Under the pieces are notes generated by a model. The model did not search any database. It was not told where the DNA came from and saw only the letters and a program-made list of their open reading frames with translations. Position numbers and translations under genes: made by a program. Source: a virus. Taken from it: a stretch of 47,653 bases of DNA. Where the stretch lies: positions 1 through 47,653 of the IMG/VR virus record IMGVR_UViG_3300024239_000128. One strand, written 5' to 3'. Numbering within the stretch: the stretch's first letter is position 1; the number at the start of each line of letters is the position of its first letter. This document shows, piece by piece, positions 1-47,653 of the stretch.

Positions 1-13
1 GTCTTGGTCGAGA

Positions 14-30
14 TGGTCATTTTTTGACCA
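14..30. repeat. Small hairpin near the left end
   Basis: TGGTCA and TGACCA flank a T-rich loop, followed by a C-rich run at about 31-43. It lies outside any gene between the left end and the HNH gene. In HK97-type phages the region between HNH and the small terminase carries cos, so this may be part of the cos or terminase-binding region. That role is inferred from position only. Confidence 0.35.
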
Positions 31-70
31 CCCCTCCCCCCCCGGCCATTTGTAACATTTCTGACCCTTC

Positions 71-89
71 AATGAGAATTTTTCTCATT
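71..89. repeat. Perfect 8-bp inverted repeat at the HNH stop
   Basis: AATGAGAA, a 3-base loop, then TTCTCATT. It overlaps the HNH stop codon. There is no T-run after it on the minus strand, so it is not a convincing intrinsic terminator. A terminase/cos binding role is possible but unproven. Confidence 0.4.
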
Positions 90-405
90 TCCAAGAGGGC
101 GCCTTGGGGTGCGGCGTACCCTCTATGGGGTAGCCATCCACCCCGATCTGTACCTTCCTGCGCCCTGACTTCTCGAGCGCCTGCTTGTCAGAGTCGTGGT
201 GTGCCTTGCACAGTGACTGGAAGGGGCCGTTCCAGAACTTCTCTGCATCGCCTTTGTGCGGCTCGATGTGATCGCACACCTTTGCCTCTGTCACTCTTCC
301 CTCTGCCTGGCACATCACACAGAGGGGATTTGCCCTGAGATGCCGCTCCCTCAGCTTCTGCCAGCGCCAGGTCTTGTACCAAGCGCTCCAGGGTTTGCTG
401 CTCAT
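85..405 (-). CDS. HNH endonuclease (packaging-associated)
   Basis: A 106-residue protein with the layout of small phage HNH nucleases. It has a Cys29-x2-Cys32 pair, the core DHIEPH at 45-50 with a KGD extension, and a C-terminal LCKAHH stretch (Cys66, His69/His70) that completes the zinc-stabilised beta-beta-alpha-metal fold. In HK97-like phages such proteins lie next to the terminase and help it cut cos. Here the gene is at the left end, reading outward toward the small terminase at the right end if the ends are joined. Its start overlaps the upstream gene by 4 bases (ATGA), which indicates co-translation. The family call is firm; the cos role is from family knowledge. Confidence 0.9.
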   Translation of the reverse strand: MSSKPWSAWYKTWRWQKLRERHLRANPLCVMCQAEGRVTEAKVCDHIEPHKGDAEKFWNGPFQSLCKAHHDSDKQALEKSGRRKVQIGVDGYPIEGTPHPKAPSWK

Positions 406-725
406 AGCGGCTGGGAATCGTCCCGCTCACCGCCTACTGCCTGGCCATCTAGCGTGAGTTCGCGTTGCTCGACCTCTTCGCCTTCATCTGCGAGCGATTC
501 AACCAGCGCGGTCAACAGGGATTCAATCCGATCCAGCTGTTCATCGCGGCCTAGCACGCTAAGCGTGGCGTCATTAGACAGCACAACCAATTTCCCAGGC
601 AGGCCAGCTTCAGCCCAATGTTGCTTGATGGCTTCTGCCTGGTCAGCATGCACGGTACACGGGTAGGAAAGTACAACGATCTCCTGCCCTTCGATCTTTA
701 ATGCCTGCTCTTTGGGATCCATCAT
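402..725 (-). CDS. Hypothetical acidic phage protein
   Basis: A 107-residue protein with no family I recognise. The first two thirds look like a small alpha/beta domain, with a strand-like EIVVLSYP followed by a helix-rich stretch. The C-terminal part is very acidic (LADEGEEVEQ). It is the gene just before HNH on the same strand, coupled by a 4-base overlap. Its start is ATGATG, so translation may begin at 725 or 722. By position it belongs to the first genes of the late transcript. Confidence 0.7.
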   Translation of the reverse strand: MMDPKEQALKIEGQEIVVLSYPCTVHADQAEAIKQHWAEAGLPGKLVVLSNDATLSVLGRDEQLDRIESLLTALVESLADEGEEVEQRELTLDGQAVGGERDDSQPL

Positions 726-796
726 GCTGATGGTCCCAACCCATGCTTACACTTGGGGTAGAACGGGGAATCTTCCGGGTTGTGTCCACCGAACAT
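722..796 (-). CDS. Possible 24-residue protein
   Basis: A short frame beginning MFGGHNPEDS and ending HGLGPSA. GGAG lies five bases before its ATG, and its TGA sits inside the ATGATG start of the next gene, the overlap style used throughout this phage. It contains one Cys and several Gly/Pro residues. A stop lies six codons upstream, so it cannot extend far. Function is unknown; it may be a real microprotein or chance. Confidence 0.4.
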   Translation of the reverse strand: MFGGHNPEDSPFYPKCKHGLGPSA

Positions 797-827
797 GGCA
801 GCTCCGTATCTCTACAGTCTTGGCCGG

Positions 828-1058
828 TCACTGAGGTTGGCTGCTCACGCCGAGAATCTGGCGAATTTTTTTGACATCGCCGTTGGCAATTGCCGCCTTC
901 AGTTGCTCACCTTCAGGAATGTCATCGTAGACATTTCCATTGGACAGGTTGATAAGTCGGCCGTCCGAAGTGAGTTGATATCCAAGAATCTTGGAAAGCG
1001 CCGATACGGCACGCAACAGATTCTTCCCTGTCATTTCCATTTCAACGCCCCAATGCAA
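828..1058 (-). CDS. Hypothetical small protein, first gene after the late terminator
   Basis: Up to 76 residues; internal ATGs at 1040 and 1034 (MTGKNLL) are credible alternative starts. It is helical at both ends (RAVSALSKILGYQL and EQLKAAIANGDVKKIRQ) with a short beta-like middle, and it has no membrane segment. It starts immediately beyond the hairpin at 1056-1082, so it is probably the first gene of the antiterminated late transcript. I do not recognise the family. Confidence 0.6.
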   Translation of the reverse strand: MHWGVEMEMTGKNLLRAVSALSKILGYQLTSDGRLINLSNGNVYDDIPEGEQLKAAIANGDVKKIRQILGVSSQPQ

Positions 1059-1082
1059 AAAGCCCCGGTGGCTGCCGAGGCT
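1056..1082 (-). terminator. Intrinsic terminator upstream of the late genes (tR'-like)
   Basis: On the minus strand AGCCTCGG pairs with CCGGGGCT (one G-U pair) around a 6-base loop and is followed by a run of Ts. It lies between the possible antiterminator gene (1152-1679) and the first late gene, where a lambda-type tR' terminator would sit. Confidence 0.65.
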
Positions 1083-1118
1083 TCGTTTTCTAAGGACGAG
1101 CGCCGTCCCCTTGTAGTG

Positions 1119-1147
1119 AGCATAGTGAACTGGTACGGGGTATGCAA
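1119..1147 (-). promoter_or_regulatory. Candidate late promoter (pR'-like)
   Basis: Minus-strand TTGCAT (1147-1142), a 17-base spacer, then TATGCT (1124-1119). Transcription would begin about 30 bases before the terminator at 1082-1056. This is the arrangement needed for Q-type antitermination: promoter, short leader, terminator, late genes. The boxes are a weak match, so the call depends on position. Confidence 0.35.
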
Positions 1148-1151
1148 CCCC

Positions 1152-1679
1152 TCATGCAACCACCTTGACCATGTCTCGCTTGCGCAACATGGGTAGCAAC
1201 CGGGCCTTGGCTTCCTGGTATCGCTGGTGCTGCTGTTCCGGGGTGAAGCGCGGGTTGCTGAAGACGCAAGCCCCAGCCGCCCGATTGCCGGCGTGAATCC
1301 CGACAGCGGCGCGCAGCTCAACCGGCAGGGAACTCAGGCATACGTCTACCTGCTCCGCCACGTACCGGTTCAGCTTCGCGTCGGTCTCATCGTCATCGCC
1401 ATAGGCGTCCAAGTCAGATACCCCTTGGAAACCAGGCGCGACCCGACTGTATCCCAAATGCTCGCGGTGCGCCCTGGCCCAGTGGTACCACGTCATGAGC
1501 AGTTCTTCCAGTTGTTCGCTTTCGTCTTTCGTCATATGGTCCTCGCTGAATAGCTGCTCTAGTCCTTGTCTTGCCAATTCCTGGCGGGTTTCCCGCGGCG
1601 CCCGGCGCTTCATTCCCTCCAACCGCTCGCAGACAACCGCTGGGTCGCCCATCGCCCACTTCGGCAGGAGCGCACCCAT
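1152..1679 (-). CDS. Possible Q-type late antiterminator
   Basis: A 175-residue protein. I start it at 1679 because that ATG shares one base with the upstream TGA (TGATG); the open frame extends further but lies inside the upstream gene. The N-terminal half is helical with many charges (the MTWYHWARAHREHLG region). The C-terminal half ends in a basic helix (RLLPMLRKRDMVKVV). No motif is diagnostic. It is the last gene of the early leftward operon and is followed at once by a candidate promoter and terminator, the place occupied by antiterminators in lambdoid phages. Function is inferred from context. Confidence 0.5.
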   Translation of the reverse strand: MGALLPKWAMGDPAVVCERLEGMKRRAPRETRQELARQGLEQLFSEDHMTKDESEQLEELLMTWYHWARAHREHLGYSRVAPGFQGVSDLDAYGDDDETDAKLNRYVAEQVDVCLSSLPVELRAAVGIHAGNRAAGACVFSNPRFTPEQQHQRYQEAKARLLPMLRKRDMVKVVA

Positions 1680-2035
1680 CACGCAAAGTCCGGGCTGTAC
1701 AGAACCCGGCTGCTCATGTTGACCGGCGCCGGCATACGCATCGCCTGCAGTCTGGCCTGGGCATATCGCATCTGGCTGTCGAGCACGTAAGGCTGGCCAG
1801 TTCCCCACGCCAGGCGCCCCGGCACGACTGCATCGGCCTTGAGCGATACCCAGGCACGGATAATGACCATCGGGTCATCCGAATGGAGTTCAGGTGAAAT
1901 TTCCTGAATCTTCCGAGCGATAGCCAGCGGTGATCGGTAATGCTTGTTCATGTGGATACCAAACGTCCGCAGCCGTTCCACCGCAGCGCTGCGCATCAGT
2001 TTGTTCGCGTATTCAGTGCTTCTTGGGAGTGCCAT
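1679..2035 (-). CDS. Hypothetical early protein
   Basis: A 118-residue basic protein with no recognised domain. It begins MALPRSTEYANKL, is largely helical and rich in Arg, Met and Ala. It is packed between the DUF1064 nuclease (1-base gap) and the possible antiterminator (1-base overlap), so all three are expressed together. A nucleic-acid-related role would fit its charge and position but is not shown. Confidence 0.65.
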   Translation of the reverse strand: MALPRSTEYANKLMRSAAVERLRTFGIHMNKHYRSPLAIARKIQEISPELHSDDPMVIIRAWVSLKADAVVPGRLAWGTGQPYVLDSQMRYAQARLQAMRMPAPVNMSSRVLYSPDFA

Positions 2036-2036
2036 A

Positions 2037-2369
2037 TCAGACCTCTTTCACAGTGATGCCATGCCGGGATAGCATGAGCTTGCGTTTGATGATGTATTCG
2101 GGCGTTTTCATGCCCTTGGCGTCTTCGACCACGCAGGTATCGCCCTCGAAGTACATGAAGTCGGCGATATAGACGACAGGCCGTTCCGCCTTGCCATCGG
2201 CGCGACGTTGGCTGTCGACCAGGGTGAACTTAGGCTGCAACGACAAGTCTCGGATGTGCCCGGCGCGCTCTAGCAGGCGAAGCTGGGAATAGCGGGTAGC
2301 CTCCCGCTTGCTGTCGAAGGCGATTCCGTCCAGCATCGTCTTCTTGTTGCGATACTTGGCCGCTTTCAT
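2037..2369 (-). CDS. DUF1064 nuclease-like protein
   Basis: A 110-residue protein of the DUF1064 family, phage proteins with a PD-(D/E)XK nuclease-like fold that are often considered Holliday-junction resolvase analogues. It shows the N-terminal KYRNKKTMLDGIAFDSKREA segment, the YIADFMYF strand with the acidic metal ligand, VVEDAKGMKT with the E-x-K catalytic pair, and a C-terminal YIIKRKLML helix. It lies in the early replication/recombination operon and overlaps the upstream gene by 4 bases. Family assignment is strong; enzymatic activity is inferred. Confidence 0.85.
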   Translation of the reverse strand: MKAAKYRNKKTMLDGIAFDSKREATRYSQLRLLERAGHIRDLSLQPKFTLVDSQRRADGKAERPVVYIADFMYFEGDTCVVEDAKGMKTPEYIIKRKLMLSRHGITVKEV

Positions 2370-2551
2370 GCCGCCGCCTTTGCGAGTTGATATTGCCGCT
2401 TCACTTCCATTTCCAACTCCTTTTGCGCAGCTTCTCCGCGCCGTTTTCCAACCATTTCCAAGTACGGCCTACGCTTTTCGAATGGCCATGCCAGTATTTG
2501 CCTCGCCTCGCACGCCCGTCTGTGTTCTTCTGTGTTGCTGTATCCCTTCAT
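2366..2551 (-). CDS. Small conserved phage protein (61 aa)
   Basis: A 61-residue, highly charged, mostly helical protein. It begins MKGYSNTEEHRRACEARQIL and contains RRPYLEMVGKRRG. Similar short proteins occur beside replication genes in many proteobacterial phages and have no known role. It is coupled to the downstream DUF1064 gene by a 4-base overlap. Confidence 0.75.
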   Translation of the reverse strand: MKGYSNTEEHRRACEARQILAWPFEKRRPYLEMVGKRRGEAAQKELEMEVKRQYQLAKAAA

Positions 2552-2563
2552 CCCTAAACCCCC

Positions 2564-2665
2564 TTACCTATCCACCTGAACCCGAGCTGGACAGACCCCG
2601 CCTATCCTGGTGGGGCCTTCACATGAACCGTCGCCGTTCCATGACCCGTCAGCCTTTTCGATCAC
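2564..2665 (-). CDS. Weak candidate: 33-residue frame in the primase-proximal gap
   Basis: The 225-base gap between 2552 and 2776 holds no standard gene. The only minus-strand frame that looks protein-like starts with GTG at 2665 (VIEKADGSWNGDG) and has two Cys residues. It lacks a good ribosome-binding site. I list it to account for the gap. Confidence 0.2.
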   Translation of the reverse strand: MIEKADGSWNGDGSCEGPTRIGGVCPARVQVDR

Positions 2666-2776
2666 AGGGTGCTAACTTCGCCGCCCTTGCTCCTGTTTCA
2701 GATCTATCCCACAGTAGGAGCCTCTTCCTGCGCCGCTGTCGTTAAGCTATGTCCGACCAACGCAGTGCTTTACCGC

Positions 2777-3595
2777 TTACGCACGTCGTCGTAGCAGCCC
2801 TCCAAGTTCCATAGACAGGGCAAACGATCCGCGGCGCTGGTGCGCGTCGTTGAAGTCCTCGCCAACCACGTCGCTCATCCAATACGGCCAGCCAATCTCA
2901 CGCGCCACACGCTCACCCGTGCCGCTGGCGTCGTTATCGGCCAACACGATGCCTCCGGGCAGACCCTGCGCGATACGCTTCATATTCCCGGCGCTGAAGG
3001 TGACGTGAAGCACGTATGCGGCCTTTAGGTTGCGCAGCACGACTTGAGCTGATAGCGCTGTTGCGTAGCCTTCACACAGGATGTGCTTGCCAGATTGGCC
3101 GATGACGAATTCCGCTCCGCCCGATCGTTGGCCATACAGGAACTTCTTGTCGCCGTCTTCGCTAATAAGCTGGCAGCCCACAAGATGACGGCCATGACGC
3201 ATCGGAACCACTGCCAGTCCATCCTTCCAGACGTTCACCAGCAGTTCCGGAAAGCCTTTGGCGGCGAAATATGGATGCGTGGCTATCTCGCAGTCAGCCA
3301 AGATATCGGCAGCCTTCTGCGCTGCTTTCCTGGCTTGCTCTTCGGCCTCTTTCATCGCATCACGATTTACCTGGCGGGTGCGCTGGCGGATCTCGTCGCT
3401 GGTCGTCCCGCGCCACACTGCCGGCTCTTCCATGGTGGCCCAGTTCTGCACGAAGCCGACGTCTCCCAGCCACTTCACAGCGCCATTTCGGCTACGCGGC
3501 TTGTCCTCAGTGCGGACGCGCACCCAACGCCCCTCAGGTGGCAAGCCATCCAGCATCACGCCGTGGGCACGGGCGAATTGAACGAAGTCCATCAT
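2777..3595 (-). CDS. Toprim-domain DNA primase-like protein
   Basis: A 272-residue protein starting at 3595, where ATG overlaps the helicase stop by 4 bases (ATGATG). The C-terminal half is a Toprim domain: HILCEGYATALSAQ supplies the catalytic Glu, GIVLADNDASGTG the DxD pair, and EDFNDAH the closing acidic motif. The N-terminal part has no CHC2 zinc finger, so this is the short phage form. It would prime replication at the fork opened by the helicase just upstream. The middle (about 70-100) is a charged helix. Confident as Toprim primase-like; DNA versus RNA priming details are not visible. Confidence 0.87.
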   Translation of the reverse strand: MMDFVQFARAHGVMLDGLPPEGRWVRVRTEDKPRSRNGAVKWLGDVGFVQNWATMEEPAVWRGTTSDEIRQRTRQVNRDAMKEAEEQARKAAQKAADILADCEIATHPYFAAKGFPELLVNVWKDGLAVVPMRHGRHLVGCQLISEDGDKKFLYGQRSGGAEFVIGQSGKHILCEGYATALSAQVVLRNLKAAYVLHVTFSAGNMKRIAQGLPGGIVLADNDASGTGERVAREIGWPYWMSDVVGEDFNDAHQRRGSFALSMELGGLLRRRA

Positions 3596-5070
3596 GCTGC
3601 CTTCCTTGCCTTCGCCCATGCGATCTGGCGGGACTTCACCCATCGGGCAACCTCAGCCGAAACGGGGACCTCGACGCTTTCCAGACCACGCGGCCAGACG
3701 GTGAACTTTTCTTTGTATTTGTGCGCAACCCATCCATCGCTATAGCCACGCTCGTGCGCTACCGAAAGGAGTTCGCTATACCAGCGCTGCTTGAGTTCCC
3801 TATCCGCAGTATTCGAGCCGGGGTTGAGTTCCTGTAGCTCTCCGGGCGTAGCGATCACTTCGCTCAGGCGCGGGCGAACAAAGCCACATGCGGCGCAGTC
3901 GTCACGTCGACCGAGCCAGACGGTGCCGCAACGAGGGCATACAGCGCGCTCTCTTTCCTGCTGGGTCGGCTCTTTGCGGGGCTTTTCCTTGCCTTCGTCC
4001 ATCTTGTCGATGCCGTTGGCGTACACGTCTTCCCAGGCTTCCTGGAAACCCAGGTAGTTCCCCGAGTGGCACAACCACAGGGCGAACTCCTTGCCGGGCG
4101 AACTGCGCATGACGCGCCCCAACTGCTGGATATGCGATGCGAGGGATTTCGAGAAGGGCCGTGCGCTCACGCCGATCATCACGTCTGGCACGTCAAAGCC
4201 CTTCGTGAGAATGTCAGTCGCGATCAAGCCATGAATGCTGGTATCCGGCTTGGAGAATTCGCGAATGGCCTCGGCCTTGAAGTCGTCATCGTCGCGATAC
4301 GACAGGCTGATAAAGTTGTATCCAGCCTCTCCGAATTGGCGAGCCAGATCCGCAGCGTGCGCGACGCCTGCGGCGAAAACGATGGTCTTTCTCGGGCCGC
4401 CGAACACCTCGTGCGTCTTCTTGACCCACTCGGCAACGATATCGCCAGTAATCTTGATTCCGCGGGTTTCGGCTTCCTTTGACGACCATTCCCCAGCCAC
4501 CTTCTTGGCGCCGTTCATGTCGATTTCTTTTCCGACATACACACGCAACGGCGCCAACTTTCCCTGCTCTACCAATTGCTTGGTCGTAATCGCCGACACC
4601 ACATTGGTGTAGATGCTGCCGAGGCCCTTGGTGAAGGGAGTCGCTGAAAGCCCCACTACCTTGATACCGGGGTTGTTCTTGATGAACTCGATCGTTTGCG
4701 CGCGGGTCTGATGGGCCTCATCGATGATGAGCAGCTTCATGTCCGGCAGAGAGCCGCGCTTTTCCAGGGTCTGTGCGCTGCAAACCTGGATACGTTCATA
4801 CGGACGATGCCGCCAGTGTCCCGACTGCAACACGCCGTGGTCGATGTTGTACTTGTCCAGTCGCTCGCTGGTCTGGTTGCAGAGCACGATCCGGTCCAGA
4901 ACCATTGCCGAACGGTTGTACTTGTCGCTAGCCGCTTTCATCAGGCTGATGCCCATTTCGGTCTTGCCGCCGCCAGTCGGGCAATACAGCATTTGCGCCC
5001 GGTGGCCTTCGGCAAAGCCGGTGCGCAGCTTGTCCAGGATGGCAATCTGATAGTCGCGAAGCTCGATCAT
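3592..5070 (-). CDS. DEAD/DEAH-box SF2 helicase
   Basis: A 492-residue superfamily 2 helicase. Walker A PTGGGKT is at 31-37, DEAH at 117-120, and LSATPFTKG (motif III) at 141-149. A helicase C domain follows with IHGLIATDILTKGFDVPD and motif VI QLGRVMRSS. A zinc-ribbon-like segment (CPRCGTVW, then CAACG) lies near 380-400, and a basic tail ends the protein. It uses ATP to unwind or remodel DNA during phage replication and pairs with the adjacent Toprim primase. It overlaps the ParB-like gene upstream by 4 bases. The combination is common in temperate siphophages of beta-proteobacteria. Confidence 0.92.
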   Translation of the reverse strand: MIELRDYQIAILDKLRTGFAEGHRAQMLYCPTGGGKTEMGISLMKAASDKYNRSAMVLDRIVLCNQTSERLDKYNIDHGVLQSGHWRHRPYERIQVCSAQTLEKRGSLPDMKLLIIDEAHQTRAQTIEFIKNNPGIKVVGLSATPFTKGLGSIYTNVVSAITTKQLVEQGKLAPLRVYVGKEIDMNGAKKVAGEWSSKEAETRGIKITGDIVAEWVKKTHEVFGGPRKTIVFAAGVAHAADLARQFGEAGYNFISLSYRDDDDFKAEAIREFSKPDTSIHGLIATDILTKGFDVPDVMIGVSARPFSKSLASHIQQLGRVMRSSPGKEFALWLCHSGNYLGFQEAWEDVYANGIDKMDEGKEKPRKEPTQQERERAVCPRCGTVWLGRRDDCAACGFVRPRLSEVIATPGELQELNPGSNTADRELKQRWYSELLSVAHERGYSDGWVAHKYKEKFTVWPRGLESVEVPVSAEVARWVKSRQIAWAKARKAA

Positions 5071-5888
5071 GCTGCCTTCTCCGCTTGCTTGCGCCAGTAC
5101 GCGATCTGCTTTTGCATCTCGGAAACCTTCTGCATGTAGGTATCTCGCGATGCCTTCAAAGCGTCGTTCTCGGCTTCCAATGTGCGCACTCGTTCACGCA
5201 GTTCGCTGATCGTGGTGGCCGCTTCCGCCTTCCCTTCTTCGCTTGCATCCATTTGCTCGACGGCGAGCCGGTCGCGCAGGGACTCGTTTTCAGCGGCCAG
5301 ATCGGTGATGGTGTGCTGAGCTTCGACCAGTTCGTCATTAGCGGACGGCCCGTGTTCTGTTTCCGGCGTGAGGGTGCGCTTCGGCTTTTTGCCAGTCACC
5401 TTCTCGACCGCTTTGGGCAAGCTAACCTCGCCGTGGGCCACTTGCTTGGCAAGCTCAGGGTCGGCCTTAGCCACCTTGTCGGCCATCTTCTGCGTGTTTC
5501 GGCTTGCACCAGATTGCGCAGCGCGCTGGGCTACCGTCGTTAATTGGCCATCGTTGGCCGATTTCGGCTTGCCGACTGCTTGCGCCTTCGCCCAGTCCTG
5601 GGCGCTTGCCACGATGGCAGCCTGTTGCCCCGGCGTCATGTGCCTGCGATGCAGGTTCGCCGAAAGTACGAACGACACAAGGTTGCCACCGTCATAGTCT
5701 TCAAACACCGGCTCTGCACCAGCCTCGAGGCACGCGCGATAGCGGTTGCCGCCGTCCAGAATCATGCCTTCGTGCAAGACGATGGGCTGACGCAGACCAT
5801 TGGCCTTTATGTCATCGCGCAACGCATCAAATTCAGCACCGGACAGGCGCGGGAACAGCGTGCAAAGAGGATGCAATTCGTAGTTCAT
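5067..5888 (-). CDS. ParB-like N-terminal domain protein with coiled coil
   Basis: A 273-residue protein. The first 110 residues are a ParB/Srx-type domain with ILDGGNRYRACLEAG at 43-57 and the ANLHRRHMT motif, in which the GGNRYRA stretch corresponds to the nucleotide-binding ParB box. The middle is basic and HTH-like (TVAQRAAQSGASRNT). The C-terminus (about 185-270) is a long coiled coil (LRERVRTLEAEN). In phages such proteins sit with replication genes and may bind the origin or regulate; they rarely act with a ParA. No parA is seen here, so a partition role is unlikely. Confidence 0.85.
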   Translation of the reverse strand: MNYELHPLCTLFPRLSGAEFDALRDDIKANGLRQPIVLHEGMILDGGNRYRACLEAGAEPVFEDYDGGNLVSFVLSANLHRRHMTPGQQAAIVASAQDWAKAQAVGKPKSANDGQLTTVAQRAAQSGASRNTQKMADKVAKADPELAKQVAHGEVSLPKAVEKVTGKKPKRTLTPETEHGPSANDELVEAQHTITDLAAENESLRDRLAVEQMDASEEGKAEAATTISELRERVRTLEAENDALKASRDTYMQKVSEMQKQIAYWRKQAEKAA

Positions 5889-6325
5889 GCGATCTCCAGC
5901 ATCCCAGCAGCGGCCAATGCGCCGTCAGGGACTTCAAGGTTTTGAAGTTGCAGTTGCTCTATGCACCACACCAGCAGGTCCATCTGCTTGCCATAGCGCG
6001 TCTCAAACATCGCCTTATGCGGGTGAACCGCGATGGCCAGGCCGTCGTCCTGGTGGTGACTTCCGCACAGTGGCAGTACCTTCCAGTGGGCGTCCGGCTT
6101 GGTGCGGCCGTCTATGTGGTGGATCGACACATAGTCGTTAAAGCGGCCATCCATGCGGCAGGCAACGCAGCCGATGCGGCTGGCCAACTGGTCATGGAAG
6201 GCCTTTTGAGCAGCCGAAACGGGCGAGCCCTTCATGCCCTTGGACTTGATCGGCTGGCTGCGGCGGGAGATCGCACCGCGGGCGCGAAGCGGCGTGGTGC
6301 GCTTGAGGGTGGAATTCCAGGTCAT
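5885..6325 (-). CDS. Ref-like HNH nuclease (recombination enhancer)
   Basis: A 146-residue protein, with the start at 6325 chosen for its 4-base overlap with ninB. The core CVACRMDG, then SIHHIDGRTKPDAHW, then LPLCGSHHQ, then VHPHKAMFETRYG, matches the P1 Ref family of RecA-dependent HNH nucleases. His-His-Asp and the Cys/His pairs bind the metal. The N-terminal 40 residues are basic and unstructured, as in Ref, where they contact DNA. Ref with NinB suggests a recombination set that complements the ATPase and SSB of the rightward operon. Confidence 0.85.
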   Translation of the reverse strand: MTWNSTLKRTTPLRARGAISRRSQPIKSKGMKGSPVSAAQKAFHDQLASRIGCVACRMDGRFNDYVSIHHIDGRTKPDAHWKVLPLCGSHHQDDGLAIAVHPHKAMFETRYGKQMDLLVWCIEQLQLQNLEVPDGALAAAGMLEIA

Positions 6326-6732
6326 GCTTCCCTCCCGATGGACGTCGGCGACCACTGGACACCCTTCTCATCGCCCACCGAGTGCGCGAAATCGATTAGT
6401 TCGCTCATCTTGCGGACGCCCATCTTGCTTGTGCGACGGCCCAGCATGACGAAGCCGCCCCGGATGCCTTCAGCAATGCGGTGTTCTTGATCGAGGCTGG
6501 CGGTCAGAATGTCTTTCCAGTCTTCCGGCGACAGCTTCTCCAGCTTGCCGTTGATGGACCAGTCAACCTGTTTGGACAGATCCGTCAGGATCGACCACAG
6601 CAGGTCGTTTTGATCGAGGGTCCGGGTGCGCTCCTTGATCTCCACCCGATAGCCGTCAGGAGCGTGCGCGCAGGCGTAGGCCGCATTGCGGCGCGCCAGC
6701 GGGTGGGAGAGGATGAACACCTGGCGTTCCAT
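6322..6732 (-). CDS. ninB: NinB recombination protein
   Basis: A 136-residue match to lambda NinB (Orf), a single-strand-binding mediator of phage recombination. Family signatures are RTLDQNDLLWSILTDLS near 37, SPEDWKDILTASL near 69, and the C-terminal GGFVMLGRRTSKM followed by ELIDFAHSVG and GVQWSP. The length is typical. It overlaps the upstream CII-like gene by 1 base. It acts in the cytoplasm on replication or recombination intermediates. Confidence 0.9.
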   Translation of the reverse strand: MERQVFILSHPLARRNAAYACAHAPDGYRVEIKERTRTLDQNDLLWSILTDLSKQVDWSINGKLEKLSPEDWKDILTASLDQEHRIAEGIRGGFVMLGRRTSKMGVRKMSELIDFAHSVGDEKGVQWSPTSIGREA

Positions 6733-7247
6733 TACTTGCTCGCAGCGCGCAAGACGTTGCGCTCAAGGCGGTGGCACATGGTGCGCAGGTCGCGGACGAA
6801 TTCGACGATTCGGTCGGCTTCAGACTGGTCGATCTTGCCGTCTGCGACCGTCTCAGCCGTCACGCCCAACACGCTGCCGGTGATCGCGCCGATCTGCATG
6901 ACCTTGGACTGGATCGCGGTTAGTTCGCAGGCCCAGCCACCCACAGGCGCCGGCGGAACCGAGTCAACCGCCAAACCATGTTCTGCAGCGAAAGCCAAGA
7001 ACCAGTCATGGGCGTACTCGGCGCCCCCCTCTTTCTCCTCCATCCACTCGGACAGCAGGCCGGCCATTTCAACGCTGATTGCATCGCCTTCCGAGCGCTT
7101 GAGCTTGGCGCGCAGGCTTTCCGGATGGATGGACTTTCCTCGGCGCTCCGTCAGGAAGCGGGCCGCATCAGCAACACCGCCCGGGGTCTTGCGCACGCTG
7201 TTGTAGAGAACGTCGAGCCAGTCAGTGTTGGAATAGCGGGCGGTCAT
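6732..7247 (-). CDS. CII-like phage regulatory protein (Phage_CP76 type)
   Basis: A 171-residue protein of the phage regulatory CII family. The N-terminal 60 residues carry the family segment (DVLYNSVRKTPGGVADAA, then RRGKSIHPESLRAKLKR), which resembles a helix-turn-helix. The second half is helical (IQSKVMQIGAITGSVLG). It is the second gene of the leftward operon after cro, the position of cII in lambdoid phages. It probably activates repressor or integrase expression during lysogenisation, but its binding sites cannot be named from sequence alone. Confidence 0.78.
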   Translation of the reverse strand: MTARYSNTDWLDVLYNSVRKTPGGVADAARFLTERRGKSIHPESLRAKLKRSEGDAISVEMAGLLSEWMEEKEGGAEYAHDWFLAFAAEHGLAVDSVPPAPVGGWACELTAIQSKVMQIGAITGSVLGVTAETVADGKIDQSEADRIVEFVRDLRTMCHRLERNVLRAASK

Positions 7248-7314
7248 GCATCACCTTGAAATCTGATTAATTTCAGCCTTTCGGCGTTTGTGCGGCGCAA
7301 CTAAGATTCACCGC

Positions 7315-7509
7315 ATGGAACAACCAACTAAGAACGATCCGGCTACCACTGAAACGGAACGGCTTGCCAGAACCGCCGCCGACATCGCCAAGAGGATCTT
7401 TGTGGATCCATCCGAGGCCGCTGTCCTTGAGTTCTTCCGAGAGCTATGTGCAGAGAGAGAACGCATGGCATGGGCGGCTGAAGGAAGGCAGAGCGCGACG
7501 ATGCATTAG
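7315..7509 (+). CDS. Possible small protein opposite the cro-cII interval
   Basis: A 64-residue frame beginning MEQPTKNDPAT on the plus strand, in the 265-base interval between cro and cII, both of which are on the minus strand. Its composition is protein-like: an amphipathic helix (TAADIAKRIF) and an acidic middle. It has no strong ribosome-binding site and would run convergent to cro. It may be a real immunity-region gene or noise. Confidence 0.35.
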   Translation: MEQPTKNDPATTETERLARTAADIAKRIFVDPSEAAVLEFFRELCAERERMAWAAEGRQSATMH

Positions 7510-7511
7510 CC

Positions 7512-7757
7512 TCAGCTCGCCCTCTTCTTCCGAACAGGCTTGCGAAGCACGTCCCAACGAAAGTTTGGGAACAGCTCTTCGCAAACAACACGCTTGCCCG
7601 TCGCCTCTTCGATCACGGGGCAGTGCTCAGAAGGCAAAGGGCGCGAGCCGTTAACCCACTGGCTAACCGACTGCGGGCTAACGCCGAGGATTGCTGCCAA
7701 TGCCTTCTGGCTGCCAACTATCGAGATGGCCCTTTCCAGGCCGAGGTTTCGGTCCAT
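7512..7757 (-). CDS. Cro/YdaS-like repressor
   Basis: An 81-residue HTH protein. I start it at 7757 (MDRNLGLERA); the open frame goes 19 codons further but runs into the operator and promoter. The HTH is GSQKALAAILGVSPQSVSQW (about 14-33), followed by NGSRPLPSEHCPVIEEATG as in YdaS/Cro proteins that bind short palindromes. It is the first gene of the leftward early operon and faces the CI repressor across the shared operator region. It presumably turns down CI and early transcription after induction. Confidence 0.85.
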   Translation of the reverse strand: MDRNLGLERAISIVGSQKALAAILGVSPQSVSQWVNGSRPLPSEHCPVIEEATGKRVVCEELFPNFRWDVLRKPVRKKRAS

Positions 7758-7768
7758 ATGTGGTCCTA

Positions 7769-7784
7769 AAGCATCACTTGCCTT
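7769..7784. promoter_or_regulatory. Degenerate operator-like site
   Basis: AAGCATCACTTGCCTT is an imperfect relative of the AAGCAAT/ATTGCTT repeats nearby. It overlaps the -35 of the repressor promoter. It is a candidate for a weaker CI/Cro site. Confidence 0.35.
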
Positions 7785-7806
7785 AATACTAAACCAATGC
7801 TTTATA
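7778..7806 (+). promoter_or_regulatory. Candidate repressor promoter (PRM-like)
   Basis: TTGCCT (7778-7783), 17-base spacer, TTTATA (7801-7806). The predicted start near 7813 is about 40 bases before the ATG at 7854 and excludes the ATG at 7797. This supports 7854 as the start of the CI gene. Confidence 0.5.
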
Positions 7807-7823
7807 TAAAGCAATCATTGCTT
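7798..7823. promoter_or_regulatory. Overlapping palindromic operators of the immunity switch
   Basis: TGCTTTATATAAAGCA (7798-7813) is a perfect 16-bp palindrome. AAGCAATCATTGCTT (7809-7823) is a second perfect inverted repeat with a one-base centre. They overlap the -10 boxes of both divergent promoters. The shared half-site AAGCA recurs at 7849-7859 and at 11209-11234, as expected for CI/Cro sites. Confidence 0.7.
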
Positions 7824-7831
7824 GCATGCAA
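7804..7831 (-). promoter_or_regulatory. Candidate leftward early promoter
   Basis: Minus-strand TTGCAT (7831-7826), 16-base spacer, TTATAT (7809-7804). It would start cro transcription about 40 bases before its ATG and is fully covered by the palindromic operators. Confidence 0.45.
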
Positions 7832-7853
7832 GTCGCACGAGCACAATCAAGCA

Positions 7854-8894
7854 ATGCTTTCTCCCGACGCCATACAAGAACTGCTTTCGTCCCCTCCTAC
7901 CGATCTCGCCTCGAAAGTGGCGGCGACAGTGGGACGCGGGCGTGTTTCCGCTCGAGAAGTCGCAGATGCCTGCGGCGTCACGGTTCAAGCAATCAATGGG
8001 TGGAAGACCAATGGGCGCGTGGCGAAACAGCACATAAAGACGCTGGCACGCCTTACGGGGCTTCCAGTGTCCTGGTGGCTTCCTGGGGATGATGGGCAAG
8101 AAGACGAAGCGCCAAGCGGGCGCCCATGGCCTTTCAGTTCAATAAGCGAGGCGGACGTCCGGCGGCTTTCGTCATCGCAGTTGAACGCATTGGATGGAGC
8201 CATTGCGCTAGCTGTCGCACAACTGCGGTTTGGTCTGAATGTATCGAAGGTGCCGGCGCATCAACCGGCCGCCCAATACGGTGGCTTGGTCGACATCGAT
8301 GCAGCACGGGACGAATTCCCAATGGCGCTGGGCGACATGTCAGCAGCTCCCTGGGATGGCGGAAAAACAACGCGACAGTCCGAGCAAGAGTCGTTGACGC
8401 GCCTCAGTCGCGCCGAGAACCTCGTGACGAACGTGAGCCCGGGCGAACCCCATCCGGCCAACGACAAGTTCGAGAAGGTTGCTGAACTCGCCGACGTACG
8501 CCTGGCCGCAGGTGACGGGATAGAGAACCATGGGGAAGAGCAAACCGGAGTCGTTCAGTTCCGGCGCTCTTTCCTGCGATCTGTTGGCGCCGACGGCGGC
8601 CGCGGTCGTGTCGTGTACGCCAGGGGAGACAGCATGGAGCCGGACATTAGGGACGGTTGGGCGCTGCTGGTTGTACCGGTGGAGAACCTCCTCCCCCAAG
8701 ACATCGTGCTCGGGAACGTATACGCCATCAATTACGACGGGAAGATGCTGGTTAAGACCGTCACGAGGGACGAGCTGACGGGGCGCTGGGTGGCCAGATC
8801 GAAGAACCGTCGATATCAAGACATTCCGCTCCAAGGCGACGCCAACGTGCGAATCCTTGGCCCCGTGGTCTGGGCCGGCGGCATTCTGCGCTAG
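7854..8894 (+). CDS. CI-type repressor with S24/LexA protease domain
   Basis: A 346-residue repressor from the ATG at 7854 (MLSPDAIQELL). The N-terminus has an HTH (VSAREVADACGVTVQAINGW), then a linker, then a C-terminal LexA/S24 domain: ARGDSMEPDIRDG carries the nucleophile Ser260 and KMLVKTV the catalytic Lys301. It should bind the palindromes at 7798-7823 and 11209-11234 to hold both early promoters off, and cleave itself when RecA is activated by DNA damage. It is longer than lambda CI because of an extended linker (about 85-190). An upstream ATG (7797) lies inside the operator and is less likely. Confidence 0.92.
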   Translation: MLSPDAIQELLSSPPTDLASKVAATVGRGRVSAREVADACGVTVQAINGWKTNGRVAKQHIKTLARLTGLPVSWWLPGDDGQEDEAPSGRPWPFSSISEADVRRLSSSQLNALDGAIALAVAQLRFGLNVSKVPAHQPAAQYGGLVDIDAARDEFPMALGDMSAAPWDGGKTTRQSEQESLTRLSRAENLVTNVSPGEPHPANDKFEKVAELADVRLAAGDGIENHGEEQTGVVQFRRSFLRSVGADGGRGRVVYARGDSMEPDIRDGWALLVVPVENLLPQDIVLGNVYAINYDGKMLVKTVTRDELTGRWVARSKNRRYQDIPLQGDANVRILGPVVWAGGILR

Positions 8895-8943
8895 CCACCG
8901 AGCGATTTTGTGTGCGCCTGACTTCCAAATGGGACCGAACGAT

Positions 8944-9333
8944 ATGATCCGAACAGTTCTTTTTGTGCTCGTTGCTGGACTGACCGGCTGCGCCGCGGTA
9001 CAGAATATCTCAGCCTCGGACATAAGGAATCCAGAGCATTTAAGGGCGGAAAGGGAGCTCCCCCTCACAATTGCTCAGATCAGCCAAGCACTCTATGAGC
9101 ACCGCTCGAAATGCAGCGACGCCGGCCAGGTTGTCCAGAACCCGGGCAATGCCAACGAAGGACTCATCACGATAGAAGTTCCAGGGCTTTCTAAGGGCAG
9201 CGTTGCGCTCTTGGTCGATCTGCGCCAAAGCGGCAACTCGACCAATGCAAAAGCCTATACGTACTACTCAACCTGGAAGGGCCAGGTAGACAACCTCTTC
9301 AAGGCTATTGAGGCCCCTGGGAAGTGCGACTAA
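8944..9333 (+). CDS. Lipoprotein in the immunity block
   Basis: A 129-residue protein with a lipoprotein signal: MIRTVLFVLVAGLTGCAAV, lipobox LTGC, acylated Cys16. The start at 8944 places the hydrophobic signal at the N-terminus; the open frame begins upstream but that part is not signal-like. The mature part has no recognised domain. It follows the CI gene by 49 bases on the same strand and may be expressed in the lysogen. Such prophage lipoproteins often alter the envelope or block superinfection, but this is inference. Confidence 0.75.
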   Translation: MIRTVLFVLVAGLTGCAAVQNISASDIRNPEHLRAERELPLTIAQISQALYEHRSKCSDAGQVVQNPGNANEGLITIEVPGLSKGSVALLVDLRQSGNSTNAKAYTYYSTWKGQVDNLFKAIEAPGKCD

Positions 9334-9390
9334 ACCGGCCTAGCAGAATAGGCTAGCGCCAGGCTGCGGGATGATGAGGCGGGGCAGTGG

Positions 9391-9888
9391 GTGCGGTCGC
9401 AAGGAAATTTCTGTGACGAACAAAGGACAGTGTTGAACAAGATCCCAGAAGCGGAAGCCAGGGCAATCCTTGCAACTCCTCGGACGTGCGAGGACTGCCG
9501 CCCATGGACGCCCCAGAAGCAACTGATTGGGGCTTACAAGACTGACACTGGCTTACTAGATCCGGCAGGGGTACGAAGCGGCCTGTTTGTTGATCTTTAC
9601 TTCTATAGAAGCCCAAAGACCAACATATGTGTCTACAAGTTCAGCGTCTTCAAGATGACCCCATCCGGCTCCGCGCGGGTGTATCAGCTCGACGTGCGGC
9701 GATCGCCCAAGCCGATCAAGGACGCGCATGGCATGGCTCATGAGCATTTCGGCAACGGACGCACTGACGGTGATGCTTCCTGGAACTCATGGAGTTACAA
9801 CGAAGTCATGCATTACTTTTGCCGTCAAGCTAACATAACCTTTGACCCGGCCCTTAGCCACCCCGAACATTTTGAGTTGACATCGTGA
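9391..9888 (+). CDS. Partner of the DUF1828-type gene (DUF6978-like?)
   Basis: A 165-residue soluble protein with a GTG start at 9391 (a TTG at 9433 is an alternative). It has Cys pairs near the N-terminus (TCEDC), a beta-rich centre (LFVDLYFYRS, then CVYKFSVFKM), and a His/Trp-rich stretch (GMAHEHFGNGR, then WNSWSYNEVMHYFC). It resembles the small proteins that precede DUF1828 genes in prophages and plasmids. Its stop overlaps the next GTG start by 4 bases, so the two form one unit. Function is unknown. Confidence 0.65.
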   Translation: MRSQGNFCDEQRTVLNKIPEAEARAILATPRTCEDCRPWTPQKQLIGAYKTDTGLLDPAGVRSGLFVDLYFYRSPKTNICVYKFSVFKMTPSGSARVYQLDVRRSPKPIKDAHGMAHEHFGNGRTDGDASWNSWSYNEVMHYFCRQANITFDPALSHPEHFELTS

Positions 9889-10637
9889 TCTGCTCGACGA
9901 TTGCAGACCTCTTGGGAATGCAGTGCTTCCCTCTGAACGATAGTGGGTCCATCGCTATGTTGGACACACCGTTTTCGTTCGCCGATGGCGATGATTTTCC
10001 TGTGTTTGTTGAAAGCAGCGCTGGACAGGTGCGGTTCTTCGATGACGGGATGGTGATGCTCCACTTTCTTGGCGCCGGCCTGCGGCTGGACGACAGACGG
10101 AAGACGAAATTCTTAAGGAAGACCGCGGAACCCCACGGGGTAAGGCTGACTGATGAAGGTGTCCTGGAAGTTTGGGCGGTCGACGGACAAGCTCCGGTCG
10201 CCTTTGCCAAGTACATGAGCGCTCTCTTGGCTATTGTGGAATGGGAGCGGGCAAACTCGGACCTGGATACCGATCTAACAATGTTTATAGAAGAGGTAGG
10301 TCTATGCCTGCGGTCTTGGCGTCCGTCCTCTAAGATCATCCCGCTTCCAACTTATTCTGGGATTACACGGCAGTCCTACTCTCTCGACTACGTAGTGGAC
10401 GGAGAGCCATATATAGCATCCGGTTCTCATCCAAATACCATAAGCGCTGCTATCAAGAAGATCCTGGATATAAAGTCTCTCCCCGAGAACAGTGACCTAT
10501 CCTTCACTGTAGTCGTGGATGACCGATCTAACCCGGACGTCTTGAACAAAGACGGGATGGTCCTGCAAGCCGTAGCAAAGGTGCTGCCGTTTACCCGTCT
10601 TGAACGACTAGCAAACGCTTCACCCATCTCACACTAG
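9885..10637 (+). CDS. DUF1828/DUF1829 domain protein
   Basis: A 250-residue protein starting GTG at 9885. The N-terminal part fits DUF1828: CFPLNDSGSIAMLDTPFSFADGD style, with FFDDGMVMLHFLG near 48. The C-terminal half (from about 135) fits the DUF1829 position, with SYSLDYVVDGEPY. The family has no established activity. It is translationally coupled to the preceding gene and lies in the lysogen-expressed block next to CI, where phages often keep superinfection or defence cassettes. The two are likely to act together; the role is open. Confidence 0.72.
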   Translation: MICSTIADLLGMQCFPLNDSGSIAMLDTPFSFADGDDFPVFVESSAGQVRFFDDGMVMLHFLGAGLRLDDRRKTKFLRKTAEPHGVRLTDEGVLEVWAVDGQAPVAFAKYMSALLAIVEWERANSDLDTDLTMFIEEVGLCLRSWRPSSKIIPLPTYSGITRQSYSLDYVVDGEPYIASGSHPNTISAAIKKILDIKSLPENSDLSFTVVVDDRSNPDVLNKDGMVLQAVAKVLPFTRLERLANASPISH

Positions 10638-10647
10638 TAGGACAGCC

Positions 10648-10673
10648 ATAAAGCCACCTCCGGGTGGCTTTAT
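10648..10673. terminator. Terminator after the two-gene cassette
   Basis: ATAAAGCCACC and GGTGGCTTTAT form an 11-bp perfect stem with a 4-base loop, 10 bases after the stop at 10637. The A/T-rich stem ends suggest it works in both directions. Confidence 0.7.
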
Positions 10674-10740
10674 CGCGTTTACACCACATCCGCGGCGACG
10701 GACCAGCCTGAGTGCGTACTGGCGCGTTAGACTTCCAGTC

Positions 10741-11139
10741 ATGCTAGCGATCATCTTCTTCTGGCTGCTCTTCGCCGTCGTCGTCGGGATGATGGCCGCT
10801 GGCCGCGGGCGCAGTGGCTTCGGCTGGTTCATCCTCGCCTGCCTGATTAGCCCGCTGGTCGCGGGCGTGTTCGTCCTCCTGGTGACGAACAAGGCCGCGG
10901 AGCGCGGGCGCCCTCACCCGTCTACCCACGTCAAGTGCCCGGACTGCAAGGAGCTGATCCTTAAGGATGCCAGGGTCTGCCGCTTCTGCGGCTGCAAGCT
11001 ATCTCCCCCTCCGGCTGCCACGCCACAATCGCCTGAGCCTAGCTTCGTACAAGATCTGCGCGACATGGGGGCCACCAAAGTCATCTACTGGGCTGGCCTG
11101 GCAGCCGTCGCCGCCGTACTGCTGGCCTGGAAGATGTAG
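10741..11139 (+). CDS. Membrane protein with zinc ribbon
   Basis: A 132-residue protein with two hydrophobic segments at 3-20 and 27-49, a zinc ribbon (Cys66, Cys69, Cys80, Cys83), a Pro-rich linker and a third hydrophobic segment near 112-130. It is the last gene of the immunity block, with terminators on both sides (10648-10673 and 11168-11190), so it has its own transcription unit. Such small membrane proteins in the immunity region may act in superinfection exclusion. This is inference. Confidence 0.72.
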   Translation: MLAIIFFWLLFAVVVGMMAAGRGRSGFGWFILACLISPLVAGVFVLLVTNKAAERGRPHPSTHVKCPDCKELILKDARVCRFCGCKLSPPPAATPQSPEPSFVQDLRDMGATKVIYWAGLAAVAAVLLAWKM

Positions 11140-11167
11140 CACTTCCCCGGCATTCTGCAGATATCCC

Positions 11168-11190
11168 AGCCGCCCTCGAGGCGGCTTTTT
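11168..11190 (+). terminator. Intrinsic terminator of the immunity block
   Basis: AGCCGCC and GGCGGCT form a 7-bp stem with a 5-base loop, followed by four Ts. It separates the zinc-ribbon gene from the rightward early promoter. Confidence 0.8.
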
Positions 11191-11208
11191 CACGCCCCAA
11201 CATAAATC

Positions 11209-11242
11209 ATTGCTTGCTTTTAAGATAAAGCAATGGTTTAAT
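11209..11242 (+). promoter_or_regulatory. Rightward early promoter with repressor operator
   Basis: TTGCTT (11214-11219), 17-base spacer, TTTAAT (11237-11242) is a good promoter. It overlaps ATTGCTT (11209-11215) and AAGCAAT (11228-11234), the same half-sites as in the CI/Cro intergenic region 3.4 kb away. This is the likely start of the operon carrying the DGR, recombination genes and integrase, and it should be silenced by CI. Confidence 0.65.
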
Positions 11243-11391
11243 TAACTCACGCCGCAACCGCGGCTACGAAACAAGCCCTCGGCCTCGTACCCAAGCGAGA
11301 GGACGTTACCGCCACAAAGTCGGGTGGGCATTGGGAGCAGTACCAGCAGTACCCGCTCTTTAACAACCTGCAAGCCATGGAATACGCCTAA
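11242..11391 (+). pseudogene. Protein-like frame without a start codon
   Basis: After the short ATG-GTT-TAA at 11233, the same frame stays open to TAA at 11389 and encodes about 49 residues of natural-looking protein (KQALGLVPKRE, GGHWEQYQQYPLFNN). It has no ATG, GTG or TTG start. It may be a broken gene, a frame using a rare start, or part of a leader RNA. The rest of the 489-base gap to 11628 shows no gene; a GC-rich stretch with small inverted repeats runs from 11391 to 11610. Confidence 0.3.
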
Positions 11392-11628
11392 AGCCGCAAG
11401 GCTGTTAAGCGCAGGTGGCAATCCCCCACGCCTGAATGCATAGACCGGGGGCTATCACCGACACGCCTGATCTCAAGTGGGGATCACAAAGGGTGTGCAC
11501 GGGATTGAAGAGGCGCCTACAGACCGCGAGCCAGCATTGCTGGGAGTTGCGTGGATGTGGGCGCCCCGGAATTTCATCCGTCAGCCCGTTCTATGAGCGA
11601 TGGCTGACGAATGAACAAGGAGATTGGG

Positions 11629-11895
11629 ATGTCTGATTTGGATGCTGGCTACGACTTCACCGGCCTAACGCAAGCGCAGGAATGGCTGATCTGTTTGCAG
11701 GGTTGGCACGTTGGCAAGAAGTATCCCGATGGCTCACCTTGGCCGCAGCCCAGCAAACGCACGGTGAAGAAGTTGATTGACCGAGGCTTGGTCGTTGAGC
11801 GGAAGGTGGACATGCCCGTGCGCGGCGGCTTTGTGATGGTCACCGAGTACGAAGTGCCGCTGGCCGTCCACCTTGCGTACTGCATGAGCCAGTAA
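11629..11895 (+). CDS. Small winged-helix-like phage protein
   Basis: An 88-residue protein. I start it at 11629 because AAGGAGAT sits seven bases before that ATG; an ATG at 11611 lies ahead of this site. It has a helical N-terminus (TQAQEWLICLQGW), a SKRTVKKLIDRGLVVERKV segment like the recognition helix and wing of a small winged-helix protein, and a hydrophobic end. It is the first intact gene of the rightward operon and precedes the first DGR target. A DNA-binding role is possible. Confidence 0.65.
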   Translation: MSDLDAGYDFTGLTQAQEWLICLQGWHVGKKYPDGSPWPQPSKRTVKKLIDRGLVVERKVDMPVRGGFVMVTEYEVPLAVHLAYCMSQ

Positions 11896-11982
11896 TCCTG
11901 CGCCGTGACAGGACGCAGACACATGACCAACCAATGCCAGCCCATCCGGGTTCTGGCATTTTCATGAACCTGGGAAGACAAC

Positions 11983-12435
11983 ATGACCAATCAATTCGTA
12001 GTTGGCCAATACGCCGAGGGCCAGGGCGGTATCTATATCGGCGTGACCGCGCAAGGGCGTCATTTGTTCGCTGCCGCAGCGCCGCTGGATGGCGAGTTCG
12101 AATTCGGCGGCTACGGCGACGAGCTGGAGGGCTATTCCGATCTCGATGGCGCCGAGAACACCCGCAAGCTGCTAGAGCGCGGCGGCCATACTGCGGCCCT
12201 GGCTGCGTCCGAATATACGGCAGACGACCATTCCGATTTCTACCTGCCGTCGCATCGGGAGCTTCTCCAGATCGTCGCTGTCGAGGGCTTCAACGACAAC
12301 GGCGATTACTCCTGGACCTCGACGCCCTGCGGCTCCTACCACGCCTGGGCGGTGGGTTTCGAGTACGGCCCCGTCAGCCGCTGGCTCCGCTTCGTCGAGT
12401 TCCGGGTGCGTCCCGTCCGCAGCATCATCGCTTGA
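11983..12435 (+). CDS. DGR target protein 1 (DUF1566/C-type-lectin fold)
   Basis: A 150-residue protein, almost entirely one DUF1566-type domain. It has GQGGIYIG near the N-terminus, SDFYLPSHRELLQI (the family's D-x-x-LP-x-x-x-EL motif) near 86-99, and a C-terminus with GSYHAWAVGFEYG and EFRVRPVR. Its last 33 codons are variable repeat VR1. It has no signal peptide, membrane segment or tail-attachment domain. It lies about 2.7 kb ahead of the other two targets and is paralogous to them. In DGRs this fold presents diversified residues on a stable ligand-binding surface. The ligand is unknown. Confidence 0.87.
   Translation: MTNQFVVGQYAEGQGGIYIGVTAQGRHLFAAAAPLDGEFEFGGYGDELEGYSDLDGAENTRKLLERGGHTAALAASEYTADDHSDFYLPSHRELLQIVAVEGFNDNGDYSWTSTPCGSYHAWAVGFEYGPVSRWLRFVEFRVRPVRSIIA
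12323..12422 (+). repeat. DGR variable repeat VR1
   Basis: Aligns without gaps to the template at 16775-16874. Excluding the last triplet, 17 positions differ and 13 of these are adenine in the template. The others are G-to-C, G-to-A, G-to-T and T-to-G. The adenine bias shows past retrohoming; the other changes show drift of this copy or of the template. Confidence 0.85.
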
Positions 12436-12450
12436 TCAATTCAACCTTTT

Positions 12451-12470
12451 CGCCCCGGCCTGCCGGGGCG
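12451..12470. repeat. Hairpin after VR1
   Basis: CGCCCCGG, CCTG loop, CCGGGGCG: an 8-bp stem with a 4-base loop, 15 bases after the target-1 stop. A hairpin or cruciform just after VR is needed for target recognition in the BPP-1 DGR. It could also serve as a terminator, but it has no T-run. Confidence 0.7.
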
Positions 12471-12605
12471 GCCTCTTCGAAAGCGGATGCTCTATGCCGC
12501 GTCCGGTCTTCCTAGGTTTGAACCGGGGATGCCGTGGCCACTAGTGTGCAGCGAGTAGAAATCGTCCGGGCCGAGCGCCGGAGCTGGAACCGTAACCAGC
12601 ATCAC

Positions 12606-12728
12606 GGCTTCTCAAGTCGGCGCATCCAGGCGCATCGCCCTAGCCGCGATGCGATCCCTAACTTTCAACACGTGCGAAAAGCCCAAGCCCTGCTTTATGG
12701 GCACTTGGGTGTGCCGACTTGAGAAGCC
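12606..12728. repeat. Long inverted repeat / possible structured RNA
   Basis: GGCTTCTCAAGTCGGC (12606-12621) and GCCGACTTGAGAAGCC (12713-12728) are perfect inverted repeats. Pairing continues inward for nine more positions using G-U pairs, giving a stem of about 25 bp. Inside is a second hairpin, CGCATCGC (12631-12638) with GCGATGCG (12646-12653). The region has no convincing gene, so it may be a non-coding RNA, a leader element or a cruciform. A further repeat pair, GCAGCCTCCCT (12732-12742) and AGGGAGGCTGC (12820-12830), encloses a 15-codon frame (MDVHGVALGYLWGIG). Together these account for the gap 12471-12848. Confidence 0.6.
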
Positions 12729-12848
12729 TACGCAGCCTCCCTCCCCTCCCTCAAGCTCCTCAGACATACCGGCATGGACGTTCATGGCGTGGCGCTGGGC
12801 TATCTGTGGGGAATCGGCTAGGGAGGCTGCACCTAATAAGGAATGACC

Positions 12849-13181
12849 ATGGGGACTCGCCCTAAGTTCACCTTCGATCCACCCCAGGAGATCTACGACA
12901 TGCGGTATGCAGAGGTCGTAAAAGAAATCGAGGCGGACCTGTTCAAGTGGCGCCACCAGGTCATCGAAGCCTTTGAGCGCGAATTCCCCGACGAGGACGC
13001 CGAAATGCTGGCGTTCATCGCAGGCAACGCAGATCAGCCGGAGAAGATTCTTGAGCTGGCAGCGTCTGGAATCCTGGGACCTGAATGCCGCGATCAGATG
13101 ACACTGGCTATCGCGCATCTTGCCGACTACCACACCAAGCAATACGTACGCGGCTACTGGCCGGATTGGGGAAAGGAATGA
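12849..13181 (+). CDS. Hypothetical acidic early protein
   Basis: A 110-residue protein. AAGGA lies six bases before the ATG at 12849 (MGTRPKFTF); an ATG at 12843 is also possible. It is helical and acidic, with no recognised motif. It heads a short run of coupled genes that leads into the recombination ATPase. Confidence 0.65.
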   Translation: MGTRPKFTFDPPQEIYDMRYAEVVKEIEADLFKWRHQVIEAFEREFPDEDAEMLAFIAGNADQPEKILELAASGILGPECRDQMTLAIAHLADYHTKQYVRGYWPDWGKE

Positions 13182-13402
13182 GCAAACGAGCCAAGAGGAA
13201 GAAGTACCGCCGCGAAGAACATGGACCCATGCTTGTCGCCTTCATGTCAGCCTGGGACCACGACGATCTTGCCGATGGTGCGTGGCAAGCGGTGCTGGAA
13301 TCCGGCGGTGAAGCGTTCGCCAAAGAGTACCGGATTGCAATATCCGGCTTCGATGCATTCATGGAATACGTCATGCTCAACGACAAAGGGGAAGCCCCGT
13401 GA
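13178..13402 (+). CDS. Hypothetical small protein (74 aa)
   Basis: 74 residues, start ATG at 13178 overlapping the upstream stop by 4 bases. It has a very basic N-terminus (MSKRAKRKKYRRE) followed by a helical acidic part (AWDHDDLADGAWQAVLESGG). The basic tail suggests nucleic-acid contact. Family unknown. Confidence 0.65.
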   Translation: MSKRAKRKKYRREEHGPMLVAFMSAWDHDDLADGAWQAVLESGGEAFAKEYRIAISGFDAFMEYVMLNDKGEAP

Positions 13403-13569
13403 AACGCCTCCTACGCTGGCTTATCCAAATAGACGCCCATGAACGCGCCGCAGTATTTGCCGTCATCTGCACCATCGTAGGCGTAATGGCAGCCCTACAG
13501 CACTCTGACCAGAGATCTAACGAACTCTGGGCCAAGGACGGCGGTACGGCTGTCGCTGCTAAGGAATAG
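13399..13569 (+). CDS. Small single-pass membrane protein (56 aa)
   Basis: A GTG start at 13399 overlaps the upstream TGA by 4 bases, and the frame ends at the TAG two bases before the next ATG. It begins VKRLLRWLIQ, has one hydrophobic segment (AAVFAVICTIVGVMAALQ, about 17-34) and a polar tail. The exact fit between neighbours argues that it is real. Function is unknown. Confidence 0.6.
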   Translation: MKRLLRWLIQIDAHERAAVFAVICTIVGVMAALQHSDQRSNELWAKDGGTAVAAKE

Positions 13570-13571
13570 AC

Positions 13572-14693
13572 ATGTCACTCTTTCAACGAGCTACGAATAC
13601 CCAGGCCTACCTGAAGGCCGGCATCATGGGCTTTGCTGGCGACGGCAAGACCTACACTGCATCCGAGATTGCGATTGGCTTGGTGGAGTTGATGCGCCAG
13701 CGCGAACTGCCCGCGGGCAACAACCCGGTCATGTTTTTGGACACAGAAACCGGGTCCGATTGGGTGAAGCCGCGCTTCGACGCTGCCCATATCGAACTGT
13801 TCACCGCAAAGACGCGGGCGTTCGTGGACCTGCTGACCGCTGTCCGGGAAGCTGAATCGTCCGGCTCGGTTCTGCTGATCGATTCCATCAGCCACTTCTG
13901 GCGCAACCTGACCGAAGAGTACGCCCAGCGCAAGAACCGCAAGCGCGGCCTGGAATTCCAGGACTGGGCGTGGCTCAAGGCTGAATGGGGCAAGTTCACC
14001 GATCTGTTCGTCAATAGCAAGTGCCACATCATCATGTGCGGCCGCGCTGGCTACGAATACGACTTCTTCGAGAACGAGTCTGGCAAGAAGGAACTGACCA
14101 AGACTGGCGTCAAGATGAAGGCCGAAACCGAAACGGGCTACGAGCCGTCCATTCTGATCCTGATGGAAAAGAACCAGGAACTCATCGAAGGCGGTGGCAC
14201 TCGGGTATGGCGTACTGCAACTGTCCTCAAGGACCGCAGCACCCGCATCGATGGAAAGACGTTCGAAAATCCGACCTTCCGCGACTTCCTGCCGCATATC
14301 GAATTCCTGAACCTTGGCGGCGAACACTTGGGTATCGACACCAGCCGCACCAGCGAAGAACTGTTCGCAGAGGACGGGGAGCCGCGCTGGCAGAAGGAAA
14401 AGCGGATGAAGGAAATCGCGCTTGATGAGATCGCCGAGATCATCGGTAAGCACCATCCTGGCCAATCCGCTGACGCCAAGAAAGCCAAGGGCGATCTGCT
14501 CGAAGACGTGTTCGGCAGCCGCTCCTGGGAGCGCATCAAGTCCTTCGACTGGCCGACCATCAACATGTTTCGCGATGACCTCTGGGTGAAGCTGGAAGGC
14601 AAGCACTATGCCTGGGAGAAACCTGACGCCCCGACCGATCCCGAGGAAACTGCGGACGAAACCAATCTGATCCCTGAAGGAGCGGCAGCGTAG
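13572..14693 (+). CDS. RecA-fold ATPase (Sak4-like recombinase)
   Basis: A 373-residue P-loop protein with Walker A GFAGDGKT at 20-27, Walker B LLID at 101-104, and the DTETGSDW and [11 protein letters not shown] segments typical of phage RecA-like AAA proteins. Sak4 proteins anneal and exchange single strands with help from SSB. The next gene is SSB, overlapping by one base, which is the standard Sak4-SSB pairing. The C-terminal 100 residues are a separate helical region. With NinB and Ref in the other operon, the phage appears to carry its own recombination set. Confidence 0.83.
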
Positions 14694-15148
14694 TGGCCAG
14701 CGTTAACAAAGTCATCTTGGTGGGCAACTTGGGACGCGACCCGGAAGTCCGCTACAGCCCCGGCGGGGCCGCAATCTGCAACATGTCCATCGCCACGACC
14801 TCCACCTGGAAGGACAAGGCATCGGGCGAACGCCGCGAAGAAACCGAATGGCACCGCGTGGTCATGTACAACCGCCTGGCCGAGATCGCCGGCGAATACC
14901 TGAAGAAGGGCCGCTCGGTGTACATCGAAGGCCGCCTGAAGACCCGCAAGTGGCAGGACAAGGACACCGGCGCTGACCGCTACAGCACCGAAATCGTCGC
15001 CGACCAGATGCAAATGCTGGGCGGTAAAGTCGATGAGGTAGACCGCGGCCCCGCCCAGCGCCCCGTCAGACAGCCTCAGCAACGCCAACAGCCACAGCAG
15101 GAAGCATCTTCCTCTCTATCGGACATGTCGGACGACATTCCTTTCTAG
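14693..15148 (+). CDS. ssb: Single-stranded DNA-binding protein
   Basis: A 151-residue bacterial-type SSB with a GTG start at 14693 sharing one base with the upstream stop (TAGTG). The OB fold spans about 1-110: [32 protein letters not shown], and the [15 protein letters not shown] strand pair. A Gln-rich linker leads to the acidic tip DDIPF that recruits partner proteins. It binds replication intermediates and probably works with the adjacent ATPase. Confidence 0.95.
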
Positions 15149-15189
15149 CACCTCCAGGCCGCATCACTGGCCGATCCCTTAGGAAAACC

Positions 15190-15762
15190 ATGAACGACAC
15201 TATCCAGCTTGACCTGGGCGGCGGTTCGCGCCTGGAAGTTCCTGCGCGCATTGCTTTGGACGCGCTGCTCGAAAGATTGACCTCTTCGCCCTCGCGCTTG
15301 GCACGACCCGCACTGATCGGTGCCGAACTTCCCGGGCAGGGCGGCATTTATGCGGGTGACATCCTCGGCGACGACGGTGTTGTCTACGGCCTCATTGTCG
15401 CCAGCGAGGACCTGGACGGAACCTACGCCTGGGGGGCGGAGGATGGCGAACGCACCCCTAGCACCTGGGACGGCTTGGTCAACACCAACGATCTGCTACG
15501 CCATGACAAGGATCACGCGGCCGCTCGCGCCGCCAAGGCTTACAGCGCTGACGGGCATGCCGACTTCTACCTGCCCGCCAAGCGCGAGCTGCAGATCATC
15601 GCGGCCAACCTGCCCCACCTGTTTCAGCCGAAGCCCTACTGGACCTCCTCGCCCTACGGCTCCTTCAACGCCTGGGCGGTGTATTTCGAGCACGGCAGCG
15701 TCGGCCACTGGCACCGCTACGGCGAGTTCCGAGTTCGTCCCGTCCGCAGATTTACCTATTGA
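15190..15762 (+). CDS. DGR target protein 2 (DUF1566/C-type-lectin fold)
   Basis: A 190-residue protein. The first 45 residues are extra to the other two targets: a short region with alternating charge and a helix (IALDALLERLT). The DUF1566 domain follows, with GQGGIYAG, HADFYLPAKRELQII and the C-terminal YWTSSPYGS, ending in variable repeat VR2. No signal peptide or membrane segment is present. VR2 differs from the template only at template adenines, so this is the most recently diversified target. It starts 41 bases after ssb. Confidence 0.9.
   Translation: MNDTIQLDLGGGSRLEVPARIALDALLERLTSSPSRLARPALIGAELPGQGGIYAGDILGDDGVVYGLIVASEDLDGTYAWGAEDGERTPSTWDGLVNTNDLLRHDKDHAAARAAKAYSADGHADFYLPAKRELQIIAANLPHLFQPKPYWTSSPYGSFNAWAVYFEHGSVGHWHRYGEFRVRPVRRFTY
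15648..15752 (+). repeat. DGR variable repeat VR2
   Basis: 105 bases aligned without gaps to TR 16773-16877. Exactly seven positions differ, and in the template every one is adenine (TR 16789, 16790, 16807, 16816, 16829, 16831 and 16874). Adenines make up 21 of the 105 template bases, so chance is an unlikely explanation. This is the signature of adenine-specific mutagenic retrohoming. Confidence 0.95.
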
Positions 15763-15778
15763 TCCATTTACCCCTTAA

Positions 15779-15793
15779 GCGGGCGAAGCCCGC
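15779..15793. repeat. Hairpin after VR2
   Basis: GCGGGC, GAA loop, GCCCGC: a 6-bp stem, 16 bases after the target-2 stop. Its position matches the hairpins after VR1 and VR3, which suggests a shared role in target recognition. Confidence 0.7.
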
Positions 15794-15804
15794 AGGAGAC
15801 TTGC

Positions 15805-16209
15805 ATGACCGCTACCGCAACGACCGCGCCCGCCATCGGGCAGGAATGGCCTGAACAGGGCGGCATTTACATCGGCTCCCGCCTGATCGATGGCGCCGTG
15901 CATCACGTGATCATCCCTGGCGGCAAGGAATTCGACCTGGATGGCGTGGAATTCAATGACATGGTTTCGGCCGTCACCGATCGCGGCGAAGTGAACGGCC
16001 ATGCCGATTGGCGCGCGCCGGACCAGGAAGACATGATGCTGGCCTACATCAACGCCCCGGACCTGTTCGAAAAGAACGATTGGTACTGGACGAACAAGCC
16101 CTACGGTTCCTCCAGCGCCTGGGCGGTGGTTTTCGAGACCGGCTACATCCTCTACTGGAGCTGCTACTTCGAGTTCCGGGTTCGTCCCATCCGCAGCATC
16201 ATCGCTTGA
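15805..16209 (+). CDS. DGR target protein 3 (DUF1566/C-type-lectin fold)
   Basis: A 134-residue paralogue of targets 1 and 2. It has EQGGIYIGSRLIDG near 17-30, GHADWRAPDQEDMML in place of the usual D-x-x-LP motif, WYWTNKPYGSSSAWAV near the end, and EFRVRPIR. The LP to AP change and the different surrounding residues make it the most divergent of the three. It begins 12 bases after the VR2 hairpin. Its last 30-odd codons are VR3. Confidence 0.87.
   Translation: MTATATTAPAIGQEWPEQGGIYIGSRLIDGAVHHVIIPGGKEFDLDGVEFNDMVSAVTDRGEVNGHADWRAPDQEDMMLAYINAPDLFEKNDWYWTNKPYGSSSAWAVVFETGYILYWSCYFEFRVRPIRSIIA
16098..16195 (+). repeat. DGR variable repeat VR3
   Basis: Aligns to TR 16776-16873. Of about 20 differences, 11 are at template adenines and 9 are not (C-to-T, G-to-A, G-to-C, C-to-A and G-to-T among them). 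It is related to the template and adenine-enriched, but much drifted. Its last bases (CGCAGCATCATCGCTTGA) match VR1, not VR2. Confidence 0.75.
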
Positions 16210-16224
16210 TCCCTTGAACCCTTT

Positions 16225-16239
16225 GCGGGCGTAGCCCGC
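16225..16239. repeat. Hairpin after VR3
   Basis: GCGGGC, GTA loop, GCCCGC: a 6-bp stem, 15 bases after the target-3 stop and 7 bases before the avd start. Confidence 0.7.
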
Positions 16240-16246
16240 CGATGCC

Positions 16247-16633
16247 ATGGCCTTGCACACGGACACCAAGATTTTCAAGGCGACCTATGATCTGAGCCTA
16301 TTGGTCACGAAGCTTGTGGCGAACATGCCCAGGAACTACAAAGCCGATTTCGGGGCTGATCTGCGCAAGCAGTGCTTCGAACTGGTGGCTCTGGTGTATC
16401 GGGCCAACTCGGCGTCCGACAGGCCGCCCGTGATCCGGATTCTTCGGGAACGAGTGATTACGGTAGATCTGTCGCTGCGCTTGGCGACGGACCTGCGATT
16501 GATTTCTCGCGGGCAGTATGGCGAGGCAATCGCGTTGACCGATAGCATCGGACGCCAGGCTACAGGATGGCTGAAACACTCCGAGAATGCGCTTGCTGCC
16601 CCGCCGTCATGGCGGCCGGGTCAACGCGCTTGA
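16247..16633 (+). CDS. avd: Avd-like accessory variability determinant
   Basis: A 128-residue, nearly all-helical protein matching the size and pattern of BPP-1 Avd, a four-helix-bundle pentamer that binds the DGR RNA and reverse transcriptase. Visible helices are KATYDLSLLVTKLVANMP, DFGADLRKQCFELVALVYRA, the region around RILRERVITVDLSLRLATDL, and RQATGWLKHSENAL. Basic residues are spread along the faces. It lies between target 3 and the template, the order of the BPP-1 cassette, and is needed in that system for template-primed cDNA synthesis. Confidence 0.88.
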   Translation: MALHTDTKIFKATYDLSLLVTKLVANMPRNYKADFGADLRKQCFELVALVYRANSASDRPPVIRILRERVITVDLSLRLATDLRLISRGQYGEAIALTDSIGRQATGWLKHSENALAAPPSWRPGQRA

Positions 16634-16772
16634 TGATCTGGTCACGCCGCTGGTCCACAAGGCCACCGATATGCGCACTAGAGGAAACCAACGGCTCAGG
16701 CCGGCCAGGTCCCGCGCAGTTTTCCCGCTGATCCGGCAATCCTTCGGCGGGGCGACGTGGATAGCGTGATAT

Positions 16773-16877
16773 CTCGCCCTACGGCTCCAACAACGCCTGG
16801 GCGGTGAATTTCGAGAACGGCAGCGTCGACAACTGGCACCGCTACGGCGAGTTCCGAGTTCGTCCCGTCCGCAAATT
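16773..16877 (+). repeat. DGR template repeat (TR)
   Basis: A non-coding 105-base copy of the VR sequence with the AAY-codon pattern of DGR templates. In the VR frame it carries four AAC codons and one AAT codon where the targets have varied residues; randomising A in AAY gives many amino acids and no stops. It lies 139 bases after avd and 15 bases before the reverse transcriptase ATG. Its RNA should prime and template the mutagenic cDNA. No GC hairpin follows it, unlike the VRs, consistent with one-way transfer from TR to VR. Confidence 0.93.
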
Positions 16878-16892
16878 GTCCTCGGAGTTTCT

Positions 16893-17978
16893 ATGGATTC
16901 TTGCCATTCGTTCGCGGAGTTGGTGCAGGCTTACTTCGACTGCCGCCGGCTCAAAAGGAATACGGCCAGTGCTCTGCGCTTTGAAATGAACCTGGAGCGG
17001 AATCTGGCCGAGCTAGACGAAGAGCTCAGGAGCGGCGAATACCGCCCCGGACGCTCTATCTGCTTCGTTATCACCCATCCCAAGCCGCGAGAGGTCTGGG
17101 CGGCTGATTTCCGAGATCGAGTGGTTCACCACCTTCTGTACAACAAGATCGCGCCGCGTTTCCTGTCGGGGTTCATTGCCGATTCGTGCGCATGCATTCC
17201 TGGTCGCGGCACTCTCTATGCCGCCCAGCGGCTAGAAGCAAAGGTGCGCAGTGTCACGCAGAACTGGTCACGGCCGGCGATGTATCTAAAAGCCGATTTG
17301 GCTAATTTCTTCGTCAGCATCGACAAGCGATACCTCTGGCTTCGGATCGGCGGGAAGATTCCTGAAAACTGGTGGCGGCGGTTGGCTGCTCAGATCCTAT
17401 TTCACGATCCCAGGCCCGATGTCGAAATGCGAGGCAACCGGGCAACGGTTGCGTTGGTCCCCAGGCATAAGCGCCTTGGTGAAGCACCTGACCATTGCGG
17501 CCTTCCAATTGGGAACCTGTCGTCTCAGTTCTTCGCCAACATCCTCTTGGATGGCCTGGACAAGTACGTGAAGCATAGCCTGCGTGGACGTCATTACGTC
17601 AGATACGTTGACGATTTCATCTTGCTACACCCGTCTTCCAAATGGCTGGGGCAAGCGCTGGATTCCATCAATACCTATCTTCCAAAGCTGGGCCTGTCGC
17701 TAAACCCACGCAAGACCATCATCCAGCCCGTTGATCGGGGCGTCGATTTTGCCGGCCACGTCATCAAGCCATGGCGCCGGGAAGTGCGTAGACGCTCCGT
17801 CCGTACCGCGCTGCGTCGGATCGAAGCACTTCCTCAAGAGAAAGTCTTCGAGACCGGCAACAGCTATCTGGGCCTCTTGCGGCATGCAGACGGGCACCGA
17901 GACAGCGCGCTCATTGCCAATGCCTTAAGGAAGCGTGGCCATTTCATCAGCGCCGACCTGACTAAAGCCTACCGGTAG
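16893..17978 (+). CDS. DGR reverse transcriptase
   Basis: A 361-residue reverse transcriptase. Motif A is KADLANFFVSID (Asp135). The DGR-specific motif is IGNLSSQ at 206-212, where other bacterial RTs have QGxxxSP. The active site is YVDD at 238-241, followed by SLNPRKT and a thumb region. GGAG lies eight bases before the ATG, just after TR. It copies TR RNA into cDNA with errors at adenines, and the product replaces VR. The length is usual for DGR enzymes and no motif is broken, so it should be active. Confidence 0.96.
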   Translation: MDSCHSFAELVQAYFDCRRLKRNTASALRFEMNLERNLAELDEELRSGEYRPGRSICFVITHPKPREVWAADFRDRVVHHLLYNKIAPRFLSGFIADSCACIPGRGTLYAAQRLEAKVRSVTQNWSRPAMYLKADLANFFVSIDKRYLWLRIGGKIPENWWRRLAAQILFHDPRPDVEMRGNRATVALVPRHKRLGEAPDHCGLPIGNLSSQFFANILLDGLDKYVKHSLRGRHYVRYVDDFILLHPSSKWLGQALDSINTYLPKLGLSLNPRKTIIQPVDRGVDFAGHVIKPWRREVRRRSVRTALRRIEALPQEKVFETGNSYLGLLRHADGHRDSALIANALRKRGHFISADLTKAYR

Positions 17979-18020
17979 CCGCGTCCCAGCTACCCCCCTC
18001 TATTGCCTTGGAGATTCCAA

Positions 18021-18191
18021 ATGATCATGCGGAATTCGGATGAGTGGAACCCAAACGAAGATATGCCAATTGACCTGGATGACGAGCCTTCCGAGCGTCT
18101 CATCGCCTGGGGAGTTATCGGTGCGTTCTCTGGCCTGTTGATCCTGTGCGCCATCGTGAGCATGGCGGTTAACCAAATTCTGAGGTACTGA
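18021..18191 (+). CDS. Small membrane protein after the DGR
   Basis: A 56-residue protein starting at 18021, with TTGGAG eight bases upstream. It has an acidic N-terminus (PNEDMPIDLDDEPSE) and one membrane segment near 29-50 (AWGVIGAFSGLLILCAIVSM). It is the first gene after the reverse transcriptase. Any link to the DGR is unknown. Confidence 0.7.
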   Translation: MIMRNSDEWNPNEDMPIDLDDEPSERLIAWGVIGAFSGLLILCAIVSMAVNQILRY

Positions 18192-18193
18192 CC

Positions 18194-18856
18194 ATGACGA
18201 ATTCCTACGACGTTGACCACGGGTTGAGCCAATGCCATCCCGGTCCGCTGGAGCCGGTGGAGATTTCCGACTGCGCCGCCCCTGGCGTATCCACGGTGGA
18301 GGAAGATGGCACTACGCCTGGCGCCACCTGGCGAGAAAAGGGCGAAGCCGATCCGCACGGCACCCGATACAACTGCGAACGCGCCGCGCTTACCTTGGGC
18401 ACCCTGACCGACGACGAGCTGGCAAACGGCGCATTCCTGGCCTACGACCGCCAGCCGTCGGTCGATGAACTTCTGAGCGGCAAGGGCTTCACACCCATCG
18501 TTTGGATGACCGCCGTCAAGGACCGCATCCGCTGGCTGTCGCGCAAGCTGGCCGAGGCCGAAGTCCGCCCCGCTCCCGCTGCTGGCGATGCGCTGGATGC
18601 GGCCCGGTGGCGTGCCTACGCGGCGCAGTTCCCCGAGATATCCGCCGCATTCCTGGCGATGCATGGCGCCGATCCGCTGCCGACGATCAAGGGCGCATCG
18701 ATCACGGGCGGCTATGTCGTCGTGACGCCGGCCGGCTGGGATGCCGACAAGGCCACGAAGCTGCGTGACGCCATCCTGCGGCTGTTCCCCGTCAATCCCG
18801 CGCATACGCCGCGACCGAGCGACGAGCTTGCAGCCCAACGTAAGGGGGATGCGTGA
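18194..18856 (+). CDS. Hypothetical phage protein (220 aa)
   Basis: Acidic, with a low-complexity N-terminus, a central helical segment (VKDRIRWLSRKLAEAE) and a C-terminal alpha/beta part (ITGGYVVVTPAGWDADKA). GAGG precedes the ATG. It belongs to the block of small coupled genes between the DGR and integrase. I do not recognise the family. Confidence 0.65.
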   Translation: MTNSYDVDHGLSQCHPGPLEPVEISDCAAPGVSTVEEDGTTPGATWREKGEADPHGTRYNCERAALTLGTLTDDELANGAFLAYDRQPSVDELLSGKGFTPIVWMTAVKDRIRWLSRKLAEAEVRPAPAAGDALDAARWRAYAAQFPEISAAFLAMHGADPLPTIKGASITGGYVVVTPAGWDADKATKLRDAILRLFPVNPAHTPRPSDELAAQRKGDA

Positions 18857-19086
18857 TGGCCACGATCCAACTCATTGACGTTGCCCACCTCGAAGCCGCC
18901 GCCCAGGAAATGGCGAAATACGCCGAATCCTGCCGCCAGGCGGCCAAGAACACGCCCATCCTGGCCGACCTATACACGGCCCAGGCTCTTTCTGGGGACA
19001 TGGCGGCGCGCTACCTGCGCACCGTCATCGAGAAGCACGGGCGCACCGCCGAGGCCCAGCAGAGCGGCCAGGGCGCGGGGAGGTGA
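18856..19086 (+). CDS. Hypothetical helical protein (76 aa)
   Basis: 76 residues from the ATG at 18856, sharing one base with the upstream TGA (a GTG at 18853 is also possible). It is Ala-rich and helical throughout (LEAAAQEMAKYAESCRQAA). No known domain. Confidence 0.65.
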   Translation: MATIQLIDVAHLEAAAQEMAKYAESCRQAAKNTPILADLYTAQALSGDMAARYLRTVIEKHGRTAEAQQSGQGAGR

Positions 19087-19088
19087 GC

Positions 19089-19703
19089 ATGAACGTTGCC
19101 GTCTTGTTCGCCCGCCAGGACAGCACCTACAAGACGCTGCCCGGCGTGGATGTGTACGACATTGACCGAGACGCCAGGACCTTCCAGGGCGGTATGCCGG
19201 TGGTCGCGCATCCGCCCTGCCGGGCCTGGGGTCGCCTATCCCATATGGCCAAGCCACGCCCAGACGAAAAGGACTTAGCGCGCTGGGCCGTGGCGCAGTT
19301 GCGCCAATACGGTGGGGTGCTCGAGCACCCGAATGGGTCCAAGCTATGGGCAGATCAACAGCTTCCCCCCCCCGGTGCTCCCGCCGATGAATTCGGCGGC
19401 TGGACTCTGGGGATCTCGCAACACTGGTGGGGGCACCGCGCTGAGAAAAAGACGCTGCTCTACATCGTCGGCTGCCGGCCCAGTGACATACCAGACCTTC
19501 CCCCCATCGCGCTGGGGTCTGGCACGCATGTTATCGCCCAGGACACGCGCAAGGGGAACGGTGGTCGCAGATTGCAGAAAGGTGATTTGGGCTGGCGGCC
19601 ATTCGTCACCCACGCCGAACGCGAACACACCCCGCCTGACCTGGCCGCATGGCTCGTTGAACTGGCGCGGCGCTGCCGCATTGAGAAAAGGATTGCAGCA
19701 TGA
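19089..19703 (+). CDS. Predicted DNA-modification-like protein with PPC motif
   Basis: A 204-residue protein starting at 19089, with GGAGGT just upstream. It has an alpha/beta opening (NVAVLFARQDSTYKTLPGVD), VVAHPPCRAWG at about 40-50, where the PPC triad recalls cytosine-C5 methyltransferases, then GGVLEHPNGSKLW and a C-terminal HxEREHTPP segment. Proteins of this type occur in phage accessory blocks and lack the usual FxGxG SAM motif of true methyltransferases. I treat it as methyltransferase-fold-like with unproven activity. Confidence 0.55.
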   Translation: MNVAVLFARQDSTYKTLPGVDVYDIDRDARTFQGGMPVVAHPPCRAWGRLSHMAKPRPDEKDLARWAVAQLRQYGGVLEHPNGSKLWADQQLPPPGAPADEFGGWTLGISQHWWGHRAEKKTLLYIVGCRPSDIPDLPPIALGSGTHVIAQDTRKGNGGRRLQKGDLGWRPFVTHAEREHTPPDLAAWLVELARRCRIEKRIAA

Positions 19704-20017
19704 CCCAACAAGACGACATCACCCAGCGCGTGCTGACGGACGAGGAAATTAATGACCTCTGCGGCTGGCGGGCATCCAACACTACGATGCGAGCGGAAAA
19801 CGACCGCGCCCTGGCCAGAGAAGTAGAATCCGCCCTGCTGACCAAGCTGCGCGCCCCTGTAGCCGATGAGCGGGCGGCGCATGGGTATGGCAGCCCGGCA
19901 GACGTGTCCCAGCGCATTGAGCAGTATCTCGCCCAGGATGGGCGGATGAACTCGGGCACTCAACTCCTGTACGAAGCCATGAAGGCGCTGCGGAGCCTCG
20001 CTAAGGAATCGAAATGA
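19700..20017 (+). CDS. Hypothetical protein with repeat-linker end
   Basis: 105 residues, ATGA overlap with the gene before and after. It begins MTQQDDITQRVLTDEEIND (EIN-type phage N-terminus). It contains the first copy of a 14-base repeat (19851-19864, encoding APVA) that recurs in the next gene. Confidence 0.65.
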   Translation: MTQQDDITQRVLTDEEINDLCGWRASNTTMRAENDRALAREVESALLTKLRAPVADERAAHGYGSPADVSQRIEQYLAQDGRMNSGTQLLYEAMKALRSLAKESK

Positions 20018-20481
20018 CAAATAGAGCAGAATTTGAAAGGCTGCTGGACGTGTACGGGTTCCGTTGCGAACGCTTCGGACAAGACCTATCCACCCACGCC
20101 CGCGCTCAAGTTGTGTCGGCTTTCGCCGCCCTGGCAAGCGCCCCTGTAGCCAATGTGCCGTTGACTCATCGTTGCGCCAACTGCGGTGCGGTGTTCCAGG
20201 GTGCCGGGTGCCCGTCGTGCCGGCTCGCCGCACCCGTGGCAAGCGCCCCTGTAGCCGAGACACACCTGGAATGGTCGGCAAAGGCGCTATATGACGCCAT
20301 CAAAGACGTGCTGCTGAATCATCGCTTGTCGAATTGGGTGGATGGGGATGGGGAATTCTTCCCTCTTGTCGATCACCTGTGCAGCAAGGACGCCACGACT
20401 ACCGAGAGCGGGGAACACGAAGTCGCGCTGATCTGTGACGCCATCTACAACGATGCGCTGACTAAGAGCGCCCCTGTAGCC
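19851..20481 (+). repeat. Four copies of a 14-base linker repeat
   Basis: GCGCCCCTGTAGCC occurs at 19851-19864, 20138-20151, 20243-20256 and 20468-20481, always in the frame that gives APVA. The second and third copies are identical over 19 bases. They sit between protein modules, so they are probably sites where modules recombine. Confidence 0.8.
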
Positions 20482-21120
20482 GGGGAGGCGAAGAACTACC
20501 CAGGCGAAAACGTGGCCGAGCGGCTGGACAACATGGCCGACGACCAGCCGCCGGGGTCACAGGCGCAAAGTGATCTGTACGCGGCGGCCACGATCTGGCG
20601 CAAGCATATTGCTCATCGTGCCGCGCCCCAGGCCAGCGAGGCGGTGCGCACCCAGGTGCTGGCAGCGCTGGAGTCTGCGCAGCGATTCATCCGCAACGGC
20701 ATCGAGCTTGGCTACATCCGCATGCCGGACGCTGACACGCCCGACCCTGCACACCGCACGCCAAGCCTGATCGACGCAGCTATCCGCTCACTCAAGACCC
20801 AGGCGGACAAGGACGGCGGCCAGCAGCGCGCCGGGGATGCCGTAGTGGCCGAATCCCTGGCCCATCTGCGCACCCTCGCCGAGTTCGGCGGCACGCTTGA
20901 ACAGGCAAAGTCCCTCGCCGCACGAGGCGTCCAGCGCTGCGCCGCCCTTTCTGCCACCCAGGCCGAACAAAGCGAAGCGCCCTACTGGCTCTGCTGCGGT
21001 TCGAAGGACCCCGCCCATCCCGGCCGCCAGGCGCCAGATTGTTTCGACCCTGAGCGCGCGAAATGGGGCACGCGATCGCAACACGCCACCCAGGCCGAAC
21101 AAGGAGAGCGGGATGCGTGA
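20014..21120 (+). CDS. Modular accessory protein (Ea22-like) with SAPVA linkers
   Basis: A 368-residue mosaic protein. Modules are separated by SAPVA linkers near 43, 78 and 152. The first module ends with a zinc-finger-like CANCGAVFQGAGCPSC; later ones are acidic and helical. Near the C-terminus the stretch ATQAEQ occurs twice, encoded by an 18-base direct repeat (20954 and 21087 regions). Ead/Ea22-type proteins of lambdoid phages share this beads-on-linker design, have varied modules and no settled function. Confidence 0.68.
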   Translation: MTNRAEFERLLDVYGFRCERFGQDLSTHARAQVVSAFAALASAPVANVPLTHRCANCGAVFQGAGCPSCRLAAPVASAPVAETHLEWSAKALYDAIKDVLLNHRLSNWVDGDGEFFPLVDHLCSKDATTTESGEHEVALICDAIYNDALTKSAPVAGEAKNYPGENVAERLDNMADDQPPGSQAQSDLYAAATIWRKHIAHRAAPQASEAVRTQVLAALESAQRFIRNGIELGYIRMPDADTPDPAHRTPSLIDAAIRSLKTQADKDGGQQRAGDAVVAESLAHLRTLAEFGGTLEQAKSLAARGVQRCAALSATQAEQSEAPYWLCCGSKDPAHPGRQAPDCFDPERAKWGTRSQHATQAEQGERDA

Positions 21121-21496
21121 ACGCCCGATACTTCCCGCCGCCCACGCTGCGCTCAATGCCGAGCGCGCGGGCCGGCCCTACCAGCCTTCCAACGGCACCG
21201 AGGGCGAATTCTTCTTCGAGGCCTGGTGCCGCGGTTGTGCCCGCGACCGCGCCATGCGCGAAGGCGACGACGTCAACGAGTGCGACGACAACGAGGTCTG
21301 CAACCTCATCGCCCGGTCCATGGCGTTCAAGCCTGGCGATGCCGACTACCCGGCCGAGTGGCAATACGACAAGACCGGCCAGCCCTGCTACACCGCCTTT
21401 GTGCCGGCCGGCGAGCCGATCCCGACGCGGCCCTGCCCGCACACCATGGCGCTGCCGCTGGGCAACGACACCGAGGACGGAGGCGCCCATGCCTGA
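21113..21496 (+). CDS. Hypothetical Cys-containing protein (127 aa)
   Basis: 127 residues from the ATG at 21113, with AAGGAGAG upstream. It has CRGCARDRAM and DVNECDDNEVCN motifs suggestive of a small metal site, then WQYDKTGQPCYTAF. It overlaps the upstream stop by 8 bases. Similar proteins are common next to Ea22-like genes. Function unknown. Confidence 0.65.
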   Translation: MRERPILPAAHAALNAERAGRPYQPSNGTEGEFFFEAWCRGCARDRAMREGDDVNECDDNEVCNLIARSMAFKPGDADYPAEWQYDKTGQPCYTAFVPAGEPIPTRPCPHTMALPLGNDTEDGGAHA

Positions 21497-21695
21497 CCAT
21501 ATCCCCTACCCCACATCCTGCAAGGATGCCCAGGGCCGCGTATGGCACGCCTATTCGGTCAAGTTCTACAGCCCGGACGGCTCCTACGAGTGCCACATTT
21601 CAGCCATCAGCGACGACCACGCCCGGCTGCAACTCGATGCCCTCAAGGAAACGGGCCATCTCACTGGGCAGACTTTGGAGATACACGATGACTGA
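21489..21695 (+). CDS. Hypothetical small protein (68 aa)
   Basis: 68 residues from the ATG at 21489, overlapping the upstream gene by 8 bases and the downstream one by 8. It is beta-rich (VWHAYSVKFYSPDGSYECHI) with a helical close. No known domain. Confidence 0.65.
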   Translation: MPDHIPYPTSCKDAQGRVWHAYSVKFYSPDGSYECHISAISDDHARLQLDALKETGHLTGQTLEIHDD

Positions 21696-21987
21696 CCGTG
21701 AATTGTTGGAGCTGGCGGCGAAGGCGGCGGGCGATGGCATCGTGTTCTATGGCGAGTGCTGGCGAGCACAATCCGGCCGCGAATGGAACCCCCTCCTAGA
21801 CGACGGCGATGCGCTGCGGCTGGCTGTAAAGCTGAATCTGTGGCTGCACGTCGAAGAATACGGCGCGTCAGCACGGCGCGCTGGCGGTGCTTGGCTGGGA
21901 TGCGAGGCCCACCTGCATGGGGGCATTGAAGTGGCGACCCGCCGCGCCATCGTGCGCGCCGCCGCCGCTATCGGAAAGGAGATGTGA
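21688..21987 (+). CDS. DUF2591-like phage protein
   Basis: 99 residues from the ATG at 21688. Its layout (ELLELAAKAAGDGI, then WNPLLDDGDALRLAVKLNL, then ATRRAIVRAAAAIGKEM) is a frequent small phage protein type in which a Trp-Asn-Pro-Leu-x-Asp-Asp-Gly-Asp core recurs. Function unknown. Confidence 0.72.
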   Translation: MTDRELLELAAKAAGDGIVFYGECWRAQSGREWNPLLDDGDALRLAVKLNLWLHVEEYGASARRAGGAWLGCEAHLHGGIEVATRRAIVRAAAAIGKEM

Positions 21988-22265
21988 TGAACAAGGAACA
22001 ACTTGACGCCATCGCCAACCGCAAGACTACGTGCCATCCCTTTGGGGAGACGGTTTCGATTAGCCGGGCGGAACGAGATGCGCTCGTGGCTCTCGCATAT
22101 TGCGGGTTGCGTTATCAGTGGCTGCGGGCTGCGCTTGAGTCTGACAACACCGCAGCACTAGAAGCTCTGGTTGCACAGCCGATTCCTCGCACAGCAGGGC
22201 AATTTGATGAAGCAATCGATGCCGCCATGGCTGCGGAGATTGGCAAGAATATGGAGAAAGTATGA
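21987..22265 (+). CDS. Hypothetical protein (92 aa)
   Basis: 92 residues from the ATG at 21987, sharing one base with the upstream TGA; a GTG codon lies just before. Helical; contains SRAERDALVALAYCGLRYQW. No known domain. Confidence 0.65.
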   Translation: MNKEQLDAIANRKTTCHPFGETVSISRAERDALVALAYCGLRYQWLRAALESDNTAALEALVAQPIPRTAGQFDEAIDAAMAAEIGKNMEKV

Positions 22266-22447
22266 CCAACGAAGCTTTTGACGCGTTGCGAGCGGCTGTA
22301 ACGTATGCCCGCAACTCGCCGGTGGACATAAAGCTGGCTCAGGTCCGAACGCGTTTGTCCATCTTGGGGTTCTCCGATGAAGTCATCTCCGAGGCTTTAG
22401 AGGTGTGGGCCGAGTACGCACAAAGGAAGCAACACCCCGATGACTGA
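22262..22447 (+). CDS. Hypothetical small protein (61 aa)
   Basis: 61 residues, ATGA overlap with the upstream gene. Three helices (FDALRAAVTYARN, LAQVRTRLSILG, ISEALEVWAEYAQ). Function unknown. Confidence 0.62.
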   Translation: MTNEAFDALRAAVTYARNSPVDIKLAQVRTRLSILGFSDEVISEALEVWAEYAQRKQHPDD

Positions 22448-22499
22448 CGCAATCCAGCGCCTGCTGGAAGTAACCCGTAATGCATGGAGGCGAAATTGA
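22440..22499 (+). pseudogene. 19-residue frame, likely gene remnant
   Basis: MTDAIQRLLEVTRNAWRRN, then stop. It overlaps the gene before by 8 bases, and the next gene could start at TTG 22496 by a TTGA overlap. It resembles the first turns of a longer phage protein whose remainder is gone. Confidence 0.3.
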
Positions 22500-23005
22500 G
22501 CCTGGCATTTGAAGCTATGGAATTCGCCCGGTCTGTACACAAAGACCAGCGGCGCAAGTACACCAACAATCCGTACACGGATCACCTGGCGGAAGTTGCC
22601 GGAATCGTGGCAACCGTTGCCAATGATCTGCCAGTTGCGTATGACGCTGTCTGCGCGACAGCGTGGCTGCATGATTGTGTGGAAGACCATGGGATCAGTT
22701 TGCTAGCCCTTGAACATCTGTTTGGCTTCACCGTAGCCCTTGGCGTATCAGGTCTTTCCGATATTGAAAAAGGTAACCGGGCAGAGCGCAAACGGTTGTC
22801 TCGGGAACGCCTGGCTGGATGCTCTGGATGGATACAAACCATCAAGGTCGCTGATCTCATAAGCAACACCAGCAGCATCGTCCAGCATGATCCTAAGTTT
22901 GCTGAGGTCTATCTGGAAGAAAAGCGATTGCTACTTGACGTTCTCACGAAGGCCGATCAGCGGCTCCTGAAGATCGCGAGAAGCCAGATTCACCAGCCCG
23001 CCTAG
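22484..23005 (+). CDS. HD-domain hydrolase (SpoT/MESH1-like)
   Basis: 173 residues from the ATG at 22484; a TTG at 22496 with GGAGG in front is an alternative. It has the RelA/SpoT-type hydrolase layout: FARSVHKDQRRKYTNNPYTDHL (first His), CATAWLHDCVED (the HD pair with Glu-Asp), and a later VADLISNTSSI (second Asp and Asn). Small proteins of this type cleave ppGpp or related nucleotides using Mn2+. In a phage this might ease a host stringent response. Substrate not provable from sequence. Confidence 0.78.
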   Translation: MEAKLSLAFEAMEFARSVHKDQRRKYTNNPYTDHLAEVAGIVATVANDLPVAYDAVCATAWLHDCVEDHGISLLALEHLFGFTVALGVSGLSDIEKGNRAERKRLSRERLAGCSGWIQTIKVADLISNTSSIVQHDPKFAEVYLEEKRLLLDVLTKADQRLLKIARSQIHQPA

Positions 23006-23012
23006 CGCGGGC
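22994..23012 (+). terminator. Terminator overlapping the end of the HD gene
   Basis: AGCCCGC, a 5-base loop, GCGGGCT, then TTGTTTT. The stem contains the TAG stop at 23003-23005. Confidence 0.6.
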
Positions 23013-23030
23013 TTTGTTTTGGAGAACAGA

Positions 23031-23237
23031 ATGCCTATTGTCGGAACCTGTGGCAACTGTGGCGGCGCAGTCACTACGCCCGAGCTTTGGGGCGGCACCG
23101 TGCCACCTATCCCTACTTGCAACCGCTGCCATGCACAAGCTGAAAACCCGTATGGCCGCATCATCCCCATGAAGAAAGCCGAACCCAAATCACAGCCTGA
23201 TCGGGGTTGGCCGTGGCCTAGCAACCGTACCCGTTAG
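23031..23237 (+). CDS. Small zinc-ribbon protein
   Basis: 68 residues from the ATG at 23031 (TTGGAG six bases upstream). Cys pairs CGNC (near 7-10) and CNRC (near 30-33) form a zinc ribbon; the tail is basic and Pro-rich. Found in many phages near integrase. Function unknown. Confidence 0.72.
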   Translation: MPIVGTCGNCGGAVTTPELWGGTVPPIPTCNRCHAQAENPYGRIIPMKKAEPKSQPDRGWPWPSNRTR

Positions 23238-23257
23238 GGCTTTGTTTTGGAGGCGAT

Positions 23258-23623
23258 ATGGATCAACCCGTATCAGAACCGATCTCGGCGCTGGAGGCCG
23301 CTCGCCTCCTAGGGGTTTCTCCCCGGCATGTCTATGATCTCGCCGCCCCTGATGGCCCGATACCATGCTATCGAGTAGGCCGGCGCATCTCTTTTGAACT
23401 TACTGATCTGCTGGAGTACAGGCAATCATGTCGATCCATCGCGACACAAAACGCGGTCAGTTCATCTTTGAATTCGACCGCACCATCGAGGGTAAAAGAA
23501 TCCGCGCTCGTAGCCGTCTTCCGAAAGCATGGACTAGAACCGAAGCCGATGCCTTCGACCGCAAGGAATCCGCGAGGCTCTACGCAGTCGCGTCCGGCAT
23601 TGCGCGTAATCGACCAACGGTAG
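23258..23623 (+). CDS. Excisionase-like HTH protein overlapping integrase
   Basis: 121 residues with GGAGG upstream of the ATG. The first 60 residues are an AlpA/excisionase-type winged HTH (SALEAARLLGVSPRHVYDLA, then YRVGRRISFELTDLLEY). The rest runs through the start of the integrase gene in another frame for 196 bases and has no domain. It may be a C-terminal tail that merely tolerates the overlap. It is expected to bind attachment-site arms and steer integrase to excision. Confidence 0.72.
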   Translation: MDQPVSEPISALEAARLLGVSPRHVYDLAAPDGPIPCYRVGRRISFELTDLLEYRQSCRSIATQNAVSSSLNSTAPSRVKESALVAVFRKHGLEPKPMPSTARNPRGSTQSRPALRVIDQR

Positions 23624-24384
23624 AGCGGGCGATTGAGCTGTACCTCGCGGATAAAAAGCACCTGAAGACCTACAAGGAGGTCATGCGGGTGTTCTCATCT
23701 CTCTATGGCTACTACAAGGGAAAATTCCTTGATGAGTTGCCCGAGATATGCTCGGAAGTGGCCAAGCAGGCGAAAGCCCCGGCCAGCATCAAGTATGAAA
23801 TCTCGCTGCTGCGCGCTGCTGGCCGCTGGGCATGGAAGAAGCACAACCAGGGAGAACATGACCCAGGCGCCCGCGTGCAGGTCCCCACGGTGCGCAATGA
23901 GCGCCATGTTTACATCACGGTCCGGCAGATGCTGGGCATGATTCGCCATTGCCCAAACAAGCAGGCCAGAATCGCAATGGTGGTGGCGTTCTATACCGGT
24001 ATGCGGCTGTCTGAGATCCTGCGAGCCAAGATCGAGGGGGATTCGTTCGTAGTCCACGACACGAAGAACGGCGACATGATCCGGCGCGTGCCAATGCATC
24101 CAAAGCTGGCGCGTTACCGGGCCGGCTGGCCAATCCGGTGCGCCAAGTCAACGATCCAGAAGTGGGCGCGAATCAGCCGGGCGAAAGTTGGTCTGGGCCA
24201 TGTCCACTTCCACGACCTGCGCCACAGTACTGCCAGTGAGCTTATCAACAACGATGTTGACCTGTACACGGTAGGTGCTATCCTGGGCCACAAAGACCCG
24301 CGCAGCACCAAGCGGTATGCTCACCTGGACCAGTCCAGACTGACCGATGCAATCGCCAGGATGGGGCAGAAAAAGCGGGCGTGA
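23428..24384 (+). CDS. int: Tyrosine integrase
   Basis: A 318-residue site-specific recombinase. It has an N-terminal arm-binding region and a core-binding domain to about 150. The catalytic domain holds Arg193 (YTGMRLSEIL), Lys213 region, HDLRH at 262-266, LGH at 286-288 and the nucleophile Tyr297 (KRYAHL). All catalytic residues are present. The adjoining tRNA-Ser fragment at 24490-24550 is its probable attP core. It is the last gene of the rightward operon. Confidence 0.95.
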   Translation: MSIHRDTKRGQFIFEFDRTIEGKRIRARSRLPKAWTRTEADAFDRKESARLYAVASGIARNRPTVERAIELYLADKKHLKTYKEVMRVFSSLYGYYKGKFLDELPEICSEVAKQAKAPASIKYEISLLRAAGRWAWKKHNQGEHDPGARVQVPTVRNERHVYITVRQMLGMIRHCPNKQARIAMVVAFYTGMRLSEILRAKIEGDSFVVHDTKNGDMIRRVPMHPKLARYRAGWPIRCAKSTIQKWARISRAKVGLGHVHFHDLRHSTASELINNDVDLYTVGAILGHKDPRSTKRYAHLDQSRLTDAIARMGQKKRA

Positions 24385-24489
24385 AGTGGTGGGGGGATTT
24401 TTGACCGACAGGGCGCAATCCGGGCATTCCATGCGATCACCGCACTGAATTTCCCCTATGAGGAATCCTCTTGCGCCTGCCGCATATGC

Positions 24490-24551
<62 letters not shown>

Positions 24552-24573
24552 TATTCAAGCACTTACGTGCTTT

Positions 24574-24600
24574 GCAAAGGCCCCGAAAGGGGCCTTTTGC
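24574..24600. terminator. Bidirectional terminator after attP
   Basis: AAAGGCCCC, GAAA tetraloop, GGGGCCTTTT. A very stable stem with A/T flanks; it insulates int from the next genes. Confidence 0.85.
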
Positions 24601-24660
24601 TTTTGGACTGGTGGGGGAAATTTTGCCCGACTATTTGCCCAACTGTATATTCATACAGCC

Positions 24661-24903
24661 ATGTCTTACTTTACCGCCCCTATCCATCCTGGCGGCTGCT
24701 GGGTCTGTACGCACTTCCACGGCGAGACGACCGACGAAGGGCGCCAGCCCTTTTGTCGCTATGAGCCCCAGTTCCCAATCGCTCCGTCCTTTCCAGATGA
24801 CGGTTGCAGTCACTGGACGCGTGAGCCTGGCGCGGATGACGAAATCAAGCTGTCCGATGAGCGCAAGTACATCGCCACGGCCGTCTTTCCGCTCAAACGC
24901 TAG
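24661..24903 (+). CDS. Hypothetical Cys/His-rich protein
   Basis: 80 residues from the ATG at 24661. It has CWVCTHFHGE near 13-22, a CRYE and a later CSHW, which suggest a metal site, and an acidic C-terminus. It stands beyond attP, between integrase and the late genes, so it may be an accessory gene. Function unknown. Confidence 0.58.
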   Translation: MSYFTAPIHPGGCWVCTHFHGETTDEGRQPFCRYEPQFPIAPSFPDDGCSHWTREPGADDEIKLSDERKYIATAVFPLKR

Positions 24904-25034
24904 GCTTCGTCCCAATGTAATCGTCCTTCTCTAGGAAGTTCGCGCAAGCTGCGCAAGGGCATGGCGCCGCGGTAATGAACGTCTCACAACGGAGCGGGCG
25001 CGGCGGCCCATCCTGAGGACATATCCGGAAACTG

Positions 25035-25063
25035 CTGACACAGTTAGAATTGACGAATACCTT
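25035..25063 (+). promoter_or_regulatory. Candidate promoter of the methyltransferase gene
   Basis: CTGACA (25035-25040), 17-base spacer, TACCTT (25058-25063) in a locally A/T-rich stretch unlike its surroundings. It lies 26 bases before the ATG at 25089. Independent expression in the lysogen is possible. Confidence 0.3.
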
Positions 25064-25088
25064 AACAAATAAATAGGGACGCCCGGCA

Positions 25089-25760
25089 ATGCAGTCCACG
25101 CAGAAATCGGTATTCACAAGCGGCCAGGAAGGAGACCGCTATTTTTCCCGTAACGAGGGCGTCTATGCCGCGATGGTAGACGCGGATGAGCTGAGCATTC
25201 CCAATTCGGTTTATGCGAGCTACATCAGGGCGGGCGATGCTGTCTTGGAGATAGGTAGTTCAAGCGGGACGAACCTAGACGCCCTACGGCGCGCCACCAA
25301 CTGCGCTGGTTTTGGCATTGACCCTTCAGCGAAGGCCATTTCCAGCGGATCCGCTCTACATCCCGGTTTGAACTTGAGTGTGGGAACTGCCGACAAGCTG
25401 GAATTCCCGGATCACTCTTTCGACTTCATCCTGTTCGGGTTCTGCCTCTATCTAGTGGACCGAGATCTGCTCAGCCGTGTTGTGGCTGAAGCAGATAGAT
25501 GCCTGAAAGATGGCGGATTCCTCGGCATTACTGACTTCGCGCCCGACGTGCCCACCAAGCGTCCGTATGCTCACCGTAGCGGTATCTTCACGCACAAGTA
25601 CCAGTACGAGCGGATGTTCACCGCTTTTCCCCACTTTTCCGTGGTCGAGAGCAGGCCATTCAGTCATTCTGGGCGTGGCTTTCACCCCGACCCACAAGAG
25701 CGCCTCACAGCAACCGTGATCCACAAGAACCTAGCCGGCGGCTATCAGTCGCTTGCATAG
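25089..25760 (+). CDS. Class I SAM-dependent methyltransferase (accessory)
   Basis: A 223-residue protein with the class I fold: motif I VLEIGSSSG at 52-60, motif II FGIDPS, motif IV FDFILFGFCLYLV, and a LKDGGFLGITDF strand as in UbiE-type small-molecule or sugar methyltransferases. It has no DNA-methylase NPPY/DPPY or PC motif. It stands alone on the plus strand, convergent to the lysis genes, with its own A/T-rich upstream region, so it is probably a cargo gene. Substrate unknown. Confidence 0.82.
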   Translation: MQSTQKSVFTSGQEGDRYFSRNEGVYAAMVDADELSIPNSVYASYIRAGDAVLEIGSSSGTNLDALRRATNCAGFGIDPSAKAISSGSALHPGLNLSVGTADKLEFPDHSFDFILFGFCLYLVDRDLLSRVVAEADRCLKDGGFLGITDFAPDVPTKRPYAHRSGIFTHKYQYERMFTAFPHFSVVESRPFSHSGRGFHPDPQERLTATVIHKNLAGGYQSLA

Positions 25761-25776
25761 CCAGGCTGGCCAGGTA

Positions 25777-26301
25777 TTAATGATTGCTCGTTGGCACGCT
25801 GCGTAGACCCCGTATGTAGCTTTGAAGTCCATTTACTTGGTCAGCCCATCGCGCAGCATCTCTTCCCACCTGAGCAAGTCGTCCCGTGAGGCCTTCAACT
25901 CGGCCGACACATTGGCCAAGTATTCCGATCCAGTCGGGACCGGCTGCATCATGTCTGCCGACGGCTCGGGCAGCCGCGGCGCGGTCGCGATACTGCTGGA
26001 GCAGCCCCCCAAGACCAGCAATGCGCTCATGAGCAGTGGCCACTTCAACGAGCAGGTCGGCATTCTTGGCTTCAACAGCCTGGCGCGCCAGGACGGCGGC
26101 ACGTAATTGGGCATCAGCACGGTCTTTCTCCAGTTGGTAGGCTTCGGTGATAGCGCGCTGCGCCGCCTCGGCGCGGGCGCGCTCCTTGGTGACGCCGGCG
26201 GCCTCCCGGTGCGCGCCGTACAGCACCACGCCGGCGCCCAGCACCATCACCACCGCCGCGCCGCCGATCCAGGGCAGCGCCATGCGCAGGAACGGGTTCA
26301 C
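25777..26301 (-). CDS. Inner-membrane spanin (Rz-like)
   Basis: 174 residues with an N-terminal signal anchor (WIGGAAVVMVLGAGVVLYG, about 11-29) followed by a long Ala/Arg/Glu-rich coiled coil (to about 110), the form of i-spanins. It completes lysis by linking the inner and outer membranes with its Rz1 partner, which is encoded inside it in another frame. It overlaps the endolysin gene by 4 bases. Confidence 0.87.
   Translation of the reverse strand: MNPFLRMALPWIGGAAVVMVLGAGVVLYGAHREAAGVTKERARAEAAQRAITEAYQLEKDRADAQLRAAVLARQAVEAKNADLLVEVATAHERIAGLGGLLQQYRDRAAAARAVGRHDAAGPDWIGILGQCVGRVEGLTGRLAQVGRDAARWADQVNGLQSYIRGLRSVPTSNH
25833..26063 (-). CDS. Outer-membrane spanin lipoprotein (Rz1-like), embedded
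   Basis: 76 residues in a different frame inside Rz. The signal is PLLMSALLVLGGCSSS with lipobox LGGC; the mature part is Pro-rich at first (APRLPEPSADMM) as in Rz1. Start at 26063 (MPTCSLKWPL) is the likely one; an ATG closer to the signal also exists. Full nesting in Rz is the classic arrangement. Confidence 0.85.
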   Translation of the reverse strand: MPTCSLKWPLLMSALLVLGGCSSSIATAPRLPEPSADMMQPVPTGSEYLANVSAELKASRDDLLRWEEMLRDGLTK

Positions 26302-26759
26302 GGCTGCACCTGCGCGACGGCCTGGCGGTAGAGAACTGGCCAGGTCTGGGGATGCGGCCTGCCCGGGCGCCAGGTGCGCAGGTAGAGCGCCCAGCCGGCG
26401 TCAGCATCACCGACCGGCGGCAGCGGCTGGGGATCGGTCCACAGCAGGAGCCGCGCAACGCCGGCCGCCAGCACGTCGTCATACTCCAGCGCCGCATAGA
26501 TCGCGTCCGGGTCGAATGCCACACTGCGGGCCTTGCACACCGCCGCCAGGCGGTCCTTGCTGGCCGCGTGCAGGTACACGCCCCACACGCCGCCGCGGCT
26601 CGCGCGGGTGCCCTTCTCGAACTGCCAGAATCCGCGGGCCGGGCCGCCGATCTGCCGCCGGTGAACGAAGCGGCTTTCCTGCAGGCCGATCGCCAGCATC
26701 ATGCACCTGGCTTCCCTCGTATCCATCTTGGCCGGAAGCAGTGCGAACGCTGGCCCCAT
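26298..26759 (-). CDS. Endolysin (lysozyme/transglycosylase-like)
   Basis: 153 residues from the ATG at 26759 (MGPAFALLPAKM). The same frame is open further up through the holin gene, and a non-ATG start just after the holin stop would add about 15 plausible residues (KIPDPTLDEIVSKA). GLQESRFVHRRQ holds the probable catalytic Glu and GGPARGFWQFEKG the substrate-groove segment, as in SLT/lysozyme-like phage proteins. It cuts peptidoglycan after the holin opens the membrane. Placed between holin and spanins. Confidence 0.78.
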   Translation of the reverse strand: MGPAFALLPAKMDTREARCMMLAIGLQESRFVHRRQIGGPARGFWQFEKGTRASRGGVWGVYLHAASKDRLAAVCKARSVAFDPDAIYAALEYDDVLAAGVARLLLWTDPQPLPPVGDADAGWALYLRTWRPGRPHPQTWPVLYRQAVAQVQP

Positions 26760-26778
26760 GGCCTTGGATACGATCTCG

Positions 26779-27054
26779 TCAAGAGTCGGATCCGGGATCT
26801 TTCGGGGGGTTGAGCTTGGGCTGATGGATGACGCGGGCAACGATGCCGAGGGCGATGAGAGCGATTCCGAACCACTTGACGTATCCCGGCGGAATGGATT
26901 CGCGAATATCGACCGGAAGAACGCTCCAAAGTTGAATGGCTGCATCAGGAACCGCCGTAAGGTAAGAGAAGAAAGCCAGCGCCACCGCCTGGATCTGGAC
27001 CGAAGTCATGCGCCAGCAGCGGCGCCAGTTTGGGATCAGTCGCATCGTCCACAC
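26779..27054 (-). CDS. Holin-like protein
   Basis: Up to 91 residues, with alternative start at 27045 (MRLIPNWRRCW). It has a basic N-terminus followed by two hydrophobic stretches (IQAVALAFFSYLTAV and VKWFGIALIALGIVARVI), matching the MRLIPNWRR-type phage holins of beta-proteobacteria. It lies in front of the endolysin and spanins. Confidence 0.8.
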   Translation of the reverse strand: MWTMRLIPNWRRCWRMTSVQIQAVALAFFSYLTAVPDAAIQLWSVLPVDIRESIPPGYVKWFGIALIALGIVARVIHQPKLNPPKDPGSDS

Positions 27055-27393
27055 CTACTCATCGTTGAGATTTTTTGACACATCCGAGGCCCCCTTTTTT
27101 GCCAGTTGGGTTATGAGCTTCCAGGATCTGTCTTGCGTGTCCTGCTTCGTCTTGAGAACGGCCACGTCGGTCTGGATGCTTGATACCCCTCTGCCAACAT
27201 CGTCAAGCTGCGCAACCGTCCGCGTGGCCGACCACGCAACGATGCTGACCAATATGCCGAACAAGACCGAGAACATCGTCAAGGCCCCAGCGCCCCATGC
27301 GATGATCTTTGCCTGGCCGGTCCGCAGTTGACCTACATCCTTTTCGACGGCGGTTACCCGTGCAGGCAAATCCCCATAGTGCGGCTGTTCCAT
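27055..27393 (-). CDS. Second lysis membrane protein (XhlA-like)
   Basis: 112 residues from the ATG at 27393; the frame upstream runs into the terminator. Two coiled-coil parts (ARVTAVEKDVGQLRTG, and IQTDVAVLKTKQDTQ) flank one membrane segment (GALTMFSVLFGILVSIVAW, about 36-54). Haemolysin XhlA-type proteins with this form assist or control holins. Adjacent to the holin. Confidence 0.72.
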   Translation of the reverse strand: MEQPHYGDLPARVTAVEKDVGQLRTGQAKIIAWGAGALTMFSVLFGILVSIVAWSATRTVAQLDDVGRGVSSIQTDVAVLKTKQDTQDRSWKLITQLAKKGASDVSKNLNDE

Positions 27394-27410
27394 AACGTTC
27401 CTTTGGACGT

Positions 27411-27434
27411 AAAAAAAGCCCGCAGGAGCGGGCT
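27411..27434 (-). terminator. Terminator between tail and lysis genes
   Basis: Minus-strand AGCCCGC, TCCT loop, GCGGGCT, seven Ts. Strong intrinsic terminator after the tail-fibre-associated gene; lysis genes beyond it need read-through or their own promoter. Confidence 0.85.
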
Positions 27435-27452
27435 GCGGTGTTCCACTTACCG

Positions 27453-27800
27453 TCACGCCTGAATTTGGGCCGCCGCGGCGAACAAGTCGTCCAACTGCCC
27501 TTCACTCCAGCCTAGGGCTGCAGCACCCGCCGCCATCGTCGAGCTAGCGCGCGCAAACTCCGTCGCGGTATCGAACGCGAGTTTGTGCAGTGGGTCGGTA
27601 CTGGGATCATGCGCCCAGGCCGTAACCGCATCCAACAGGCCGGCCTGCATGAGTGCGGCAAGCGCCTGGTAGCGGGAAACCTTCAGCGGCACAGTCGGCC
27701 CCACTTCCGGCCACTCATCCGTCCATTCCTGGTCGGGCCGCTGCCTCATCGCGAAGGCGCCGACAATGGCGCCGCTTTCGTCTCGGTCAACAAATGGCAT
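27453..27800 (-). CDS. Tail-fibre-associated protein
   Basis: 115 residues. It begins MPFVDRDESGAIVGAFAMRQ, a start typical of proteins that follow tail fibres and aid their assembly, with EWTDEWPEVGP after it and a helical C-terminus. Directly downstream of the fibre gene (14-base gap). Chaperone role is inferred. Confidence 0.65.
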   Translation of the reverse strand: MPFVDRDESGAIVGAFAMRQRPDQEWTDEWPEVGPTVPLKVSRYQALAALMQAGLLDAVTAWAHDPSTDPLHKLAFDTATEFARASSTMAAGAAALGWSEGQLDDLFAAAAQIQA

Positions 27801-27814
27801 GGCTTATTCTTCCT

Positions 27815-28945
27815 TCAGTCGATGGCTTCAAAGGCCACGGTAAAAACGTCCCAGTTGGAGGTGACCGGGGCTCGCATATAAATCTGGCCGGCAGTAGAGG
27901 TTGTAACGGTGAGGCGCGACGTTGGAGTGTCCGCGCCGACCGGGCCGCCGTCGCCGGTGTAGTCGGTAATGGTGCCGGTCGTGGCCAGGCCTCCAGGAGT
28001 GATCATCACCTTCGTCCCCGCCAGGCGGCCGACGATGCTGATATCAGCCCGGCAGATACGGCCGGCGGGAACCGATAGGGAGAGATTCAGGCCTGACGAG
28101 GTCACTGAAACGGGCGATGCATCAGCACGACGATATCCCCAGGAGAAGAACATGCCGTTCTGCAGCAGCGGGATGATCACGTTGCTTGCGTCCGTTACCC
28201 GCCAACCCACCCAGCGATACTGCGTGAAGCCCGCCGGCCGGTTGGCCGCGTTCGGGTCGGTATCTAGGCAAACATCCACCGCGCCAGTGGTGGGGTTCAA
28301 GATCACGAAGATGTGATACGGAGTATTGATCGCGCGCACGCCCGAGCAGATGCCGTTACCGCCCTCCCCCGCCGTCCACCCACCAGACGCCTGCAGGTTC
28401 TTGGTGCGCGCCGCGGCCAGGATGATGTCGCAAAAGTCGGATTCAGCGCGCCAGCTACCAGCCGGAACAAGGATGGACACGTTGCTCGGAGTTGTCACGC
28501 CGGAGTTGTTGCGATGCTTGGCCGGCAGCTTGTTGGGAACATACACACCAGCCCCCCAACGATAGGGGCCATAACCTTCGACCCAGATTTCTCCCACATT
28601 TGTCGTTGGTATCGCATTCGGCGCCACCACAGTCAACGGCGTGCCGAACTGCGACAACCGCCGATTTACCCACGCCTGTGACGCATACAGCGCACCATCG
28701 GGCGGCGTAGCCGGCTCGGAGAACAATGGGCCCAGATCTACCCACTGCGTCCCCGCTGCGTTGCGCCGCTTTAGCCGGCCGTTCCCTGTGTCGGCCCAGG
28801 TCATGAAAGGTTGGGCAACCGCTGCGGGGTCCGTTGCCCCGGCAAAGTCCGTCCCGAGAGTCATCAGCGCATCGTTCACACTGCTTACGAGAGCTGCCCC
28901 GGAGAGAGGCGGAGTAGTCGGTACTTGAATCTGCGTTTGTGTCAT
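27815..28945 (-). CDS. Tail fibre protein
   Basis: 376 residues. The first 60 residues resemble the base of phage fibres attached to the J-like protein (ATDPAAVAQPFMTWADTGNG, RRNAAGTQWVDLGPLF). The rest is rich in Gly, Thr and Asn, with strand-like repeats, ending in a jelly-roll-type region. It follows the host-specificity gene by one base. It lacks a DUF1566/VR end, so it is not the DGR target. Confidence 0.8.
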   Translation of the reverse strand: MTQTQIQVPTTPPLSGAALVSSVNDALMTLGTDFAGATDPAAVAQPFMTWADTGNGRLKRRNAAGTQWVDLGPLFSEPATPPDGALYASQAWVNRRLSQFGTPLTVVAPNAIPTTNVGEIWVEGYGPYRWGAGVYVPNKLPAKHRNNSGVTTPSNVSILVPAGSWRAESDFCDIILAAARTKNLQASGGWTAGEGGNGICSGVRAINTPYHIFVILNPTTGAVDVCLDTDPNAANRPAGFTQYRWVGWRVTDASNVIIPLLQNGMFFSWGYRRADASPVSVTSSGLNLSLSVPAGRICRADISIVGRLAGTKVMITPGGLATTGTITDYTGDGGPVGADTPTSRLTVTTSTAGQIYMRAPVTSNWDVFTVAFEAID

Positions 28946-28946
28946 A

Positions 28947-31900
28947 TCAGTATCCCTGCGCTAACCAATTTATCTTCCGATGTGCTGGCGTGCCGCCATT
29001 GCTAATGATCACGTTGAAGCCACTTTCGGTTTCTCCAGATAGTTTGACCACGTCCCCGTCGAAAGCATCGACCACAGTAATTTGCACGTTCGGCTTAGCA
29101 TGAAAGACCTTTTCATAAACCACAGTGAGGCCCGTTACCGGCACCGTCACACCCTCACTGCGCTGGAGCAGGTCAGGCACATCAACAGTCCAGTCAAAGC
29201 GAGTCACAAAGGGCACGATATTCGGGTCAGCCGTCGACAGGAGCAACCGCACCTGGAACCACCTTGCGTTGACCAAACCTGGGACATAATCCAGCCAGTC
29301 GGACCAAGCGCCAGCCGCCTGCGCCGACCTAACTTGTGGGCGGCCCGATACGAACTGTCGGTTTGATTCGCCCAGGACGTCGGGTACCTCGAATACATCA
29401 GGTACCGCCAAGATGTCTTCATCCAGCTTCTGAGCATGGAGATCAATATCGAAGCCAAGCCGCACTGGGGCCACGTAGCCGATATCTACAATATTCGCGC
29501 CGGACGAGGTGTAGATACCTGCACCGCCGGCTCCACCAAACCAGAGCAAGTCCGGAACAGCAAACACATCCGGGACGCCAAGTATGTCGCCTGTGGGGGC
29601 CAGCGTCAGCATGCCCGAGTAGATCAGTGCATCTCCGGCTAGTTCTCCATCCCAATCCGGCTGCTCCGAGACCGTCAGAATGACATTGCGCTCCAGCGAA
29701 GCACCAGCAATTTGAAGGCTGTCTGCCTCTCCGTAGATGATGACACCGCTAGATAACCTAAATCGCGCCGCGACCCAATAAAGCCCATTTCCCGTGGCCA
29801 GCATCTCCAGGCCGTCTGTGATTCCAACCACAGACGAATTCGACCACGATGGCCCCAGGCGCACCTCATAGGAGGGTTGCCGCATATCGCTAACACGATT
29901 CCACACAAGAACCGTGAGGCCATCTCGGAAGACGCTCGACAGTCCCGTGACTGCTGGCAATGGTGCGCTCAAGCCCAAGACGGTGTAGGACTGAACCCGC
30001 GGAGGCCCGAGCCCTTGCGCATTGACAGATTGCACCGACACGCTAAGGACGTCGCCAGCCCGGGCGTCAACGAGCAACCGCCGCTCTTGTGTTCGCACGG
30101 CGGGCTGCGCTATTCCATTGATTGTCACTGTGACAGCCGCCGGTAGTGGCACTGACATCACCCAACCAATTTCCACCGCGACACTGTCTGAATCAACGCT
30201 ACGGAGGATCTCCGAAAATGTGATCGCGAAAACTTGCCCAGACAGGAGAGCGCCGTCGCGCGGAGGCGTGTACTGGTATGGATTGTCCTCACATTTGTAG
30301 TACTCAGGATCGTCGTCGATCGCTTCGAACCGGATCCCGTCTCCAGAAGGCTTTACTGCCGAAACTTTGAAGCGACGTCCTGGTGTGGTAACCGGGTCAA
30401 ACTGCCATGCCCAGTCGAACGGGCTGCAATCCTCATAGCCCTCATCCCCGGGCATAGGAAAGCCATCCAGCGGCGTCACAATTCGGAGCTCGTCCACATC
30501 ACCTATAGCCGAGGTCACGCTGACGGTCTTGAAGTTTCCGTCTGGGTCACGCAACAAAACGGTCCCGCTACCAGCACTCGGCACACGCTGCTGCAGCTTC
30601 ATCAGCGGGTTACTTCCGCCGTGGCTGCCAGGCAACAAGCGACCGGAATAGCCCCAAACCGTCAAGTCGTGGGAGAACGACACCACGTCGCCGCGTACAC
30701 ATACCAGCCCTTCGAGATCCGTCTCCCAGGTTACGCGCCTCCGCCTCCACACTTGCGACGCGGCAATTAAATTTGCCTCCCGACCGGCAACATCCTTGTC
30801 CGTACAGCCGTCGAGATCCAGTTGCAGGGGATTGTTCGTCGACACTACGCCCGGGACCTTGACGCGGACCTCATCCATCTTGTAATCCGTATCCCGGTTA
30901 ACAAAGTTCAGAACAACTTCGTCGACGCTCCCCTCGTTGACATACGCTATCTTGAATGAGCCCGCCTTTACATTAAACGGACCGAAGATGGCAGTGACCG
31001 GCACATCCTCAGCATCCCATACCACACCGAGCTTCCCAGATTGGTATGTCATTGAAGCGCGGCCGGCGCGTGCGATCATCTGAAGCACCGCGGCTCCGCT
31101 CATCTTCTGATCCAACACATAGTCGAAGGTCAGCTCTTTTTCCTCGCACCAAAGAGCCCAAGCCTTGATCGCTTCAATGTCGATCTGTGAATCTGCATAC
31201 CCGGCCCCATACAGCCGGCTTCCATCGGAAGCGCGCTTGCCGCGGGCGAACCACAAAAACCACCAGGCGGGGTTGCTGGTGTACTCGTTCACCCAACCCG
31301 TACCTCGCCATACCGTACACCACGCGCTCGCAATCCCCGAAAGCTCGTCAATGGCGCCGTTCAATTGCCCCGAGGCCTTAATGCGAACACCCAACCGGCA
31401 CTGGCCCGAGTAATCGGCGAAATCTTCCCGATAGGCCAGAATTTGGGACACAGCGGTTTCATTGGATTCGCGAGGCGTGTTCAGGTCCCCGGATAGCTTC
31501 CAGACTCTTACCTCGTACTGCCCTGCTGGTACAGCCCAAGTAACCTGAAGTCGTGTTGGTTCTTGGCGCGCTCCGGTAATGCGAATTCCAGATTGCCCAG
31601 GCGTGATAAGCGGATCTGGCGCCAAACCGACCCACGGCTGCCCCATCTGGTAAGGATGGGGCACCCATCGCCACACCCCAACACCACCGCGCCCCTGCGA
31701 TGCCGCAGCTAGTTGTGGATCAAAAATCTCCTCCTGACCGTCGTAGTGGTCGTTCGAATGAATGGACCCCTGGGCAACCTGAAGCCCCGAATTCTTATCT
31801 CGGAGAGACCAGTAATTCGTCGCATATACTGCCCCGACCTCGTCGCGCTCCACCCAGTCGCCGCCGTCCGTGTTGCGGTACTGTAAACGCAGCTCGACCG

Positions 31901-32825
31901 TCCGCGTGATGAACCCGCCTTCGTCATTGATGCCAAAGATGCGCGCCGCAAGCTCCACCGACAGAACCACTACCCCGGTATCCGTGGTGCGGCTGTACCA
32001 TCCGTCCTGCTCGTTGAGGGTGAACCCCTGAATGGTCTGGACGTTCCCGGGGAACATGGAGACCTTGCCATCAGTGCCGCCCATTTGGGTTTGGACACCT
32101 TGAAAGTCCTCGATCGGTGTGTTTCCGATCTTCAGGTCTGTAATGCTGATCGAGGTTCCTTGCAGACCAAAATGAAAAAGCTGGTTCAGGTACTGATCGT
32201 CTCCAACTTGTTCCGTAAACGGATTGGCGCCGATATCAGGGACCAGCTTGTGCTTGCCGAAGACGAGTAGCATTGGCTCCCAGGGACGCTTCCGATTCCT
32301 CCCACCCTGGATAGAATAGGTGGGGCTACTCTCGTACTTCTCGCCGGTGCCGAGCTTTGCCGCCGTGGGCATTGGCATGGGTAGCAGTGCGTTGACCATC
32401 ATGCTGCCACCGAGCATGATCAGCGAACCGCCAACCGCGGCCGCGGTCGTCCCCGTGAATCCGATCGCAGTCCCAAGCGCTGCGCCATACCCGAGGCTGA
32501 CTGCAACAACCGCGATCATAGCCACTGTTCGCAGCACCTTGTTGCCGCCCCCTCCGCCAAGTCCGCGTGCGCTGATGACAACCATGTCGCCATGGCGCGG
32601 AATCAGACGCTGCCACAGTGCGAGCGGCACCTCACGCCCGTTATGCTCGACACGCAGCACACGTGACGGAACCGTGATTCCGACGCGCCGTACGTAGGCG
32701 CCCAGCGTCTCGCCAGGAGCGAAGCACTCAAAATGCTCGGTACGCTCTCCGCCCAGCGGTTTCGGGTACACCACCATCGAAGGAGTGGCTACCGGACCCA
32801 TCGCCCGACGTGTCACTTTTTCCAT
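28947..32825 (-). CDS. Host-specificity / tail-tip protein (gpJ-like)
   Basis: 1292 residues from the ATG at 32825 (MEKVTRRAMG), which overlaps the NlpC gene by 13 bases. It has an N-terminal hub region with a hydrophobic Gly/Ala-rich segment near 80-165, the central phage-tail domain (FNVKAGSFKIAYVNEGSVDE), fibronectin-III-like domains near 840-1000, and a C-terminal receptor-facing part ending NWLAQGY. The protein forms the tail tip and chooses the receptor. Size and order (K-like, J, fibre) match lambda-like tails. Confidence 0.92.
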   Translation of the reverse strand: MEKVTRRAMGPVATPSMVVYPKPLGGERTEHFECFAPGETLGAYVRRVGITVPSRVLRVEHNGREVPLALWQRLIPRHGDMVVISARGLGGGGGNKVLRTVAMIAVVAVSLGYGAALGTAIGFTGTTAAAVGGSLIMLGGSMMVNALLPMPMPTAAKLGTGEKYESSPTYSIQGGRNRKRPWEPMLLVFGKHKLVPDIGANPFTEQVGDDQYLNQLFHFGLQGTSISITDLKIGNTPIEDFQGVQTQMGGTDGKVSMFPGNVQTIQGFTLNEQDGWYSRTTDTGVVVLSVELAARIFGINDEGGFITRTVELRLQYRNTDGGDWVERDEVGAVYATNYWSLRDKNSGLQVAQGSIHSNDHYDGQEEIFDPQLAAASQGRGGVGVWRWVPHPYQMGQPWVGLAPDPLITPGQSGIRITGARQEPTRLQVTWAVPAGQYEVRVWKLSGDLNTPRESNETAVSQILAYREDFADYSGQCRLGVRIKASGQLNGAIDELSGIASAWCTVWRGTGWVNEYTSNPAWWFLWFARGKRASDGSRLYGAGYADSQIDIEAIKAWALWCEEKELTFDYVLDQKMSGAAVLQMIARAGRASMTYQSGKLGVVWDAEDVPVTAIFGPFNVKAGSFKIAYVNEGSVDEVVLNFVNRDTDYKMDEVRVKVPGVVSTNNPLQLDLDGCTDKDVAGREANLIAASQVWRRRRVTWETDLEGLVCVRGDVVSFSHDLTVWGYSGRLLPGSHGGSNPLMKLQQRVPSAGSGTVLLRDPDGNFKTVSVTSAIGDVDELRIVTPLDGFPMPGDEGYEDCSPFDWAWQFDPVTTPGRRFKVSAVKPSGDGIRFEAIDDDPEYYKCEDNPYQYTPPRDGALLSGQVFAITFSEILRSVDSDSVAVEIGWVMSVPLPAAVTVTINGIAQPAVRTQERRLLVDARAGDVLSVSVQSVNAQGLGPPRVQSYTVLGLSAPLPAVTGLSSVFRDGLTVLVWNRVSDMRQPSYEVRLGPSWSNSSVVGITDGLEMLATGNGLYWVAARFRLSSGVIIYGEADSLQIAGASLERNVILTVSEQPDWDGELAGDALIYSGMLTLAPTGDILGVPDVFAVPDLLWFGGAGGAGIYTSSGANIVDIGYVAPVRLGFDIDLHAQKLDEDILAVPDVFEVPDVLGESNRQFVSGRPQVRSAQAAGAWSDWLDYVPGLVNARWFQVRLLLSTADPNIVPFVTRFDWTVDVPDLLQRSEGVTVPVTGLTVVYEKVFHAKPNVQITVVDAFDGDVVKLSGETESGFNVIISNGGTPAHRKINWLAQGY

Positions 32826-33199
32826 TGGTAGAACCCTTCCAGCTTGTAATCGACCATGAGCATGCGCCGTAGCGGCTGGCGAATCACCGCGCCGAACCCC
32901 TTGTCGGCGTGGAGCACCCACCATTCATTGGCAAGTTGGCACATGACGCCGATATGGAACAGATCCCCTCGGGAGCGCAGCAGCACCGGGTGACCTTCGA
33001 CAGGATCTGGCACCTCGTCAGCGAATTCACCACGATGGGCTCGGATCTGGGCCGACTGTGCACGCAGCGCCGTGGCATGGCCGTCCGGCAGGCCTACTGT
33101 GATGCCAAGATGCTCACGGGCCACCCGCTCGGCAAAGGCGGCGCAATCGCCCGTCTCCGGCACGTATGCCTGATTCACGTACTTATCTGACCAGTGCAT
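32813..33199 (-). CDS. Tail assembly protein with NlpC/P60 peptidase domain
   Basis: 128 residues from the ATG at 33199. Cysteine-peptidase residues are Cys19 (GDCAAF), His82 (FHIGVM) and His97 (VLHAD), the NlpC/P60 triad. In lambda-type tails the K protein with this domain helps the tail tip pass peptidoglycan. It lies between the DUF1833 gene and J. Confidence 0.88.
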   Translation of the reverse strand: MHWSDKYVNQAYVPETGDCAAFAERVAREHLGITVGLPDGHATALRAQSAQIRAHRGEFADEVPDPVEGHPVLLRSRGDLFHIGVMCQLANEWWVLHADKGFGAVIRQPLRRMLMVDYKLEGFYQWKK

Positions 33200-33200
33200 A

Positions 33201-33677
33201 TCAGAAAGCGCCGGGCGTCGTCGACGGATCAAAGCGCACCGTCACGGCAGATTGCATAAGCGTGTTCTTGAAACCAAGGTCGCCTGTCACCCGAAAATTG
33301 GTGATCGCCAGGCCGGTCAGGTCGAGGGTCATGTCGAACTCGATGTTAGTGGGCGCTGATCGCAGCACCATGATGATTCGGCACTTCGCGCCGGCTCCAC
33401 CTTGGCTTTGTTCAAGCCATTGCGTGAGCTCGCGCCCGATGTTGTCCACTTCAAGGCGCGCCTGCGGCACCTGCTCGTCCTGGTCGTCCGGCAACGTCAG
33501 ATCGAAGCGGCACGCGAAGAACGTATTGCCCTCGATGGTGATGTCCAGCGTGTCGTTCACGAATCGCGCCGGCACCTCCAGACCCGGGTGTGTGATCTCG
33601 ATGGCGGCCAGCAGCGGTTCGTCGGCGGAGGTCGCTAGCAGGTTGCGGGAGGCTTCGGCAGAAAGTGATCTGGTCAC
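33201..33677 (-). CDS. Minor tail protein (DUF1833)
   Basis: 158 residues from a GTG at 33677, one base after the upstream stop. DUF1833 features: LLAAIEITHPGLEVPARFVND and the beta-rich TFFACRFDLTLPDDQ, then LEVDNIGRELTQWLE. Equivalent in position to lambda L. A structural part of the distal tail. Confidence 0.83.
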   Translation of the reverse strand: MTRSLSAEASRNLLATSADEPLLAAIEITHPGLEVPARFVNDTLDITIEGNTFFACRFDLTLPDDQDEQVPQARLEVDNIGRELTQWLEQSQGGAGAKCRIIMVLRSAPTNIEFDMTLDLTGLAITNFRVTGDLGFKNTLMQSAVTVRFDPSTTPGAF

Positions 33678-33678
33678 G

Positions 33679-34026
33679 TTAACCGACCGTTTCCAACTGG
33701 GCGTTGGCTCGCCAGACTTTCCCAGGACTGGACCATGCGACTTTCCCAGACACAATTCGAGCTTGCTTCAAAACGCCATCAAGCGGATCTATCCAGTCGA
33801 ACCAGGCCGCCCCGCCATTCAAATCCGTTTCCAGCCATTGATCGAAGTCGATTTTCTGTGCGGCTGAATCGACATGGATACTCACATCCCGCGTGACGAT
33901 AGGCGTCGTCCATCGTGGACGTTGCTTTGCGATGCCGCCATCCATCTCCGTCCGAAGGATTCCAAAATCGGCCTCCTCCTTGAACCCAGCCAATAGGATC
34001 TTGGCGTAACTTGGGAATGTAGCCAT
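33679..34026 (-). CDS. Minor tail protein (gpM position)
   Basis: 115 residues from the ATG at 34026 (MATFPSYAKILLAGF), just beyond the tape-measure stop. Beta-rich, with WFDWIDPLDGVLKQARI near the end. Occupies the place of lambda M at the tail tip. Confidence 0.75.
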   Translation of the reverse strand: MATFPSYAKILLAGFKEEADFGILRTEMDGGIAKQRPRWTTPIVTRDVSIHVDSAAQKIDFDQWLETDLNGGAAWFDWIDPLDGVLKQARIVSGKVAWSSPGKVWRANAQLETVG

Positions 34027-34027
34027 A

Positions 34028-36367
34028 TCAGCGGTTCCTCGAAATTTCACGAACAGCCGCCGCTGTTGGCCCATTTCGGCGCATATCTCCAACTATGATG
34101 CTGATCACTTGGCCTTCGGCGTCGAAGCTAGTATTGGCTCCTCTCACTTCTTGAGGTGTCCCATTGTTGATGATTTCGACTCTCGTGGATCCGCCCTGCA
34201 TGGCAGGCATGCCACCCGAAGTGCCAACGTAGCCACCATCGGCATATCCTCTCAGACGGTCAAGGAACCCCACGCCAAGACGACGAGTAGCTTCGGCGGG
34301 GATGACGTATTCACCAGCATGCACAACGCCGGCGGGATCGTACTTTCCTCCCGGGCCTGTATACCCGCCATCGGCGAAGAACATCAGACCGTCTCCAGCA
34401 GACCCAACTTGAGCAGCGGTTGGCGCTGGCCCGGCCCCTCCCCCGCTACCAAATAGCCCAGAAAATGCACTGCCGAGCAGACCGCCAATTTGGCCCGACT
34501 TGCCGAAGTCCCCGAAAAGAGCACCAGCTAGGTTTGCAGCGGCGGCATTCGCGGCCATCTTGAAAATCATATCGGCGAACTTCGAGCCAATGTTCTTGAA
34601 ATTCCCGCTCAAAACGTCCTCAAGCGTGTCGCCCAAGGCATCCTGGATGTTTCTAGCTGCCTGGACGGCGAACTCCGTCATGCCATCCGAGGTTTCCCCG
34701 AACTTCTCCTCAAGCTTTGCAACGGCCTCGTAGTACTGCTCCGCGGTAAGGGTGCCGTTGTGCAACCCTTCCGTCAGCAATGTCAGCTTCGATAGGTAGT
34801 CGTTGGTAGCGGCCTGGTCCGGATACAGCTCGTCCAGGACCTTGGACAGCGCCGCGGCCTGCTTTTGAGATTCTTCGTATGCCTTGGTCTGCTCGTTGAT
34901 GAAGTCCAGAGTCTGGGCCGCCGCCAGCGCTTCGTCCTGCTGCGCTTGGGTCTTGAACGTGACCGATCCGATGCGAACCTGCTCAAGAAGCTTCTCGTAC
35001 TCGGTTTCTTTGCCAATCAGCGCGATACGCTGATTCATCTGATCGATGAGTTTCTGGCCCTGATCGACGCGCTCTTTGGTAGCCTTTTCTGCAGGTGCCG
35101 AAGTTGCTGTTGCACGGATAGGCTCCAGAGTTGTCGTAGGCACGCCCGTCTCATCGACGCCCGTATACCCCTTCAGGATGTCTCGGTCTTTCGCGTTTAG
35201 ACGTCCCTGCGCAAACACCAACCGAGCCTCGCCGGCACGGATGGCTGACTGCAGGACGCTGATACGCTGGTCATAGTTCTCGTTCTGCTCGAACCCGAAC
35301 ATGTTCTTGCTTTTGCCGGACGGGTTCGCGGCCTGCGCCTCGCGCAGCTTCTCTACCGCTGCACGGTTCTCGTTCAGACGCTTGGTGATGTTCTCGACCT
35401 CCTTGGCGGGATCGGAGTCACCAAAGATGGTGTCAGCCACCTTGACATTAATGGCTTCCAGCCAGCTATCCGCAGCGTCTGCTGCCTTCTTGAACTCGTT
35501 GATGACCGTGACCAGGCCGGTGGCCACTTCAGCGAGAAAGGTCGTGAACGCGCTAAACGTGGCCTTTGTCTCGGACGAACCCAGAAGGTCCGTGAATTCG
35601 TTCACGGCAGCGGTCAGGCCGTTAACGCTGTCGTCGTCACCCGTCATCAGATCATTGATCTGATTCTGCAGGGCCTCGAGCGCACCGCCGAGGGTATTCC
35701 TGGCCGCGTCCGCCGCGCCGCCGTAGGAGGATTCCAGCGCTTTCAGGATAACGTCCTGCGCTTCGGCTACGCGCCCAGTCTGCTCTAGCGACTCCACCAG
35801 CTTCTTCTGGTCTTCGGTGAACCGGAAGCCTTGCTTGGACAGCGCGGTCAGGCCCTTGCTGGGGACATCGAGCGCCTTTCCTACCGTCTCTGCGGATTGC
35901 TCAACCGTCATCCCTAAGCGGACGGACATGTCGATCGCCGCCTGCAGCGCACGCGGGAACTCGTCCCCGACCACGCCGGTATACGACAGTAGCCGCGTCT
36001 GGGCACGGTTGATATCACCCTCACTGACAACGCCAGCCATGCCGCTGGCCATCTTGTTCAGCTCCGCGGCCGTGAAGCCGGCAGCGTTCCCCGTCGATTT
36101 CAGGACCGCCGCGAGCTGCGCCTGTTCACTCTGGGCGTTCTTCGTTTCCTCGATGAACTTCCCGAAGACCGTACCGAAGCCCACGCCGAGCAGCGCACCG
36201 CTGAGAAGGCCAGCAAATGCACTGCTTACCGAGGTAGCCGTCTCCTTGGCTTGTTTCTCGATCTCCTTGAAGCGCTTTTCGGCCGTCTTGGACGCACGCT
36301 GGGCGTCCGTTTCGAACGAACCCGTCTTCATCAACAGATCGACGACGATACTGCCGGCTGTTGCCAT
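34028..36367 (-). CDS. Tail tape-measure protein
   Basis: 779 residues. Begins with IVVDLLMKTGSFETDAQRASKTAEKRF-type segments, has a long helical body, hydrophobic pieces near 50-66 (FAGLLSGALLGVGFGTVF), and the usual Gly-rich C-terminal part (GLLGSAFSGLFGSGGG) with the tail-tip motif ending. It sets tail length; the size suggests a tail of roughly 110-120 nm by the usual 1.5 angstrom per residue rule. Confidence 0.92.
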   Translation of the reverse strand: MATAGSIVVDLLMKTGSFETDAQRASKTAEKRFKEIEKQAKETATSVSSAFAGLLSGALLGVGFGTVFGKFIEETKNAQSEQAQLAAVLKSTGNAAGFTAAELNKMASGMAGVVSEGDINRAQTRLLSYTGVVGDEFPRALQAAIDMSVRLGMTVEQSAETVGKALDVPSKGLTALSKQGFRFTEDQKKLVESLEQTGRVAEAQDVILKALESSYGGAADAARNTLGGALEALQNQINDLMTGDDDSVNGLTAAVNEFTDLLGSSETKATFSAFTTFLAEVATGLVTVINEFKKAADAADSWLEAINVKVADTIFGDSDPAKEVENITKRLNENRAAVEKLREAQAANPSGKSKNMFGFEQNENYDQRISVLQSAIRAGEARLVFAQGRLNAKDRDILKGYTGVDETGVPTTTLEPIRATATSAPAEKATKERVDQGQKLIDQMNQRIALIGKETEYEKLLEQVRIGSVTFKTQAQQDEALAAAQTLDFINEQTKAYEESQKQAAALSKVLDELYPDQAATNDYLSKLTLLTEGLHNGTLTAEQYYEAVAKLEEKFGETSDGMTEFAVQAARNIQDALGDTLEDVLSGNFKNIGSKFADMIFKMAANAAAANLAGALFGDFGKSGQIGGLLGSAFSGLFGSGGGAGPAPTAAQVGSAGDGLMFFADGGYTGPGGKYDPAGVVHAGEYVIPAEATRRLGVGFLDRLRGYADGGYVGTSGGMPAMQGGSTRVEIINNGTPQEVRGANTSFDAEGQVISIIVGDMRRNGPTAAAVREISRNR

Positions 36368-36371
36368 CTAT

Positions 36372-36994
36372 CTATCCTTGGGGTTTGAGCCCGAACGCCT
36401 TGAGCGTACGAAGGTCTGCGTCAGAGAGGTCACGAACAATGGGGCTCGAGAGCCATTCGATCTTTTGGGCCATGTCACCACCGGCCATGCTTTGCGAGAT
36501 CAGCGCCGCCGGCCGGTGGTACATGTGGAGGTCGTCAAAGGGATAGCGCTCATAGAATGCCTTCCAAAATTCGAACTCCCGCTGGGTCATGGCCAGCCGC
36601 AATTCCTGGATAGTGCGGCCGCCAAGACGAAGCGCCAGGACGGCCCACAACCAGTCGTCGCCGCCGGCCTTTACGTGTTTCCCGCGTCGTCCTGGCCCAC
36701 CTGGTTCGCCTCCAGGACGGCCCGGAAAATAGCCTGCATTGCCTGGGGCTTGAGGTTTGACGCCTGCGCTACCGTCAATTGCCGCTCACCCTTTTCATTG
36801 CAGAGCGAATCAGCGATGAGAATCGCCATCGCCCCACCCTTCACCGCCAGGTCATCCGACCGGACAGCATGGGCGTATGCATTGAACGCCGCGCCGCTGT
36901 ACTCGCGGAAATGCAACTTGTGCATCTTCCCATCGCCCAGGCCGACTTCCTTTTCCTGAACCGCATCCGAAGCGAAAAACGACTGGTCGATCAT
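36372..36994 (-). CDS. Tail assembly chaperone G-T fusion (by -1 frameshift)
   Basis: If ribosomes slip at 36683-36677, the G frame joins the T frame and yields about 207 residues. The T part (from 36650) holds LWAVLALRLGGRTIQEL and FEFWKAFYERYPF, typical of gpT-like domains. The T frame has no ATG of its own near its beginning; it opens with the slip-derived residues HVKAGGDDW. The fusion recruits tail-tube subunits to the tape measure. Confidence 0.83.
36671..36994 (-). CDS. Tail assembly chaperone G
   Basis: 107 residues from the ATG at 36994. Short alpha/beta protein: MHKLHFREYSGAAFNAYAHAV, then GGAMAILIADSLCN. Occupies the gene position between the major tail protein and tape measure, as lambda G. 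Its final codons GGA-AAC are part of the slip site, with the stop two codons later. Confidence 0.87.
   Translation of the reverse strand: MIDQSFFASDAVQEKEVGLGDGKMHKLHFREYSGAAFNAYAHAVRSDDLAVKGGAMAILIADSLCNEKGERQLTVAQASNLKPQAMQAIFRAVLEANQVGQDDAGNT
36677..36683 (-). other. -1 ribosomal frameshift heptamer
   Basis: GGGAAAC in the G frame reads G-GGA-AAC, the X-XXY-YYZ form. After slipping, the -1 frame stays open through the T domain to 36372. The G stop (TAA) is one codon beyond the heptamer. Confidence 0.85.
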
Positions 36995-36996
36995 GC

Positions 36997-37476
36997 TTAG
37001 GCCTTCGGGGTCAAGATGACGGGGCCGGAGCGCTGAATGGTAAGCGTGCCGCGTACGATTTCATTGGTGGCGATGTCCAGGTTCAGGTCAGCGATGTAGC
37101 CCTGAAACTTGATGCTCGAGCGGCCGGCGGGCGCTTCAATGTCGTCGTTCGAATCCAGAATCGGCGCTGCGGTACCGTCCGACAACAGAACGATCCATTC
37201 CAGCACATCACGGCGCGCCTTCATGTCGAAAAGGTCTTGCTGCGACGCATTGGAGGGGATGAAGTTGAACGGCACGGACACCTGGCCAGGATTGCCCAGG
37301 CCGCCGGTGTATTCCTTGTCATCCTGGGTGTCCAGGCAGGTGGTTTCGAGCTGGTCAGCAGCGCCGCCAAGGCCGGTAATGCCAGTCGGGCAGGCCATCT
37401 TTACCAGCGCGGGCGTCGAGTCGACGGTCTTGAAGTACAGCTCGGTACCTTGGGTTTTTACGATTCCAGCGGTCAT
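36997..37476 (-). CDS. Major tail (tube) protein
   Basis: 159 residues from the ATG at 37476 (MTAGIVKTQGTELYF), just past the terminator. Beta-rich; contains LETTCLDTQDDKEYTGGLGNPG and a C-terminal VRGTLTIQRSGPVIL, the layout of lambda-V-like tube proteins. It polymerises into the non-contractile tail tube. Confidence 0.88.
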   Translation of the reverse strand: MTAGIVKTQGTELYFKTVDSTPALVKMACPTGITGLGGAADQLETTCLDTQDDKEYTGGLGNPGQVSVPFNFIPSNASQQDLFDMKARRDVLEWIVLLSDGTAAPILDSNDDIEAPAGRSSIKFQGYIADLNLDIATNEIVRGTLTIQRSGPVILTPKA

Positions 37477-37486
37477 TGCGGGCTCC

Positions 37487-37514
37487 AAAAGAAAAAGCCC
37501 GCTCGAGGCGGGCA
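37487..37514 (-). terminator. Terminator upstream of the major tail gene
   Basis: Minus-strand GCCCGCC, TCGA, GGCGGGC-type stem (written on plus as GCCCGCTCGAGGCGGGC) followed by TTTTTC. It ends the head-tail connector transcript before the abundant tail protein. Confidence 0.75.
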
Positions 37515-37535
37515 AGGCAAAACTAGGGGAACAGG

Positions 37536-37898
37536 TTAGCGGGAGTTGATGAAGTCGGCCTCTAGGCCAATCCTGTATAGCTTGGTATCGGGATCCCGAA
37601 GGTTCACGACGATGCGATTGGCAATTCCGGCCATGTCCACAGCATCACGGACGGCTCTGGCAAGATGCTCCACCTGCAGATCCGACATTGACCAGCAGTC
37701 AATCTGCACACTGTCAAAGTCGCCGCACGGTGTGCCGCTCAACTGGTCATAGGGTTGGCCGGCGACCTCGAACCATGTGACATACGGCTTTGCAGTGTCC
37801 TGCGGCGCGGCGCCATGACGGAAAATGCGGACGGGCGTGCCTCCGACGATTGCCAACACAGCGGGCGTTTGAAGGGTCTGGAAGACGGCAGGCAGCAT
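37536..37898 (-). CDS. Tail completion protein (DUF3168/gpU-like)
   Basis: 120 residues of the DUF3168 type: an N-terminal helix (MLPAVFQTLQTPAVLAIVGG), KPYVTWFEV, a GDFDSVQIDCWS strand, and the EADFINSR end. It caps the tail where it joins the head. It overlaps the gp10-like gene by 1 base. Confidence 0.86.
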   Translation of the reverse strand: MLPAVFQTLQTPAVLAIVGGTPVRIFRHGAAPQDTAKPYVTWFEVAGQPYDQLSGTPCGDFDSVQIDCWSMSDLQVEHLARAVRDAVDMAGIANRIVVNLRDPDTKLYRIGLEADFINSR

Positions 37899-38386
37899 TA
37901 CTTATTCCGGTTCTTGGCGCCCATGTCGGCGACCACCTTGTCAATTCGCTTCGTGAGGTCCTGTGTGATGGTGTTGATGGCTGCCTCGCCATGCTGGCGC
38001 ACCGCGGGACGCAGCCAAGGCGTAGCGGGCTGATCTTCCGTCCCGTATTCCATGAAGCTGGCGGTCGCCCTGGTCGTTACAGGTTTCCCCTTCTTCCCCA
38101 GGTAGGCCTTACGCCGCACACGGACCAGATATCGCTCTCCCTTCCCAGTGCTGGGCGGCTTGCCGCGGCTGGAAATGACGTTCTTTTCCAGCAACCCCGT
38201 CGACTCGTCGCCATGCATCGCAATGGCGCGCCGTAAGTTCTTCTTTGCCTCGTCACGGATCAAGCGGGCGCCCTTGGCCAACGCCAGCTTCACCGGGCCG
38301 CCACGCTTAGAAACGATCTCCGGAGGCAAGCTCTTCAACAGGTCGATCACGCCATCGACACCGGATAGCTTGACCTCTACCTTCAT
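37898..38386 (-). CDS. HK97 gp10-like head-tail protein
   Basis: 162 residues: a basic N-terminal half (LAKGARLIRDEAKKNLRR), the connecting VRRKAYLGKKGK, and FMEYGTEDQPATPWLRPAV, the hallmark of the HK97 gp10 family. It joins the neck and tail. Confidence 0.87.
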   Translation of the reverse strand: MKVEVKLSGVDGVIDLLKSLPPEIVSKRGGPVKLALAKGARLIRDEAKKNLRRAIAMHGDESTGLLEKNVISSRGKPPSTGKGERYLVRVRRKAYLGKKGKPVTTRATASFMEYGTEDQPATPWLRPAVRQHGEAAINTITQDLTKRIDKVVADMGAKNRNK

Positions 38387-38997
38387 GCGACCCTCATGAA
38401 CGCATAGCTGCGAATACCTTCTCGGCCCAGCTCGGTTTCAGATTCGTTGTGTTCCATGCAGGCAAAGCCTCGCGCCTTCATCCAATCCACCAGTCCGCGG
38501 TGGCTGAAGTACCAGATATGCTCTCCCGGCTTATAGTGCCGGCTGCCAAGCACAACGTCGCCCTCTTCGAAGATAGGGATGGAGACGAACGCCCATTCCC
38601 GAACCTGCGCGAGCAGCGCTCCCGGATCCGGAATATGCTCCAGGCTGTCCCAGCAAGTGATGGCGTCAACCGGACGCGCATAGGGATCGCAAAAGGCGCC
38701 CCGTTGGCGCAGCCATTCGTTGGCTTCGACATTGACGTCGTAGCCCTGCGCGGCTGCATACTCGACAAAGCGCCCACCGCCGATACCGATATCAACTACC
38801 TGGCCGGCATAGTGCCGACGAACCAATGCCAGCCGCGATGCGGTCAGCAGCTCCCCCATCGGGGATGCGTCCCGCTGTCGGAATTCCTCCCAGTAGCTCG
38901 TGGTGTAGTCCATAGCCGGCCGGGGATGGAACCCCATGCCACGCTCAGGCCACCAGATCAGGGAGTCTTCGTAGCCAGTCGGCAAAGTCACTCGCAT
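38383..38997 (-). CDS. SAM-dependent methyltransferase in the head-tail module
   Basis: Up to 204 residues; an ATG at 38937 would remove the 53-base overlap with the upstream gene. Class I fold: VVDIGIGGGRF at 67-77, YDVNVEANEWL, CWDSLEHIPDPG (motif IV) and VREWAFVSIPIFEEG. It resembles O- or C-methyltransferases acting on sugars or small molecules, not DNA methylases. It sits with two sugar-related genes inside the structural module, an unusual site for such enzymes. Confidence 0.83.
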   Translation of the reverse strand: MRVTLPTGYEDSLIWWPERGMGFHPRPAMDYTTSYWEEFRQRDASPMGELLTASRLALVRRHYAGQVVDIGIGGGRFVEYAAAQGYDVNVEANEWLRQRGAFCDPYARPVDAITCWDSLEHIPDPGALLAQVREWAFVSIPIFEEGDVVLGSRHYKPGEHIWYFSHRGLVDWMKARGFACMEHNESETELGREGIRSYAFMRVA

Positions 38998-39790
38998 GGT
39001 TCTTGATTCGCTTGTCGCAGTTGTGCTGTTTATGCCGGCAACGGCAAAAGTTGTCCGGGACCGCGAACCGAATTCGGCTCAGGTCCATGTATTTCTCGTC
39101 TGTGATCAGTTCCGGGGCGTTGAATCCGCCCTGCCCCCCGCATATGACCCACGCGGGAACCTTCATCGCTATGGATGCGGGCAACATCCAGCCGATTCCG
39201 CCTATCACCGCTTGGGCATTACGAACCAGGGCCATAAGCTGGCGCACATTGAACTCGCCAGCGTGATAGACCTCGTCCGCGGGCGGCAGCTTCCCCACCG
39301 CCCACTCCTTACCCGCCTCCAGATCCGCCACCGAGATCACCCGGTAGCCTGCTGCTCGCGCAGTCTCGGCGACTTCAGCGATGTACATGGTCAGCGGGTT
39401 GCGCGCTTCCGCTACCCACTCTGCCCGCACAGTCGCCGGCCGAACTACGATGTACCGCCCAGATACCGGCGAAGGTCCGAAATCTGGCAGGTCAAACGAC
39501 CCAGGCGCCACGCCGAAGCATCGACGCATCCCGGTCACAATCCCAGCCGTGCCGTACTGCACCGTTACCACCGATTCCCGGGGCGGCTTCTCCCAGCGAG
39601 ATTCCTGCTGCAGCGCCATGTTCTTGGCCTGCGTCCTTAGCGACGTCTCAGCCTTAACGAACTTCACCCCTGGTAGGTCTTCGTACAGCTCAGGCCAGGG
39701 AGTTTCCAAGTAAACCGGCTCCTGCAACCGCTTCACAAAGGCCCGCTGGTAGATGTTGTCCCCCAGCCCCTTCATACCCCGTACTATCAA
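38945..39790 (-). CDS. Glycosyltransferase (GT9-like)
   Basis: 281 residues from a TTG at 39790, with GGAGG upstream and a TTGA overlap with the gene before; an ATG at 39775 is the alternative. It has RGMKGLGDNIYQRAFVKRL near the N-terminus, a Rossmann-like second half with YIVVRPATVRAEW and LMALVRNAQAVIGGIGWML, and a final Cys/His cluster (FCRCRHKQHNCD). The arrangement is that of heptosyltransferase-like GT9 enzymes. Target could be a virion protein or host surface glycan. Confidence 0.75.
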   Translation of the reverse strand: MIVRGMKGLGDNIYQRAFVKRLQEPVYLETPWPELYEDLPGVKFVKAETSLRTQAKNMALQQESRWEKPPRESVVTVQYGTAGIVTGMRRCFGVAPGSFDLPDFGPSPVSGRYIVVRPATVRAEWVAEARNPLTMYIAEVAETARAAGYRVISVADLEAGKEWAVGKLPPADEVYHAGEFNVRQLMALVRNAQAVIGGIGWMLPASIAMKVPAWVICGGQGGFNAPELITDEKYMDLSRIRFAVPDNFCRCRHKQHNCDKRIKNHASDFADWLRRLPDLVA

Positions 39791-40278
39791 GCTGCCTCCA
39801 TTGGGAAGCAGTCCAACGCCGACCCGGGCGTACAGTTCACAACATCGACGCTCGGATTCGCCCGAGCCCAATCCCGGAACTGCTGCAGGTGTACCGCTCG
39901 CCGATGTGGCTTCGTATTGACCAGACCGTTGGTGTATTCACCGAAGTAATGTGATCCATGCATGTCGAATCCGTACAGCCGAATCCGGGTAGCGCCAAGG
40001 TTCACGGCCACCTGCAGCGCAAGGACACCGCTCGCCCACTGTGTGTTGCCAGGGCGGCAGCGCTCCACGCCAGGAAACTCACTGCTCGAAAACCTGCGCC
40101 CCGCAAAGCTCATCGCCTCTGGGTAGGCCCGCCACCAAGCCCGGTCATTCGCAGCTAGGAAGTCGGCCCACGGGGCCAGCTCAAACACATTGCTGACCAC
40201 CCCGACGCGCTCACCGCGCAGGGATTCGGCCAGGTCACGGCTCATGCTCGGACCCGGGGCCAACAACACAAACTCCAA
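39787..40278 (-). CDS. DUF115/MptE-like sugar-related protein
   Basis: 163 residues: VLLAPGPSMSRDLAESLRGE near the start (the APGPS loop), VVSNVFELAPWADFLAANDRAWW, and YGFDMHGSHYFGEY toward the end. These segments recur in a family of small phage proteins related to DUF115/MptE-type motility-glycan proteins. It forms a unit with the next two genes. Exact reaction unknown. Confidence 0.7.
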   Translation of the reverse strand: MEFVLLAPGPSMSRDLAESLRGERVGVVSNVFELAPWADFLAANDRAWWRAYPEAMSFAGRRFSSSEFPGVERCRPGNTQWASGVLALQVAVNLGATRIRLYGFDMHGSHYFGEYTNGLVNTKPHRRAVHLQQFRDWARANPSVDVVNCTPGSALDCFPMEAA

Positions 40279-40279
40279 T

Positions 40280-40615
40280 TCAGCCCTCGTTCACACCCGT
40301 GCCGACCGGCAGGGTGATGTATTCCAGCCCGCTTTCCTTATCAGGTAGCACGCCGCGGATGTTGTACACCGCGCCTCGATGAGTAATACGGTCGGTGGCC
40401 AGGATGTCTCGATTCCGGATAGTGATGCGTGCAGTAACTTCGGACTGACCCGCCGCCGATTGGACGAACTCCCGGACCGAAAGCGGTTCAATTCCCGCCC
40501 AGACCTTGGCAATCTCCGTCCAGCTTTCGGTGACAGCGCCGGTGACTGGATCCTGCGTCACTTCGAAACGCTCAATGGCAACCCGATGGCGAAGTCGGCC
40601 GGCTTCCAAGCTCAT
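40280..40615 (-). CDS. Head-tail joining protein
   Basis: 111 residues from the ATG at 40615 (MSLEAGRLRHRVAIERF), overlapping the upstream gene by 4 bases. It follows the phage head-tail joining family: RHRVAIERFEVTQDPVTGAV, then WTEIAKVWAGIEPLS and YNIRGVLPDKESGLEYI. It seals the neck. Confidence 0.9.
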   Translation of the reverse strand: MSLEAGRLRHRVAIERFEVTQDPVTGAVTESWTEIAKVWAGIEPLSVREFVQSAAGQSEVTARITIRNRDILATDRITHRGAVYNIRGVLPDKESGLEYITLPVGTGVNEG

Positions 40616-40986
40616 TGAACGGTACTCTTTCGCAGACCTGACAACAGACTGGTGGCGCCAGCGCCAAGCACGAATCCATACCCCCAATGGGAAGGGACAG
40701 CGCCCGCTTCGGACCCGTCACGGTAACGATATTGCTGGGCCAACTCGACTAGGACAGCGGCCTTCACTGCAAACTTTGGAATCGCGTCTCCGTTGGAGTC
40801 CACCGCAGGGATTGGATTGCCGGCGCTATCGAGATCGCCTGAAGGTTCATACGCCCGCCATGCATCCTTAAGCCAAGTGAAAACGGCATCTTCCACGGCA
40901 GGAATCCATGTGGCGAACCATGGGTCATCATCCACAGAATCAACCCGCAGATGCATTCGGGCTTCTTCGACGGTCACCAGGCTCAT
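40612..40986 (-). CDS. Head-tail connector (gp6-like)
   Basis: 124 residues: VTVEEARMHLRVD-type N-terminus, PWFATWIPAVEDAVFTWL helix and ALVELAQQYRYRDG, the form of HK97 gp6 connectors that dock under the portal. A Gly/Asp insert in the middle (DLDSAGNPIPAVDSNG) is a local addition. Confidence 0.87.
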   Translation of the reverse strand: MSLVTVEEARMHLRVDSVDDDPWFATWIPAVEDAVFTWLKDAWRAYEPSGDLDSAGNPIPAVDSNGDAIPKFAVKAAVLVELAQQYRYRDGSEAGAVPSHWGYGFVLGAGATSLLSGLRKSTVQ

Positions 40987-41753
40987 GCTTGATCCTTCAG
41001 CTTGATCGGGACCTCAGGCGTAGCATCCTTGCCTTTCTGGCCGCGTTCGCCATCACGTCCCTTTCGGGCGGCAATTACCCAGTCTTCGCCCGCAGCGTCG
41101 GGCTTGGCGGGAGTATCCTTCTTGGCGATCCACAGCGAACCATCATGTACCCAGGCCTCACCCGCCTTCGCCTTCGTACCTTCGCGCCAGTACCCGCCTG
41201 GGCGGATCCCGCCGGCAGGATAGCGGATCTCCTTCACCCGGCCAGCGCAGGAAGCTTTGATCCGCACTTCGTGCGTTTCGTCCAGGTATTCCAGCTCGAA
41301 GGCGTCCAATCCGATACCATCTGCCCCGTCCTTGCCGTCACGGCCGTCGCGCCCGTCGGACCCGACCACCGGGCCGAGGTTCTTGACTTCGCCGTTGCTC
41401 ATCGTGAGTAGTAACGATCCTTCGCGGTCGATCATGGCTCCCGCCATCCCAATGCCGTCCGCGCCATTCATGCCGTCCTCACCTTTATCGCCACGGTCGC
41501 CGTCCTTCCCGTCGGTCCCGTCCTTGCCATGCACGACGGGAATGGACTTAACGGCCTCGTCAATCATCTTCTTGACGGCCTCCATGTCGCAATCCTTACC
41601 GTCACGGCCATCAGTGCCGTCTTTTCCGGAAATGGGCTGCGGCATGTCGGCAAGCTGGGCTTTCAAACGTGCAATCTCGTCCTTCAGAGGCTGCACCGCC
41701 TTGATGATCGCATCGCCCATGGCTTGGCCGAACAGTTCAGGGTCAAACGACAT
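40983..41753 (-). CDS. Collagen-like Gly-X-Y protein beside the portal
   Basis: 256 residues. An N-terminal helical region (PELFGQAMGDAIIKAVQ) is followed by runs of Gly-X-Y triplets: GKDGTDGRDGKD, GKDGTDGKDGDRGDKGEDG and GSDGRDGRDGKDGADG, with a last GRDGERGQKGKD near the C-terminus. Between them is a beta-like domain with YWREGTKAKAGEAWVHDGSL, which resembles carbohydrate-binding modules seen at fibre ends. It overlaps the portal gene by 11 bases. It may be a trimeric head fibre or connector-associated protein. Confidence 0.8.
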   Translation of the reverse strand: MSFDPELFGQAMGDAIIKAVQPLKDEIARLKAQLADMPQPISGKDGTDGRDGKDCDMEAVKKMIDEAVKSIPVVHGKDGTDGKDGDRGDKGEDGMNGADGIGMAGAMIDREGSLLLTMSNGEVKNLGPVVGSDGRDGRDGKDGADGIGLDAFELEYLDETHEVRIKASCAGRVKEIRYPAGGIRPGGYWREGTKAKAGEAWVHDGSLWIAKKDTPAKPDAAGEDWVIAARKGRDGERGQKGKDATPEVPIKLKDQA

Positions 41754-43122
41754 AGGTAGGCTCCAGGGCTTTCTTCATTGCGGCGATAGCCTTATGGGTA
41801 CCTGCAAAGGCGCGCAATTCTTCAATATCAGGGTCAGGCTCGGGCGCTTGAGCAGGCGTGGCCGCAGGTTGCATGGCGGGATCCCACTCTTTACGGTCTG
41901 CAAGCATGCCCAACGGATAGTCCTGGTTCTGGCCCCACAGCGTGTTACCGCCAGCAGTCGGCGCCAGGTTGAAGGGTCGGCGACCCTCGTCAGGCGTCTT
42001 GATCATGGCGCCTACCAGCTTCGTGTTGATGTCTGCCTTCTTGGCTTCGTCCATGCGCAGCAGGGGCTCAGTATCCAGCTCGATTCCCAACGGACGGGTA
42101 ACTTTCAGGCCATCGTCCAGCAGATCTTCCATGTGCTGAATGGGGGCCTGCAGTGCATCGCTGTAGTACATGAGGTTCACGCCGTCAACGCCGAGGCCGG
42201 ACGGGATCGTTCCAATCCCGACCTTGAACGGCGGGATCCCGAACGGCTGGCAGATCTGCTCGTCGCTATAGCGCATCTGCTCAATCATCTGAGCATCGAT
42301 GCTCTTCATGGCGAATGGGGTGAACTTCATGTCGGCGCCGATGATGGCCACCTTTCCGGACTTCCCGTCCGAGAATTCCTTATTCCAATATTCTTGAACT
42401 GCCTTGGCGTCTTCCTCTTTCATGCCCGCGGGCGCGGTCAGGAGGCCACCAGGCTGAGCGTTGTTCGCGAAGAACTCCGTCGCCGACCGCATGATCTTCA
42501 TGTTCTTCAGCGCGGGCCAGTGGGCTGCAGCCAAGGGCGGAACCCCAATCAGGGGATGGTGGACCGTCATGCAGCGGTCGTGGATGATCTCACTCGCCGG
42601 AACAATCAAATTCTCAGCCGGATAACCCTCCGGCAGGCTGTTGAGCTTATCGGTCTGCAGCTGGTAGAACACAGCGCCCGAATCCGACACCATCGGCAGC
42701 ACGCGCTCAGGATCCAGCACGTACAGTTCCGTCACCACCCCACGGCCATCGCGGCGCTTCAGGATGTAGGCGTTCCCCTGGGTCAGTTTCGTAATGATCC
42801 AGTACTCGCGGAACTGGGCCGGTGTCTGAAACCCGTTAGGCTTGCGAAGCACAGGGTCATATGCCGGATTGCTGACTTCGGTCCACACGCCGTTATCGTC
42901 ACGACTACGCAAAGAGAATGGCAGCTTGCCGATATCCGACGAGATTCGGTAAATGCAGGCATACAACGTCGGATAGGTGATCAGGTCTCCCTGTTTCTCC
43001 TCGATGTTGCGCTGCCAAGCTCCAGCGAACGGCTCGCTGATGATCCGCCACGCATTGCGCCACGTTCCGCCAACGGTCTCCATCGCCTTCTGATGCCCGA
43101 AGGTGAACCCGAGAATCCTCAC
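41743..43122 (-). CDS. Portal protein (HK97 family)
   Basis: 459 residues with the HK97-portal layout: LYACIYRISSDIGKLPFSL, NAYILKRRDGRGVVTELYVL, EIIHDRCMTVHHPLIGVPPL, and the clip region with FGIPPFKVGIG and LGIELDTEPLLRMDEA. It forms the dodecameric gate at the head vertex. The last 60 residues are Pro/Ala-rich and unstructured. Confidence 0.95.
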   Translation of the reverse strand: MRILGFTFGHQKAMETVGGTWRNAWRIISEPFAGAWQRNIEEKQGDLITYPTLYACIYRISSDIGKLPFSLRSRDDNGVWTEVSNPAYDPVLRKPNGFQTPAQFREYWIITKLTQGNAYILKRRDGRGVVTELYVLDPERVLPMVSDSGAVFYQLQTDKLNSLPEGYPAENLIVPASEIIHDRCMTVHHPLIGVPPLAAAHWPALKNMKIMRSATEFFANNAQPGGLLTAPAGMKEEDAKAVQEYWNKEFSDGKSGKVAIIGADMKFTPFAMKSIDAQMIEQMRYSDEQICQPFGIPPFKVGIGTIPSGLGVDGVNLMYYSDALQAPIQHMEDLLDDGLKVTRPLGIELDTEPLLRMDEAKKADINTKLVGAMIKTPDEGRRPFNLAPTAGGNTLWGQNQDYPLGMLADRKEWDPAMQPAATPAQAPEPDPDIEELRAFAGTHKAIAAMKKALEPTYVV

Positions 43123-43403
43123 TCGGTGGCCTCACGCAGGGCTGCGCGCACCTTGTCCGCACCGGCCTTGTGATGCACCTTCACGCCTCGCTCGCGGGCA
43201 AGCGCGTGGAGCGCTTCACCATCCAGGGCGTCCAGGTCGACGTCCTCGTTCGAGACAGCAGAGCCCGCAACGACCACAGGACGAGCCGCCGCCATATCTC
43301 GGGTCAGGTAGGTACCCTTTCCCAGACGTTGCAGCAGTTCGGCATCCCGAGCAGACAGCATCCGTTCACGCCCGTTGTTGTAGGTGAAGGTCACTTTTTG
43401 CAT
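43119..43403 (-). CDS. Small head protein, unknown
   Basis: 94 residues between capsid and portal, overlapping the portal start by 4 bases. N-terminal beta hairpin (VTFTYNNGRERML), then a SAP/Rho-N-like C-terminus (LDGEALHALARERGVKVHHK). Possibly a head-completion or decoration protein. Confidence 0.6.
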   Translation of the reverse strand: MQKVTFTYNNGRERMLSARDAELLQRLGKGTYLTRDMAAARPVVVAGSAVSNEDVDLDALDGEALHALARERGVKVHHKAGADKVRAALREATE

Positions 43404-43424
43404 GTCAGTCCTTTCGTCTTGCAG

Positions 43425-43450
43425 AAGGGGCCTCCCTTCGGAAGCCCCTT
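43425..43450 (-). terminator. Hairpin after the capsid gene
   Basis: AAGGGGC and GCCCCTT with an inner TCC/GGA pairing form a stable hairpin 16 bases after the capsid stop. No long T-run follows, so it may stabilise the mRNA end or attenuate rather than fully stop. Confidence 0.6.
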
Positions 43451-43465
43451 GAACCTGACGGCTGA

Positions 43466-44863
43466 TTAGGCGCAGGGGTTCCAGTTCGCGTTCGCCCAGA
43501 CTACCGCTTGCGGGCGGCGCTTGGCGAAGTTGATGAAGCGTTCCACCAGGAACGCCACGCTGTTGGTCTGGAACATCGACACCACTTGAGCCGCCGTGGG
43601 CGTGGTGCTGTTCATGGTCGGCGCGTCGTCCATAACCAGGGAAGCCTGGTCGGACATCGACACCTGCACGCCGCCTTCGTCACCGAGGAAGATCTCGTCG
43701 CCCTTGATCAGCATCACCACCGAACCGCTCGAATCGGTCGGGATGTACTGGGACGTGAAGACCGGCAGGCCCATGAACGTGCCGCCCGTGGGGGTGACGC
43801 CCGGGAAGGCAGGAGCGCCCATCGCATTGACCGCCGACGACAGGTCGATAGCGACGGTTTCCGGCATGACCCAGAAGGCACCCGCCACGCTCAGGTTGTC
43901 GCCAACCAGCTCCTTCAGCATCGCCGCAGCGTCGCAGCGGATGCCTTCGACGCTACCGTCACCGGTCAGCGTCAGCGGCGTCACGCCGTTGCGAATGCCG
44001 GCCGGAGTCGATCCGGCCACGGCGGCCGATGCGCTCACGAAGGTGCCGTCGATTGCGGCGTTGACCGAGCGGGCCAGTTCGTCACGAATCAGCGCGTCCG
44101 CAGCCACAGAAGCACGGTTCAGGAGTTCCTTGGTGGCTGCAGCGATTGCCGCGACCTTCAGGGGCTCCAGCTTGGTCTTCGTGTAGGTCCACTGCGTCAG
44201 GGGCTTGGCAGCACCTTCAGCGGTCCACTTGGCCGCGCCGGCCGAACCCTGGATCATCACTGGAGTATCGAACGGCAGGCGGCGCAGGCGGTCGCTGATC
44301 TGGCCGACCACCGAACGGGCACGCAGGTATTCCACGAAGTCGGCGAAGTAACCGCCACCTTCGAGAATCAGATTGCCTGCCCAGGTGGCGTTGCCGCTGT
44401 TGGCTGCGGGCACAGCTGCCTTCGTGAACGACTTGACCAGGGCCTCGTCGTCCGGGTAGATCGACTTGGCGATCTGCGCCGGGTCCATGTGCTCGATGTG
44501 GGCGATAGCCTTCACCCGAGCCACCCGGGCAAAACCCATGCCGGGCTCCAGCTTTTCCGTGTTCTTCACCTGCACGGGCAGTCGGTCAGCACCGCCAACG
44601 GCGATCTTTTCCGACTTCTCCTTGCCGTCGATAGGCTTCGCGGACGCCTTGTCAGCTTTCTCGATATCAGCCAGGCGCGAGTAGCGGGCGATGTCATCGT
44701 CCAGGCGCTTGATCTCTCCTTGCAGCGTGTCGAACTGCTCGGCCTCACCCGAATCCATGGAGCGGGACTCGTCGGCAGCCTTGCGGGCGATGGACTTGGA
44801 TTCTTCGACCTTGGCGGCGCGCGTGGCCTGCAGGTCAGCAACTTGCTCAGCAAACGTCTTCAT
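43466..44863 (-). CDS. Major capsid protein (HK97 fold)
   Basis: 465 residues from the ATG at 44863 (AAGGAGA upstream). The first 110 residues are a coiled-coil delta domain (TRAAKVEESKSIARKAADES, then LDDDIARYSRLADIEK) that acts as scaffold and is removed by the protease. The rest shows HK97 features: N-arm, spine helix region with LLNRASVAADALIRDELARSV, P-domain and WANANWNPCA end. No separate scaffold gene is present. Confidence 0.95.
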   Translation of the reverse strand: MKTFAEQVADLQATRAAKVEESKSIARKAADESRSMDSGEAEQFDTLQGEIKRLDDDIARYSRLADIEKADKASAKPIDGKEKSEKIAVGGADRLPVQVKNTEKLEPGMGFARVARVKAIAHIEHMDPAQIAKSIYPDDEALVKSFTKAAVPAANSGNATWAGNLILEGGGYFADFVEYLRARSVVGQISDRLRRLPFDTPVMIQGSAGAAKWTAEGAAKPLTQWTYTKTKLEPLKVAAIAAATKELLNRASVAADALIRDELARSVNAAIDGTFVSASAAVAGSTPAGIRNGVTPLTLTGDGSVEGIRCDAAAMLKELVGDNLSVAGAFWVMPETVAIDLSSAVNAMGAPAFPGVTPTGGTFMGLPVFTSQYIPTDSSGSVVMLIKGDEIFLGDEGGVQVSMSDQASLVMDDAPTMNSTTPTAAQVVSMFQTNSVAFLVERFINFAKRRPQAVVWANANWNPCA

Positions 44864-44878
44864 GACGTCTCCTTCAAA

Positions 44879-44937
44879 TGAAAAAACCGCCACTGGGGCG
44901 GTTCAGATGTCAGAAAGCCGCCTCGAGGGCGGCTCGT
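44879..44937 (-). terminator. Tandem terminators between protease and capsid
   Basis: Minus-strand order: AGCCGCC-CTCGA-GGCGGCT followed by TTCT (44937-44911), then AACCGCC-CCAGT-GGCGGTT followed by TTTT (44905-44879). They separate the protease gene from the capsid gene. Read-through or processing must feed capsid expression. Confidence 0.75.
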
Positions 44938-44988
44938 GTAGGGCTGATCAGTGCGGCCGGCGTGCAACGGCAGGCGGCGGATCAAAAG

Positions 44989-45543
44989 TTAGGCGCGGAC
45001 CAGTCGGACGGCGCCGTTAAGATTTGCGGTTTGCTCGGTGCTCTTGATGAGAGACACCGGACGGTTAATAAGAATCCGGCGATCCAAGGACTTGATTGCC
45101 TGGATGGTCGCGGAGGCGTTGGCCGGAACGGTAACGGCACTCAGTTCGTAGATTTCATACTCGCGAAACCGGATTCCACCCTCGCTCATGTAGTCAAAGG
45201 CCGTCGGGTTGAACCCGATGGACGTCCCCTTCACCAAGCGTGCCTTGATGGCTTGCCACGCCATATCAACGATGTCTTTCAGTGGGCCTGGCTCAGAGAT
45301 CTTCGCGATACTTGCAACAAAGCCAATTCCTGCCTTCGTCGGCGCGCTCAGCCGGGCCTCGCCGATGGGCATGTCGTGGCGATGTTGCCAAAGCAAGGGG
45401 ATCACCGGTGCAAACTTGGCCCCCAGCGGCTCCACGATGTCCCCACTTCGATCCGGCTCAGGGGTCGTGGCCACGCCCGAAATCTCGCGCTTGTCCTCAT
45501 CGATCGCCTTGATTTCCAGAAGGCTATAGGCTCGGTTCGTCAT
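44989..45543 (-). CDS. Prohead protease (S78/U35)
   Basis: 184 residues. Catalytic His54 (LLWQHRHDMPIG) and Ser108 (VKGTSIGFNP), with LYELSAVTVPANASA-type end (here IYELSAVTVPANASA), match caudoviral prohead proteases. It removes the delta domain of the capsid during maturation. Placed right before the capsid gene. Confidence 0.93.
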   Translation of the reverse strand: MTNRAYSLLEIKAIDEDKREISGVATTPEPDRSGDIVEPLGAKFAPVIPLLWQHRHDMPIGEARLSAPTKAGIGFVASIAKISEPGPLKDIVDMAWQAIKARLVKGTSIGFNPTAFDYMSEGGIRFREYEIYELSAVTVPANASATIQAIKSLDRRILINRPVSLIKSTEQTANLNGAVRLVRA

Positions 45544-45661
45544 GTTTGGATTGCTCCATCTTGGCGAGTCTGGCCTTAGCCTTCTCGCACATCCTTGTCA
45601 TGCCGCGCCGGCACAGCCACGCGACCAGTTTCCGTTGCCGGTTAATGCAGCCTTGACACAT
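45524..45661 (-). CDS. Small Cys-rich protein between terminase and protease
   Basis: 45 residues from the ATG at 45661, one base after the TerL stop, and overlapping the protease start by 20 bases. Begins MCQGCINRQRK and includes WLCRRGMTRMCEKA: four Cys in two pairs, highly basic. The tight fit supports it. Possible zinc-binding packaging factor; function unknown. Confidence 0.55.
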   Translation of the reverse strand: MCQGCINRQRKLVAWLCRRGMTRMCEKAKARLAKMEQSKHDEPSL

Positions 45662-45662
45662 G

Positions 45663-47177
45663 TCAGCCCGCCGTTGCCAGGATGAGTTTCCGAACAGGTT
45701 CCTGCTCTTGAGGCATCGCCGCTACCGCCATTGCCAGCGAAACCATGCCGTCAATCCGGCCCGACGATTTCGCTTTCGTGAACTTTCTATTACCGGCCGG
45801 ATCCTGAACGATTGCAGCGTTCATCGCGCACATCGTCAGCACCGGGTGCTCGCCGTGTTTCAGCTTTCCACCCAGCAGACGGGCTTCCAGCTCGCGCAGC
45901 GCCGGGCTCATCGACATGAACCCCTGGCCGAACTCTACAAACTTCGCCAGTTCTTCTTCTGTGAATCCAACCCGGACGAGCCACGGCTTCAGGAACCGCA
46001 TCATGGCCCGGTCAAAAGCCAGTGCCACGACATGACAGGTGTCGAACACTTTGCGCAGCTCGTGAGCAATGAACTCGTACTCAATTGCCCGGCCAGGCGT
46101 AGTGAGCAGCAGCCCCTGATCGGCCCACACGTCGTATGGGACCCGGTCATTGCGGGACTTCTCCGCTAACCCTTCCTCCGGCAGCCAGAATCGCGGGTGG
46201 ACGTCGCCCTCTTCCGACACCAGAACCAGAGACGTCAAGTCCGACACGCTGGACAAATCCAGCCCGCCGTACACTGTCTTGCCTTCCAACGGCTCCGGCT
46301 GCGCGCCGTTCTCTTCCCAGATAGCCCGGGACACAAACGGGTTGTGCGCCTCCACCCTCTGATTCAGGATCAGGTTCCGGTATGAGTTCTCCCGGCTAGG
46401 CATGCGCTTGGCGTCTGCCGCCTGGCGCCTTACCTCGTCCTGATTCATGAAGTCGTCAAAGTGCGGATTCGCCGCTCTGATCGCTTCGTCCGAAAACGGC
46501 TCCAGGTCCATCGGCGCCGTATGCAGCACCACCTTCTGCCGCGGGTCTGCGCCCGTGAGGGCATCGTCAATCAGCAAACTAAGCAAGTCCGCGTCGGTCG
46601 GCGCCTGCGTGCTGATCACGATCGACAATGGCGAATCCTGCGCCGCGCTAGCCGTCTCCAGCGCCTCATACAGCTCGAACCGCGGCCCGCGCACCTGGCC
46701 CAGCTCGTCGTGAATGGTGAAGGCCGGGCTCAGCCCGTAGGCGGTGCTGGCTTCGGCCGACAGCGCCCGATACAGCGTCCCCATCTCCGTGCAGAACAAC
46801 TGCTTGGCCGTGTCCCGGATCAGCACGTATTCCGACAGATCCGGCGACATGCGCACCACCTTGGCGGCCAGGGCAAACAGGATAGCGGCCTGTTCCCGGG
46901 ACTGCGCCGCGCTGTAAAGCTGGCTGTTCGGCTTTGCCTCAGGCCCGCACAAGTGCAGGAGAAGGAGAAACGCCGATAGCGCCGTCTTGGCGTTCTTCCG
47001 AGCCATGCTCAGGATGAACAGCCGCGTCGGCGTGTCGTATATCTGCTTGATCCAGCCACGCTGGTGCTTCGTCAGCTTTACCGGCTTGCCTACCAATTTC
47101 CCTTCGGGGATTCGGCAGTACTGCTCGATCCAAGCGATGTTGCGGTCGCCCCGCGTTAGGCGTCGACGAGTTCCCAA
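45663..47177 (-). CDS. Large terminase subunit (TerL)
   Basis: 504 residues. ATPase part: Walker A-like ARKNAKT at 59-65, Walker B followed by HDELGQ (FTIHDELGQV). Nuclease part: YGGLDLSSVSDLTSL with the metal-binding Asp and a late FDRAMMRFL segment. It belongs to the HK97-type cos-cutting terminases. It cuts concatemers and pumps DNA into proheads with TerS and, likely, HNH. It overlaps TerS by 22 bases. Confidence 0.95.
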   Translation of the reverse strand: MGTRRRLTRGDRNIAWIEQYCRIPEGKLVGKPVKLTKHQRGWIKQIYDTPTRLFILSMARKNAKTALSAFLLLLHLCGPEAKPNSQLYSAAQSREQAAILFALAAKVVRMSPDLSEYVLIRDTAKQLFCTEMGTLYRALSAEASTAYGLSPAFTIHDELGQVRGPRFELYEALETASAAQDSPLSIVISTQAPTDADLLSLLIDDALTGADPRQKVVLHTAPMDLEPFSDEAIRAANPHFDDFMNQDEVRRQAADAKRMPSRENSYRNLILNQRVEAHNPFVSRAIWEENGAQPEPLEGKTVYGGLDLSSVSDLTSLVLVSEEGDVHPRFWLPEEGLAEKSRNDRVPYDVWADQGLLLTTPGRAIEYEFIAHELRKVFDTCHVVALAFDRAMMRFLKPWLVRVGFTEEELAKFVEFGQGFMSMSPALRELEARLLGGKLKHGEHPVLTMCAMNAAIVQDPAGNRKFTKAKSSGRIDGMVSLAMAVAAMPQEQEPVRKLILATAG

Positions 47178-47602
47178 GGCTTCTTGGATCGGGCTTGGCG
47201 CCCATTAGCACGGCCAACCGTCTTCGGGTCCGTCGTGGCCTGGCGGGTGATGCGCAGGCGGGTGGCCAGCGAAGACGCCGCCCGCCCTTCCCGCTCCTGC
47301 ATCGCCAGCAGCCGGTCATAGCGCTTCAGGCCATCATCGTCAGCCAGCCAAGCGCGATCAAAGTTCATGATCTCGTCAGCCAGCAATCGAGCCTGGACAA
47401 TGTGTCGACAGTACTGCTCTAGCAGGGGGCCATGGGTGGGTGAGAAGGCGGATGCGGGCTGGTCATTGACCACTTCCATCCAGACGCATCGCTCTGCGTC
47501 TGTGATGTGCGCCGGCGCCACCAGGCGAGCTTCGCCGGAAACGGGCGCAACTTGGGCCATGGTCATCAGATCAGACTGAGACCTTCTCCCACGTTGCGCC
47601 AT
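47156..47602 (-). CDS. Small terminase subunit (TerS, P27-like)
   Basis: 148 residues: PAHITDAERCVWMEVVNDQP near 30, LLEQYCRHIVQARLLADEI, and RLRITRQATTDPKTVGRA near the end, the layout of the P27 small terminase family. It recognises cos and brings TerL. At the right end of the window, 51 bases from it. Confidence 0.9.
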   Translation of the reverse strand: MAQRGRRSQSDLMTMAQVAPVSGEARLVAPAHITDAERCVWMEVVNDQPASAFSPTHGPLLEQYCRHIVQARLLADEIMNFDRAWLADDDGLKRYDRLLAMQEREGRAASSLATRLRITRQATTDPKTVGRANGRQARSKKPWELVDA

Positions 47603-47653
47603 TTCGCCTTCTAGTACGTCCCGCTTTTTTCTGGACGTTTATGAAAAAAGAGT

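Follow-up and report, generated by a model that had tools for sequence, protein, structure and literature searches.

The DNA analysed here (hereafter the window) is a 47.7-kb virus record (47,653 nucleotides) with genes for portal, capsid, terminase and tail, and it carries a diversity-generating retroelement (DGR). Such elements ordinarily write an unchanging template repeat (TR) into the variable repeats (VRs) of target genes, altering it at random where the template has A; here the 3' half of the TR has itself very probably been replaced with an adenine-mutagenised copy, judging from the TR sequences of its relatives. This working phage DGR spans 11983-17978: three small target genes, each with an Lcl_C-like C terminus, are followed by avd, the RT-15 RNA, the single TR and the RT gene (Table 1). 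The targets, putatively of C-type-lectin-like fold, are assigned to the Lcl_C family by sequence, the protein with VR2 scoring above the curated cut-off and those with VR1 and VR3 under it. The RT is of the DGR type and Avd adjoins the TR, and a hairpin and an IMH-like 3' end are found at the VRs and are absent at the TR; a hairpin was looked for after the window TR and none was found. Changes between TR and VR are confined to template adenines in VR2 directly and in VR1 when the unedited TR of a relative is taken as template; VR3 keeps two unexplained non-A changes even against the best inferred template allele. DGRs are usually assumed to have an invariant template and a one-way flow from TR to VR, and here the window departs from that assumption by six A-only changes in its TR. 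Genes for a Sak4-like/AAA_24 ATPase and an SSB sit between target genes 1 and 2 (13572-15148); in Burkholderia phage Magia, a RecT gene likewise lies between two of the DGR targets.

Table 1. Features of the DGR in the window.
Feature	Position	Strand	Description
Target gene 1	11983..12435	+	150 aa, Lcl_C/DUF1566-like C terminus; Pfam PF07603 E=1.3e-5, below curated cut-off
VR1	12323..12421	+	against unedited L010-type template: 0 non-A, 16 A changes
Hairpin 3' of VR1	12451..12470	+	CGCCCCGGC(CT)GCCGGGGCG
Target gene 2	15190..15762	+	190 aa, Lcl_C; Pfam PF07603 E=2.9e-9, above curated cut-off
VR2	15648..15752	+	against edited TR: 7 A changes, 0 non-A; has 6/6 TR edits
Hairpin 3' of VR2	15779..15793	+	GCGGGC(GAA)GCCCGC
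Target gene 3	15805..16209	+	134 aa, Lcl_C-like; Pfam PF07603 E=1.5e-7, below curated cut-off
VR3	16098..16195	+	other unedited template allele: GGT at 16107, ATC at 16147, CGGGTT; two private changes
Hairpin 3' of VR3	16225..16239	+	GCGGGC(GTA)GCCCGC
avd accessory protein	16247..16633	+	Pfam bAvd PF22296 42 bits (cut-off 40); PHROG_3206 'Avd protein of DGR' 1.9e-27
RT-15 RNA (Rfam RF03018)	16587..16776	+	end of avd to start of TR; 155.6 bits (gathering threshold 82, exceeded), E=3.4e-38
TR, edited	about 16772..16877	+	six sites depart from ancestral TR
TR edits	16823 A>G, 16828 A>G, 16837 A>C, 16843 A>T, 16846 A>G, 16847 A>G	+	all at ancestral A
DGR reverse transcriptase	16893..17978	+	361 aa, contains IGNLSSQ; Pfam RVT_1; PHROG_1423 3.4e-111; best PDB match 8ub7, 2.8e-36

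The system resembles the DGR of Bordetella phage BPP-1 (brt, avd, TR, and a VR in mtd) by its RT, its Avd and a TR placed between avd and RT, and also by A-specific TR-to-VR differences, a hairpin 3' of the VR and an IMH-type mismatch between the 3' ends of TR and VR. Unlike BPP-1, which has a single target and a hairpin with a 4-nt GRNA loop, the window has three targets, located among early recombination genes and not tail genes, its hairpin loops are 2-3 nt long and its TR is edited. It also shares gene order and the RT-15 RNA with the RT-15 type DGRs with Lcl_C/DUF1566 targets of Pseudomonas, Burkholderia and Achromobacter phages, such as Burkholderia phage Magia and Pseudomonas phage Cruim01, which have RTs 60-96% identical and at least two lectin-like targets. 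Nearly all these RT-15 type DGRs, unlike the window, keep the full adenine set of the TR together with VRs changed at A only (pure-A).

The TR comparison took in ten relatives (L003-L010, L079 and L145), whose TR reads GGCAACGTCAACAACTGGAACCGCAACAACGAG, with a silent GGT for GGC in one of them; the window TR reads GGCAGCGTCGACAACTGGCACCGCTACGGCGAG. All ten have A at the six edited sites, and in the TR core six changes at A and none at non-A are private to the window (chance of six out of six falling on A, P=1.8e-4). Among relatives with RT genes just 80-85% identical, TR adenines differ mutually at 0-2 sites. The edits change six of the 12 A's of the 3' half, with 7.3 expected under homing, and the 5' half is unedited (0 of 10 A's changed, P=2.5e-4 for a full-length tract), so that the edited part of the TR keeps the usual 3'-anchored polarity of homing. 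The five codons concerned now encode 4, 4, 4, 4 and 1 amino acids, versus 15 each before, narrowing the codon-level repertoire approximately 3000-fold. All six edits are present in VR2, which has since gained seven further A-only changes, indicating that the new template works. Neither VR1 nor VR3 has the set of edits; both correspond to earlier templates that were unedited.

The first-pass annotation had compared the three VRs with the window TR and counted 7 differences over the 105 bases of VR2, all at template A and none at non-A, 17 in VR1 (13 at A plus 4 at non-A) and 20 in VR3 (11 and 9); these counts are exact. The 3' end CGCAGCATCATCGCTTGA that it reported as common to VR1 and VR3, and the different end of VR2, CGCAGATTTACCTATTGA, are both present. 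Since 462 of the 477 VRs from 238 DGR loci have at most two non-A mismatches to their own TR, the four of VR1 and the nine of VR3 are real outliers. The annotation had explained them by taking VR2 as the live target and VR1 and VR3 as copies fed by an earlier template or rarely targeted, with the 3' end possibly marking a changed initiation site. The earlier template is supported, the live target and the changed site are not, and the editing of the TR itself had been missed.

Indeed, VR1 has no non-A mismatch with the unedited TR of L010, and those of VR3, 9 with the window TR, drop to 4 with unedited TRs and to 2 if an older allele is inferred. These four VR3 sites, 16107, 16147, 16162 and 16189, are all C>T or G>A. 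VR1 of L119 and VR1 of L135 also have GGT (16107) and ATC (16147), as would be expected from another, putative older template allele; a scan for a TR carrying this GGT/ATC allele returned VRs only. The other two (16162 C>T and 16189 G>A) are private to VR3 and explained by no known template. VR1, VR2 and VR3 are thus snapshots of three template states, since each matches a different template, namely the L010 type, the edited TR and the putative GGT/ATC allele, respectively.

RT scans provided nine close relatives, eight viral contigs (RT 90-96%) and the Achromobacter insuavis prophage L079 (RT 89%), all with an identical DGR layout. With their own TR as reference, changed template A's amount to 59/120 in VR1, 109/215 in VR2 and 109/215 in VR3, that is 49%, 51% and 51% (chi-square p=0.96). 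Comparing the three loci in relatives was the check named by the first-pass annotation, and equal rates were the outcome that it had set against its own proposal. Within each relative, the silent non-A letters of the TR (CGAGTT, CGGGTT or CGGGTG) are common to the VRs, and therefore all of them have been overwritten from the local template. The types of 3' end are fixed by locus, VR2 always having GATTYACCTATTGA and VR1 and VR3 CATCATCGCTT, also in relatives whose VRs are all pure-A. GC-rich hairpins are found 30-33 nt 3' of the VR core in 22 of the 23 VRs of the relatives, L008 VR1 being the only one without, and in the three window VRs, where the distance is 31-32 nt; a hairpin was never seen after a TR, in the relatives or in the window. 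With equal rates, locus-bound 3' ends and hairpins at all VRs but one, there is no gradient, nor does anything indicate that the initiation site has changed. As a side observation, the variable region of a VR1-type repeat in L007 (2791-2896) is frameshifted by an insertion of one base, and a fourth VR lies at 3417, 0.6 kb downstream.

The 6-kb contig L135, the only record returned by a scan for further edited TRs although it ends before its own TR, matches the window at 100% identity over 630 bp, including all of VR2, and at about 89% elsewhere. Its VR3 differs from the window VR3 and is pure-A versus the edited TR. VR3 is thus live and VR2 is the one left unchanged, because VR3 has been rewritten in L135 and VR2 is identical to that of the window. 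That VR2 would be the sole live target, VR1 and VR3 being old or rarely used and marked by a changed initiation site, fits the fact that VR2 alone is pure-A against the present TR within the window, but this reading is hardly tenable in view of the rates, ends and hairpins described above and of a VR3, not a VR2, that differs between the window and L135. After its VR3, L135 repeats with zero mismatches the 366 bp found 3' of VR2 (reverse strand, 5654-6020). As this tail repeats the VR2-VR3 spacer, the last third of L135 VR3 may stem from VR2 by misassembly, in which case independent support is left for two of the six edits only (16823 and 16828). The 366-bp repeat stems either from a loop in the assembly or from a genuine unequal crossover of VR2 with VR3, which would create an extra target gene.

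We propose that an adenine-mutagenised copy would first have overwritten the 3' half of the TR, the DNA coming either from a VR copied back by recombination or from cDNA landing on the TR instead of a VR. VR2 would then have been re-homed from the new template, likewise VR3 in the L135 lineage, and the window VR1 and VR3 would not yet have been re-homed.

A comparison of neighbouring TRs covered 159 loci, each having two or more comparable relatives. Private A losses are absent from the TR of 134 loci and number one in 14, and in loci with fewer than three losses TR A sites change no faster than other sites (20/4516 vs 61/10757). Five loci have 6-18 private A losses (6 in the window, 11 in L229, 12 in L180, 13 (13-16) in L307 and 18 in L231), and their TRs have no private non-A substitution. 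This bimodal distribution argues for events, not drift. L033 has three private A losses, and in L012, compared with one close sister only, 13 of 13 TR changes are at A. Six independent loci besides the window thus have an A-only TR change (L231, L307, L012, L180, L229 and L033), and the frequency of recurrent A-only template loss is about 4% of the loci with comparable relatives. Four of the six are metagenomic contigs; L033 and L231 are presumably sequenced isolates, from the kind of their IMG record numbers. Counting against the proposal, the rewriting pattern was found in none of the 42 other loci scanned from cultured genomes or phage records. The spectrum of the TR edits (T33, G29, C17) is near, yet not identical to, that of the VRs (p=0.06 for the comparison) and was set aside as an argument.

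Five further loci were not counted as edited. In L051, L045 and L254, A losses are mixed with equally many other changes. L196 and L204 have non-A mismatches at non-A barcode sites, resembling template-allele exchange; those of the L196 VR at 4514 and of both L204 VRs match TR alleles of other phages, suggesting that phages exchange template alleles. Separately, avd, TR and RT are gone and VR-bearing targets are kept in L129 (from about 7430) and L118 (reverse strand, from about 4830), where a NUMOD4/HNH endonuclease gene begins right after the first codons of avd. VRs resembling those of L129 also occur in the Achromobacter genome G022, where the RT had no match.

How the mutagenised copy reached the TR can be approached through the seven edited loci. 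In six of them, L229 being the exception, one VR carries every TR edit, as expected if homologous recombination or gene conversion carried VR DNA into the TR, a selected variant becoming the template. In L231, L180 and L307 a VR is almost identical to the TR, with 1 of 17, 1 of 20 and 2 of 13 A's differing; the four VR values of these loci (0.05-0.15) are the lowest of 343 VRs, the next being 0.23, and such near-identity has P=0.005, 0.003 and 0.09, respectively, under normal homing. These near-identical VRs favour copying from VR to TR, and the Sak4-like/AAA ATPase and SSB genes between the targets are consistent with it. However, no matching VR exists in the whole 49.8-kb record of L229, two VR2 changes are interleaved with the edits in the window, so that a later re-homing is needed, and when a DGR was reconstituted in E. 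coli, TR and VR seldom recombined (PMC12875486). On balance, we give the transfer of VR DNA to the TR an even chance or slightly better. The absence of a matching VR in L229, with its 11 edits at A, favours instead self-homing, in which the TR, and not a VR, takes up mutagenised cDNA, or an outside donor. Self-homing also agrees with the window tract, 3'-anchored and with 6 of 12 A's changed as at the normal homing rate, and with the 3'-most variable codons being included in all seven edited tracts. It does not predict the near-identity of VRs to TR in L231 and L180, and no hairpin follows the TR, whose 3' junction also differs (CGCAAAT vs CGCAGAT/CGCAGCAT). The exchange of the IMH* of the BPP-1 TR for IMH reportedly turns the TR into a target. 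We consider self-homing a real but somewhat improbable route. In BPP-1, a 21-bp IMH element sets the direction from TR to VR, the downstream hairpin is required, and 3' junction and hairpin direct homing away from the TR (PMC3240598).

Two other explanations do without a rewriting event in the window lineage. The TR-RT cassette could have been acquired whole from a phage with a long-standing edited TR, a reading in line with the three different non-A barcodes of VR1, VR2 and VR3 and with the mosaicism of these phages, L135 being a case in point with its 630 bp of identity and about 89% elsewhere. We find it unlikely: edits confined to A relative to ten relatives still need a rewriting event somewhere, and the edited TR was in no other record scanned. 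A plasmid search with the TR-RT region as query gave no match. Alternatively, TR and VR paths may have been merged in short-read assembly, as TR and VR share exact ends of 15-40 bp and several edited loci are metagenomic contigs; the L231 TR equals its VR over about 100 nt, and an assembly merge is possible there. In the window, the TR contains AGCGTCGACAAC, which is absent from VR2 and from unedited TRs alike and therefore excludes a merge of these two as its source, and the L012 TR differs from both VRs bearing its 13 edits, making an artefact quite improbable.

The template is called invariant in reviews (e.g. PMC8867640), and we found no description of TR editing, self-homing, VR-to-TR transfer or naturally rewritten templates in the openly accessible literature. 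Yan et al. 2019 listed DGRs with non-A-to-N substitutions (PMC6642488), and a survey noted that <75% of the mismatches fall on A in a small number of outlier clusters (PMC8144416). Like the window, the cases of Yan et al. include TR/VR non-A mismatches in one VR of a multi-VR DUF1566 locus; unlike here, where relatives show that the TR changed, those mismatches were counted as VR changes. Template rewriting explains part of the 'non-adenine' mismatches that surveys score as VR errors, and comparing TRs between relatives is a simple test for it.

DGRs have been described with an invariant template guarded by the asymmetry of the TR and VR 3' ends, and the recurrent A-only loss indicates that this guard leaks. 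Template adenines then become a resource subject to loss, and a past variant can stay recorded in the system. We put forward, tentatively and as something short of probable, that natural DGR templates undergo repeated rewriting in which a diversified target is copied back, from VR to TR. If so, a successful variant would become the new starting point, and later rounds of diversification would search a narrower set of proteins.
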